The notes below the pieces were generated by a model. It was not told the origin of the DNA. It made no database searches and worked only from the letters and a program-made list of their open reading frames with translations. Both the position numbers and the translations under genes were made by a program. Positions 1 through 41,595 of a stretch of DNA of 41,595 nt are shown here, piece by piece. Within the stretch, counting starts at the first letter, position 1. Each line of letters starts with the position of its first letter. The stretch spans positions 1 through 41,595 of the forward strand of contig JAGQYE010000058.1 in assembly GCA_020436225.1 (NCBI GenBank), given 5' to 3'. Source of the DNA: Bacteroidota bacterium. GTDB taxonomy: Bacteria; Bacteroidota; Bacteroidia; Chitinophagales; JADIYW01.

Positions 1-747
1 CAAGCCATCATACGCTAAAGAAATATTTGAAGGTAATTCTTGTTGCACCGTTTCGTACAAACCTAAATGGTGCGAAATATGCGTAAAATAAGCCTGTTCG
101 GGCTGAATTAAATTTACAATGTCAATAGCTTGTTCTAAATTAAAATGAGAATAATGTGTTTCTTTTCTCAAAGCATTCAACACTAAAATTTTTGTTCCTT
201 TTATTTTTTCTATCTCGTTTTCATCAATAAAATTGGCATCTGTGATATACGTAAAATCTTGAATTCTAAAACCGAAAACAGGCAATTTTTTGTGTAGCAC
301 ACGAATAGGCACAAACGGAATATCGCCGATATGGAAAGGCATTTCGCTAATCGTTTGCAAACGTATTTGCGGCGCACCCGGATAATCATGCCCAACAAAA
401 GCATACGCAAATTCATTTTTCAAAGCTGCTTGTACGCGTTCTTCGGCATACACATCTATCGTTTTTCCCAACATATAATTAAACGGACGAATATCATCTA
501 ATCCGGCAACATGGTCTTTATGTTCGTGCGTAAACACAACCGCATCTAAATCTTTTACTTTTTCACGCAACATTTGCTGGCGAAAATCCGGTCCGGTATC
601 AATCACTACACACGTAGTTGCTGATTGCACCATTAATGATGTTCGTGTCCTATTGTTTCTTTTATCAGAAGAAGTACAAACTTCACATGTACATGTAATT
701 ACTGGAACGCCTTGCGAAGTGCCGGTGCCAAGAAAGGTAAACTTCAT
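1..747 (-). CDS. PhnP-like MBL-fold metallohydrolase (3' end cut by window edge)
   Basis: This is a metallo-beta-lactamase fold hydrolase of the PhnP / RNase Z-like group, probably a cytoplasmic phosphodiesterase; the substrate is not known. Translating the minus strand from the ATG at 745-747 gives 249 codons with no stop before the edge. The N-terminus MKFTFLGTGTSQGVP is typical of the group and is followed by a Cys cluster (C19, C21, C24) seen in many PhnP-like proteins. The metal site HEHKDH lies at residues 74-79, a later TDANF supplies the bridging Asp, and THISHHLG gives a late His. The last visible residues (SLAYDGL) are normally close to the C-terminus, so only a few residues should be missing. 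It lies 70 bases after the small gene at 818-1093 on the same strand and probably shares its transcript. Family call is firm, specific activity open. Confidence 0.9.
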   Translation of the reverse strand, partial: MKFTFLGTGTSQGVPVITCTCEVCTSSDKRNNRTRTSLMVQSATTCVVIDTGPDFRQQMLREKVKDLDAVVFTHEHKDHVAGLDDIRPFNYMLGKTIDVYAEERVQAALKNEFAYAFVGHDYPGAPQIRLQTISEMPFHIGDIPFVPIRVLHKKLPVFGFRIQDFTYITDANFIDENEIEKIKGTKILVLNALRKETHYSHFNLEQAIDIVNLIQPEQAYFTHISHHLGLYETVQQELPSNISLAYDGL

Positions 748-817
748 ACTTGTTTGAAATTTGCAAAAAATGAAAAAGCAAAATGGAAATTAAAAATAGA
801 TATGCTGTGTTCGTGTT

Positions 818-1093
818 TTATATTTCTAATTTTTGTTGAGCAAAAAAGTTCAATAATTTCGTTTGTTTTTCATCTAATAATGACATATCAATTTCTACTT
901 CTGAAAGTATATCAATCAAAGCATTGATGCGTGCTTCCGTTTCAAAAAATTTATTGACCACCACCACTTTTTTATCTTGCAACACGCAATAACCCGATTG
1001 AAATCTTCCTTTTTCATAACGAACTGTGTAATGATTTTCTTTATAGACAGATTCTAAAAGTGTGAGTGTCGTTGCATTGTATTTAAAACTCAT
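818..1093 (-). CDS. Small conserved Bacteroidota protein of unknown function
   Basis: A 91-residue protein starting MSFKYNATTLTLLESVYKE and containing YTVRYEKGRFQSGYCVL and VVVVNKFFETEARI. I recognise this as a type of small uncharacterised protein widespread in Bacteroidota, but no function is known to me. It has no signal peptide or membrane segment and looks like a small alpha/beta cytoplasmic protein. An in-frame ATG lies 69 bases upstream (1160-1162), but the internal start at 1091-1093 is preferred: the extension is Phe/Cys-rich and unlike the family, and a promoter -7 element ends only four bases upstream of the internal ATG. It precedes the PhnP-like hydrolase on the same strand and is divergent from the Rrf2 gene, so a shared role with the hydrolase is a reasonable guess only. 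Confidence 0.75.
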   Translation of the reverse strand: MSFKYNATTLTLLESVYKENHYTVRYEKGRFQSGYCVLQDKKVVVVNKFFETEARINALIDILSEVEIDMSLLDEKQTKLLNFFAQQKLEI

Positions 1094-1097
1094 ACAA

Positions 1098-1128
1098 CAA
1101 AAGTAGTAAGAACTAAAAAATGCTTCAA
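1098..1128 (-). promoter_or_regulatory. Bacteroidota-type promoter for the 818-1093 gene
   Basis: Read on the minus strand, TTG (1126-1128) is followed by 20 bases and then TACTTTTG (1098-1105), matching the Bacteroidota sigma-A pattern TTG-N19/20-TAnnTTTG. The -7 element ends four bases before the ATG, so the transcript should have almost no leader. Confidence 0.6.
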
Positions 1129-1198
1129 TGGTAGTTATGCACATCAACAAAAATGTCAACATTAAAATCTACTTAATCCATAGAGAAAATAAAAATCG

Positions 1199-1206
1199 TA
1201 TCTTTA
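1199..1206 (+). promoter_or_regulatory. Possible -7 element for the rrf2 gene
   Basis: TATCTTTA, one mismatch from TAnnTTTG, lies 36 bases before the rrf2 start. I do not see a good -33 partner. A nearby AAGGAG (1206-1211) is too far from the ATG to be a normal ribosome binding site. Confidence 0.3.
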
Positions 1207-1242
1207 AGGAGAATTGTTAAAGTTTCTTTTAATTTTTTAAAA

Positions 1243-1683
1243 ATGTTATCCAAGAAAACGAAATATGCTATCAATGCATTAGTTTATTTAGCCAAGCAAA
1301 CACCAAAAGAACCTATTTTGATAAGTGAAATTGCTGAACACGAAAATATTCCTAAAAAATTCTTGGAAACTATTTTGTTGGATTTGCGCAATGCCGGCAT
1401 TTTAAATTCTAAAAAGGGAAAAGGTGGCGGTTATTATTTAATAAAAAATCCTTCGGAAGTAAACTTAGCCGAAATTATTCGTCATTTCGATGGTGCTATT
1501 GGATTGTTGCCATGTGTTACACATAAATATTACGAAAAATGCGAAGAATGTACAGACGAACTAACTTGTGGCATTCGACATGCATTTTTAGCAATTAGAA
1601 ACGAAACGGTGGAAATGCTTAAAAAAGACACTTTAGAAAGTATCATCAAAAATGAAGAAAAATTAAAGAAACATGCTCACTAA
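1243..1683 (+). CDS. Rrf2 family transcriptional regulator
   Basis: A 146-residue DNA-binding regulator of the Rrf2 family (relatives are IscR, NsrR, CymR). The start MLSKKTKYAINALVYLA is the typical first helix; the winged helix-turn-helix runs from about residue 23 to 68 with ISEIAEHENIPKKFLETIL and the wing KGKGGGYYL. Four cysteines (91, 100, 103, 109) follow in the region where IscR and NsrR bind an iron-sulfur cluster, but the spacing is not that of IscR; this CxnCxxCxnC pattern is common in Bacteroidota members, and whether it binds a cluster or zinc is unknown. The gene overlaps the next by 11 bases, so the two should be translationally coupled, and is divergent from 818-1093. Target genes cannot be told from the sequence. 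Confidence 0.9.
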   Translation: MLSKKTKYAINALVYLAKQTPKEPILISEIAEHENIPKKFLETILLDLRNAGILNSKKGKGGGYYLIKNPSEVNLAEIIRHFDGAIGLLPCVTHKYYEKCEECTDELTCGIRHAFLAIRNETVEMLKKDTLESIIKNEEKLKKHAH

Positions 1684-2332
1684 AACTACATTTAAATTTC
1701 TCAGCGATTTAAGCAAAAACAATAACAAAGATTGGTTTGATAAAAACAAACAACGTTATATTGATGCACAGAACGAAATCAAAAGTTTTCTTGCCGATTG
1801 GATTGCAACTTTTGGAAAAAAAGATACCAGCATCGCACATTTAGAACCCAAAAAATGTGTTTTCAGAATTCATAGAGATATTCGTTTTTCTAAAGATAAA
1901 AGTCCATACAAAACTAACTTAGGTGCTTATATAACTAAAGGTGGAAAAAATTTGAATCTTGCCGGATATTATTTGCATATCCAGCCTGGTGCTTGTTTTT
2001 TTGCTGCAGGAAATTATATGCCAATGCCGGAACAATTAGCCAAAATAAGACAAGAAATTGATTATAATTTCGTCGATTTTAAGAAGATTATTCAAGCAAA
2101 AAAATTCAATACCAACTTTGGCGATTTAAGTACAGAAAATAAACTCATTCGTCCACCAAAAGGTTACGATGAAAGTAATGAAGCTATAGAATATTTAAAG
2201 CTGAAAGGTTTTACCATTTACAAAAATTTGAGTGATGAAGAAATTACTTCCAAAGATTTTGTAAAAAACATTACCGATTTATGTGTTACAGCTATGCCAT
2301 TTATTGACTTTCTCAATAATGCCGTTGATTAA
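1673..2332 (+). CDS. DUF2461 family protein
   Basis: A 219-residue protein of the DUF2461 (TIGR02453) family. Recognisable conserved parts are the N-terminal FLSDLSKNNNKDWFDKNKQ, the central FRIHRDIRFSKDKSPYKTN and GYYLHIQPGACFFAAGNYMP, and the C-terminal RPPKGYD followed by LKLKGF. No enzymatic function is established for the family to my knowledge. It carries no signal peptide or membrane segment, so it is probably cytoplasmic. The ATG at 1673 lies inside the end of the Rrf2 gene (11-base overlap, ATG then in-frame-shifted TAA), a strong sign of co-expression. The family is widespread in Bacteroidota, and its pairing with Rrf2 here may be a lead on when it is induced. Confidence 0.9.
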   Translation: MLTKTTFKFLSDLSKNNNKDWFDKNKQRYIDAQNEIKSFLADWIATFGKKDTSIAHLEPKKCVFRIHRDIRFSKDKSPYKTNLGAYITKGGKNLNLAGYYLHIQPGACFFAAGNYMPMPEQLAKIRQEIDYNFVDFKKIIQAKKFNTNFGDLSTENKLIRPPKGYDESNEAIEYLKLKGFTIYKNLSDEEITSKDFVKNITDLCVTAMPFIDFLNNAVD

Positions 2333-2403
2333 TGCGCATTTTATCAAAATCTTAAATAAATATTGTTAAGTTGTTGAGTCGAAACTTTCCTACAGATAAT
2401 AAT

Positions 2404-2411
2404 TACATTTG
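2404..2411 (+). promoter_or_regulatory. -7 element immediately upstream of serA
   Basis: TACATTTG fits TAnnTTTG and ends six bases before the serA ATG at 2418. No well-spaced -33 TTG is visible (TTGTTG at 2371-2376 is about 27 bases away, too far), so support is partial. Confidence 0.4.
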
Positions 2412-2417
2412 ATAATT

Positions 2418-3650
2418 ATGGCAAAAGAAGTATCATTTCCAAAAGAAAAAATCAAGATTTTATTATTAGAAGGCATTCATCAATCTGCTGTCAACGAATT
2501 TCATAAAAAAGATTATGTTTCTATCGATAGACACAAAGGTGCGATGTCTGAAGAAGAGCTTTTAGCTTGTATAGAAAATTATCATGTTATAGGCTTACGC
2601 TCCAAAACAAACTTAACCGCTCCGGTTTTAGAAAAAGCAAAAAAGCTAATGACTATTGGTTGTTTCTGTATCGGCACCAATCAAGTAGATTTGAAAAAAG
2701 CAACAGAATTAGGTATTCCTGTTTTTAATTCGCCTTATTCTAACACGCGCTCGGTTGCCGAATTGATTATCGGCAATTCTATCATGTTACTTCGTGGAAT
2801 TCCATTCAAAAACAAATATATGCACGAAGGAAATTGGCAAAAAACTGCCAACAACAGTTATGAACTTCGTGGCAAAACTATAGGAATTATTGGCTACGGT
2901 CACATTGGAACTCAGGTTTCTGTGTTGGCAGAAAGTATGGGTTTAAAAGTTATTTATTATGATATAGAACCGAAATTGCCATTGGGCAATGCTTCTGTTG
3001 TTGATACGATGGAAGAACTTTTGCAAAAATCAGATATCGTTACCTTACACGTGCCGGCAACGCCTCAAACAAAAGATATGTTTGGCGAAAAAGAATTTGC
3101 ACAAATGAAAGAAGGTGCTGTGTTCCAAAATTTAGCACGTGGCAATGTCGTCGATATCATGGCACTTGCCGATGCATTAAAATCAGGAAAAGTGAGTGGT
3201 GCAGCTGTCGATGTTTTCCCGAAAGAACCAAAACAAAATGGTCCGGGTTTCGAATCAGAGTTGGTTGGTTTAGATAATGTCATTCTTACACCACATATCG
3301 GCGGCTCTACACAAGAAGCACAAGAAAATATTGGCGGCGAAGTTGCCGTAAAACTTACCGGCTTCTTAGATAACGGAAGCACCTTAGGTTCTAAAACGGT
3401 TCCAGAAATTAGTCTTTCCGTTCAACAAAATACACGTCGTGTTTTACATATTCATCACAATGTTCCTGGCGTTTTAACGGAAATCAACTCGATGTTATCC
3501 AAGCATAATGTCAACATTTTAGGTCAATATTTAAAAACCAACGAAACCATTGGTTATGTTGTTTTAGATGTTGATGCCAACGCCGATTTAGATTTGATTG
3601 AAGATTTGAAAAAAGTGAATCATACACTAAAAACAAGAATATTATATTAA
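2418..3650 (+). CDS. serA: D-3-phosphoglycerate dehydrogenase
   Basis: Catalyses the NAD-dependent oxidation of 3-phosphoglycerate to 3-phosphohydroxypyruvate, the first step of serine synthesis. The 410-residue protein has the same length and domain order as Escherichia coli SerA: substrate domain (about 10-115 and 305-335), NAD domain with GYGHIG at 159-164, and a C-terminal ACT regulatory domain from about 341 (HNVPGVLTEINSML). The catalytic Arg241 (LARGNVVD), Glu270 (DVFPKEP) and His293 (TPHIGGST) are all present. The start at 2418 (MAKEVSFPKE) is chosen over a TTG nine bases upstream. The ACT domain suggests feedback control by serine. No other serine-pathway gene is adjacent; adk follows 108 bases downstream with its own promoter-like element. 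Confidence 0.97.
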   Translation: MAKEVSFPKEKIKILLLEGIHQSAVNEFHKKDYVSIDRHKGAMSEEELLACIENYHVIGLRSKTNLTAPVLEKAKKLMTIGCFCIGTNQVDLKKATELGIPVFNSPYSNTRSVAELIIGNSIMLLRGIPFKNKYMHEGNWQKTANNSYELRGKTIGIIGYGHIGTQVSVLAESMGLKVIYYDIEPKLPLGNASVVDTMEELLQKSDIVTLHVPATPQTKDMFGEKEFAQMKEGAVFQNLARGNVVDIMALADALKSGKVSGAAVDVFPKEPKQNGPGFESELVGLDNVILTPHIGGSTQEAQENIGGEVAVKLTGFLDNGSTLGSKTVPEISLSVQQNTRRVLHIHHNVPGVLTEINSMLSKHNVNILGQYLKTNETIGYVVLDVDANADLDLIEDLKKVNHTLKTRILY

Positions 3651-3663
3651 GATTTTATGCTAA

Positions 3664-3681
3664 CATTACTAAAAAGTAATG
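3664..3681 (+). other. Small hairpin after serA
   Basis: CATTACT, four A, AGTAATG: a perfect 7-base-pair stem 13 bases after the serA stop. No T run follows, so it is not a convincing intrinsic terminator; it may cap the serA mRNA or mean nothing. Confidence 0.3.
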
Positions 3682-3729
3682 AATAGCCATAAACCTCTTT
3701 ATTACAAATCTGAAATCCTAAATACGTTG

Positions 3730-3737
3730 TATCTTTG
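3730..3737 (+). promoter_or_regulatory. -7 element upstream of adk
   Basis: TATCTTTG is a perfect TAnnTTTG element 21 bases before the adk ATG. The -33 region does not contain a clear TTG at 19-20 bases. Confidence 0.5.
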
Positions 3738-3758
3738 TTATTCAACTATTCATCATTC

Positions 3759-4343
3759 ATGATAAATTTAATTTTATTTGGTCCTCCGGGAAGCGGCAAA
3801 GGAACACAAGCCGTAAAACTTGCAGAAGAATTTAACTTATACCACATTTCTACAGGCGATTTATTCAGAAATGAAATCAGCAACGAAACGCCACTTGGCT
3901 TAGAAGCAAAAAAATATATGAGCAAAGGCGAATTGGTGCCGGACGAAGTAACCATCGGCATGTTGTCAAATAAATTAGACGAACAAGCCGGAAAAGTAAA
4001 TGGTTTTATCTTCGATGGATTTCCACGTACCGAACCTCAAGCAGATGCTTTAGATAAATTGTTAGATTTAAAAGATACTTCCGTTTCGCTTGTTTTAGCA
4101 TTAGAAGTTGGCGAAGATGAGATAACGGAACGCATTTTAGACAGAGCAAAAAAATCAGAAAATCCACGTGCAGACGATTTAGATGAAGCTATTATTCGCA
4201 ATCGTTTTCAAGTTTATTTGAAACAAACATCACCGGTTGCTGAGCATTATAAAAAAGCAGATAAATTAGTAACTATTGTTGGCATCGGTAGCATCAACGA
4301 AATTTTTGAAAAGTTGAAAGATGCTGTAAACGAAATCAAATAA
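3759..4343 (+). CDS. adk: Adenylate kinase (short-LID form)
   Basis: Interconverts ATP + AMP and 2 ADP in the cytoplasm. The 194-residue protein begins MINLILFGPPGSGKGTQ with the Walker A loop at about residues 8-15; AMP-binding TGDLFRNE, the DGFPRT motif and the C-terminal catalytic arginines (IIRNRFQVY) follow. The LID is the short form, RILDRAKKSENPRADDLDE, lacking the roughly 27-residue zinc or hydrogen-bonded LID insertion of the E. coli type; this is usual in Bacteroidota. The ATG at 3759 gives the canonical N-terminus; a TTG at 3735 would add a non-family extension. It is followed by a clear terminator, so it is probably a single-gene unit or the end of a serA read-through transcript. 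Confidence 0.97.
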   Translation: MINLILFGPPGSGKGTQAVKLAEEFNLYHISTGDLFRNEISNETPLGLEAKKYMSKGELVPDEVTIGMLSNKLDEQAGKVNGFIFDGFPRTEPQADALDKLLDLKDTSVSLVLALEVGEDEITERILDRAKKSENPRADDLDEAIIRNRFQVYLKQTSPVAEHYKKADKLVTIVGIGSINEIFEKLKDAVNEIK

Positions 4344-4364
4344 GAAATAAAAATCAACATAAAG

Positions 4365-4405
4365 AACGCTTCAAGAAGTAAAATCCTTGAAGCGTTTTTA
4401 TTTTT
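4365..4405 (+). terminator. Intrinsic terminator after adk
   Basis: AACGCTTCAAG (4365-4375) pairs perfectly with CTTGAAGCGTT (4386-4396), giving an 11-base-pair stem with a 10-base loop, followed by TTTATTTTT. It lies 21 bases past the adk stop. Its right arm and T tract are copied again 65 bases downstream. Confidence 0.85.
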
Positions 4406-4473
4406 CTATGTAGAACTGACACTCTGTTAGAGTCTGAGACTCTAACAGAGTAAGAAGCGTTTTATTTTTCTAT
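4389..4473 (+). repeat. 20/21-base direct repeat flanking a 14-bp palindrome
   Basis: The segment GAAGCGTTTTT then ATTTTTCTAT at 4389-4409 recurs at 4454-4473 with one T fewer. Between the copies sits ACTCTGTTAGAGTC (4421-4434), TGA, GACTCTAACAGAGT (4438-4451), a perfect 14-base-pair inverted repeat with a three-base loop. The first direct copy is the right arm and T tract of the adk terminator; the second leads into the obgE -7 element. The arrangement looks like a small palindromic element bounded by a duplicated flank. Confidence 0.7.
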
Positions 4474-4478
4474 CTTTG
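4471..4478 (+). promoter_or_regulatory. -7 element upstream of obgE
   Basis: TATCTTTG, a perfect TAnnTTTG, ends nine bases before the obgE ATG at 4488, implying a very short leader. It begins within the second direct-repeat copy. No clear -33 TTG. Confidence 0.5.
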
Positions 4479-4487
4479 TGAACTCTT

Positions 4488-5480
4488 ATGGAAGGAAGCA
4501 ATTTTATTGATTATGTAAAAATCTTTGTGCGCTCAGGAAATGGCGGTCGTGGCTCTATTCACTTTCATAGAGAAAAATATATTCCTAAAGGTGGTCCTGA
4601 TGGTGGCGATGGCGGTCGCGGTGGCAATATCATTTTGCGTGGTAACAAACAACTTTGGACTTTATTACATTTAAAATATAAGAAACATATCCACGCACAA
4701 AACGGTGCCGGTGGTGAAGGTGGTTTGCGTTCAGGAAAAGCCGGCGAAGATATTATCATTGAAGTGCCATTAGGCACGATTGCTAAAGACGGTGAAACCG
4801 GAAATAAAGAAGCCGAAATTTTGGAAGATGGTCAAGAAATTATTTGGCTAAAAGGTGGTCGTGGCGGACAAGGAAATAATCATTTTAAATCGCCGACTAA
4901 CCAAACACCGCGCTATGCACAGCCCGGCGAAGAAGGCGTAGAAGGTTGGAAAATTTTAGAATTAAAAGTGCTGGCTGATGTTGGATTAGTTGGTTTTCCC
5001 AATGCCGGAAAATCAACGTTGCTTTCTGTGTTGAGTGCTGCCAAACCGGAAATTGCCAATTATCCGTTTACTACTTTAGTTCCAAATTTAGGTGTGGTTG
5101 CCTATCGCGAAAATCGTTCATTTATTATGGCAGATATTCCAGGCATTATCGAAGGTGCACACGAAGGCAAAGGCTTAGGTGTTCGTTTTTTGCGACATAT
5201 TGAACGCAATAGTTGTTTGTTGTTTTTAATTCCTGCTGATGCTGACGACATCAAACAACAATATAAAATTTTAGACAAAGAATTAAAATTATACAATAAA
5301 GAATTGGTAAATAAACCTCGCATCATTGGCATTTCAAAATCGGATTTATTAGATGATGATTTGAAGAAATTGTTGGCGAAAGAATTGCCAAAGAAAATTC
5401 CGCATATTTTCTTCTCTTCTATTTCAAATGAAAATATCTTGGCATTAAAAGATATGATTTGGAAGATGTTGAATGCATAA
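4488..5480 (+). CDS. obgE: Obg/CgtA family GTPase
   Basis: A ribosome-associated GTPase of the Obg family, linked in other bacteria to large-subunit assembly, stress response and cell-cycle control. The 330-residue protein has the glycine-rich Obg fold (residues about 5-158, with [15 protein letters not shown] and GGRGGQG) then the G domain: G1 GFPNAGKS at 169-176, G2 around [10 protein letters not shown]3 DIPG at 216-219, G4 SKSD at 283-286 (Ser for the usual Asn/Thr, common in Bacteroidota) and G5 FSSIS near 309-313. The C-terminal OCT domain of some relatives is absent. It stands alone between a terminator/palindrome upstream and a bidirectional terminator downstream. Confidence 0.96.
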
Positions 5481-5484
5481 AAAA

Positions 5485-5511
5485 AAACGACAGAAAAAAA
5501 TCTGTCGTTTT
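5485..5511. terminator. Bidirectional terminator between obgE and the DUF937 gene
   Basis: AAACGACAG (5485-5493) and CTGTCGTTT (5502-5510) form a 9-base-pair stem with an A-rich 8-base loop; an A run precedes it and T follows. It serves obgE on the plus strand and the convergent DUF937 gene on the minus strand. Confidence 0.8.
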
Positions 5512-5539
5512 AAACTGAAAAATGAAAATAAAAATTCTA

Positions 5540-6124
5540 TTATTTCTTAAATAAATTTCCCAATAAACCTGCTACATCATCAATAACGTTACCATCGTTA
5601 TTTCTATCTAATAATTTAGAAATGATATTATTTTGTTGTGGTGCAGCTTGTTGTTGTTGATTGCCAACAACATTACTTAATAAGCCGGCCAATCCACCGA
5701 TATCTAAGCCTTGTGCTTGTGTTTGACTTCCCAAAGCTTTTAAAACAATTGGTGCCAAAATTTGCAACACTTGTGAAGCCTGGCTGCCACTGATACCTGC
5801 GTTTTGCGATACAGCATTTTCTACGTTTGGTTGGATGCCACCTAAAATATGTTGTAAGATGGAACTTCCTTCACCACCTAATGCACTTTGTGCTATTCCA
5901 GCTAAATCTTCTAAGCCACCTGAGCTATGATCTTTAGTAATTGCATTAAACAATGAAGATGCGCCGTCTGGTGAAGATGCATTATTATTTAAAGCGTTTA
6001 AAAGAGTTGGCAATGCCAATCCAACTGCATTTTGTGCTTGGCTTTGATCGATGCCAAGTTGGTTACTAACAAGTTGAGTAGCTTGTTGTCCTAATGCACC
6101 ATTTAATAATTGTTGTAAGTCCAT
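5540..6124 (-). CDS. DUF937 domain protein
   Basis: A 194-residue, Gln/Asn/Ala/Leu-rich protein with a DUF937 (YidB-like) domain: MDLQQLLNGALGQQATQLVSNQLGIDQSQAQNAVGLALPTLLNALNNNA in outline, followed by a second helical unit with VSQNAGISGSQASQVLQILAPIVLKALG and a Gln-rich tail. The two halves both carry the LGI-x-Q-SQA ... ALPxLL pattern, i.e. an internal duplication. The family has no established biochemical role. It has no signal peptide. It lies 30 bases downstream of the MDR oxidoreductase on the same strand and probably shares its transcript, with termination at 5485-5511. An exact function is not claimed. Confidence 0.85.
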   Translation of the reverse strand: MDLQQLLNGALGQQATQLVSNQLGIDQSQAQNAVGLALPTLLNALNNNASSPDGASSLFNAITKDHSSGGLEDLAGIAQSALGGEGSSILQHILGGIQPNVENAVSQNAGISGSQASQVLQILAPIVLKALGSQTQAQGLDIGGLAGLLSNVVGNQQQQAAPQQNNIISKLLDRNNDGNVIDDVAGLLGNLFKK

Positions 6125-6154
6125 AATGTGTTATTTTATAAATTAAAAATCGGA

Positions 6155-7144
6155 TTAAATTTTTACAATAATCTTGCCAAATTGATTGCCATTTTTCATT
6201 CTATCAAATGCTTGAACGGCATCAATCAACTCGAATGTTTTATCTAAAATAGGTTGAATTTTATGTTGATTAATAAATGCAAGCATTTTCTCAAAATCAG
6301 CATCGCTTCCCATTGTAGAGCCCAATATTTGCAAATGGTTCCAAAAAATCTGACGCATATTTAAGTTAGTCGGCAAACCTCGTGTTGCACCATAAAAAAC
6401 AAATTTTCCGGTTGGTTTTAATGTAGCAATAAGTTCGTTCATCCCATCGCCACAAGCACTATCAATAATAACATCAAAACCACCAATTGATTTTGCTAAA
6501 GTTTTGATAGCATTTTCTGTTTTATAATTTACGCCGTCTTTTGCACCTAAACTTTTACAAGTTTCAATTACATTTTCTTTACTCGAAGTAACATAAACAT
6601 TCGCTCCGATGGCAACAGCGTACAAAAATGCGAATTGTGCAACGCCTCCACCAACACCGGAAATTAAAATGTTTTGATTTTTTTGAGCTTTGCCTTTATT
6701 AAATAATGCATTGAACGCCGTTAATCCAGAAAGTGGAATAGCTGCTGCTTGCTCTAAACTTAAATGTGTAGGCTTTTCGTGTAATCTATCAATATCAACA
6801 GCAATAAATTCTGCAATCGTTCCTTGCGATGGCATGCCCAAAATTTGATATTCCTTTTGTTGTGCATTTGGATTGTTTCCCCAATTGATGTTTGGATTGA
6901 TAACCACTGTTTTGCCAATCCAATGTTTGTCAGCTTCATTGCCAACTGCCATTACTTCGCCACATGCATCAGAACCTAATACGGCAGGCAATTGAATTTT
7001 AGCATATTGTCCTTCGCGTATCCATTGATCACGGTGGTTTAAAGCTGCAAAATGTATTTTTACTAATGCTTGATTTTCAGTAATTGATGGTTGTGCTATC
7101 TCTTCTATTTGAAATGTAACTTTATTTAAAACCAATGCTTTCAT
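6155..7144 (-). CDS. Zinc-independent MDR oxidoreductase (quinone-reductase-like)
   Basis: A 329-residue medium-chain dehydrogenase/reductase. The N-terminal GroES-like domain has LNHRDQWIREGQY and LGSDACGEVMAVG; the catalytic-zinc Cys is absent from the HRDxW region and the structural zinc Cys cluster is missing, so the enzyme should be of the zinc-free quinone oxidoreductase or enoyl-reductase type. The Rossmann domain has ISGVGGGVAQFAF near residues 161-173, which is typical for NADPH users. The substrate is unknown. It is divergent from the tetR-efflux operon across a 104-base gap that holds promoter elements for both and an imperfect palindrome, so the TetR protein may control both directions. 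Confidence 0.88.
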   Translation of the reverse strand: MKALVLNKVTFQIEEIAQPSITENQALVKIHFAALNHRDQWIREGQYAKIQLPAVLGSDACGEVMAVGNEADKHWIGKTVVINPNINWGNNPNAQQKEYQILGMPSQGTIAEFIAVDIDRLHEKPTHLSLEQAAAIPLSGLTAFNALFNKGKAQKNQNILISGVGGGVAQFAFLYAVAIGANVYVTSSKENVIETCKSLGAKDGVNYKTENAIKTLAKSIGGFDVIIDSACGDGMNELIATLKPTGKFVFYGATRGLPTNLNMRQIFWNHLQILGSTMGSDADFEKMLAFINQHKIQPILDKTFELIDAVQAFDRMKNGNQFGKIIVKI

Positions 7145-7157
7145 TTATTCCTTTTTT

Positions 7158-7165
7158 CAAAACTA
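7158..7165 (-). promoter_or_regulatory. -7 element for the MDR oxidoreductase gene
   Basis: On the minus strand the sequence is TAGTTTTG, a TAnnTTTG match, 13 bases before the ATG. No clear -33 partner is visible. Confidence 0.4.
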
Positions 7166-7189
7166 CAATTATTTAACATTAATTTTTTG

Positions 7190-7215
7190 GAAACTTTAAA
7201 ACCTATTTTAGTTTC
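7190..7215. promoter_or_regulatory. Candidate TetR operator
   Basis: GAAACTTTAAAA, CCTA, TTTTAGTTTC form an imperfect inverted repeat in the centre of the divergent tetR/MDR spacer, just upstream of the tetR -7 element. Position and symmetry fit an operator for the adjacent TetR regulator, but this is inference. Confidence 0.35.
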
Positions 7216-7231
7216 TTTAGTTTATATACTA

Positions 7232-7239
7232 TACTTTTG
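7232..7239 (+). promoter_or_regulatory. -7 element for the tetR-efflux operon
   Basis: TACTTTTG fits TAnnTTTG and ends nine bases before the tetR ATG at 7249, so the leader would be a few bases at most. Confidence 0.45.
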
Positions 7240-7248
7240 CTCTCCATT

Positions 7249-7878
7249 ATGACATCATCATTGCAAATTAAAGACTGTTGTATTCCTGACAATATATTTG
7301 AAAAGGCAAGGCACTTGTTTTTTCAACTTGGAGTACGTAACACGACAATGGATGATTTGGCAAAAGAACTCGGCATTTCGAAGAAAACACTATATCAACA
7401 AATAAAAAACAAAGCAGATTTAATTAAGTTTTGTGTGAAATATGAACTACAAAAAGATGTCGATTTAATAGAAACAATTTCAGAAAATACGGAAAATGCA
7501 ATAGAAGAATTATTAATTATTGCAGAACACATAAATGAAAAATTACAGCATTTTAATCCAGTAATGATGCGCGAATTAAGTAAGTTCTATCCGGAAAGTA
7601 ATGAATTAATAGAACAACATTTAGAGAATTTCGCAAAGAATAATATCCGTAATAATTTAAAGAAAGGTATTAAACAAGGATTATATAGACCGGACATTAA
7701 TATTGAAATGACAATATTCATTCAACAGCACTTAACTTTTTTGCCATTAAATGACAAACAAGAAATGGGATTAAATCCTTCTCAAATCTATCAAGAAATT
7801 ATTCGCTATAATTTATATGCTATTGCCACACCTAAAGGAATCAGCTTATTTGAAAAACTCAGAAATAAAAAAAATTAA
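7249..7878 (+). CDS. TetR family regulator of the efflux operon
   Basis: A 209-residue repressor of the TetR family. The N-terminal helix-turn-helix is IFEKARHLFFQLGVRNTTMDDLAKELGISKKTLYQQIKNKADL in outline (about residues 15-60), and the rest is an all-helical ligand-binding domain with no recognisable ligand signature. The ATG at 7249 is chosen because it follows the -7 element; a TTG 12 bases upstream overlaps that element. It is the first gene of tetR-tolC-MFP-RND, seven bases before the tolC start, an arrangement common for autoregulated efflux operons in Bacteroidota. It likely senses a toxic compound exported by the pump. Confidence 0.93.
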   Translation: MTSSLQIKDCCIPDNIFEKARHLFFQLGVRNTTMDDLAKELGISKKTLYQQIKNKADLIKFCVKYELQKDVDLIETISENTENAIEELLIIAEHINEKLQHFNPVMMRELSKFYPESNELIEQHLENFAKNNIRNNLKKGIKQGLYRPDINIEMTIFIQQHLTFLPLNDKQEMGLNPSQIYQEIIRYNLYAIATPKGISLFEKLRNKKN

Positions 7879-7885
7879 ATTTTAT

Positions 7886-9226
7886 ATGAAAATTCGTCTA
7901 GCTTTATTATTAATATTGTTCGCTCCTATTTTTTCTGTTTCGGCACAAGAAATATTTTCGTTACATCAATGCGTGGAATATGCTTTAAATAGTCACAGAA
8001 GCATCAAGGTTGCCGACAACGATGTGCAAGTTGCTTATGCACGAAAGAAAGAAGGGCAATCTGCCTATATGCCTCAAATAAATGGTTTAGTTCAATGGGA
8101 TTATAATATACAATTGCAAGAATCAGCGTTGCCGGATGAATTTATTCAGTTAGGGCAAGCATTAGGTCAGTCCTTCCCTAATACTGTAGCTTTCGGCAAT
8201 CATTTTTCTACAATTATGGGTTTGCAACTCGACCAATTCTTGTATAATAAATCTTATATAGATGGCATAAAAGCTATAAAACCTAGTTATGAATTAGCAG
8301 AGTTGAAAAAAGTAAAAACGGAAGAAGATGTAATTTATAACACGGTTGCAGCCTATTATCAAATTTTATTGGTCAATGAACAAGAGAAATTATTACTAAT
8401 AAATGAAACTCGATTAAATAAAATTTTACCAATTGTAGAACTACAATATAATAAAGGTGTAGTAAAACAAATTGATGTGGACAAAGTAAAAATTAACTTA
8501 AACAACATCAAAGCACAAAAAGAAATTTTGAACACGAATAAAAAATTATCACTTGACAACTTGAAATACAATATGGGCATGCCTTTAGATACTGACATTT
8601 CCATTGACACAACTTACTCTAAAGAAATTGAACAAGATTATACTTTTTCAGATACAGCCAATGTAAAAAATAAAATTGAACTCCGAATTTTAAGAAAAAA
8701 TCTTCAATTGCAAACTGTATTACATAAAAGAACAGGTTCAAGTTATTATCCTATTCTTTCATTTTATGCTAAATATGCCGGACAAACTTTGGGTAATAAA
8801 TTTGCTGAATCCTTTAAACAATGGTCGCCTATAGCAGCTATTGGATTAAAATTACAAGTGCCCATTTTTGATGGATTAAGAACAGCAAGTGCCTTAAAAC
8901 AATCCACATTAAATATTAATACATTGAAAGAAAATATTGAAATGACCAAAAATGGTTTAGACTTTCAACTAAAAAATGCCTCCACAAAATATAGCAACGC
9001 CATAGCCACCATCGACATTAATAAAACCAATATGGAATTAGCGAAACAGGTGTTAGATGTCGTTACAACACAATATCAAAAAGGAATTATTACGTATACG
9101 GAATGGTTAGCGTCTCAATCATCTTATCAAGAAGCTGAAGCAAATTATATTCATTCATTCGTGGATTTATTAAATGCTAAATTAGAAATTGATAAAGCAA
9201 ACGGAAGCTTGGATAAATACAAATAA
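7886..9226 (+). CDS. TolC-like outer-membrane efflux protein
   Basis: The outer-membrane channel of the tripartite pump, 446 residues. The signal peptide MKIRLALLLILFAPIFSVSAQ is clear, followed by FSLHQCVEYALNSHRSIKVADNDVQVA, the usual start of the TolC/OEP repeat, and long helical segments with a second repeat beginning near IELRILRKNLQLQ. The end LLNAKLEIDKANGSL is also family-typical. The start is set at 7886, directly before the signal peptide; the open frame extends 69 bases upstream into tetR but that stretch is not family-like. It lies seven bases after tetR and 45 bases before the membrane-fusion gene. Confidence 0.94.
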   Translation: MKIRLALLLILFAPIFSVSAQEIFSLHQCVEYALNSHRSIKVADNDVQVAYARKKEGQSAYMPQINGLVQWDYNIQLQESALPDEFIQLGQALGQSFPNTVAFGNHFSTIMGLQLDQFLYNKSYIDGIKAIKPSYELAELKKVKTEEDVIYNTVAAYYQILLVNEQEKLLLINETRLNKILPIVELQYNKGVVKQIDVDKVKINLNNIKAQKEILNTNKKLSLDNLKYNMGMPLDTDISIDTTYSKEIEQDYTFSDTANVKNKIELRILRKNLQLQTVLHKRTGSSYYPILSFYAKYAGQTLGNKFAESFKQWSPIAAIGLKLQVPIFDGLRTASALKQSTLNINTLKENIEMTKNGLDFQLKNASTKYSNAIATIDINKTNMELAKQVLDVVTTQYQKGIITYTEWLASQSSYQEAEANYIHSFVDLLNAKLEIDKANGSLDKYK

Positions 9227-9271
9227 TAAAGAAAATAATTACATCTCAACTTAAAAAAGAAAATTAAGCAA

Positions 9272-10330
9272 ATGAAAAATAAAATTATTATAGGAATTAT
9301 CGCATTATTATTGATTGGCGGAATGGTGTATAAGCTATCTCAAAACAAAAAAATTATTGACAAAAATGCAACTCCGGTGGACAGAAGCAATGTACCTGTT
9401 GCTGTTACTACTTCTGAGGCAACTTACTATCCTGTAAGTGATGATTATGTGCTTCCAGCTATTTTAGATGTGAATAAAACCGGTGTAATTACGGCTACTC
9501 AACCCGGAAAATTAGCTAGTTTTAATATAGAAATCGGGCAGCATGTTACTAAAGGACAATTAGTAGGAAAAATAGATTCTAAACAAAGAGAAATTGGTGT
9601 GCTTTCTACAGAAGCAACCATTAATAAATTAAACGACGACATTCAAAGAACTAAAGATTTGATTGCCGGAGATGCTGCTCCTGCAAACACAATAAACGAC
9701 TTAGAATACAATTTAAAAACAGCGGAAATACAAAAGCAAAATTACTTACAACAAATTGCAGATAACAATATTTACGCACCAATTAGTGGCACTATCGTTC
9801 AGAAAAATACGAATGCCGGTGAGTTTGCCAATCCGGGAACACCTTTAGCCAACATTATGGATGTTTCAGTTTTAAAAGCCATCGTTTATGTAAGCGAAAA
9901 TAATGTTTATGCATTGCACACAGGTCAATCTGCGCAAATAACATCCAGCATTTTTCCAGATAAAATCACAAAAGGAACAATCAATTACGTAGCACCAAAA
10001 GGCGATGAAAATCACAACTATAAAGTTGAAGTATTAATTCCAAATGATGGATACAAAGCCGGTACTTATGTCAACGTAAAATTCAGTTTTAAAAAGCCTG
10101 CTGATGCACTTCAAATTCCAAAAATTGCTTTAGTGGAAGGTGTCAAAAACCCGTATGTGTATGTTGTCAATGGAAATACCATCAGCATAAGAAAAATTGA
10201 AGTTGGCGAAGAAGAAGGTCAAAATATTATTGTACGAAGCGGATTAAAAGAAGGCGAAATCGTAGTTACAACCGGACAAATCAACTTAACTGAAAATAGT
10301 AAAATACAAATTATTAACACAAAGAATTAA
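9272..10330 (+). CDS. RND efflux membrane-fusion (periplasmic adaptor) protein
   Basis: The HlyD/AcrA-type adaptor that links the inner-membrane pump to the TolC channel, 352 residues. An N-terminal hydrophobic anchor (residues about 3-20, IIIGIIALLLIGGMVY) is not followed by a lipobox Cys, so it should be a membrane-anchored rather than lipidated form. The biotinyl-lipoyl halves are GKLASFNIEIGQHVTKGQLVGKI and NNIYAPISGTIVQKN, separated by a short helical hairpin; beta-barrel and membrane-proximal domains follow, ending in GLKEGEIVVTTGQINL. It lies between tolC and the RND transporter, with an unusually long 142-base gap before the latter. Confidence 0.94.
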   Translation: MKNKIIIGIIALLLIGGMVYKLSQNKKIIDKNATPVDRSNVPVAVTTSEATYYPVSDDYVLPAILDVNKTGVITATQPGKLASFNIEIGQHVTKGQLVGKIDSKQREIGVLSTEATINKLNDDIQRTKDLIAGDAAPANTINDLEYNLKTAEIQKQNYLQQIADNNIYAPISGTIVQKNTNAGEFANPGTPLANIMDVSVLKAIVYVSENNVYALHTGQSAQITSSIFPDKITKGTINYVAPKGDENHNYKVEVLIPNDGYKAGTYVNVKFSFKKPADALQIPKIALVEGVKNPYVYVVNGNTISIRKIEVGEEEGQNIIVRSGLKEGEIVVTTGQINLTENSKIQIINTKN

Positions 10331-10336
10331 TTTTTC

Positions 10337-10442
10337 TTAACCACATAGAAATAGAGATTTTGGAAAATGAATTAACACAAACAATGGTAAATGATATATA
10401 AAAGATTACCTAAAAACTAAGTCTGTGAATCTATGTTGTTAA
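10337..10442. repeat. Long-range inverted repeat inside the efflux operon
   Basis: TTAACCACATAGA (10337-10349) is matched in inverted orientation by TCTATGTTGTTAA (10430-10442), 12 of 13 positions. The pair bounds a 106-base non-coding segment that fills most of the 142-base spacer. The rest of the spacer is AT-rich with no gene. The form (terminal inverted repeats, no coding capacity, intergenic) resembles a miniature dispersed element. Confidence 0.5.
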
Positions 10443-10472
10443 ATATTAAAAACTAAAATTTAAAACTAAAAT

Positions 10473-13400
10473 ATGTCTATTACCGAAATTGCCATAAAAA
10501 GACCGTTGCTCATTTGTGTTGTTTTTCTAACCTTAATTATCTTTGGTTTCTTTGGCTATAGCTTGCTCAACTATAATTTGCTTCCAAAATTTGAAGCACC
10601 AATTATTTCTATACAAACCATTTACAAAGGTGCTTCTTCAGAAGAAGTTCAAAGTAACGTAACGAAAAAAATTGAAGATGCCGTTTCTTCTTTAGAAGGT
10701 GTAGATGTTGTTTCTTCTTCTTCAAGAGAAAATATTTCAGTTGTTATTGTTCAATTAAAACAAAACGCTGATGTTACCAATGCACAATCGGATGCCGAAC
10801 GAAAAATCAACCAAATAAAAAATGATTTACCCGAAAATGTGGACGACCCTGTAATTACAAAATTTAGTTCCAGCGAAATTCCCGTTTTGCGTTTAACTGC
10901 TTTTGCCAACATTGGCGCAACAGAACTTTATGATTTAGTTGATTTAAAAATAAAGCCTATCCTTTCCAATATTGAAGGTGTTGGTATGGTACGTTTAATT
11001 GGTGGTTCTCAACGCGAAATCGAAGTAAAATTAGACAACGATAAAATTCAAGCATATAATCTTTCTACAGCTCAAGTAGCACAAGTTGTAGCAATGAGCA
11101 ATATGTCTTATCCGGCAGGAAATATTGAAAATAACAAAAGTAGATTTACTATCCGTTTAGATGAAAAATTCCAAACTGTAGATGACTTGCGCAATTTAAT
11201 TATTCGAGAAAATAAAAACGGCAGTAAACTCAGATTAAAAGATGTTGCCAGCATTACGGATGCAACGGCTACACCTTCTTCTATCAACCGCATTAATGGA
11301 AAAGTAGGTTTAGGTATTGAAATTTCTAAACAGACTGATGCCAATGCTGTTGAAGTCAGCAATTTAGTAAAAGCAAAATTAGATACACTTGTAAATCAAT
11401 ATGCATCTAAAGGATTTCAATATACAGTTGCTATCGACCAATCTACTTATACAATGGAAGCAGCAACGGCAGTAACACACGATTTGTTCCTCGCTGTACT
11501 TATCGTTGCATTTGTGATGTTGATATTCTTGCATAGTTTCAGAAGTTCCATGTTTGTTTTAGTAGCATTACCTTCCGCTATGATTCCAACATTTATGTTG
11601 ATGTATTTATTGGGATTCTCGCTCAACCTAATGACCTTGCTCGCTTTATCACTCGTAGTTGGTATTTTGGTAGATGATAGTATCGTGGTATTGGAAAATA
11701 TTTTCCGACACATGGAAATGGGAAAAGATAAAGTAACTGCAGCATTAGATGGTCGAAGTGAAATCGGATTCACGGCGCTTTCAATTACCTTAGTGGACGT
11801 CGTAGTGTTTGTTCCCTTATCATTAGCAGGCGGACTTATAGGAAATATTCTTCGTGAGTTTGCCTTAGTAGTCGTGTTCTCTACGTTAATGAGTTTATTT
11901 GTTTCTTTCACATTAACACCATTGTTAGCATCACGTTGGGGTAAATTGGAAGTCTTCCATAAAGATTCACTTTGGGGCAGAATAAATCTTTGGATTGAAG
12001 AACAAATAGAGAAATTAATAGAAGTTTATGGTAAGGCTTTAAAGTGGGTTATCGGACACAAATTAATTTTATTAGCCTTAGTACTTTCACTTTTTGGTGG
12101 CATTGGCTTCTTAGGAATGTCAGGATTTATTGGTAGTTCATTTGCCGGAAGTGGCGACAGAGGCGAGTTTTATTTAGTAATGGAGTTAGAACCGCAAGCT
12201 ACTTTACAACAAACCAACAAAATTGCTTCTCAAGTAGAAAAAATTGTGTTAGAATATCCTGAAGTAACCAAAGTATTTACCAATGTTGGTGCTATTGCTA
12301 CACAAATGGGTGGCTACATCGATGCACCTAACCAAGCAGACATGACGGTTTCATTAGTCAATAAATTAGATAGAACTCGTTCAACCGATGAAATCATCGG
12401 CTTAATACGTCAGCGTTTAGATAGTATTCCGGGCATCAGCTTCTCCATCAAACCGGCAAGTATTACAGGAGGAAATCAACCGCAAATACAATTAGTTATC
12501 ATGGGTTCTGATTTAGATGAAGTTTGGAAATATGCCAGAAAAGTACACGATATTATCAAGAAAACTCCGGGAACTGATTATGTAGAATACAGCACCAAAT
12601 CTTCTAAAACAGAAATTCAAATTGCTTTAGATAGAGAAAAAATTGCTCGAATGGGATTAAACATCCAAAGTGTGGGTTATGCTATCCAATTAGCATTTAG
12701 AGGCAACGATGATTCTAAGTTTAAAGAAAATGGAGAAGAATATGCTATTAATATTCTATATAATAAGGTGGACAGAAAAAGCATTACAGATGTGGCTAAT
12801 ACATCCATACAAACTCCAAATGGAGGCATCGTTCGCTTAGGTGATATCGCCACCATAAAAGAAGTACAAGGTCAATCTGTCTTGGAACGATACAATCGTT
12901 TAAATTCAGTCCAAGTTTTATCGTCTGCAGTGGGACGACCAACAGGAACTGTAACAGCCGACATCAAAGAACAAATCGACAAAGCCGGTTTTCCTTCTAC
13001 AATAAAAATTGATTATTTGGGAGAACAAAAAAACCAAGGCGATTCATTCGGCAGTTTAGGAATTGCCATGGGTTTAGGTTTATTGTTAGTTTATTTAATT
13101 ATGGTGGCTTTATACGAAAGTACTCTTTATCCTTTCGTAGTATTATTCTCTATTCCGGTTGCCTTAATCGGTGCAGTTTTAGCTTTAGCGTTAACGCAAG
13201 AAAGTTTAAGTATTTTCGGTATCATCGGCTTTATTATGTTGATGGGTTTAGTAGCTAAAAATGGTATTTTATTGGTGGACTTCACCAACCAATTAAAAGC
13301 ACAAGGTTTACAATTAAAAGAAGCTTTAGTAGAAGCAGGAAAAGAACGTTTACGTCCAATTTTAATGACAACAGTTGCCATGATTTTCGGTATGCTTCCG

Positions 13401-13568
13401 ATTGCCTTATCTAACGGTCCGGGTTCAGAGTTTAAACGTTCAATGGCTTGGGTAATTATTGGTGGTTTAACCAGCTCACTTTTATTAACGTTGTTCGTTG
13501 TTCCAAGTGTTTATTATGTTGTAGATAGAATTAAAGAAAAAATAAGCGGGAAGCAATCCAAAAAATAA
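10473..13568 (+). CDS. RND multidrug efflux transporter (AcrB/HAE1 type)
   Basis: The inner-membrane proton-driven pump, 1031 residues, normal for the HAE1 family. It begins MSITEIAIKRPLLICVVFLT with TM1, has two large periplasmic loops, and the TM4 proton-relay pair Asp401-Asp402 in GILVDDSIVVLENIFRH. The TM10 motif GLVAKNGILLVDF supplies the matching Lys, and GxERLRPILMTT follows in the C-terminal half. The presence of both acidic residues and Lys marks a drug/small-molecule exporter rather than a CzcA metal pump. The substrate is not known. It ends the tetR-tolC-MFP-RND operon; the terminator hairpin overlaps its stop codon. Confidence 0.96.
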   Translation: MSITEIAIKRPLLICVVFLTLIIFGFFGYSLLNYNLLPKFEAPIISIQTIYKGASSEEVQSNVTKKIEDAVSSLEGVDVVSSSSRENISVVIVQLKQNADVTNAQSDAERKINQIKNDLPENVDDPVITKFSSSEIPVLRLTAFANIGATELYDLVDLKIKPILSNIEGVGMVRLIGGSQREIEVKLDNDKIQAYNLSTAQVAQVVAMSNMSYPAGNIENNKSRFTIRLDEKFQTVDDLRNLIIRENKNGSKLRLKDVASITDATATPSSINRINGKVGLGIEISKQTDANAVEVSNLVKAKLDTLVNQYASKGFQYTVAIDQSTYTMEAATAVTHDLFLAVLIVAFVMLIFLHSFRSSMFVLVALPSAMIPTFMLMYLLGFSLNLMTLLALSLVVGILVDDSIVVLENIFRHMEMGKDKVTAALDGRSEIGFTALSITLVDVVVFVPLSLAGGLIGNILREFALVVVFSTLMSLFVSFTLTPLLASRWGKLEVFHKDSLWGRINLWIEEQIEKLIEVYGKALKWVIGHKLILLALVLSLFGGIGFLGMSGFIGSSFAGSGDRGEFYLVMELEPQATLQQTNKIASQVEKIVLEYPEVTKVFTNVGAIATQMGGYIDAPNQADMTVSLVNKLDRTRSTDEIIGLIRQRLDSIPGISFSIKPASITGGNQPQIQLVIMGSDLDEVWKYARKVHDIIKKTPGTDYVEYSTKSSKTEIQIALDREKIARMGLNIQSVGYAIQLAFRGNDDSKFKENGEEYAINILYNKVDRKSITDVANTSIQTPNGGIVRLGDIATIKEVQGQSVLERYNRLNSVQVLSSAVGRPTGTVTADIKEQIDKAGFPSTIKIDYLGEQKNQGDSFGSLGIAMGLGLLLVYLIMVALYESTLYPFVVLFSIPVALIGAVLALALTQESLSIFGIIGFIMLMGLVAKNGILLVDFTNQLKAQGLQLKEALVEAGKERLRPILMTTVAMIFGMLPIALSNGPGSEFKRSMAWVIIGGLTSSLLLTLFVVPSVYYVVDRIKEKISGKQSKK

Positions 13569-13583
13569 TGGATTGCTTTTCTT
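13551..13583 (+). terminator. Terminator overlapping the RND stop codon
   Basis: AAGCAATCC (13551-13559) pairs with GGATTGCTT (13570-13578), a 9-base-pair stem followed by TTCTTT. The TAA stop (13566-13568) lies in the loop, so the last codons of the gene form the left arm. Confidence 0.75.
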
Positions 13584-13590
13584 TAAATTT

Positions 13591-14424
13591 TTATTTTAAA
13601 ATTTCTACTTCAAAGACGAGCACAGAATTTGAAGGAATCGCACCAACCGACCTATCACCATAAGCCAATCTACTTGGAATAATTAATGTGCCTTTATCGC
13701 CGATTCTAAAATGCTGAATTCCGATATCTAAGCCATCAATTACTTGCTTAGCTCCTACTGTAAACTGAAGTGGTGTTTTTCTTTCATGCGAATTATCAAA
13801 AACTAAATTATTGAGCAAATAACCTTTATAATGGATTTTTATTAGCATACCTTTTTTAATAGAATCACCATTTTCTGTATTATTAATGGCATACCAAATG
13901 CCACTCGAATCAACGACAAAATTTTTTAAAAGATTTCGTTGAAGATAATTTTCCATTGCTGTAGAATCTAAAGCTTGTTGCGCTTGTGCTTGATTTATTT
14001 TTTCTGTTTCATAAGCTGATTTGGTTTTAAAATCAACTAAAGTCATTATAAAAGTATATTTCTTGTTTCTCCGATGAATACTACTATCCAACAAATGCGC
14101 AGGCACTTTGAGCTTTATTGAATCTCCTTTTCCTAACAAAGAAAAAAATTGGATAACATCATTTGCATTTGTAGATTGTTTAAATTCTAATTCAACGCCA
14201 GAAGTTGTTTCAAAAATATTAGTATTAAAAATTTCTTTATTTTCATCAGAATATTTGCGCAAATGCATCCAAATTCTATCGCCATAAATTGGCTTTGCTT
14301 TTGATGTATCAAGAGAAAAAAGTTGATAAGAAATGCCGTTTGAAGTGTGTATCCATTTCTGTTTATGACAAGCAAATACAGGCAACAAAAAGAAAAATAA
14401 TATTCCAAAAATAAAGAAGCGCAT
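13591..14424 (-). CDS. FKBP-type peptidyl-prolyl isomerase lipoprotein, two FKBP-like domains
   Basis: A 277-residue envelope protein. The N-terminus MRFFIFGILFFFLLPVFAC ends in a lipobox-like VFAC, so it is probably a lipoprotein. The C-terminal half (from about 185) is a good FKBP domain: IKIHYKGYLLNNLVFDNS, VIDGLDIGIQHFRIGDKGTLIIPSRLAYG and IPSNSVLVFEVEIL; the active-site Trp of VIxGW is Leu here. The N-terminal half (about 30-130: YGDRIWMHLRKYSDENKEIF ... LLGKGDSIKLKVPAHLL) resembles a degenerate first FKBP unit. This layout recalls GldI-type lipoproteins of gliding Bacteroidota, but I do not claim orthology. It is transcribed away from the phosphatase at 14508. Confidence 0.85.
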   Translation of the reverse strand: MRFFIFGILFFFLLPVFACHKQKWIHTSNGISYQLFSLDTSKAKPIYGDRIWMHLRKYSDENKEIFNTNIFETTSGVELEFKQSTNANDVIQFFSLLGKGDSIKLKVPAHLLDSSIHRRNKKYTFIMTLVDFKTKSAYETEKINQAQAQQALDSTAMENYLQRNLLKNFVVDSSGIWYAINNTENGDSIKKGMLIKIHYKGYLLNNLVFDNSHERKTPLQFTVGAKQVIDGLDIGIQHFRIGDKGTLIIPSRLAYGDRSVGAIPSNSVLVFEVEILK

Positions 14425-14507
14425 TTTGTGTTGTAAGATAAAACATTCATTTTTGTAAAGAAATACTTCCGCAATTTTAATAAGGTAATTAACTCAAAAA
14501 AAATAGC

Positions 14508-14960
14508 ATGAAAATATTGATGGTTTGCTTGGGAAATATTTGTCGCTCACCTTTAGCAGAAGGAATTTTGCGACATAAATGTGCACAAAAAAAATTAGAT
14601 TGGTATATCGACAGTGCCGGCACCGGAAAATGGCATTTAGGTGCTGCGCCGGATAAGCGTTCTATTCAAGTTGCATCTAAACACGGCATCGATATTTCGG
14701 GATTGCGCGCAAGAAGTGTACATAGCTCCGACTACGAGGAATTTGATATTATTTTTGCCATGGACAAATCCAACTATAAAGATTTAATGAGTTGGGCGTT
14801 GGATAAAGAAGAAGAAAACAAAGTAAAAATGATTCTCAACGAAGTTTATCCCAACGAAGATAAAAGTGTTCCGGATCCATATTTTAACGATGATGGTTTC
14901 CAAAATGTCTATGAAATGCTGGATAAAGCCTGCGATAAAATCATAGAAAAATATGCTTAA
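14508..14960 (+). CDS. Low-molecular-weight protein tyrosine phosphatase
   Basis: A 150-residue cytoplasmic phosphatase that removes phosphate from tyrosine residues. The P-loop C7-LGNIC-R13-S is directly after the first strand (MKILMVCLGNICRSPLAE), and the general acid is Asp123 in VPDPYF near the C-terminus, giving the full catalytic set. Length and motif order match the LMW-PTP family (Wzb/YwlE type). In other bacteria such enzymes act on tyrosine kinases controlling exopolysaccharide export or on arginine phosphate; no kinase is seen here. Its last eight bases overlap the start of the secreted esterase gene, so translation of the two is likely coupled. Confidence 0.96.
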   Translation: MKILMVCLGNICRSPLAEGILRHKCAQKKLDWYIDSAGTGKWHLGAAPDKRSIQVASKHGIDISGLRARSVHSSDYEEFDIIFAMDKSNYKDLMSWALDKEEENKVKMILNEVYPNEDKSVPDPYFNDDGFQNVYEMLDKACDKIIEKYA

Positions 14961-16266
14961 TAAATCCAAGCATTTATTCATAGTTTGGCTTTGTCTTGTT
15001 GGAAGTCTGAACAACGTTTATGCCGGTTTTATTTCAACATTTACTTACGGTAACAACTTAACTTTCTACAATAAAAAAGAAGATTTAAAAGCCGACTTAT
15101 ACAAGCCTAATTTCTCAACTTCGTCTGCACCTTTAGTTATTCTTTATCATGGTGGCGGCTATGCTTCCGGCGACAAAAACATGAAAAGCATAAAAGATTT
15201 TGCAATGCTTTTTAATAACGCCAACATCTCTGCCGTAATTCCCGATTTCCGACAGGGTTGGTATGAATCTGAATCGAAAGGATTATGTGGAAGTGCAACG
15301 CCCGAAACATTTTTAGATGCTGCGCATCGCGCTTATCAAGATTGCAGAGCTTTAATTCGATTTTGCAAAGCAAATGCTTCTTTATTAGGCATCGACTCGA
15401 ATAAAATATTTTTGTTTGGCATTAGCTCCGGCGGTTTCTTGGTAATGCATTCATTATATATGAACGATAGCAGCGTTGACATAGAACGATTAGCGCGCTT
15501 AGGCAGTTTAGATAACCAAAGTAATAAGTTGACTAACTCCACTGATGTGGCCGGCATTATTAGTGTTGTCGGTGGTTTTTATGAAGCCAATCCAAGCATT
15601 ATAAAACCGTATCCATTGTTAATGTTTAATAATACTTGCGATGCTGCGGTTGACTTTAATAAAGGTTGGTTGGGCAATTGCAGCAATACGGCACGAACGT
15701 ATGGACCTGGCATTTTCACTTCCACATTAGAGTACTATCATCATCCATATAACTTACATGTTTTTTGTGGTTATAATCATGGATTTAATACACTTGCATT
15801 TCCCGAAGGTGGCGACGATCAAGCCGTAAATTATGTAATAAAAAAGTCGGTTGCTTTTATCCATCAAGTTGTAGAACATACTTTTCAAAATGGAAATTTC
15901 ACAGCATCTGATTCTATCACTTCTGTTCCGGTTTATGATTGTAAAAATTTTGAAACTTTTTATTGGTGTAAAGATGATAGCGCAACTATTGCCGATGAAA
16001 CTTTTTATGTTTCGCCTAATCCTATTAATTGTGGACTTCAACCGAAATTAAATATTCGACATTCAAAAAATGAAGTTTTGTATGTAGAAGTATTGAGCGA
16101 AATGGGCGAAATTATTTCCCGTCAAAAAATAAACTATGAAACTGCTCAAAATATTATTTTCCTAAACAATAACAATTTTCATATCGGCATTAATATTCTT
16201 TTAGTAAAAAATGCTGAAGGAAAAATTTTGTATCGCACCAAAGTGATGCGTTATTGCGCTTATTAG
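14953..16266 (+). CDS. Secreted alpha/beta-hydrolase (esterase-like) with T9SS-like C-terminal tail
   Basis: A 437-residue secreted carboxylesterase-like enzyme. The signal peptide is MLNKSKHLFIVWLCLVGSLN plus NVYA. The oxyanion motif HGGG is at 66-69, the nucleophile elbow GISSG at 156-160 with Ser158, and a late His occurs in CGYNHGFNT, consistent with the hormone-sensitive-lipase-like esterase group. From about residue 345 there is a roughly 90-residue tail with YVSPNP, then strands ending in NILLVKNAEGKILYRTKVMRY, in the style of type A sorting domains of the type IX secretion system, though it does not end in the usual VxK. The start ATG lies inside the phosphatase stop region (ATGCTTAA). 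It converges with the histidine kinase gene seven bases away. Confidence 0.85.
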   Translation: MLNKSKHLFIVWLCLVGSLNNVYAGFISTFTYGNNLTFYNKKEDLKADLYKPNFSTSSAPLVILYHGGGYASGDKNMKSIKDFAMLFNNANISAVIPDFRQGWYESESKGLCGSATPETFLDAAHRAYQDCRALIRFCKANASLLGIDSNKIFLFGISSGGFLVMHSLYMNDSSVDIERLARLGSLDNQSNKLTNSTDVAGIISVVGGFYEANPSIIKPYPLLMFNNTCDAAVDFNKGWLGNCSNTARTYGPGIFTSTLEYYHHPYNLHVFCGYNHGFNTLAFPEGGDDQAVNYVIKKSVAFIHQVVEHTFQNGNFTASDSITSVPVYDCKNFETFYWCKDDSATIADETFYVSPNPINCGLQPKLNIRHSKNEVLYVEVLSEMGEIISRQKINYETAQNIIFLNNNNFHIGINILLVKNAEGKILYRTKVMRYCAY

Positions 16267-16272
16267 AATTTC

Positions 16273-17319
16273 TTACGGAATATATTTTTGCAAAGTAAAA
16301 CTAAAGGTCGTGCCTTTGTCGAGTTCGCTACTCACATTAATGGTTTGTTCGTGTGCTTCTATTATATTTTTTACGATAGACAAACCCAAACCGGTTCCAT
16401 TTATTTTTCGGTTTCTGCTCTTATCAGCGCGATAAAAACGCTCGAATAATCTTGGCAAATGTTCAGGAGAAATGCCGGGACCATTATCCGAAATTTCTAT
16501 CAAAAACTGTTCATCTAAATCGTGAATATAAATATGCGTCGTGCCGTTTTCTCGACCGTATTTAATAGAGTTTGAAATCAAGTTTTCCAACACTTGCGTA
16601 ATGCGTTTTATATCGGCAAAAACAAAAACAGTGTTTTCATCACTGTGCAATTTTAACGTTGTATTTTGTCGTTGCGCTAAATGTTGATATTGAAAAAATA
16701 CTTTCTTTATCAACTTCACTAAATCAAAAGCTTCTTTATTGAGTTCCACACGTCCACTTTCAAATTTTGAAATTTCCAATAAATCGGAAACAATCGTTTC
16801 TAAGCGCTCTATATTGCTGTTAGCTTTTTCCAAATACATTTTAATAAATGTTGGATCATCTAAATCCGAATCGAGTAAAGTTTCGATATAACCTTGCGCA
16901 TTAAAAATAGGTGTTTTCAATTCGTGCGAAACATTGCCGACAAACTCTTTTCGGTAAAGTTCCATTTTGCGCAGTTCGCGAATTTGTTTGTTTTTATTAA
17001 TTGCCCATTCTGCCACATCGCGTTCAACCGTTTTTATCAAATTACTGCTGCTATTGAGCTTGGCTTCTTCTTGAAATTTAAGTGGTCGACCAATGGTTTT
17101 ATAAATGATTTTTATTTTACTATATACAAATCGAATTAAGATAAATCGAAATAAAAGAAATGTGGTAAAAAATATGATGAATAAAGTCAATAAATAATAC
17201 AATGGATATACTTCCATCTTAAAAATGTAGCTGATAGATAAAAAGATGGCAGTAGAAAAAATTGCTACTGCCATGCTTGTATATAATGCTAATAAAGTTG
17301 GAGAAGCATTTCTGCTCAT
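16273..17319 (-). CDS. Sensor histidine kinase, PhoR-like, without periplasmic sensor
   Basis: A 348-residue inner-membrane kinase. Two hydrophobic segments (about 10-33 and 39-64) are separated by only a few residues (KMEVYP), so there is no extracellular sensor domain. A linker leads to the phospho-acceptor helix FVGNVSHELKTP with His132, then the ATPase domain with NLISNSIKYG (N box), DNGPGISPEHLPRLFERFYR (G1/F box) and NGTGLGLSIVKNIIEAH (G2). All catalytic motifs are intact. It follows the response regulator with a four-base overlap (stop and start share 17316-17319), so the pair is one operon. PhoR-like by sequence feel, but no phosphate genes are nearby and the signal is unknown. Confidence 0.93.
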   Translation of the reverse strand: MSRNASPTLLALYTSMAVAIFSTAIFLSISYIFKMEVYPLYYLLTLFIIFFTTFLLFRFILIRFVYSKIKIIYKTIGRPLKFQEEAKLNSSSNLIKTVERDVAEWAINKNKQIRELRKMELYRKEFVGNVSHELKTPIFNAQGYIETLLDSDLDDPTFIKMYLEKANSNIERLETIVSDLLEISKFESGRVELNKEAFDLVKLIKKVFFQYQHLAQRQNTTLKLHSDENTVFVFADIKRITQVLENLISNSIKYGRENGTTHIYIHDLDEQFLIEISDNGPGISPEHLPRLFERFYRADKSRNRKINGTGLGLSIVKNIIEAHEQTINVSSELDKGTTFSFTLQKYIP

Positions 17320-18002
17320 ATTTCTTCAAATTTGTATCCGATTCCTTTTACAGTTTTGATTAAATCTTCGCCCAATTTTTCACGCAATTTTCTGATATGT
17401 ACATCTATAGTTCTGTCGCCAACGATGATATCTCTTCCCCAAATTTCATTCAAGATTTCATCTCGCTTAAACACTTTTCCAGGTTTAGATGCCAACAAAT
17501 ACAACAATTCAAATTCTTTACGCGGAACTGCCATTTCATTGCCATTAAATATAATTAAATAGCGTTCTCTGTCGATTTGGATATTGCCGACATCTAAGAA
17601 TGATGATTTAGATTCTTTAGCTTCATAACGACGCAACAAAGCTTTCAAGCGACTAACCAAAACTCTAGGTTTAATAGGTTTGCTGATATAATCATCTGCG
17701 CCGGTTTCAAAACCTGCTATTTGAGAATAATCTTCTGTTCTTGCCGTTAAAAAGGCAATAATTGTATTTTCAAACTGAGGCATTTCACGCATTGTTCTAC
17801 ATGCTTCTATGCCATCCATTTCCGGCATCATCACATCTAATAACACGATGTCCGGTTGATTTTTCTTTGCTTTTTCTAAAGCTTGTTTGCCGTTTTCGGC
17901 AGTTTCAACAGCAAAACCTTCTTTTTCAAGGTTATAACTTAAGAATTCTAAGATATCTGGTTCGTCATCAACAACCAGAATTTTAAACGTTTTTTCAGCC
18001 AT
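17316..18002 (-). CDS. OmpR/PhoB-family response regulator
   Basis: A 228-residue DNA-binding response regulator. The receiver domain (about 1-122) has the acidic pair in VVDDEPDILEF, the phosphorylation site Asp56 in DIVLLDVMMPEMDG, the switch Thr in AFLTARTED and the Lys in ISKPIKPRVLVSRLKALLRR. The C-terminal winged helix (about 130-228) has FELLYLLASKPGKVFKRDEILNEIWG and IDVHIRKLREKLGEDLIKTVKGIGYKF, typical of OmpR/PhoB. It is partnered by the kinase that overlaps it by four bases. A good TTG-N20-TAATTTTG promoter lies 30 bases upstream. Confidence 0.96.
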   Translation of the reverse strand: MAEKTFKILVVDDEPDILEFLSYNLEKEGFAVETAENGKQALEKAKKNQPDIVLLDVMMPEMDGIEACRTMREMPQFENTIIAFLTARTEDYSQIAGFETGADDYISKPIKPRVLVSRLKALLRRYEAKESKSSFLDVGNIQIDRERYLIIFNGNEMAVPRKEFELLYLLASKPGKVFKRDEILNEIWGRDIIVGDRTIDVHIRKLREKLGEDLIKTVKGIGYKFEEI

Positions 18003-18032
18003 TTTCGTAGTGGTATTTTTATTGTGTTAACG

Positions 18033-18063
18033 CAAAATTAACACAAATTATTCAATCTTCCAA
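18033..18063 (-). promoter_or_regulatory. Promoter of the response regulator / kinase operon
   Basis: On the minus strand, TTG (18061-18063), 20 bases, TAATTTTG (18033-18040): a full match to the Bacteroidota promoter pattern. The ATG is 30 bases downstream of the -7 element. Confidence 0.6.
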
Positions 18064-18154
18064 TTTTCTCAACAAACATATTAAATTCTTCTTGATTTAG
18101 TATGTATTTTTACCAAAAATATTACAAAACCATTTTTTAATTAAATAGAATTAG

Positions 18155-19015
18155 ATGAAAGGAATTATTTTAGCCGGAGGAAGTGGCACGCGTTTGTACC
18201 CGATTACGTATGCTATCAGCAAGCAAATTATGCCAATTTACGACAAACCGATGATTTATTATCCGTTGTCTGTATTGATGCTTGCCGGCATAAAAGACAT
18301 TCTCATCATTTCCACTCCACACGATATGCCGAATTTTCAACGTTTATTAAGCGATGGAAAAACGATAGGTTGTAATATTCAATATGCTATACAAGAAACG
18401 CCCAACGGTTTGGCGCAAGCATTTGTAATTGGAAAAGAATTTATTGGCAAGGAGAAAGTGGCGTTAGTTTTAGGCGATAATATTTTTTATGGTTCTGAAT
18501 TGGGTGATTTATTGGAGAAAAATAACAATCCTGATGGCGGTGTTATTTATGCTTATCATGTTTCTGATCCGGAACGATATGGTGTGGTTGAATTTGACAA
18601 GCAACTTAATGCAATATCTATAGAAGAAAAACCAACACAACCGAAATCGAATTATGCAGTTCCGGGTTTATATTTTTATGATAATGAGGTGGTTGAAATT
18701 GCTGAAAATTTACAACCCAGCGCACGTGGCGAATATGAAATTACAGATGTAAACAGAGAATATCTCAAGCGTGGTAAATTAAAAGTCGGCATTTTAGACA
18801 GAGGCACTGCATGGTTAGATACCGGCACATTTGATTCGTTGATGCAGGCATCGCAGTTTGTACAAGTAATTGAACAACGTCAAGGTTTAAAAGTAGGTTG
18901 CATCGAAGAAGTTGCCTATCGCAAAGGATTTATTTCTGCCGAACAACTTAAATCTATTGCGCAACCCTTATTGAAAAGCGGTTATGGTCAATATTTGTTG
19001 GATATTTTGAAGTAG
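18155..19015 (+). CDS. rmlA: Glucose-1-phosphate thymidylyltransferase
   Basis: Makes dTDP-glucose from dTTP and glucose-1-phosphate, the entry step to dTDP-rhamnose and other dTDP-deoxysugars for surface polysaccharide. The 286-residue protein has the nucleotidyltransferase signature [33 protein letters not shown] in outline, with the metal/nucleotide residues in [10 protein letters not shown], the sugar-binding VVEFD and [20 protein letters not shown], and the C-terminal GTAWLDTGT. It is full length for the family. rmlB, rmlC and rmlD are not adjacent. galE follows on the same strand after a 62-base spacer carrying a short direct repeat. Confidence 0.95.
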
Positions 19016-19044
19016 TGATTAGTGAAGTGTAATTAGTGATTAGT
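19013..19044. repeat. Short direct repeat between rmlA and galE
   Basis: TAGTGATTAGT occurs at 19013-19023 (starting in the rmlA stop codon) and again at 19034-19044, 21 bases apart. The simple AT-rich form is like low-complexity spacer repeats common in Bacteroidota. Confidence 0.5.
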
Positions 19045-19077
19045 TTTTGAGAGTTTACGTTTTAAAATAAAATTTTG

Positions 19078-20100
19078 ATGAAAGTAATTGTTACAGGTGG
19101 CACAGGTTATATTGGTTCGCATACGATAGTAGATTTATTGGAAAATAATTTTGATGTTGTTTGTGTAGATAATCTTTCTCGTTCGAAAAAATATACCTTA
19201 GTAGAAATTGAAAAAATAAGCGGAAAGAAAATCAACTTTTATCAAATTGATTTATGTGATAAACAAGCAGTTCTCGATTTATTTTCCGAACATAACGATG
19301 CAGTTGGCGTAATACATTTTGCTGCCTTAAAATCTGTTCCTGAATCGGTGGAAAATCCTCTATTGTATTATACCAATAATATAGACTCTTTGCTAAATGT
19401 ATTGCTGGCAATTCAACAATTTTCTATTCCAAATTTTGTATTTTCTTCTTCTTGTTCCGTGTATGGCAATGCCGAACAATTACCGGTTACCGAACAAACA
19501 CCGATAAAAAATGCGGAAAGTCCGTATGCACACACCAAGCAAATCGGCGAAGATATTATCCGAAATTTTGCGAATACCAATCCAAGAATAAATTCCATTT
19601 TATTGCGATATTTTAATCCTATTGGTGCGCATCCCTCTGCATTAATTGGCGAAATTCCGATTGACCAACCCAACAATTTAGTGCCTTACATTACGCAAAC
19701 GGCAATCGGAAAATTACCGCAATTGACTGTTTTTGGAAATGATTACCCAACGCGCGATGGCAGCAATATCCGCGATTATATTCACGTTTGCGACATTGCG
19801 CATGCACACACATTAGCATTAAATTTTTTGATTGATAAAAAGAATACAAGCAATTGCGATGTGTTTAATTTAGGTTCAGGAAATGGCGTCTCTGTGTTAG
19901 AAGTTATCCAAGCATTTGAAAAAGCAACTCTACAAAAATTAAATTATACAATTGGCGCTCGCCGTGCCGGCGATGTTGTTGCCGTTTATGCTGACAATAC
20001 CAAAGCAGCCAAGCAATTAAATTGGCAGTGCAAATACAACTTAGAAGATGCGATGCAAAGTGCTTGGAATTGGGAATTAAAAATGCAGGAATTGTTTTAG
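19078..20100 (+). CDS. galE: UDP-glucose 4-epimerase
   Basis: Interconverts UDP-glucose and UDP-galactose; a cytoplasmic short-chain dehydrogenase-type enzyme using bound NAD. The 340-residue protein starts MKVIVTGGTGYIGSHTIVDL with the Rossmann loop at 7-13, contains FAALKSVPESVENPL and SSSCSVYGNAEQLPVTE (catalytic Ser), YAHTKQIGE (the Tyr-x3-Lys pair), RYFNPIGAHPSALIGE, and DGSNIRDYIHVCDIAHAH. All are family hallmarks, making the specific GalE call strong. The ATG at 19078 is preferred to the TTG three bases upstream. With rmlA it supplies activated sugars for surface glycans. Confidence 0.96.
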   Translation: MKVIVTGGTGYIGSHTIVDLLENNFDVVCVDNLSRSKKYTLVEIEKISGKKINFYQIDLCDKQAVLDLFSEHNDAVGVIHFAALKSVPESVENPLLYYTNNIDSLLNVLLAIQQFSIPNFVFSSSCSVYGNAEQLPVTEQTPIKNAESPYAHTKQIGEDIIRNFANTNPRINSILLRYFNPIGAHPSALIGEIPIDQPNNLVPYITQTAIGKLPQLTVFGNDYPTRDGSNIRDYIHVCDIAHAHTLALNFLIDKKNTSNCDVFNLGSGNGVSVLEVIQAFEKATLQKLNYTIGARRAGDVVAVYADNTKAAKQLNWQCKYNLEDAMQSAWNWELKMQELF

Positions 20101-20113
20101 ATGAATAGAGATG

Positions 20114-20146
20114 AGATTTAAGAATTCAGATTTAAGATTTAGGATT
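20114..20146. repeat. Tandem-like short repeat after galE
   Basis: AGATTTAAGA is found at 20114-20123 and 20128-20137, followed by the variant AGATTTAGGA beginning at 20135+2. It sits in the 128-base spacer between galE and the small secreted protein, the mirror of the spacer repeat on the other side of galE. Confidence 0.4.
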
Positions 20147-20228
20147 TTTACTAATTCCAATTTTTCTCACACTTCACTCTTTACTCAATTATTTTGTATC
20201 TTGTTTTTCAATCAAAAAAATAAAAATT

Positions 20229-20609
20229 ATGAAACAAGCATTTTTAGTATTATTTATTGCCTTTGGACTTTTAGCAAATGCAAAAGGTTTTAAAGGAAAA
20301 TGGAAAGGCATTGGCGACCAAATAGACGGACACAGTTGGGACATCGTTCTTAATTTTCAAGATGAAAATAATATCAGCATTAATTATCCGAGTTTAGGTT
20401 GTTCCGGCAATTGGACTTTGCAAAAAACAGCAACCAATGACAACATTTTCATAGAAAATATAACCGAAGGAACTGACAAATGCGACCAAGGCTGTGAAGT
20501 GCATCTACAAAAATTAAAAAGAAAAAAGCTAAAAGTGGTTTATTATCTCCGCAGCTATGATGCTGACAAGCCAATTGCAGAAGGCACTTTGCGCAAACAA
20601 AGAAAATAA
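20229..20609 (+). CDS. Small secreted protein of unknown function
   Basis: A 126-residue protein with a clear signal peptide (MKQAFLVLFIAFGLLANA). The mature part begins GFKGKWKGIGDQIDGHSWDI and is rich in short beta strands, with three cysteines (in SLGCSG, DKCDQGC) that could form one disulfide plus a free Cys, and ends EGTLRKQRK. The pattern of Trp/Gly-rich first strand followed by evenly spaced strands suggests a small lipocalin-like or DUF-type beta barrel; I do not recognise the family. It is convergent with the ABC-2 permease ten bases downstream, with no clear terminator between them. Confidence 0.7.
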   Translation: MKQAFLVLFIAFGLLANAKGFKGKWKGIGDQIDGHSWDIVLNFQDENNISINYPSLGCSGNWTLQKTATNDNIFIENITEGTDKCDQGCEVHLQKLKRKKLKVVYYLRSYDADKPIAEGTLRKQRK

Positions 20610-20619
20610 ATTGAAAAGA

Positions 20620-21927
20620 TTATTTGACAAAAATCCATTTACCAATTTCTTTGAAAGTAACTTTTTTGCCTTGTATTAAAATTCCGATTCTATAAATACG
20701 AGCGGCAACATAAACCATTCCGAGAGAACAAACAACTAATATAAACATCGACAATAATTGTTCCCACCAAGCTACCTGAAACGGAATTCTTGTTATCATA
20801 ATTATTGGCGAAGAGAACGGTAAAACTGAGCCCCAAAATGCAGCGTTTGAAAATGGCTGTGCCAAAGTTGCCGACATTAAAATCATGGAAATGATAATTG
20901 GAATAGTGATTGGAAAGGTAAATGTTTGCATGTCACTATCATCCGTAACGGCTGCTCCGATAGCTGCAAATTGTGATGCATAAAATAAATATCCAAAGAC
21001 AAAATAAAACAAGAAACTCAATAACATTCTCGGAATATTCAAATCGTGAAATGCATTAGAAATATTCATTAGCATTTGCGTAGATTCTGACGACGATGCC
21101 ATTTGGCTGCTTTGTTGCATAGCTTGCATTGCCATTAATTTATCGCCCATAAAAACAGGCAACAACATATTAATTAAAACAGTAAGAATTCCCCAACATA
21201 AAAATTGCGTTAAACCCACAGCACCAATGCCAATAATTTTTCCCAACATTAATTGAAATGGTTTAACGGTAGTTACTAAAACTTCAACAATTCTATTTGT
21301 TTTTTCTTCTGTAACACTTCGCATTACCATGGCGCCATAAACAATCAAGAAAATATAAATGAGCATACCGCAAGCATAGCCAAACATACCGGCAACTTCC
21401 GAGCTTCCTTTTTTCTTTTTATTGTCGATGATTTGTTCTACAGAAATTTTCTTATCGAAATATTCTATCGTATCAATATTATAATGACGTTCCGACAATG
21501 CTCGATTTCTTATTTCATCTGACAAATTATTGATGATATGTTCTTTGGTCGTAATGCCTAATTCATTTTCCGAGTAATACGCAATGCCTAAAGGTTGTTC
21601 AAGGTTGATTTTAGGAATGTATAAAATGCCGTCGCAATTGATATTTTGATAAATATGTTTGAGTGAATCTATCGGTTGTTGGTTGCCTGTAAGATACACA
21701 AAGCGCAAACTTTCGCCAACATCCATTCCTCTGAATTTATCTTCAAAAAGTCCGCTGTCATCTTTTACAGCAATCTTAATTTTTTCTTGTGCACTTGTAG
21801 CAATAGCAACAGTTCCGATAATAACCAAGCCGAATAAAATAGGAATAAGGAAAGTTAGAACAAGAAATGATTTCTTTTTTACTCTCGTTAAATATTCTCG
21901 TTTTATTATATACCAAGTTTTTTTCAT
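20620..21927 (-). CDS. ABC-2 type exporter permease (NatB-like)
   Basis: The membrane subunit of an ABC exporter, 435 residues. One transmembrane helix near the N-terminus (about 20-45, FLVLTFLIPILFGLVIIGTVA) is followed by a roughly 130-residue extracytoplasmic domain, then five or six helices in the C-terminal half, the ABC-2 (PF12698-like) layout. RSVTEEKTNRIVEVLVTTVKPFQLMLGKIIG is the typical coupling-helix segment after TM2. The NatB/YhaP-like group exports sodium or unknown substrates; specificity cannot be read here. It follows its ATPase by 52 bases on the same strand. Confidence 0.9.
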   Translation of the reverse strand: MKKTWYIIKREYLTRVKKKSFLVLTFLIPILFGLVIIGTVAIATSAQEKIKIAVKDDSGLFEDKFRGMDVGESLRFVYLTGNQQPIDSLKHIYQNINCDGILYIPKINLEQPLGIAYYSENELGITTKEHIINNLSDEIRNRALSERHYNIDTIEYFDKKISVEQIIDNKKKKGSSEVAGMFGYACGMLIYIFLIVYGAMVMRSVTEEKTNRIVEVLVTTVKPFQLMLGKIIGIGAVGLTQFLCWGILTVLINMLLPVFMGDKLMAMQAMQQSSQMASSSESTQMLMNISNAFHDLNIPRMLLSFLFYFVFGYLFYASQFAAIGAAVTDDSDMQTFTFPITIPIIISMILMSATLAQPFSNAAFWGSVLPFSSPIIMITRIPFQVAWWEQLLSMFILVVCSLGMVYVAARIYRIGILIQGKKVTFKEIGKWIFVK

Positions 21928-21979
21928 GCTATTTTCTCATTGCTTATTTATATTTCTTGTATCTCTTTATCAAGAAATA

Positions 21980-22888
21980 TTATTGACTTTTTTCTTGTAC
22001 TTGTTGAATAAAAATTTCGTGTATGCTTGGTAAGATTTCCGTCATGCTGGTAATTTCTATCTGATGTTGTAATAAAATTTTCAAGATATCATTTGGTAAT
22101 TGATTTTCTTTTAGTTTAAAAATCAATACCTCATTTTTTTCTTCTACAATCTCTGTTTGTGTTCTAATGGCATCATTAATTGGCGTTTCAGGATTAATAG
22201 TTACTCGAATTAAATGTTTTTTAAATTGCTGTTTAATATTTTGCACATTACCTTCTAAAATTATTTTTCCTTCATTTATCAAATAAATTTCTTCGCAAAT
22301 TTCTTCTACATTTTCCATCCTATGTGTCGAAAAAATTATGGTAGTTCCTTTTTGATGTAATTCAAAAATTTCTTGTTTAATAATTTCAGCATTTAATGGA
22401 TCTAAGCCGGAAAAAGGTTCATCTAAAATCAATAATTTCGGATCATGCAGAACAGTAACAACAAATTGTACTTTTTGCTGCATACCTTTCGAAAGCTCTT
22501 CAATGGTTTTATTTCGCCAAGAATCTATGTCTAATTTATTGAGCCAATAATCTATTTTTTGCGTTGCTTCTTTCTTAGAAAAATTTCTCAGTTGTGTAAA
22601 ATAATACAATTGTTCTTCTACTTTCATTTTCTTGTACAAGCCACGTTCTTCAGGCATGTAGCCAATCAAGTTTTGATGTTTTTCAGCAAGCTTTTCGCCA
22701 TTAAACAAAAGTTGGCCGCTATCCGGAAAAAATATTTGTGTAATATTTCTGATTAAAGTAGTTTTTCCTGCGCCGTTCGGTCCTAATAATCCATAAATTT
22801 TATGCGCATCAAAAGCTAAGCTAACATCTTGTAAGGCAACCTTATTTTGAAAAGATTTGGAAACATTTTTAACTTCCAACAAATGCAT
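21980..22888 (-). CDS. ABC transporter ATP-binding protein (NatA-like)
   Basis: The ATPase partner of the permease, 302 residues. Walker A GPNGAGKT at 36-43, Q loop around YMPEERGLY (an E-R variant usual in the NatA group), signature LSKGMQ at 132-137, Walker B LLILDEP at 152-158, D loop GLDP, and switch His in STHRMENVEE are all intact. About 90 residues after the nucleotide-binding domain form the accessory domain found in NatA/YhaQ relatives. It lies 10 bases after the T9SS-tailed protein gene and 52 before the permease, so the three probably form one operon. Confidence 0.93.
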   Translation of the reverse strand: MHLLEVKNVSKSFQNKVALQDVSLAFDAHKIYGLLGPNGAGKTTLIRNITQIFFPDSGQLLFNGEKLAEKHQNLIGYMPEERGLYKKMKVEEQLYYFTQLRNFSKKEATQKIDYWLNKLDIDSWRNKTIEELSKGMQQKVQFVVTVLHDPKLLILDEPFSGLDPLNAEIIKQEIFELHQKGTTIIFSTHRMENVEEICEEIYLINEGKIILEGNVQNIKQQFKKHLIRVTINPETPINDAIRTQTEIVEEKNEVLIFKLKENQLPNDILKILLQHQIEITSMTEILPSIHEIFIQQVQEKSQ

Positions 22889-22898
22889 TTTTCTATTT

Positions 22899-23915
22899 TT
22901 ATTTTACGATAATTGGTTGAGCTATTTGTCCGGTTTCTGTTTGCAAACGCAATAAATACATGCCTGAATTAAGATTAGAAAATGCAATGCGCAACTCGTT
23001 TATACCTTTTGTTGTTTGATGTAATTCTCCTTGTTGAACGATATTTCCGGCAACAGAAATAATTTGATAACGAACGTCAGAATTTTCGTTTAAAGTATAA
23101 TTTACTTGAATAAAATCGCTCGCCGGATTTGGAAATAATTTTACTTGTTGGAAAATATCTTCTTGTTGATGTATCGTAGAAACATTAGTTGCCGTAATAA
23201 AATTGCCGAGAGAATCCACAATAAATACTGTAAAATTAGCGCCATTACTATTGCTTCCCGGAGCCAAAAATCCTGAAATTAATAAGGTTGTTGTTTGTCC
23301 GCCAAGAGCTGACAAATCGAACATATAGGTTGAAATATTAAAATTACCATCGGCCGTTTTCAACTTAAATTTTATAAAATTATTTTCAAATGTTGTTGGA
23401 GCTACTTGGTGCAAACTATCATTATCTATTAATAAAGTGTTGAGTGTATCAACAGCGTAAACATCAAATGTTGGTGCATCGGTGCTGCCGTGAACGAATA
23501 CGCATAAAACTTCATTAGCTGTTGGTGTTCCTAACGCAGATTGTTCAATACTTAAAATTCTTAATTGCGTGGAAACTCCATCAGGATTAGTTAAATAGGC
23601 TGTATCATTCGTAACGCCATTTAAAATCAAGACATATTTTTTGCCAGCTTGAAATGCTTGTGTCAACGAAATACTTTTTGCTGTATCTCTTTTAGATTGA
23701 AATTTTATAGTGTAAGTAGTGTCGCCATCAATAGACAAAAAGGATGTAGCTGTTTGAAAATCCAAGCTATCTTTCATCACATTAGCATCTGCAAAAACTT
23801 TTACAGATTGCATCACAGAATCTGCGGAATTATTGATGAATTGAATTTGTGTGTTTTGTGCTTTACTCCAAATACAACTGAATAATAGTCCACAAAGAAG
23901 GTAAATATTTTTCAT
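22899..23915 (-). CDS. DUF4397-like secreted protein with type IX sorting domain
   Basis: A 338-residue secreted protein. Signal peptide MKNIYLLCGLLFSCIWSKAQ is followed by two DUF4397-like beta modules: an early one with IQFINNSADSVMQSVKVFAD and a later, clearer one with CVFVHGSTDAPTFDVYAVD and LLISGFLAP. From about residue 255 there is a type A T9SS sorting domain: VKLFPNPASDFIQVNY, then strands ending in SGMYLLRLQTETGQIAQPIIVK. It should cross the outer membrane through the type IX system and be anchored or released at the surface. Its role is unknown; the ABC exporter genes follow only 10 bases downstream, which is unusual company. Confidence 0.85.
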   Translation of the reverse strand: MKNIYLLCGLLFSCIWSKAQNTQIQFINNSADSVMQSVKVFADANVMKDSLDFQTATSFLSIDGDTTYTIKFQSKRDTAKSISLTQAFQAGKKYVLILNGVTNDTAYLTNPDGVSTQLRILSIEQSALGTPTANEVLCVFVHGSTDAPTFDVYAVDTLNTLLIDNDSLHQVAPTTFENNFIKFKLKTADGNFNISTYMFDLSALGGQTTTLLISGFLAPGSNSNGANFTVFIVDSLGNFITATNVSTIHQQEDIFQQVKLFPNPASDFIQVNYTLNENSDVRYQIISVAGNIVQQGELHQTTKGINELRIAFSNLNSGMYLLRLQTETGQIAQPIIVK

Positions 23916-23987
23916 TATTATACATTAAACTAAGGCGAAGGTAAGAAAAAGTATTCGCACAATAGTCAATGTAATTCTTAACCACTG

Positions 23988-25145
23988 TTAATGGAAAAAC
24001 TTATCGAAAAAGCCTTTGTGTTTTTCTTTTTGTGCTTGCGGACTGAAATTCTTGGAATTTTTTAATTTTTCCATTAACTCCGTTTCTTCGGCTGTTAAAT
24101 CTTGTGGTGTATAAATTTGCACATCTACAATTTGGTCGCCTTTGCCATAACCATTCAAACTTGGAATTCCTTTGCCTTGAAGTTTAAATAATTTTCCGCT
24201 TTGCGTGCCCTTCGGAATTTTTATTTTAGCTGTACCACCAATAGTTGGCACTTCAACCTGTGTTCCCAACGCTGCCTCTGCAAAATTTAAGAAAAGATGA
24301 TACACAACATTGGTATCTTCTCTTTTTAATTCAGGATGTGGAACTTCTTCGATATTGATTAATAAATCGCCCGGATAACCGCCTCTGATGCCGGCATTTC
24401 CTTTGCCATTCATCGACAATTGAATGCCTTCGCTTACGCCGGCAGGAATATCAATACTAATAACTTCTTCGCCATAAACGCGACCTTCGCCTCTACATTT
24501 TGTACATTTATTGGTAATGATTTTGCCTTCACCTTCACAAGTTGGACAAGTGCCGGTTGTAGCCATTTGTCCTAAGAATGTTTGCGTTACTTTTCGCACT
24601 ACGCCACTTCCGTTACAAGTGTTACAAGTTTGATAAGAATTTTTATCTTTTGCACCGATGCCGTTACAAGCATCGCAAGTAATATGCTTTTTTACTTTTA
24701 TTTTTTTCTGAGCACCACTTGCAATTTCCTCCAAATCCATTTTCACTTTTACACGTAAATTGCTACCACGTTGACCGCGCCCACGCTCCTTGCGTCTTCC
24801 TCCACCGCCAAAAAATGATTCGAACGGATTGCCATCGCCGCCGCCACCGAAGATATCGCCGAATTGAGAAAAAATATCTTCCATATTCATTCCGCCACCA
24901 TAGCCGCCGCCACCAAAACCTCCGGCTGCGCCTTGGTGACCAAAACGGTCATAGCGCGCACGTTTTTCGTTGTTGCTCAATATGTCGTATGCTTCGGCTG
25001 CTTCTTTAAATTTTTCTTCTGCAGCTTTATCTCCCGGATTTTTATCCGGATGATATTGCAACGCCATTTTACGGTAGGCTTTTTTAATTTCGTCCGCAGT
25101 TGCAGATTTGGAAACACCTAATACCTCGTAATAATCTCTTTTCAT
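23988..25145 (-). CDS. dnaJ: Chaperone DnaJ
   Basis: Co-chaperone that delivers unfolded proteins to DnaK and stimulates its ATPase. The 385-residue protein has the J domain with HPD at 32-34, a Gly/Phe-rich linker (about 72-115), four zinc-finger repeats [24 protein letters not shown] and CTKCRGEG, and the C-terminal substrate domains. It is full length. It follows grpE by 18 bases on the same strand; dnaK is not in the window. A charged [11 protein letters not shown] run after the G/F linker is normal variation. Confidence 0.97.
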
Positions 25146-25163
25146 TTTTTGTTAATCCTTATT

Positions 25164-25757
25164 TTATTTACCTACAACTACTTTAGCATATCGAAGAATG
25201 ATATCATTTAATGTATATCCAGCTTGAGCTTCGTCAATAACTTTTCCTTTTAATTCTTCGCTTGGTGCAGGAATTTCGGCAACGGCTTCGTGTTGCTGTA
25301 CATCAAAATCTTTCCCGATGCTTTCCATCGTTTTCAAACCTTTATTTTGTAAAGTTTTTAGAAATTTTTCATAAATAAGCTGAACGCCTTTTGTGTAATT
25401 CTCGGCGTTTTTATCATCTTCATATACTTTTTGCGCGCGTTGGAAATCATCTAAAATAGGCAATAATTCGCGCATAATATCTTGACCAGCAGATTTAAAA
25501 AGCTCGATGCGTTCTTTGGCGTTACGTTTCTTGAAGTTATCAAATTCGGCAAACAAGCGTAAATATTTGTCTTTTTGCTCTTCCAAAGCAGTTTTTAATG
25601 CCGACAATTCGTCTATTTCTTTATTTTCGGCTACTTGATTTACAGTTTCCTGCTGACTTTCTGACTGATTATTTTCTAAAGTTTCCGTCTCATTTGATGG
25701 GTTTTCTTCAGAAATCACTTTATCTTCTTGTTCTACAATATCTTTTTCCTCTAACAT
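25164..25757 (-). CDS. grpE: Nucleotide exchange factor GrpE
   Basis: Releases ADP from DnaK and works with DnaJ. The 197-residue protein has an acidic, low-complexity N-terminal third (EEKDIVEQEDKVISEEN, then a Glu/Gln/Asn-rich stretch) and then the long coiled-coil helix with LRLFAEFDNFKKRNAKERIELFKSAGQ, followed by the C-terminal beta domain with HEAVAEIPAPSEELKGKVIDE and GYTLNDIILRYAKVVVGK. The start at 25757 (MLEEKDIVEQ) is chosen; a TTG 39 bases upstream adds residues without family support. It is the first gene of grpE-dnaJ. I do not see a CIRCE-type inverted repeat upstream. Confidence 0.96.
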   Translation of the reverse strand: MLEEKDIVEQEDKVISEENPSNETETLENNQSESQQETVNQVAENKEIDELSALKTALEEQKDKYLRLFAEFDNFKKRNAKERIELFKSAGQDIMRELLPILDDFQRAQKVYEDDKNAENYTKGVQLIYEKFLKTLQNKGLKTMESIGKDFDVQQHEAVAEIPAPSEELKGKVIDEAQAGYTLNDIILRYAKVVVGK

Positions 25758-25847
25758 GATTAGAATTTTTTCTATTGAAGTCAAAATGTTTGCCAATTGC
25801 CATTAAACGACAATTTGACACAAAGAAGCTGAACTAAACGAAACAAA

Positions 25848-26357
25848 TTACTTTTTCAATTTCTTATCTACTAATTCCTCGATAAGTTGATGGGTTGGAT
25901 TGATGGCAATAACGTATCCGGATTCATCAATCAAAACAGTTTGTGGAATAAATTGAATACCATATTTCCGGGCTCCATCTGAATACCAGCCTCCTAAATC
26001 GGATACATGGTTGGGCCAAATTAAACCATCTGCTTTTATTGCACTCGTCCAATTTGCTTGGTTATTATCTAATGAAACGCTATAAATTGTAAATCCTTTT
26101 ATCCCCTTTTCAAACTTTTTATCTTGATATTTATTGTATAAAGCAACTAATGCCGGATTATTTCTCCTACAAGGACCACACCATGATGCCCAAAAGTCGA
26201 TTAAAACCAAATTGCCTTTTAAAGAAGATAAGGCAATATAATTTCCATTTGGATCTTTATAATTCAGCTCGATAGCCTTAGTGCCAACGGCTGGCATTTG
26301 TGCCTGAATTAATGTAACTGAACCGAAAAACAATACGGTAAAAAGTAATTTATTCAT
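25848..26357 (-). CDS. Secreted thioredoxin-like protein (TlpA/ResA type)
   Basis: A 169-residue periplasmic thiol-disulfide protein. The signal peptide is MNKLLFTVLFFGSVTLIQAQ; the thioredoxin fold has the redox motif in DFWASWCGPCRRNNPAL, with Cys60 and Cys63, and the cis-Pro in IQFIPQTVLID. The residues after WCGPC and the insertion (QDKKFEKGIKGFTIYSVSLD) match the TlpA/ResA/AhpC-TSA group of Bacteroidota, which reduce exported proteins or cytochrome c apoproteins. The substrate is not known. It stands alone, divergent from the alpha/beta hydrolase. Confidence 0.93.
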   Translation of the reverse strand: MNKLLFTVLFFGSVTLIQAQMPAVGTKAIELNYKDPNGNYIALSSLKGNLVLIDFWASWCGPCRRNNPALVALYNKYQDKKFEKGIKGFTIYSVSLDNNQANWTSAIKADGLIWPNHVSDLGGWYSDGARKYGIQFIPQTVLIDESGYVIAINPTHQLIEELVDKKLKK

Positions 26358-26373
26358 ATAAAATCTTAAACAT

Positions 26374-26381
26374 CAAATATA
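26374..26381 (-). promoter_or_regulatory. -7 element for the thioredoxin-like gene
   Basis: The minus strand reads TATATTTG, a TAnnTTTG match 16 bases before the ATG at 26357; no clear -33 TTG at the usual distance. Confidence 0.4.
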
Positions 26382-26446
26382 GACAAATATTGTGCCTATT
26401 TGCTTTTAAAACAATCAGAAAATCTTAATTTTAATAAAAAAAGAAA

Positions 26447-27370
26447 ATGAAGAAATTAATAAAATTCGTAGTCATACTCATTTGTTTATTGATTGTAACA
26501 TTTTTTATTCTACAAAAGAAATCAATTCCTTTAGAAACATTAAAAGAAAGATACACGACAACTGCTTCTCAATTCTTGGAATTAGATGGCATGCAAGTAC
26601 ATTATAGAATTGAAGGTAAAGGAAAACCAATAGTTTTAATTCACGGAACAGGTTCGGCATTGCAAACTTGGGACGAATGGACAAAACAGTTAGTGTTAGA
26701 TTCTTTTAAAGTAATACGTTTAGATATGCCGGCATTTGGGTTGACCGGTCCGAGAGCCGACAAAGATTATTCTATCAAAATGTATGTCGATTTTTTAGAT
26801 AGATTTTTACAAAAAATCGGAGTTGATACGTTTGCATTAGGTGGCAATTCTTTAGGTGGAGAAATTGCTTGGAAGTATGCTGTGGCACATCCTGAAAAAG
26901 TATCAAAATTAATTTTGGTTGATCCGGCAGGATTTTATGCTCCGGAAAAACAAAATGGTGCTATTATTTTTAAGTTGGTAAAAAATAAATGGTTAGCTGA
27001 TTTATTTTCAAAATTAGATACTAAAATTATTGTTGATGCCACTTTGAAAGATGTTTATGAAGATGATTCTAAAATCACAGATAAGATGAAAAACTTATAT
27101 TACGATATGTCGATGCGCGAAGGCAATCGGGAAAGTTTTTCTGCGCGTGTGCAACAAATAGAAAAAGAACCAAAAGTTGATGTTGCTAAAGTTGAAGCAC
27201 CAACTTTAATTCAATGGGGAAAAGAAGATAAATTGATTGATATATCCATGTTGGAAAATTTCAAAAAAATTCCGAATCATCTAATTAAGATATATGAACA
27301 TTGCGGACATGTTCCTCAAGAAGAAATTCCTATTGTTTCTGTAAATGACGTCATACATTTTTTAAAATAA
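26447..27370 (+). CDS. Membrane-anchored alpha/beta hydrolase
   Basis: A 307-residue hydrolase of the alpha/beta fold with an N-terminal hydrophobic anchor (about 5-22). The oxyanion segment LIHGTGSALQTWDEW, nucleophile elbow GNSLG at 133-137 (Ser135), acid Asp in WGKEDKLID and His in EHCGHVPQEE complete the triad, in the order of the haloalkane dehalogenase/epoxide hydrolase/lipase-like branch. The DMPAFGLTGP segment after strand 4 is typical. The substrate cannot be inferred; a hydrolase facing the periplasm is plausible from the anchor. Next gene on the same strand is 39 bases away. Confidence 0.9.
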   Translation: MKKLIKFVVILICLLIVTFFILQKKSIPLETLKERYTTTASQFLELDGMQVHYRIEGKGKPIVLIHGTGSALQTWDEWTKQLVLDSFKVIRLDMPAFGLTGPRADKDYSIKMYVDFLDRFLQKIGVDTFALGGNSLGGEIAWKYAVAHPEKVSKLILVDPAGFYAPEKQNGAIIFKLVKNKWLADLFSKLDTKIIVDATLKDVYEDDSKITDKMKNLYYDMSMREGNRESFSARVQQIEKEPKVDVAKVEAPTLIQWGKEDKLIDISMLENFKKIPNHLIKIYEHCGHVPQEEIPIVSVNDVIHFLK

Positions 27371-27409
27371 TGGTATAATTTTTGTATAAATCATTAATAA
27401 TTATAATTT

Positions 27410-28342
27410 ATGAAAACTGCAATAGCACTATTAATTGGTATTTTCTTTTCGATTTCCTTTTCATTTGCAAGTGGAAATTTTAATGCAAACAATTTAACGC
27501 CGGAAATAAACGATATTATCAATCAGGTAAATAAAGATTGTAATTTGAATGCATCTCAAGCGAGTAAATTCAAAAGCGATTATATTTTATTTTTAAATGA
27601 AAACAAGAAACCGAACGCCAACACTAAATTGTTATTGGCCTTGTTGGGTGGAAAATTGAAATCCTATTTCGATAGTAAGCAATTAGAAACAATAACTAAT
27701 ATGGCTAACGCCGGAAAATTAGAACCCAAAAGTTATATTCCTGCAACAACAACAACAACAACAACAGCTACATCGACAGCAACAATCAATATTCCGGCAC
27801 AATCAAACGTTACGGAACTCTTTAAGCAACTTCAAAACTATATGAAAGTAGCACCGGATAAGGCTGCAGCAGCAATTCCGATTTTACAAAATTACGATGC
27901 TCAACTTATTAATATAAAGAAAGAAAATGCCGGAAACATTAATAAGCTTAATCAAGAAAAAAATAATTTGGGTGCGCAAACGGTAACTTCATTAAGAAAA
28001 TATTTGAATAATAGCCAAATAAACACTTTGGTTTTGGCGATAACTATGCAAGAAAATATTTTATCGGGTAAAAATATCTCTGCCGACCAAAAACAATTCT
28101 TGGATAAAATCAGAAATCAATATCAACTCAATGATGTACAAACGATGTCGGTTGTATTAGTGTTGGTGCAAGGAAAAATTCGCGGAGATGCCATAAAAGC
28201 TTTGCATAAAACTGACCCAAATAAAGCCGGACAAGAATTTATTACAATGATGAATGATTTAAACAATCAACTAAAGACATCGCTTACTTCATCTCAATAC
28301 AATAAAATTAAAACAGATTTAGAAGCATTATTGAAGAAATAA
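27410..28342 (+). CDS. Secreted helical protein of unknown function with Thr linker
   Basis: A 310-residue protein with a signal peptide (MKTAIALLIGIFFSISFSFA). It has two mostly helical parts, about 22-107 and 130-310, joined by a short Thr/Ala linker (TTTTTTT then ATSTATINIP). Both parts contain stretches of the type LNxSQxxxxxxxxxxFLxxxK, suggesting an internal repeat of helices; no Cys pairs, no lipobox, no sorting domain. I do not recognise the family. The linker is encoded by a 7-unit AAC trinucleotide run (27745-27765). It converges with the GT4 gene 11 bases downstream. Confidence 0.75.
   Translation: MKTAIALLIGIFFSISFSFASGNFNANNLTPEINDIINQVNKDCNLNASQASKFKSDYILFLNENKKPNANTKLLLALLGGKLKSYFDSKQLETITNMANAGKLEPKSYIPATTTTTTTATSTATINIPAQSNVTELFKQLQNYMKVAPDKAAAAIPILQNYDAQLINIKKENAGNINKLNQEKNNLGAQTVTSLRKYLNNSQINTLVLAITMQENILSGKNISADQKQFLDKIRNQYQLNDVQTMSVVLVLVQGKIRGDAIKALHKTDPNKAGQEFITMMNDLNNQLKTSLTSSQYNKIKTDLEALLKK
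27745..27765 (+). repeat. AAC trinucleotide microsatellite (7 units)
   Basis: Seven perfect AAC units encode the Thr run in the interdomain linker of the secreted protein. Gain or loss of units would keep the frame and change linker length. Confidence 0.8.
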
Positions 28343-28353
28343 AAAATTGTCGA

Positions 28354-29469
28354 TTAGAATTGGGTTAAAGCGTTTGCAATTTTCATTGCAGAAGTTTTCC
28401 AAATAAATTGTTGTGCTTGTTTTTTCCCTTTTTCTATTAGTTGATTTCTAAGCATTTTATCTTCAATTAGCCGTTGCATTGCCATAGCAATTTCTATTGT
28501 TTCATTTGGACTTATCAACAATGCTGCATCGCCTGTAATTTCGGGTAATGATGTAGTATTAGAAGCAATTACAGGCACTCCAAGTTGCATGGCTTCCAGT
28601 ACCGGAATGCCAAAACCTTCGTACCAGCTTGGGTAAACCATTGCAAAACTTTGTTGCGTCAAATGAATTAAATCTTCTCGTTGGATTTGTTCTATCCAAA
28701 CTACATCATTTTTAAATCTCATTTTTTGGTAGAAATCTTCTACGTTCTTATTTAACCATGCTTTTCTACCAACAATAACTAATTGATGTTGTTGTGAAAA
28801 ATTAGATTTGAAATACTCGAATGCTTTTAATAAACCTAATACATTTTTTCTCGGATGAACGGCTCCAACAAAAATAAAATAAGGAATCTGAGAAGATAAA
28901 CGACTGTCGATTTGATGCACATTTTTAGAACTTGAATTAGAAGTGTTTTCAAAAGCATTATATGCTACTTCAATTTTGTTGGATGGAATATTATATACAG
29001 TAGAAATTTCTTGTTTTGTAAACTTCGAAACGGTAAAAATTCGTTGAGCTTTATGGCAATATTTTGGTGTAAAATGTCGATAATAATTTCTAACTAAAAA
29101 TGGAGTATGTTCCGGAAAACGTTCAAAGCCAATATCGTGAATAGTGAGAATTTGTTTTATGTTAGTAGATAAAGAACAAAAACCATCCGGTGAAAAAAAT
29201 ACATCAATTTTATTTTGTTGAAATACTTTTGGAATAGAATATTCAAACCACCAATACCACAAAAACGGATGACGAGCCGGCGGAGAAACGACAAGTGGTT
29301 GCACATTATTCCCAAAAATAAAATCAGAAGAAAATGACCTGTCAAACAAGAAATAAAAATCGTGTTCAGGCAAGAGTTGCACCAAGTTTTTGGATAGCTC
29401 ATGAGTATAAATCCCGATACCTTCTAATTTATCTTTGATTAGAAAACGCGTATTAATAGCTATTCTCAT
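28354..29469 (-). CDS. GT4-family glycosyltransferase
   Basis: A 371-residue GT-B fold glycosyltransferase of family GT4. The N-terminal half has [25 protein letters not shown] (G-I-G-Y loop) and [11 protein letters not shown]; the C-terminal half has [46 protein letters not shown] with the E-x7-E nucleotide-sugar motif, and [14 protein letters not shown]. No membrane helices, so it acts on the cytoplasmic face, probably adding mannose- or glucose-like sugars to a surface polysaccharide or lipid. It is not in a glycan cluster here. The gene ends 11 bases from the convergent secreted protein. Confidence 0.93.
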
Positions 29470-29563
29470 ACTTGAAGTTTACCTTATTCACAAACGTCGG
29501 ACTTATTAACAATCTGTCGAAAGATAAGATTTTCAATGCATTTTATATTAAAATGAAATAATT

Positions 29564-29571
29564 AACTTTGA
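29564..29571 (+). promoter_or_regulatory. -7 element for dnaN
   Basis: TAACTTTG matches TAnnTTTG and lies 15 bases before the dnaN ATG. No convincing -33 TTG. Confidence 0.45.
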
Positions 29572-29586
29572 GAAAATTTACCGTTT

Positions 29587-30702
29587 ATGAGATTTGTAGT
29601 TTCGTCTTCACAATTATTGAAAAATTTACAGAAAATCGGTGGTGTTATCAGCACCAATACGGTTTTACCAATTTTAGAAGATTTTCTTTTTGATATCGAC
29701 AAAAACCGATTAAATATTACTGCTACCGATTTAGACACTACCATGTCTGTTTCTATGGAAGTAGATTCAAAAGAAACCTTCAAAGTGGCCATTCCGGCAA
29801 GAATTTTATTAGATAGTTTAAAAGCATTACCGGAACAACCTATTACTATTGCTGTGGATGAAACCACCAATGGAATTGAAATTACAACCGACAATGGAAA
29901 ATATAAATTAAGCGGAGAAAATAGTATAGATTTCCCGAAAGAGCCAAGTGCAGAAAACGTAGAACAAGTAACTTTGGCTTCTTCAATTTTAAATACAGGC
30001 ATTTCAAAGACACTATTTGCTGCAAGCACAGACGAGTTGCGACCAGCCATGACCGGCGTTCTTTTTCAATTAGATGAAAATGGAATTACGTTTGTAGCTA
30101 CTGATGCTCATAAATTAGTGAAGTTTAACCGCAGTGATGTGCAAGGTGGCAATACAGCATTTATCGTTCCGCGCAAAGCCTTAAACTTATTAAAATCGGT
30201 AGTGCCAAATAATGACACAGAAGTTGCTGTTCAATTTAATAAAGCCAACGCATTTTTTACGTTCGATAATATCCAACTTATTTGCCGATTAATTGACGCA
30301 AAATATCCGGATTATAATGCTGTTATTCCAAAAGAAAACCCAAATTTATTGACCGTTGCCAAAGATGATTTTCTATCTTCATTAAAAAGAACATCCATAT
30401 TTTCTAATAAAACAACACATCAAGTTGTCTTAAAAATGTCGGGTTCTGATTTAGCTGTTTCTGCGCAAGATTTAGATTTTTCTAATGAAGCATCTGAAAA
30501 ACTTACTTGTGATTTTCAAGGTAGTGCTATGGAAATTGGATTTAATGCAAAATTCTTAATTGAGATGCTATCCGCATTAGATTGCAGCGACATCAATATC
30601 GAATTATCTACACCAAACAGAGCCGGCATCATTCGTCCTTCTGAAAAAGAAGAAAACGAAGATTTATTGATGTTGGTTATGCCGGTTATGTTGAATAATT
30701 AA
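29587..30702 (+). CDS. dnaN: DNA polymerase III sliding clamp (beta)
   Basis: The ring-shaped clamp that tethers the replicative polymerase to DNA. The 371-residue protein has three clamp repeats: residues about 1-120 (MRFVVSSSQLLKNLQKIGGVI and LPILEDFLFDI), about 128-245 (LFAASTDELRPAMTGVLFQLDENGITFVATDAHKL in outline) and about 250-371 (RTSIFSNKTTHQVVLKMSGSDLAVSAQD), ending LVMPVMLNN, the typical C-terminus. No dnaA, recF or gyrB flank it, so this is not an obvious origin locus. It ends in a strong terminator. Confidence 0.98.
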   Translation: MRFVVSSSQLLKNLQKIGGVISTNTVLPILEDFLFDIDKNRLNITATDLDTTMSVSMEVDSKETFKVAIPARILLDSLKALPEQPITIAVDETTNGIEITTDNGKYKLSGENSIDFPKEPSAENVEQVTLASSILNTGISKTLFAASTDELRPAMTGVLFQLDENGITFVATDAHKLVKFNRSDVQGGNTAFIVPRKALNLLKSVVPNNDTEVAVQFNKANAFFTFDNIQLICRLIDAKYPDYNAVIPKENPNLLTVAKDDFLSSLKRTSIFSNKTTHQVVLKMSGSDLAVSAQDLDFSNEASEKLTCDFQGSAMEIGFNAKFLIEMLSALDCSDINIELSTPNRAGIIRPSEKEENEDLLMLVMPVMLNN

Positions 30703-30724
30703 TTATACTTTACCACCAAATGAG

Positions 30725-30755
30725 AAAATGCTACGAGAAAATCGTAGCATTTTTT
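30725..30755 (+). terminator. Intrinsic terminator after dnaN
   Basis: AAAATGCTACGA (30725-30736) pairs with TCGTAGCATTTT (30742-30753), 12 base pairs with a GAAAA loop, followed by T residues. A-rich and T-rich ends make it usable from both strands, serving the convergent alkyltransferase-like gene as well. Confidence 0.85.
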
Positions 30756-30772
30756 ATTTCAACTTTAAACTA

Positions 30773-31108
30773 TTAATCTATTTTCTTTTTGAAATTTTTA
30801 GGATACCATCGCACACTTTTAAAATTTTGAATTTGATCATTTATGATCTCAATACCTTCATTTTCTAATAATTCTTGCATTAAAGTTGGCGAACCAAAAT
30901 GATGTTTTCCGGTCAATAATCCATTCCGATTTACAACACGATGTGCCGGCACATATTTATTAGTATTATGCGCATTATTCATCGCATAACCAACCGTTCT
31001 GGCAGAACCTTTAGTTCCGAGATGTGTTGCAATATCACCATAAGTACATACTTTTCCTTTCGGAATTTTCCGAACTAAGGCATATACTTTTTCATAGAAA
31101 TCATTCAT
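30773..31108 (-). CDS. Alkyltransferase-like protein (MGMT family, active Cys replaced by Ala)
   Basis: A 111-residue protein made only of the DNA-binding domain of O6-methylguanine methyltransferases. FYEKVYALVRKIPKGKVCTYGDIATHLG, the helix-turn-helix arginine in SARTVGYAMNNA, and HRVVNRNG are conserved, but the active-site PCHRV is VPAHRVV with Ala55 in place of Cys, so it cannot transfer alkyl groups. This is the alkyltransferase-like (ATL) type, which in E. coli and yeast binds alkylated guanine and recruits nucleotide excision repair. Length and the LTGKHHFGSP segment match Bacteroidota members annotated as MGMT family. It converges on dnaN. Confidence 0.9.
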   Translation of the reverse strand: MNDFYEKVYALVRKIPKGKVCTYGDIATHLGTKGSARTVGYAMNNAHNTNKYVPAHRVVNRNGLLTGKHHFGSPTLMQELLENEGIEIINDQIQNFKSVRWYPKNFKKKID

Positions 31109-31157
31109 ATCAATAGCTATTCTAAGCTACTTTAATTTCTTGACTTTTAGTAAGAAG

Positions 31158-31173
31158 TTTAGGTTAGCCTAAA
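31158..31173. other. Small palindrome upstream of the alkyltransferase-like gene
   Basis: TTTAGG, TTAG, CCTAAA, a 6-base-pair inverted repeat in the 147-base spacer between the divergent genes at 31108 and 31256. Followed by A residues, so not a plus-strand terminator; possibly an operator, weak support. Confidence 0.25.
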
Positions 31174-31202
31174 AAAAATAATTTCATTTTTTTATAAAAG
31201 GT

Positions 31203-31234
31203 ATTGACAAATTAAAAAATGCAGTATAAATTTG
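31203..31234 (+). promoter_or_regulatory. Promoter of the surface protein gene at 31256
   Basis: ATTG (31203-31206), 20 bases, TAAATTTG (31227-31234): a full Bacteroidota-type match, 21 bases before the ATG. One of the clearest promoters in the window. Confidence 0.65.
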
Positions 31235-31255
31235 CCGTACATAAAAACCCAAGCC

Positions 31256-31999
31256 ATGTTGACACCCTTAAAATACATGGCGCATGTACTACTTATTTTT
31301 TTAACTTTTACAATTGTACAAGCGCAAAACCAACCGAGCAATAGCATTTTATGCTACGTTAGTGCTGATTATGCAAGTCATACAGTAAAAGCTGCAATTT
31401 CACCTTCAAGTTCTTATAAAATATCTTGTAATTATGAGAATACAGAGGCATCCATCCCAAAATTTATTCAATTTAAATGTGCAGGAAACAGTGGTTCTAT
31501 TGAAGTAAAAATTCATATTTCAAACGGAAAAACAGAACAAACTTTTGCTCAAACAATTCAATTAAATCAGCAAAATGCGTTGTACGAAATGCCCGTTTTA
31601 GTATATGTTTCCGATGCTCTTTCTCAAAGCAAGAATGCACATATAAGTGCCATCGAATTCAACAATCTTTCTAATTCAACAATTGCCTTAAATGAACTTA
31701 ATTTTTCAAATTTCACTTCAACTTATGAAGTAAAATTAAATCAAGTTTTTACTGTTGATAAGAATTCAATAGAACAAAAAAATTATATCATCAAGAGTGA
31801 TAAAACAAAATATATCAGTTTAAAAATATATAGTATCAATGGCGGTTTTGCTTCAAAAGTAAATAAGCAATTACAACCTGGAAATAACATTCTATCTTTT
31901 AATGATTTGAATTTGAAAAGTGGAAAATACGTTGTTACGACAACCGAAAACAATCAAAAAGATGATTTAATGAGTGGAAATATTTCAGCATTGAACTAA
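31256..31999 (+). CDS. Secreted protein of unknown function with a T9SS-like tail
   Basis: A 247-residue exported protein. Signal peptide MLTPLKYMAHVLLIFLTFTI then VQAQ. The mature part is beta-rich (SILCYVSADYASHTVKAAIS, YENTEASIPKFIQFKCAG) and the last 60 residues (SLKIYSINGGFASKVNKQLQ ... LNLKSGKYVVTTTENN) resemble the second half of a type A sorting domain but lack the PNP motif and end SGNISALN rather than with a Lys-ending strand; it could be a degenerate tail or an unrelated Ig-like fold. The start at 31256 is chosen because it directly follows the promoter and begins the signal peptide; a TTG at 31232 lies in the promoter. Function unknown. Confidence 0.75.
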   Translation: MLTPLKYMAHVLLIFLTFTIVQAQNQPSNSILCYVSADYASHTVKAAISPSSSYKISCNYENTEASIPKFIQFKCAGNSGSIEVKIHISNGKTEQTFAQTIQLNQQNALYEMPVLVYVSDALSQSKNAHISAIEFNNLSNSTIALNELNFSNFTSTYEVKLNQVFTVDKNSIEQKNYIIKSDKTKYISLKIYSINGGFASKVNKQLQPGNNILSFNDLNLKSGKYVVTTTENNQKDDLMSGNISALN

Positions 32000-32026
32000 C
32001 AATTTAAGTAGTCCAGTTGGGGGACA

Positions 32027-32077
32027 AGACCTTATTCCAATCTATTTCATAGTGCGGAGTAAGGTCTAATTTTTTTA
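32027..32077 (+). terminator. Terminator after the surface protein gene
   Basis: AGACCTTATTCC (32027-32038) pairs with GGAGTAAGGTCT (32056-32067), 12 pairs including one G-T, with a 17-base loop, followed by AATTTTTTT. It sits between the convergent genes ending at 31999 and 32075. Confidence 0.75.
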
Positions 32078-32731
32078 AGAAACATTGTTTTCAGAAGAAA
32101 TGATTCGTTCTTGTTTTGGTGTTTCTTTTTCATTGAGAAATTGTTTTTGGAATATCAAAATAATAAAAACACCAACAGTAATGCAGGCATCTGCTACATT
32201 AAAAATAAATTGAAAAAATTCAAAATATTTTCCTCCAAAAAAAGGAATCCAATCAGGCAAAACACCTTTAAACATTGGGAAATAGAACATATCTACCACT
32301 CGACCATGAAACCAACCTGCATAACCATGAGCAGGAAATAAAGAAGCTATTTGAGTAGTTGTACTTTCAGAAAAAATTTGTCCATAGAAAATACTATCGA
32401 TAATATTTCCGACTGCTCCGGTAAGAATTAAAGACAAAGCAAAAATGAATCCTTTAGATGATTTTTTATTTTTGATTTGTTGCACTAAAAAATAAGTAAT
32501 TATGGCAACTGCTATTATACGAAAAATAGTGAGCGCAAATTTTCCCAGTCCTTCACCGAAGCTCATACCAAATGCCATGCCTTCATTTTCTACAAAATGA
32601 ATGCGTGCCCAGTCTCCGATGTAAGCATATTCATCGCCAATTCTCATGTGCAATTTCACGTATATTTTTGAAATCTGGTCGATAACTAAAGACAAAAACA
32701 CAGTTAAAACTGCAATCGTTTTTTTATTCAT
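32075..32731 (-). CDS. lspA: Lipoprotein signal peptidase (SPase II)
   Basis: Cleaves the signal peptide of prolipoproteins in the inner membrane. The 218-residue protein has four transmembrane helices and the catalytic aspartates Asp147 (HGRVVDMFYFP) and Asp181 (FNVADACITVG), plus the conserved DQISK near residue 18 and HFVENEGMAFG. It is longer than the 164-residue E. coli enzyme because of an insertion of about 25 residues (SESTTTQIASLFPAHGYAGW) before the first Asp motif and a hydrophilic C-terminal tail, both usual in Bacteroidota. It is the third gene of ileS-traR/dksA-lspA. The globomycin target. Confidence 0.96.
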   Translation of the reverse strand: MNKKTIAVLTVFLSLVIDQISKIYVKLHMRIGDEYAYIGDWARIHFVENEGMAFGMSFGEGLGKFALTIFRIIAVAIITYFLVQQIKNKKSSKGFIFALSLILTGAVGNIIDSIFYGQIFSESTTTQIASLFPAHGYAGWFHGRVVDMFYFPMFKGVLPDWIPFFGGKYFEFFQFIFNVADACITVGVFIILIFQKQFLNEKETPKQERIISSENNVS

Positions 32732-32772
32732 AATAAGATTGACAAATGAGATTTTTATTCAGTTAGAAGAAT

Positions 32773-33681
32773 TTATTTTTTTTCTAATCGCTTACCTTCT
32801 ACACTTAATGTAGCGTGAGGAACAACCATTAATCTTTCTTTCGGAATCAAGACGCCGGTTTCTCTGCAAATTCCATACGTTTTATTCGCAATTCGAACTA
32901 ATGCACTTTCTAAATGAGAAATAAGTTTCTGCATTCTACCTACGATTTGATTCATATTTTCGCGTTCTGTTGTTGAAGAACCATCATCAATACTTGCAAA
33001 TTCTGTTTGTGATTCCGAAGCACTTTTTATTTGTTCTACATAAAAATCAACCTCTTCTTTTGCGCGTGCAATTTTCTTTAAAATCAATTCTTTAAACATA
33101 GCTAAATCCGCATCGCTATAGCGAACTATAGTAATATTTTCTTTTGGTGTTTCTTGTTTTGGTTTGGCAACTACTTTCTTTTCTACAACAATTTTTTCTT
33201 TTGGTGCAGATAACTTGGTTGGCTTTGTAGCTGGTTTTGATGCCTTTATTGGTGTTGGTTTAGCAACAGATTTTGGTGCTACTTTTTTTGTCGGTTTCGC
33301 TACTGCTTTTTTCGCTGGCTTCGCTACTACCTTTTTCGCCGGTTTCGCTACTGCTTTTTTCGCCGGTTTCGCTACTGCTTTTTTCACCGGTTTCGCTGCT
33401 ACCTTTTTCGCCGATTTCGCTGCTACCTTTTTCGCCGGTTTCGCTGCTACTTTTTTTGCTGGTTTCGCTGCTACCTTTTTTGCTGGTTTCGATGCTACCT
33501 TTTTCGCCGATTTCGCTGCTACTTTCTTAGCTGGTTTTGCTGCTGCTTTCTTAGCTGGTTTTGCTACTACTTTTTTTGCCGGTTTCGCTGCTGCTTTCTT
33601 AACAGGTTTTGCTGCTGCTTTCTTAGCAGTTGTTTTTTTAGCTGTAGCTGTAGCTTTTGATTTCTTAGTCACTTTTGCCAT
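32773..33681 (-). CDS. TraR/DksA-family protein with N-terminal histone-H1-like Lys/Ala/Pro repeat
   Basis: A 302-residue protein with two parts. Residues 20-139 are 15 tandem units of eight residues of the type KKxxAKPA, as in histone H1-like proteins; a Lys/Pro-rich linker continues to about 185. Residues about 190-302 are a TraR/DksA domain: a coiled coil (FKELILKKIARAKEEVDFYV ... IGRMQKLISHLESALVRI) with YGICRETGVLIPKERLMVVPHATL. Only one of the four zinc-finger cysteines remains (C in GICRETG), which is the usual state in Bacteroidota relatives. The basic repeat should bind DNA, while the C-terminal domain may contact RNA polymerase through the secondary channel; both are inference. It starts three bases after the ileS stop and is followed by lspA. 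Confidence 0.88.
   Translation of the reverse strand: MAKVTKKSKATATAKKTTAKKAAAKPVKKAAAKPAKKVVAKPAKKAAAKPAKKVAAKSAKKVASKPAKKVAAKPAKKVAAKPAKKVAAKSAKKVAAKPVKKAVAKPAKKAVAKPAKKVVAKPAKKAVAKPTKKVAPKSVAKPTPIKASKPATKPTKLSAPKEKIVVEKKVVAKPKQETPKENITIVRYSDADLAMFKELILKKIARAKEEVDFYVEQIKSASESQTEFASIDDGSSTTERENMNQIVGRMQKLISHLESALVRIANKTYGICRETGVLIPKERLMVVPHATLSVEGKRLEKK
33265..33624 (-). repeat. 24-bp coding minisatellite, 15 units
   Basis: The DNA behind residues 20-139 of the TraR/DksA-family protein is 15 head-to-tail 24-base units. On the plus strand it appears as imperfect repeats of the form TTTTTCGCCGGTTTCGCTGC. Because the unit is a multiple of three, changes of copy number would keep the frame. The repeat produces long spurious open frames on the opposite strand. 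Confidence 0.9.
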
Positions 33682-33684
33682 CTT

Positions 33685-36600
33685 CTATGCTTTTTTTATG
33701 GTTAATTTTAATTGTTCTCCATTAATATCAAAATCTTTAACATCATTCAAATCATCAGAAATGAAAATATTATTTGCTAAAGTTTCGTTACAAATATATT
33801 CTTTATAATCATTAAAAATTCTATTTAAGATTGGATGATTTTGCACATAGATATTAATTTTGTCAGTAACCACAAAATCGGATTCCTTTCTTTCTGTTTG
33901 AATCTTATTCACGATTTCTCTGGCAAAACCTTCGTTCTTTAATTGCTCAGAAATTTGGATATCTAAAGCCACAGTAATTCCGTTATTGCTTGCAACTAAC
34001 CATCCTTGAATATCGTCAGAAATAATTTCAACTTCTTCTACTAACAACGTAAATTTTTCTTGTTGAATAACGATTTCGATTTGTCCGTTTTTTTCTAATG
34101 CTAAGATTTCTTCATTCGTAAGTTCTTGTATAGCCAAAGAAGCATCTTTCATTTTATTGCCTAATTTCTTTCCTAATAATTTGAAATTAGGTTTCACTTT
34201 TTTAGAAATAATACCTGAAGTATCGCTAATGTATTCAATTTCTTTCACGTTAACCTCCGATAAAATCAAGGATTTTACTTTGTCGATTTGCTCGATAAAA
34301 TTTTTGTCGATTGCAGGAATTAGAATTTTTTGTAATGGCTGGCGAACTTTTATTTTTGTTTTCTTTCTTAAAGATAAAACCAGCGAAGATATCTCTTGCG
34401 CCCATTCCATGCGTTGTTCTAAACCTGCGTCAATTAATTTTTCGTCTGCAGCTTGCAATATAGAAATATGCACCGATTCATTTGTTGCCAATAAATTTTG
34501 CCATAACCAATCGCTAACAAATGGTGCTATCGGACTCATTAATTGTGCAATGACTTGCAAACATTCAAATAAAGTTTCAAATGCTGCTTTCTTATCTTGA
34601 GAAAGTTCATTTCCCCAAAATCTTCTTCGGCATAAACGCACATACCAATTCGATAATTGTTCAACCACAAAATCCTCAATTAGTCGTGCTGCTTTTGTTG
34701 GCTCATAATCGCTATATGCATTGGAAACTTCTTTAATTAAAGAGTTTAATTTAGAAATAATCCATCGGTCAATTTCTGTTCGTTCGTTTATTGGTGTAGT
34801 CTTATTTTGCTCAATTTTAAATGCATCAATATTGGCATAAATAGCAAAGAAATTATACGTATTATATAGCGTTCCAAATAATTTTCTGCCAGTTTCTGCC
34901 AAGCCTTCTTCATCAAATTTTAAATTGTCCCAAGGTTGCGAATTGGAAATCATATACCAACGCGTAACATCGGCACCATATTGCTCAATCGTTTTAAAAG
35001 GATCAACCGTATTGCCTTTCGATTTCGACATTTTATTGCCATTCTTATCCAACACTAAGCCATTTGAAACCACGTTTTTGTATGCAATGTTATCCATCAA
35101 CATCGTGGCAATAGCATGCAAGGTATAAAACCAACCACGAGTTTGATCAACGCCTTCAGCAATAAAATCTGCCGGAAAAGATTGATCAAAAATTGCTTTA
35201 TTTTCGAAAGGAAAATGCCATTGTGCATACGGCATCGCACCACTATCAAACCACACATCTATTAAATCACTTTCGCGACGCATCGGTTTTCCGGAAGAAG
35301 AAACCAAAATGATGTCATCAACAAAAGGCTTATGCAAATCAAATGTCGCTTCCAACATCGACTTATCCAATAATCCTGCCTCCACAGCTTCTTGCATTTT
35401 TGCTTTCAATTCTTCTACAGAACCGATACATATTTCTTCGGTTTTATCTTCTGTTCTCCAAATCGGCAATGGTGTTCCCCAATAACGCGTGCGTGATAAA
35501 TTCCAATCTATTAAATTTTCTAACCATTGTCCGAAACGTCCTGTTCCTGTACTTTCCGGTTTCCAATTGATGGTTTTGTTCAACTCAACCATGCGTTCTT
35601 TTACGGCAGTAACACGTACGAACCAAGAATCTAACGGATAATAAATGATCGGTTTGTCGGTGCGCCAGCAATGCGGATAAGAGTGCTCGTATTTCTCAAC
35701 TTTAAAAGCTTTATTTTCTTTTTTGAGCTTTACAGAAATATCGATATCTACAGAAACATAATTCGGTTCGTTTTTGTAATCTTTGACATATCTGCCGGAA
35801 AATTCGCCAACGCCATCAATGAATTTTCCTTCTAAATCGACTAAAGTCAAAGCACCGATGCCATTTTCTGCGGCAACTTTCATATCGTCAGCACCAAAAC
35901 TTGGTGCAATATGTACGATGCCTGTTCCATCAGAAGTGGTAACAAAATCGCCGAGAATAACGCGAAATGCATCGCCGTTTATGTTTTCTTTTTTATTGGC
36001 ATCAAAAGGTAAAAGTTGCTCGTATCGAATGCCGGCTAAATCTTTTCCTTTAAAAGAATTTAGAATTTGATATGGCAAATTTTTCCCATCTTGCTGATAA
36101 GATGATGCCGATTTATTTTCATTTTCTACTTGGAAATATTTGCTCAATAATTCTTTAGCCAAGATGAGATGTGCTTGTTGATGTGTATAAGGATTAACTG
36201 TTTTAATTAACACATACTCAATATTTTTTCCAACGGCTAAAGCGGTGTTCGATGGCAAAGTCCAAGGTGTGGTTGTCCAAGCTAAGAAATAATAATCTTC
36301 TTCTTTATTTATAAATAATGAACTTTCTTCAACTGACTTTTTTTCAATTTTAAATTGAGCAACGGCAGAAGTATCTTTTACATCTTTATAACAACCCGGC
36401 AAATTCAACTCGGCAGAACTTAGGCCTGTGCCTGCTGCCGGTGAATATGGCTGAATTTTATAGCCTTTGTACAAAAAATCTTTTTGGTATAATTGTTTTA
36501 AAATCCACCAAACGCTTTCAATATAATTGTTATCGAACGTGATATACGGATTTTTCAAATCAACCCAATAGCCCATTTTTTGTGTAATGTCGTCCCAAAC

Positions 36601-36999
36601 ATCTTTGTACTTCATTACTTCTTCTCGACATTTTTGATTGTATTCGCTTACGGAAATTTTAGTGCCGATATCTTTTTTGGTAATGCCTAATAATTTTTCT
36701 ACTTGCAACTCTACCGGAAGTCCGTGCGTATCCCAACCACCTTTGCGTTTTACTTGATAACCTTGTATGGTTTTAAAACGGCAAAAAATATCTTTAATGG
36801 TGCGTGCTAAAACGTGATGAATGCCCGGCATTCCGTTGGCACTTGGCGGTCCTTCATAAAATACGAATGGAGTTTTTCCTTCTCGTTCAGTTATACTCTT
36901 TTCAAATATGTTATTTGATTTCCAAAATTGTGCTATTTCTTGTTCTAGTTGAGATTGAGAAAGATTATTAATTGCTTTATATTGCTTTGCGTTCGACAT
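33685..36999 (-). CDS. ileS: Isoleucyl-tRNA synthetase (eukaryote-like type)
   Basis: Charges tRNA-Ile with isoleucine. The 1104-residue class I enzyme has the HIGH-equivalent motif in PPSANGMPGIHHVLARTIKD (residues 51-70), GWDTHGLPVE, the editing domain in the middle, and KMSKSKGN in the second half, then the anticodon-binding domain. The PGIHH form and TIKDIFCRFKTIQGYQVKRK mark the eukaryote-like type (sometimes called IleS2), which is usual in Bacteroidota and in other lineages is linked with low sensitivity to mupirocin. No C-terminal zinc-binding Cys cluster is present. The start ATG (MSNAKQYKAI) is preferred to a TTG 30 bases upstream; a GGAGG lies just upstream, unusual here. First gene of ileS-traR/dksA-lspA. 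Confidence 0.96.
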   Translation of the reverse strand: MSNAKQYKAINNLSQSQLEQEIAQFWKSNNIFEKSITEREGKTPFVFYEGPPSANGMPGIHHVLARTIKDIFCRFKTIQGYQVKRKGGWDTHGLPVELQVEKLLGITKKDIGTKISVSEYNQKCREEVMKYKDVWDDITQKMGYWVDLKNPYITFDNNYIESVWWILKQLYQKDFLYKGYKIQPYSPAAGTGLSSAELNLPGCYKDVKDTSAVAQFKIEKKSVEESSLFINKEEDYYFLAWTTTPWTLPSNTALAVGKNIEYVLIKTVNPYTHQQAHLILAKELLSKYFQVENENKSASSYQQDGKNLPYQILNSFKGKDLAGIRYEQLLPFDANKKENINGDAFRVILGDFVTTSDGTGIVHIAPSFGADDMKVAAENGIGALTLVDLEGKFIDGVGEFSGRYVKDYKNEPNYVSVDIDISVKLKKENKAFKVEKYEHSYPHCWRTDKPIIYYPLDSWFVRVTAVKERMVELNKTINWKPESTGTGRFGQWLENLIDWNLSRTRYWGTPLPIWRTEDKTEEICIGSVEELKAKMQEAVEAGLLDKSMLEATFDLHKPFVDDIILVSSSGKPMRRESDLIDVWFDSGAMPYAQWHFPFENKAIFDQSFPADFIAEGVDQTRGWFYTLHAIATMLMDNIAYKNVVSNGLVLDKNGNKMSKSKGNTVDPFKTIEQYGADVTRWYMISNSQPWDNLKFDEEGLAETGRKLFGTLYNTYNFFAIYANIDAFKIEQNKTTPINERTEIDRWIISKLNSLIKEVSNAYSDYEPTKAARLIEDFVVEQLSNWYVRLCRRRFWGNELSQDKKAAFETLFECLQVIAQLMSPIAPFVSDWLWQNLLATNESVHISILQAADEKLIDAGLEQRMEWAQEISSLVLSLRKKTKIKVRQPLQKILIPAIDKNFIEQIDKVKSLILSEVNVKEIEYISDTSGIISKKVKPNFKLLGKKLGNKMKDASLAIQELTNEEILALEKNGQIEIVIQQEKFTLLVEEVEIISDDIQGWLVASNNGITVALDIQISEQLKNEGFAREIVNKIQTERKESDFVVTDKINIYVQNHPILNRIFNDYKEYICNETLANNIFISDDLNDVKDFDINGEQLKLTIKKA

Positions 37000-37026
37000 A
37001 TCGATATCCTCCGAAAAAAATTTGCG

Positions 37027-37034
37027 CAAAGATA
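37027..37034 (-). promoter_or_regulatory. -7 element for the ileS operon
   Basis: TATCTTTG on the minus strand, a perfect TAnnTTTG, 27 bases before the ileS ATG. A GGAGG sits between it and the start, so this gene may be one of the few here with a Shine-Dalgarno site. No clear -33 partner. Confidence 0.5.
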
Positions 37035-37121
37035 CGAAATGCTTTACTAATATGGCGTTTTTAACGGAATATTATCAAAATAATGCCAGGAATTTCCAAT
37101 AAAAAACAAGAATAAATCTAC

Positions 37122-38822
37122 CTAAAATAAGACAGGAACATCGTAATAGCGATTGAAAATATTGGTTGCAAAAGACACCATAAAGGAATTACTTTTTAAA
37201 CCGGCCGTTCCCAATATTTTAGAGGTATATTTTCGGAATTGCAATTTTCCTTCGATAACCATATTTATTTTTGGATTGAGGATATAGCCAAATCTCAAAT
37301 CGTGATCCATAACATTATAGGCAAATCCGTTTTGGATGCGAACATTATTTAAAGTTGATGCTTGAGCTGCTATGTCTGTTATGTCGTTGCCAAAGTTTTG
37401 CGTTTTGGAAGAATCGGTTGCCGTTTGAATGTAGGACATTTTGTAAGATGCATAAATGCGTTTGTATTGGTAATTCAATAGCACTAAAAACTCGTTAAAG
37501 TTTGCGCCCATTGGATGTCCGAGCGATTGGTTATAGTGATAATAGCCGATTGCGCTATCTTGTCCTTGATAACTATATGGACGAACGCTATTATATTCTA
37601 CTTGGAAATTAAGGTTTTTTATACCACCAACATCAAAATATTTTGCACCGACTTGCCAACCCATTCTTCTGTCTGAGCTGCCTTTTTTACCGTATTTATT
37701 AAACATATATTGACCGTATAAAACAATATATTTAGGAAGTGTTACTTTGACATTTGCACCATAAATTTTGGTTGTATTGTCGTTGAGTTTCTTTTGAAAT
37801 GCACGAATACCAAGGATAGGATTTAGGAAATTATAATTGAAATAGGTATTGCCTTTTTCTGTAGTTCTGCGCCACGTAATACCTTCAAAAATGCCCAATT
37901 GCAGAAACTTAGCAGCATCAATACTGAGATAATTAAAGTTAGCTAATTTTCTTGGAAACCCTTGTCCGAAATCGTTGAAATTGCGCAAATCGTTGATTAA
38001 TTCGGCATAAATAGTTGTGTATTTTATACGCCAGACTGTAGTTGTTAGTTGCGCATACGGATAGGTGTAAGCATTATCAGACAACAACAAAGAACGATAA
38101 CCATCACCAATAAAATGCTTTCCATTGCCAACTTGGATGTTGAATTGTTTTACCGGAGAATACGAAATATAAGCGTTGATGCTGGAAAAATCCAATCCGC
38201 CTTTTCCTCTGTTTCTGATATTGCCTTCGCCCGGCACAACACCAGTCAAAGCATTATAAACATTGATATAAGTTGGAAATTTACCAACTGTATTTAAGAA
38301 CGACGTATAAATGCTAACTTTTTGTCCGATATCGGCTCTTATCTCTAAACCTTTTAAGTTGTAGGTCAATAATTTTTTTGCAGAAACATCATAACCAAAA
38401 CCAATATTTAGAATTGGATTTATGGCAACATATACTTTTCGTTTTTTGTAGGCTTTATCGTAAATATTATCTTCATAAAAAACAGAATCTTGTGCCAATA
38501 TTTTACCATAATGTTTTACATAACCATGTTCATCAAATTCTAATAAATTCTCAAATCCAAAAACATTGACAAATTTGCTGAACCAATTGGTGTGTGGTAC
38601 GCGCTTAAGATGTTGAACTGTATCCGGATAAACAAACTCGTAAACTTGAGCTGCATTATAAGGTTTTAATGAAGTATGAAAAACTTTTTTATCAAAAGCA
38701 TTTAATGATTTCTCATAATTGAGCATCATATTTCTATTCATCGGCAGATTTTCTTGTTGCGCAGCGGCAAAGAAAGCAGAGAATAACAGGACAAGCAGGA
38801 CGTAATTTTTTTTAGAATGCAT
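37122..38822 (-). CDS. Outer-membrane beta-barrel protein, Wzi/RemB-like
   Basis: A 566-residue outer-membrane protein. Signal peptide MHSKKNYVLLVLLFSAFFAA plus AQ; most of the rest is alternating-residue beta strands ending in an aromatic residue (...YYDVPVLF), as expected for a barrel. VGNGKHFIGDGYRSLLLSDNAYTYP and LNPILGIRAFQKKLNDN are the segments I associate with the Wzi capsule-assembly family and the RemB gliding-related proteins of Bacteroidota; assignment between them is uncertain. Start: the ATG at 38822 lies inside the end of the upstream sugar transferase gene (11-base overlap); an in-frame GTG nine bases further upstream is an alternative. Likely translationally coupled to the transferase, suggesting a role in surface polysaccharide display. 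Confidence 0.75.
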   Translation of the reverse strand: MHSKKNYVLLVLLFSAFFAAAQQENLPMNRNMMLNYEKSLNAFDKKVFHTSLKPYNAAQVYEFVYPDTVQHLKRVPHTNWFSKFVNVFGFENLLEFDEHGYVKHYGKILAQDSVFYEDNIYDKAYKKRKVYVAINPILNIGFGYDVSAKKLLTYNLKGLEIRADIGQKVSIYTSFLNTVGKFPTYINVYNALTGVVPGEGNIRNRGKGGLDFSSINAYISYSPVKQFNIQVGNGKHFIGDGYRSLLLSDNAYTYPYAQLTTTVWRIKYTTIYAELINDLRNFNDFGQGFPRKLANFNYLSIDAAKFLQLGIFEGITWRRTTEKGNTYFNYNFLNPILGIRAFQKKLNDNTTKIYGANVKVTLPKYIVLYGQYMFNKYGKKGSSDRRMGWQVGAKYFDVGGIKNLNFQVEYNSVRPYSYQGQDSAIGYYHYNQSLGHPMGANFNEFLVLLNYQYKRIYASYKMSYIQTATDSSKTQNFGNDITDIAAQASTLNNVRIQNGFAYNVMDHDLRFGYILNPKINMVIEGKLQFRKYTSKILGTAGLKSNSFMVSFATNIFNRYYDVPVLF

Positions 38823-40227
38823 TTTCTTCACCTCGAATCATATTGATAATAGTCATAATAATAATCTTGATATCCAAGCCAAAACTCCAATTTTCTATAT
38901 ACCAAACGTCGGCACGTACTCTACCTTCCATATCTAAAACATCTTTGGTTTCGCCTCGATAGCCATTTACTTGTGCCCAACCGGTAATGCCGGGTTTCAC
39001 TAAATGACGAACCATAAATTTATCAATAATTTTCGAATATTCTTCTGTGTGTTTCAACATGTGCGGACGAGGACCAATAACAGACATTTGCCCGAGCAAC
39101 ACATTGATGAATTGTGGCATCTCGTCGAGGTTAGTGCTACGTAAGATTTTTCCTATTGGTGTAATGCGCTCGTCATATCGGGTAGCTTGTTTCTTATGTG
39201 CATTTGTATTGACATACATCGTTCTAAACTTGATTACCTGAAATGATTTATTTTTTATGCCGGAACGTTCTTGAATAAAAAATACAGGTCCTTTGGAAGT
39301 TAGTTTAATCAACAAGGCAATCAAGGGAATAAACCACCATAAAATAAAAATAAAAACGAGCAAAGAAAAACCAATATCAAAAATGCGTTTGATAAAACGA
39401 TTGACAATATTTTCTAACGGCTCGTAACGCAACGTCATCACCGGAATTTGTCCGTAATAATCTATTTCAACTTTATTGAGGTGATGGGTTAAGAAACGCG
39501 ATAAATCGGGAACAATTTTTACACGAATAAGGTTTTCATCTCCAAATTCAATAATCTCTTTTATTTTATCTTCTTCTTGATGTGGTAATGAACAAAACAA
39601 TTCATCAATTTGATGTTTTATGGCAAATTCTTTTGCATCTTCAATATTTCCCAAGATCTGTTTACTAATTTCGGGTTCATATTTCTGCGGGTCATCATCA
39701 AAAAATCCAAGAAATTGATAACCATATTCCATTTTATGCTCCAGCATTTTTTTAAATTCTTGAGCAGTTTCTCCGGCTCCAATAATCATTACTTTTCTGT
39801 TATTGAAACCTCGTGCTCGGTATAAACGGACAATTTTTATAAATCCGAAACGCCATATCATAGTTAAGATAAAAGCGGTTACATACATAATCAATAAAAC
39901 TTCACGCGATAACTTGAAAGTTTGATTAAAATCTTTAAAAACAACTATGTATGAAAAGGATAAAACTATCTCTAAAAAAAACAAGCGCAAAAGAGCTGAT
40001 AGCAACGTAAAGAAACGCGTATTTCGATACATATCAAATGTACCGGAAAGTTGTGCCGCAAACAAGTAAATGATGTTTAGATAAATCCAAAGTTGGACAT
40101 ATTTTGGCTCAAAAAGATGTGTGTAATTCCAACTAATAATATGTCCGATAGCATACGAAATATTTAAGATGAGAATATCACCGATGGCATGCACCAATAC
40201 ATATAAGTTAGTTAGTTTTCTTTTCAT
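38812..40227 (-). CDS. Exopolysaccharide polyprenyl glycosylphosphotransferase (WcaJ-like)
   Basis: Transfers a sugar-1-phosphate from a nucleotide sugar to undecaprenyl phosphate, starting a polysaccharide repeat unit at the inner membrane. The 471-residue protein has four or five N-terminal transmembrane helices (to about 135), a Rossmann-like CoA-binding-type domain with MIIGAGETAQEFKKML, another helix near 280, and the C-terminal sugar-transferase domain (PF02397 type): FIKRIFDIGFSLL, GPVFFIQERSGIKNKSFQVIKFRTMY, TNLDEMPQFINVLLGQMSVIGPRP and VKPGITGWAQVNGYRGET. All match the WcaJ/EpsL group with undecaprenyl-phosphate glucose or galactose phosphotransferase activity. It is followed by the Wzi/RemB-like gene; no other capsule genes are adjacent. 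Confidence 0.93.
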   Translation of the reverse strand: MKRKLTNLYVLVHAIGDILILNISYAIGHIISWNYTHLFEPKYVQLWIYLNIIYLFAAQLSGTFDMYRNTRFFTLLSALLRLFFLEIVLSFSYIVVFKDFNQTFKLSREVLLIMYVTAFILTMIWRFGFIKIVRLYRARGFNNRKVMIIGAGETAQEFKKMLEHKMEYGYQFLGFFDDDPQKYEPEISKQILGNIEDAKEFAIKHQIDELFCSLPHQEEDKIKEIIEFGDENLIRVKIVPDLSRFLTHHLNKVEIDYYGQIPVMTLRYEPLENIVNRFIKRIFDIGFSLLVFIFILWWFIPLIALLIKLTSKGPVFFIQERSGIKNKSFQVIKFRTMYVNTNAHKKQATRYDERITPIGKILRSTNLDEMPQFINVLLGQMSVIGPRPHMLKHTEEYSKIIDKFMVRHLVKPGITGWAQVNGYRGETKDVLDMEGRVRADVWYIENWSFGLDIKIIIMTIINMIRGEENAF

Positions 40228-40527
40228 TACACTTAAATAATTTCCACCTTAAACCATTAAGGAGTAATTTATTTTGTTTCTCAACTATAGAAACTAAAAT
40301 TACATAAGTAAATTTTAATTTCAATATTAAAACACATTATTAAAACAACTTGGATAAATACTTACAGAAGAATTAATAAATATGTTCATCGGCTTTCCTA
40401 CAAAAATACAAGAGAAATATCAATTGTGCTTATTAAATATGAATATTAACATTCTATATTTTGAATCATCTATTTTTCTAAAATGCATATTGTGAATAAA
40501 TTTTTAGAGATAATTTATGGAAATTCT
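40228..40527. other. AT-rich spacer between sugar transferase and recA
   Basis: About 300 bases before the recA promoter hold no gene I can support. There is a 6-base-pair hairpin CCTTAA, ACCA, TTAAGG at 40247-40262, close to the transferase start. A 37-codon open frame at 40382-40495 has no visible support. Confidence 0.5.
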
Positions 40528-40558
40528 TTTGTTTCGGGCTCTTTAAAGTATAAATTTG
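40528..40558 (+). promoter_or_regulatory. Promoter of recA
   Basis: TTTG (40528-40531), exactly 19 bases, TAAATTTG (40551-40558): a perfect match to the Bacteroidota consensus TTTG-N19-TAnnTTTG, 19 bases before the recA ATG. I do not see a clear LexA-type palindrome overlapping it. Confidence 0.8.
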
Positions 40559-40577
40559 TTTCGATTAAAAAATTGAC

Positions 40578-41595
40578 ATGGCGAAAGAAGAAAAAGCAGT
40601 TAAAGAAGTAGTGAGCGAAAAATCAAAAGCATTACAACTTACCTTAGAGAAATTAGACAAACAGTATGGAAAAGGTACTGTAATGAAATTAGGCGATAAC
40701 TCCGTTGTAGAAACAGATGTAATTTCTACAGGTTCTTTAGGTTTAGATGTTGCTTTAGGCATTGGCGGAATTCCAAGAGGAAGAATTATCGAAATCTATG
40801 GACCGGAATCTTCCGGAAAAACAACGCTTGCTATTCATGCCATTGCAGAAGCACAGAAAAAAGGTGGCATTTGCGCTATTATAGATGCCGAACATGCATT
40901 TGATAAAAAATATGCCGAAGCATTAGGTGTTGATACAGATAATTTATATATCACGCAACCGGACGATGGCGAGCAAGCCTTAGATATTGCTGAGCAATTA
41001 ATTCGTTCTGCAGCAATAGATTTAGTTGTTGTGGACTCTGTAGCTGCATTAGTGCCAAGAAGTGAAATTGAAGGCGAAATGGGCGACAGCAAAATGGGAC
41101 TGCATGCTCGTTTAATGAGCCAAGCAATGCGTAAATTGACAGGTGCCATTAATAAAACTTCTTGTAGTTGTATTTTCATCAACCAATTGCGCGAAAAAAT
41201 TGGCGTTATGTTTGGCAATCCGGAAACTACAACAGGCGGAAATGCTTTAAAATTCTATGCTTCTATTCGATTGGATATCAGAAGGTCAACACAAATAAAA
41301 GATAAAGAAGGAAATGTAATTGGCAATCAAACAAAAGTAAAAGTGGTAAAAAATAAATTGGCACCACCTTTTAAAGTTGCAGAGTTCGACATTATGTTCG
41401 GCAAAGGTGTATCTAAAGAAGGAGAAATCGTAGATATGGGCGCCGATTTAGGCATTTTGCAAAAAAGTGGAGCTTGGTATAGTTATGAAGGACAAAAAAT
41501 TGGACAAGGTCGCGACCAAGTGAAACAACTTTTCTTAGATAATCCGGGATTAGCGGAAGAAATCGAAGGAAAAATAAGAGAAAAATTAAGTGCAG
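40578..41595 (+). CDS. recA: Recombinase A (3' end cut by window edge)
   Basis: The ATP-dependent strand-exchange protein of homologous recombination, which also triggers SOS self-cleavage reactions. 339 residues are visible from [11 protein letters not shown]; Walker A GPESSGKT at 75-82, Walker [11 protein letters not shown], the L1 loop with [53 protein letters not shown] spanning L2, and the C-terminal domain up to [10 protein letters not shown] are all typical. The family is usually 340-350 residues, so the gene is nearly complete. The gene has its own clear promoter and is divergent from the sugar transferase. Confidence 0.98.

Follow-up and report, generated by a model that had tools for sequence, protein, structure and literature searches.

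A dispersed, RAYT-linked palindrome in the adk-obgE spacer of a Bacteroidota bacterium

Between adk and obgE lies a short palindrome, nested and untagged, which very probably belongs with a transposase gene of RAYT/TIRYT type (HUH, Y1) on contig C57 of the same genome. Copies of the palindrome are dispersed in the genome, the transposase gene is bracketed by two of them, the spacers of sister species lack it, and the same layout, with other palindrome sequences, is found in relatives. Together these observations point to a REP/TIR-like palindrome of a RAYT/TIRYT system.

The spacer and its palindrome

Features of the spacer are listed by their position in the window, that is, the whole stretch of DNA that was analysed (41,595 nt).

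3759-4343, + strand: adk (adenylate kinase), the upstream gene (Pfam ADK, E=3.4e-51; ORF 3735-4343 with an internal ATG at 3759)
4362-4409, + strand: intrinsic terminator of adk, stem 4362-4375/4386-4399 plus a T-rich tract (same layout in the sisters G003, G004, G006 and G007)
4389-4409, unstranded: flank copy 1, GAAGCGTTTTTATTTTTCTAT, the terminator right arm plus T tract (from the sequence)
4410-4473, unstranded: 64 bp without counterpart in the sister spacers (compared with G003, G004 and G007), comprising an 8-nt filler GTAGAACT, the palindrome, AA and flank copy 2
4418-4451, unstranded: dispersed palindrome, canonical form GACACTCTGTTAGAGTC-NNN-GACTCTAACAGAGTGTC (8 full copies in the genome)
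4454-4473, unstranded: flank copy 2, GAAGCGTTTTATTTTTCTAT, a 20-nt direct duplicate of 4389-4409 minus one T (sequence and shuffle test)
4471-4478, + strand: putative -7 element of obgE, TATCTTTG, consensus TAnnTTTG (sequence, sister comparison and the consensus in PMC7366714)
4488-5480, + strand: obgE (Pfam GTP1_OBG, E=5.9e-57)

The inverted repeat at 4421-4451 is perfect. The sequence-only reading of this DNA had described it as 14-bp arms around a TGA loop, which is correct, and it can also be read as 15-bp arms around a single nucleotide (ACTCTGTTAGAGTCT-G-AGACTCTAACAGAGT). The arm is a small palindrome in itself (ACTCT-GTT-AGAGT), making the element nested. Relative to the canonical form, this copy stops 3 bp short on the right, where GTC is missing. 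Among the short inverted repeats of the 41.6-kb window it is the strongest: no other combines perfect arms of at least 13 bp with a loop of at most 5 nt, and first-order random sequences of the same size gave 0.37 matches even when arms of at least 11 bp were accepted. Inverted repeats with arms of at least 11 bp were also seen at 5484-5511, a terminator-like hairpin immediately 3′ of obgE, and at 30723-30755, an AT-rich hairpin.

The same reading had reported that the right arm and T tract of the adk terminator are repeated on the far side of the palindrome. This repeat is real; the two flank copies differ by one T and align locally with a score of 18, where the best of 300 shuffles reached 13. 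The duplicated block is possibly longer than 21 bp, judging from GTAGAACT and GTGAACT.

From this repeat it had been proposed that the left arm of the terminator has two alternative partners, copy 1 and copy 2, and that the choice between them decides whether transcription passes from adk into obgE. On paper such pairing is available, with GAAGCGTTTT present in both flank copies and complementary to 4365-4372. However, copy 2 lacks the CTT that precedes GAAGCG and its helix is much weaker, whereas copy 1 offers a longer, local helix that would form first. The terminator stem is 93% complementary, with a core pairing probability of ~0.99 in the predicted ensemble, in which positions 4366-4375 are paired to copy 1 with probabilities of 0.91-0.999. 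A downstream partner, 4473-4476, is predicted to be favoured by the four lowest bases alone (4362-4365), and this pairing would extend the stem rather than form a rival hairpin. Blocking the terminator right arm is predicted to cost ~8 kcal/mol. Moreover, the sister species have a single flank copy and an ordinary adk terminator; two comparably stable, mutually exclusive structures shared with relatives were not found; the palindrome is dispersed behind unrelated genes; and no Rfam family reaches its gathering score. With the terminator helix dominating, a termination/read-through switch is very unlikely.

Copies in the genome and the linked transposase gene

The genome (2.69 Mb in 141 contigs, the one genome of this species analysed) was searched for the palindrome, a check that had been suggested earlier, and the element proved not to be unique. 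Eight full copies were found: one on C4 (the adk-obgE copy), two each on C125, C68 and C57, and one on C131. Partial copies, which are half, rearranged or degenerate, are present on C57, C60, C9 and C129, and a reversed control pattern gave zero matches in the same genome. The central three bases vary freely among copies and the flanks of the copies are unrelated. All five copies on C125, C68 and C131 are intergenic, mostly directly behind a coding sequence. The exact palindrome had no match in the GTDB-wide contig set or in IMG/VR, as would be expected of a family almost restricted to the species. Among the other 98 genomes searched, the palindrome was absent except for one degraded copy in G005.

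A Y1_Tnp domain search of the genome returned three genes, the strongest of which lies on C57 between two palindrome copies. One of these palindromes forms the 3′ end of the reading frame of this Y1_Tnp / REP_Tyr_transpos gene (C57:10709-11326), and the second overlaps with the adjacent gene at its stop codon; from our own reading of its sequence we take this gene to be nadE-like. By rough arithmetic, the probability that two copies would bracket a Y1 gene by chance is <1e-5. The 206-aa reading matches NCBIfam REP_Tyr_transpos with E=1.6e-16 and 60.5 bits, below the curated cut-off of 80, and carries the class-2 signature (HuH motif plus Y---NP) as NHFH and YIHLNP. A profile of its relatives had a sole PDB match, E. 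coli TnpA_REP (4er8, E=7.4e-5). Outside this genome, neither an intact ortholog above ~47% identity nor a full palindrome was found.

The second RAYT gene (C50, 134-857; 171 aa; NHLH, WQ, YIHNNP) matches the published subclass 2.6 motifs and is flanked by two identical palindromes, TTGACGGGTCTTGTGACCCGTCAA, which are the only two copies in the genome. The third Y1_Tnp-like gene (C37, L057:1654-2232; 192 aa; NHIH, YIHNNP) has no palindrome close by.

The distribution of copies bears on two further explanations. A classical MITE, mobilised by a DDE transposase and leaving the 20-bp repeat as a target-site duplication, would account for a short dispersed inverted repeat and for the directly duplicated flank at one copy. 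However, when seven full copies were tested, a flanking direct repeat above shuffles was found at this copy and at none of the six others, and it is therefore not a property of the element. The earlier proposal of an insertion with duplication of about 20 bases thus stands for the adk-obgE copy and fails for those six. Moreover, the element (31-37 bp) is wholly palindrome with no internal segment, a duplication of 20-21 bp would be unusually long, and the linked transposase gene is of HUH/Y1 type. A MITE is very unlikely, and the duplication confined to the adk-obgE copy is a local event, perhaps of repair or slippage.

The palindrome might instead be a hairpin unrelated to mobility that is selected behind genes, either for RNA stability or as a dispersed terminator of transcription in both directions. 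Its RNA hairpin is predicted to be strong (-21.4 kcal/mol), most copies follow closely on a coding sequence, and in G006 a RAYT-type palindrome appears to act as the adk terminator hairpin (see below). However, at both adk and dnaK (C68) a separate terminator with a T tract already precedes the palindrome, the central 3 nt are free to vary, and the copies, almost confined to the species, bracket a transposase gene. We consider this explanation unlikely, although secondary use of the palindrome as an RNA hairpin is possible.

Sister species and related RAYT loci

A comparison of the spacer with that of close relatives, also suggested at the outset, identified sister species with no palindrome between adk and obgE. 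In G003, G004 and G007 the T tract of the terminator goes directly into TATCTTTG. In G006 (L064) a different hairpin, AGACCTTGAAGGTTTTAAAACCTTCAAGGTCT, replaces the terminator hairpin; from its sequence it looks like another RAYT-linked palindrome serving as the adk terminator.

The site of the transposase gene was compared likewise. In G003 and G004, nadE is followed immediately by the next gene, with neither transposase nor palindrome. In G005 (L223, 1150-1530) a decayed 34-aa relic of a C57-type RAYT, 71% identical, lies between nadE and the next gene, accompanied by a half palindrome, CACTCTAACAGAGTG. With both missing from G003 and G004 and remnants of both kept in G005, palindrome and transposase come and go together in this genus. 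No other observation argues more strongly that the two form one system. The earlier suggestion of an inserted REP- or MITE-like palindrome is supported, the element being dispersed, RAYT-linked and missing from the sister-species spacer.

RAYT relatives were compared at 30 loci from the same order and at 80 loci from named genomes, mostly Bacteroidota. Palindromes of ~33 bp were enriched beside the RAYT gene in both sets, ~15-fold in the first (0.91 per kb vs 0.06 farther off) and ~12-fold in the second (1.48 vs 0.12 per kb). In 28 of the 80 loci the gene lies between matching palindromes, whose sequence differs from locus to locus. The arms were internally palindromic beyond shuffles in 18/28 at p<0.05, where several families are related and the tests are not independent. 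Dispersal of a RAYT gene's own type of palindrome was also observed elsewhere, with 19 copies in G010 and 7 in G008. In G009, no copies beyond the flanking pair were found within 3 mismatches, so dispersal is not universal. The RAYT flanks of L191 (e.g. 2728-2802) contain two palindromes with a common core, ACCCTGTTAGGGTTTC..AACCCTAACAGGGT. Their outer arms (~22 bp) are unrelated in sequence from one palindrome to the other, although in each palindrome they are perfectly complementary to one another.

Known systems, proposed mechanism and consequences

The kind of element is already known, from TIRtrons and the 'atypical' Bacteroidetes REPs, while the sequence family is new. TIRtrons/TIRYTs are RAYT-like genes flanked by dispersed terminal inverted repeats, some of them self-complementary or 'double palindromic' (Di Nocera et al. 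2013, PMC3733652). The C57 locus resembles them, by description, in having a Y1 gene bracketed by a palindrome that lacks the GTAG tag, a modest number of related copies in the rest of the genome and, as in some TIRtrons, a double palindrome. It differs in the absence of the common GGGGWSAS motif and in its Bacteroidota host. In subclass 2.6 (RAYT group 5; Quentin et al. 2018, PMC6006769), genes of Bacteroidetes have untagged 'atypical' structures beside them that recur elsewhere in the genome, and the C57 locus shares the phylum, the untagged flanking structures and the further copies in the genome. However, its protein has NHFH, FE and YIHLNP where subclass 2.6 has NH[LIV]H, WQ and YIH[QN]NP. 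A comparison of the motif lists, as distinct from a phylogeny, places it nearer to subclass 2.1, and no REPs were found near subclass 2.1 genes in that study. Class-2 Y1 motifs, untagged palindromes on both sides of the gene and dispersed copies, as in TIRtrons and the atypical Bacteroidetes REPtrons, are all present.

Likeness to the GTAG-tagged REPs and REPINs/BIMEs of Proteobacteria extends to short intergenic palindromes often behind genes, two inverted hairpin units and a dedicated transposase gene, with a RAYT gene flanked by the repeat in the same genome (C57). Unlike them, the palindrome has no bulge, is perfectly symmetrical about a 3-nt centre, and occurs in 8 copies, not hundreds. 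A GTAG/GTGG guide is also lacking, as no GTAG or GT[AG]G tetranucleotide is conserved 5′ of the hairpin in the flanks of the 8 copies. GTAG at 4410-4413 was considered as a REP guide and rejected, as it sits in the filler of the adk-obgE copy only.

The adk-obgE palindrome was most likely copied in by its transposase, with transposition deduced from the comparison of genomes. By analogy with the proposals for TnpA_REP and REPs (PMC6006769, PMC8266576), the C57 protein or an ancestor of it most likely mobilised it as a non-autonomous copy. When single-stranded, for example on the lagging strand, the palindrome would fold into one hairpin or two small ones, which the transposase would cut and rejoin at new intergenic sites, mostly behind genes. 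At adk-obgE the copy would have entered between the terminator T tract and the obgE -7 element, and local repair or slippage would have duplicated ~20 bp. This flanking duplication counts against the RAYT/TIRYT reading, being unexpected for an IS200/IS605-type insertion, and so does the low copy number (8). Once inserted, the palindrome is probably passive; if transcribed, it would add an extra hairpin behind adk.

The insertion may also have affected obgE. The Bacteroidota promoter consensus quoted in PMC7366714 has a -7 element of TAnnTTTG, and in G004 a TTTG located 17 nt before TATCTTTG fits this consensus. In the window, TTG remains with copy 1, whose -7 reads TATGTAGA. Copy 2 has the -7 element, but TAAG replaces the TTG found ~17 nt upstream in the sisters. 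The likely -33 TTG would have been moved away from the obgE -7 box, and the putative obgE promoter may have been weakened or shifted.

Beyond this genome, it is possible, though doubtful, that a large Bacteroidota Y1 group (NHFH, YIHxNP), near in its motifs to the subclass 2.1 reported to lack REPs, uses untagged nested palindromes as substrates. The gene and its two end palindromes would insert as a unit, as the empty site beside nadE suggests, and insertion or later hairpin-templated repair would rebuild perfect arms from local DNA, giving copy-specific self-complementary outer arms.

A curious spacer beside two core genes can thus be read as the product of a recent insertion for which a transposase can be named, and the adk-obgE case indicates that insertions of this sort can occur at the overlap of a terminator and a promoter. 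Judging from the wider comparison, many RAYT-like genes of Bacteroidota seem to possess a nested, untagged palindrome of their own. This pattern would provide a testable substrate rule for a group of transposases whose substrates are poorly described in the publications consulted.
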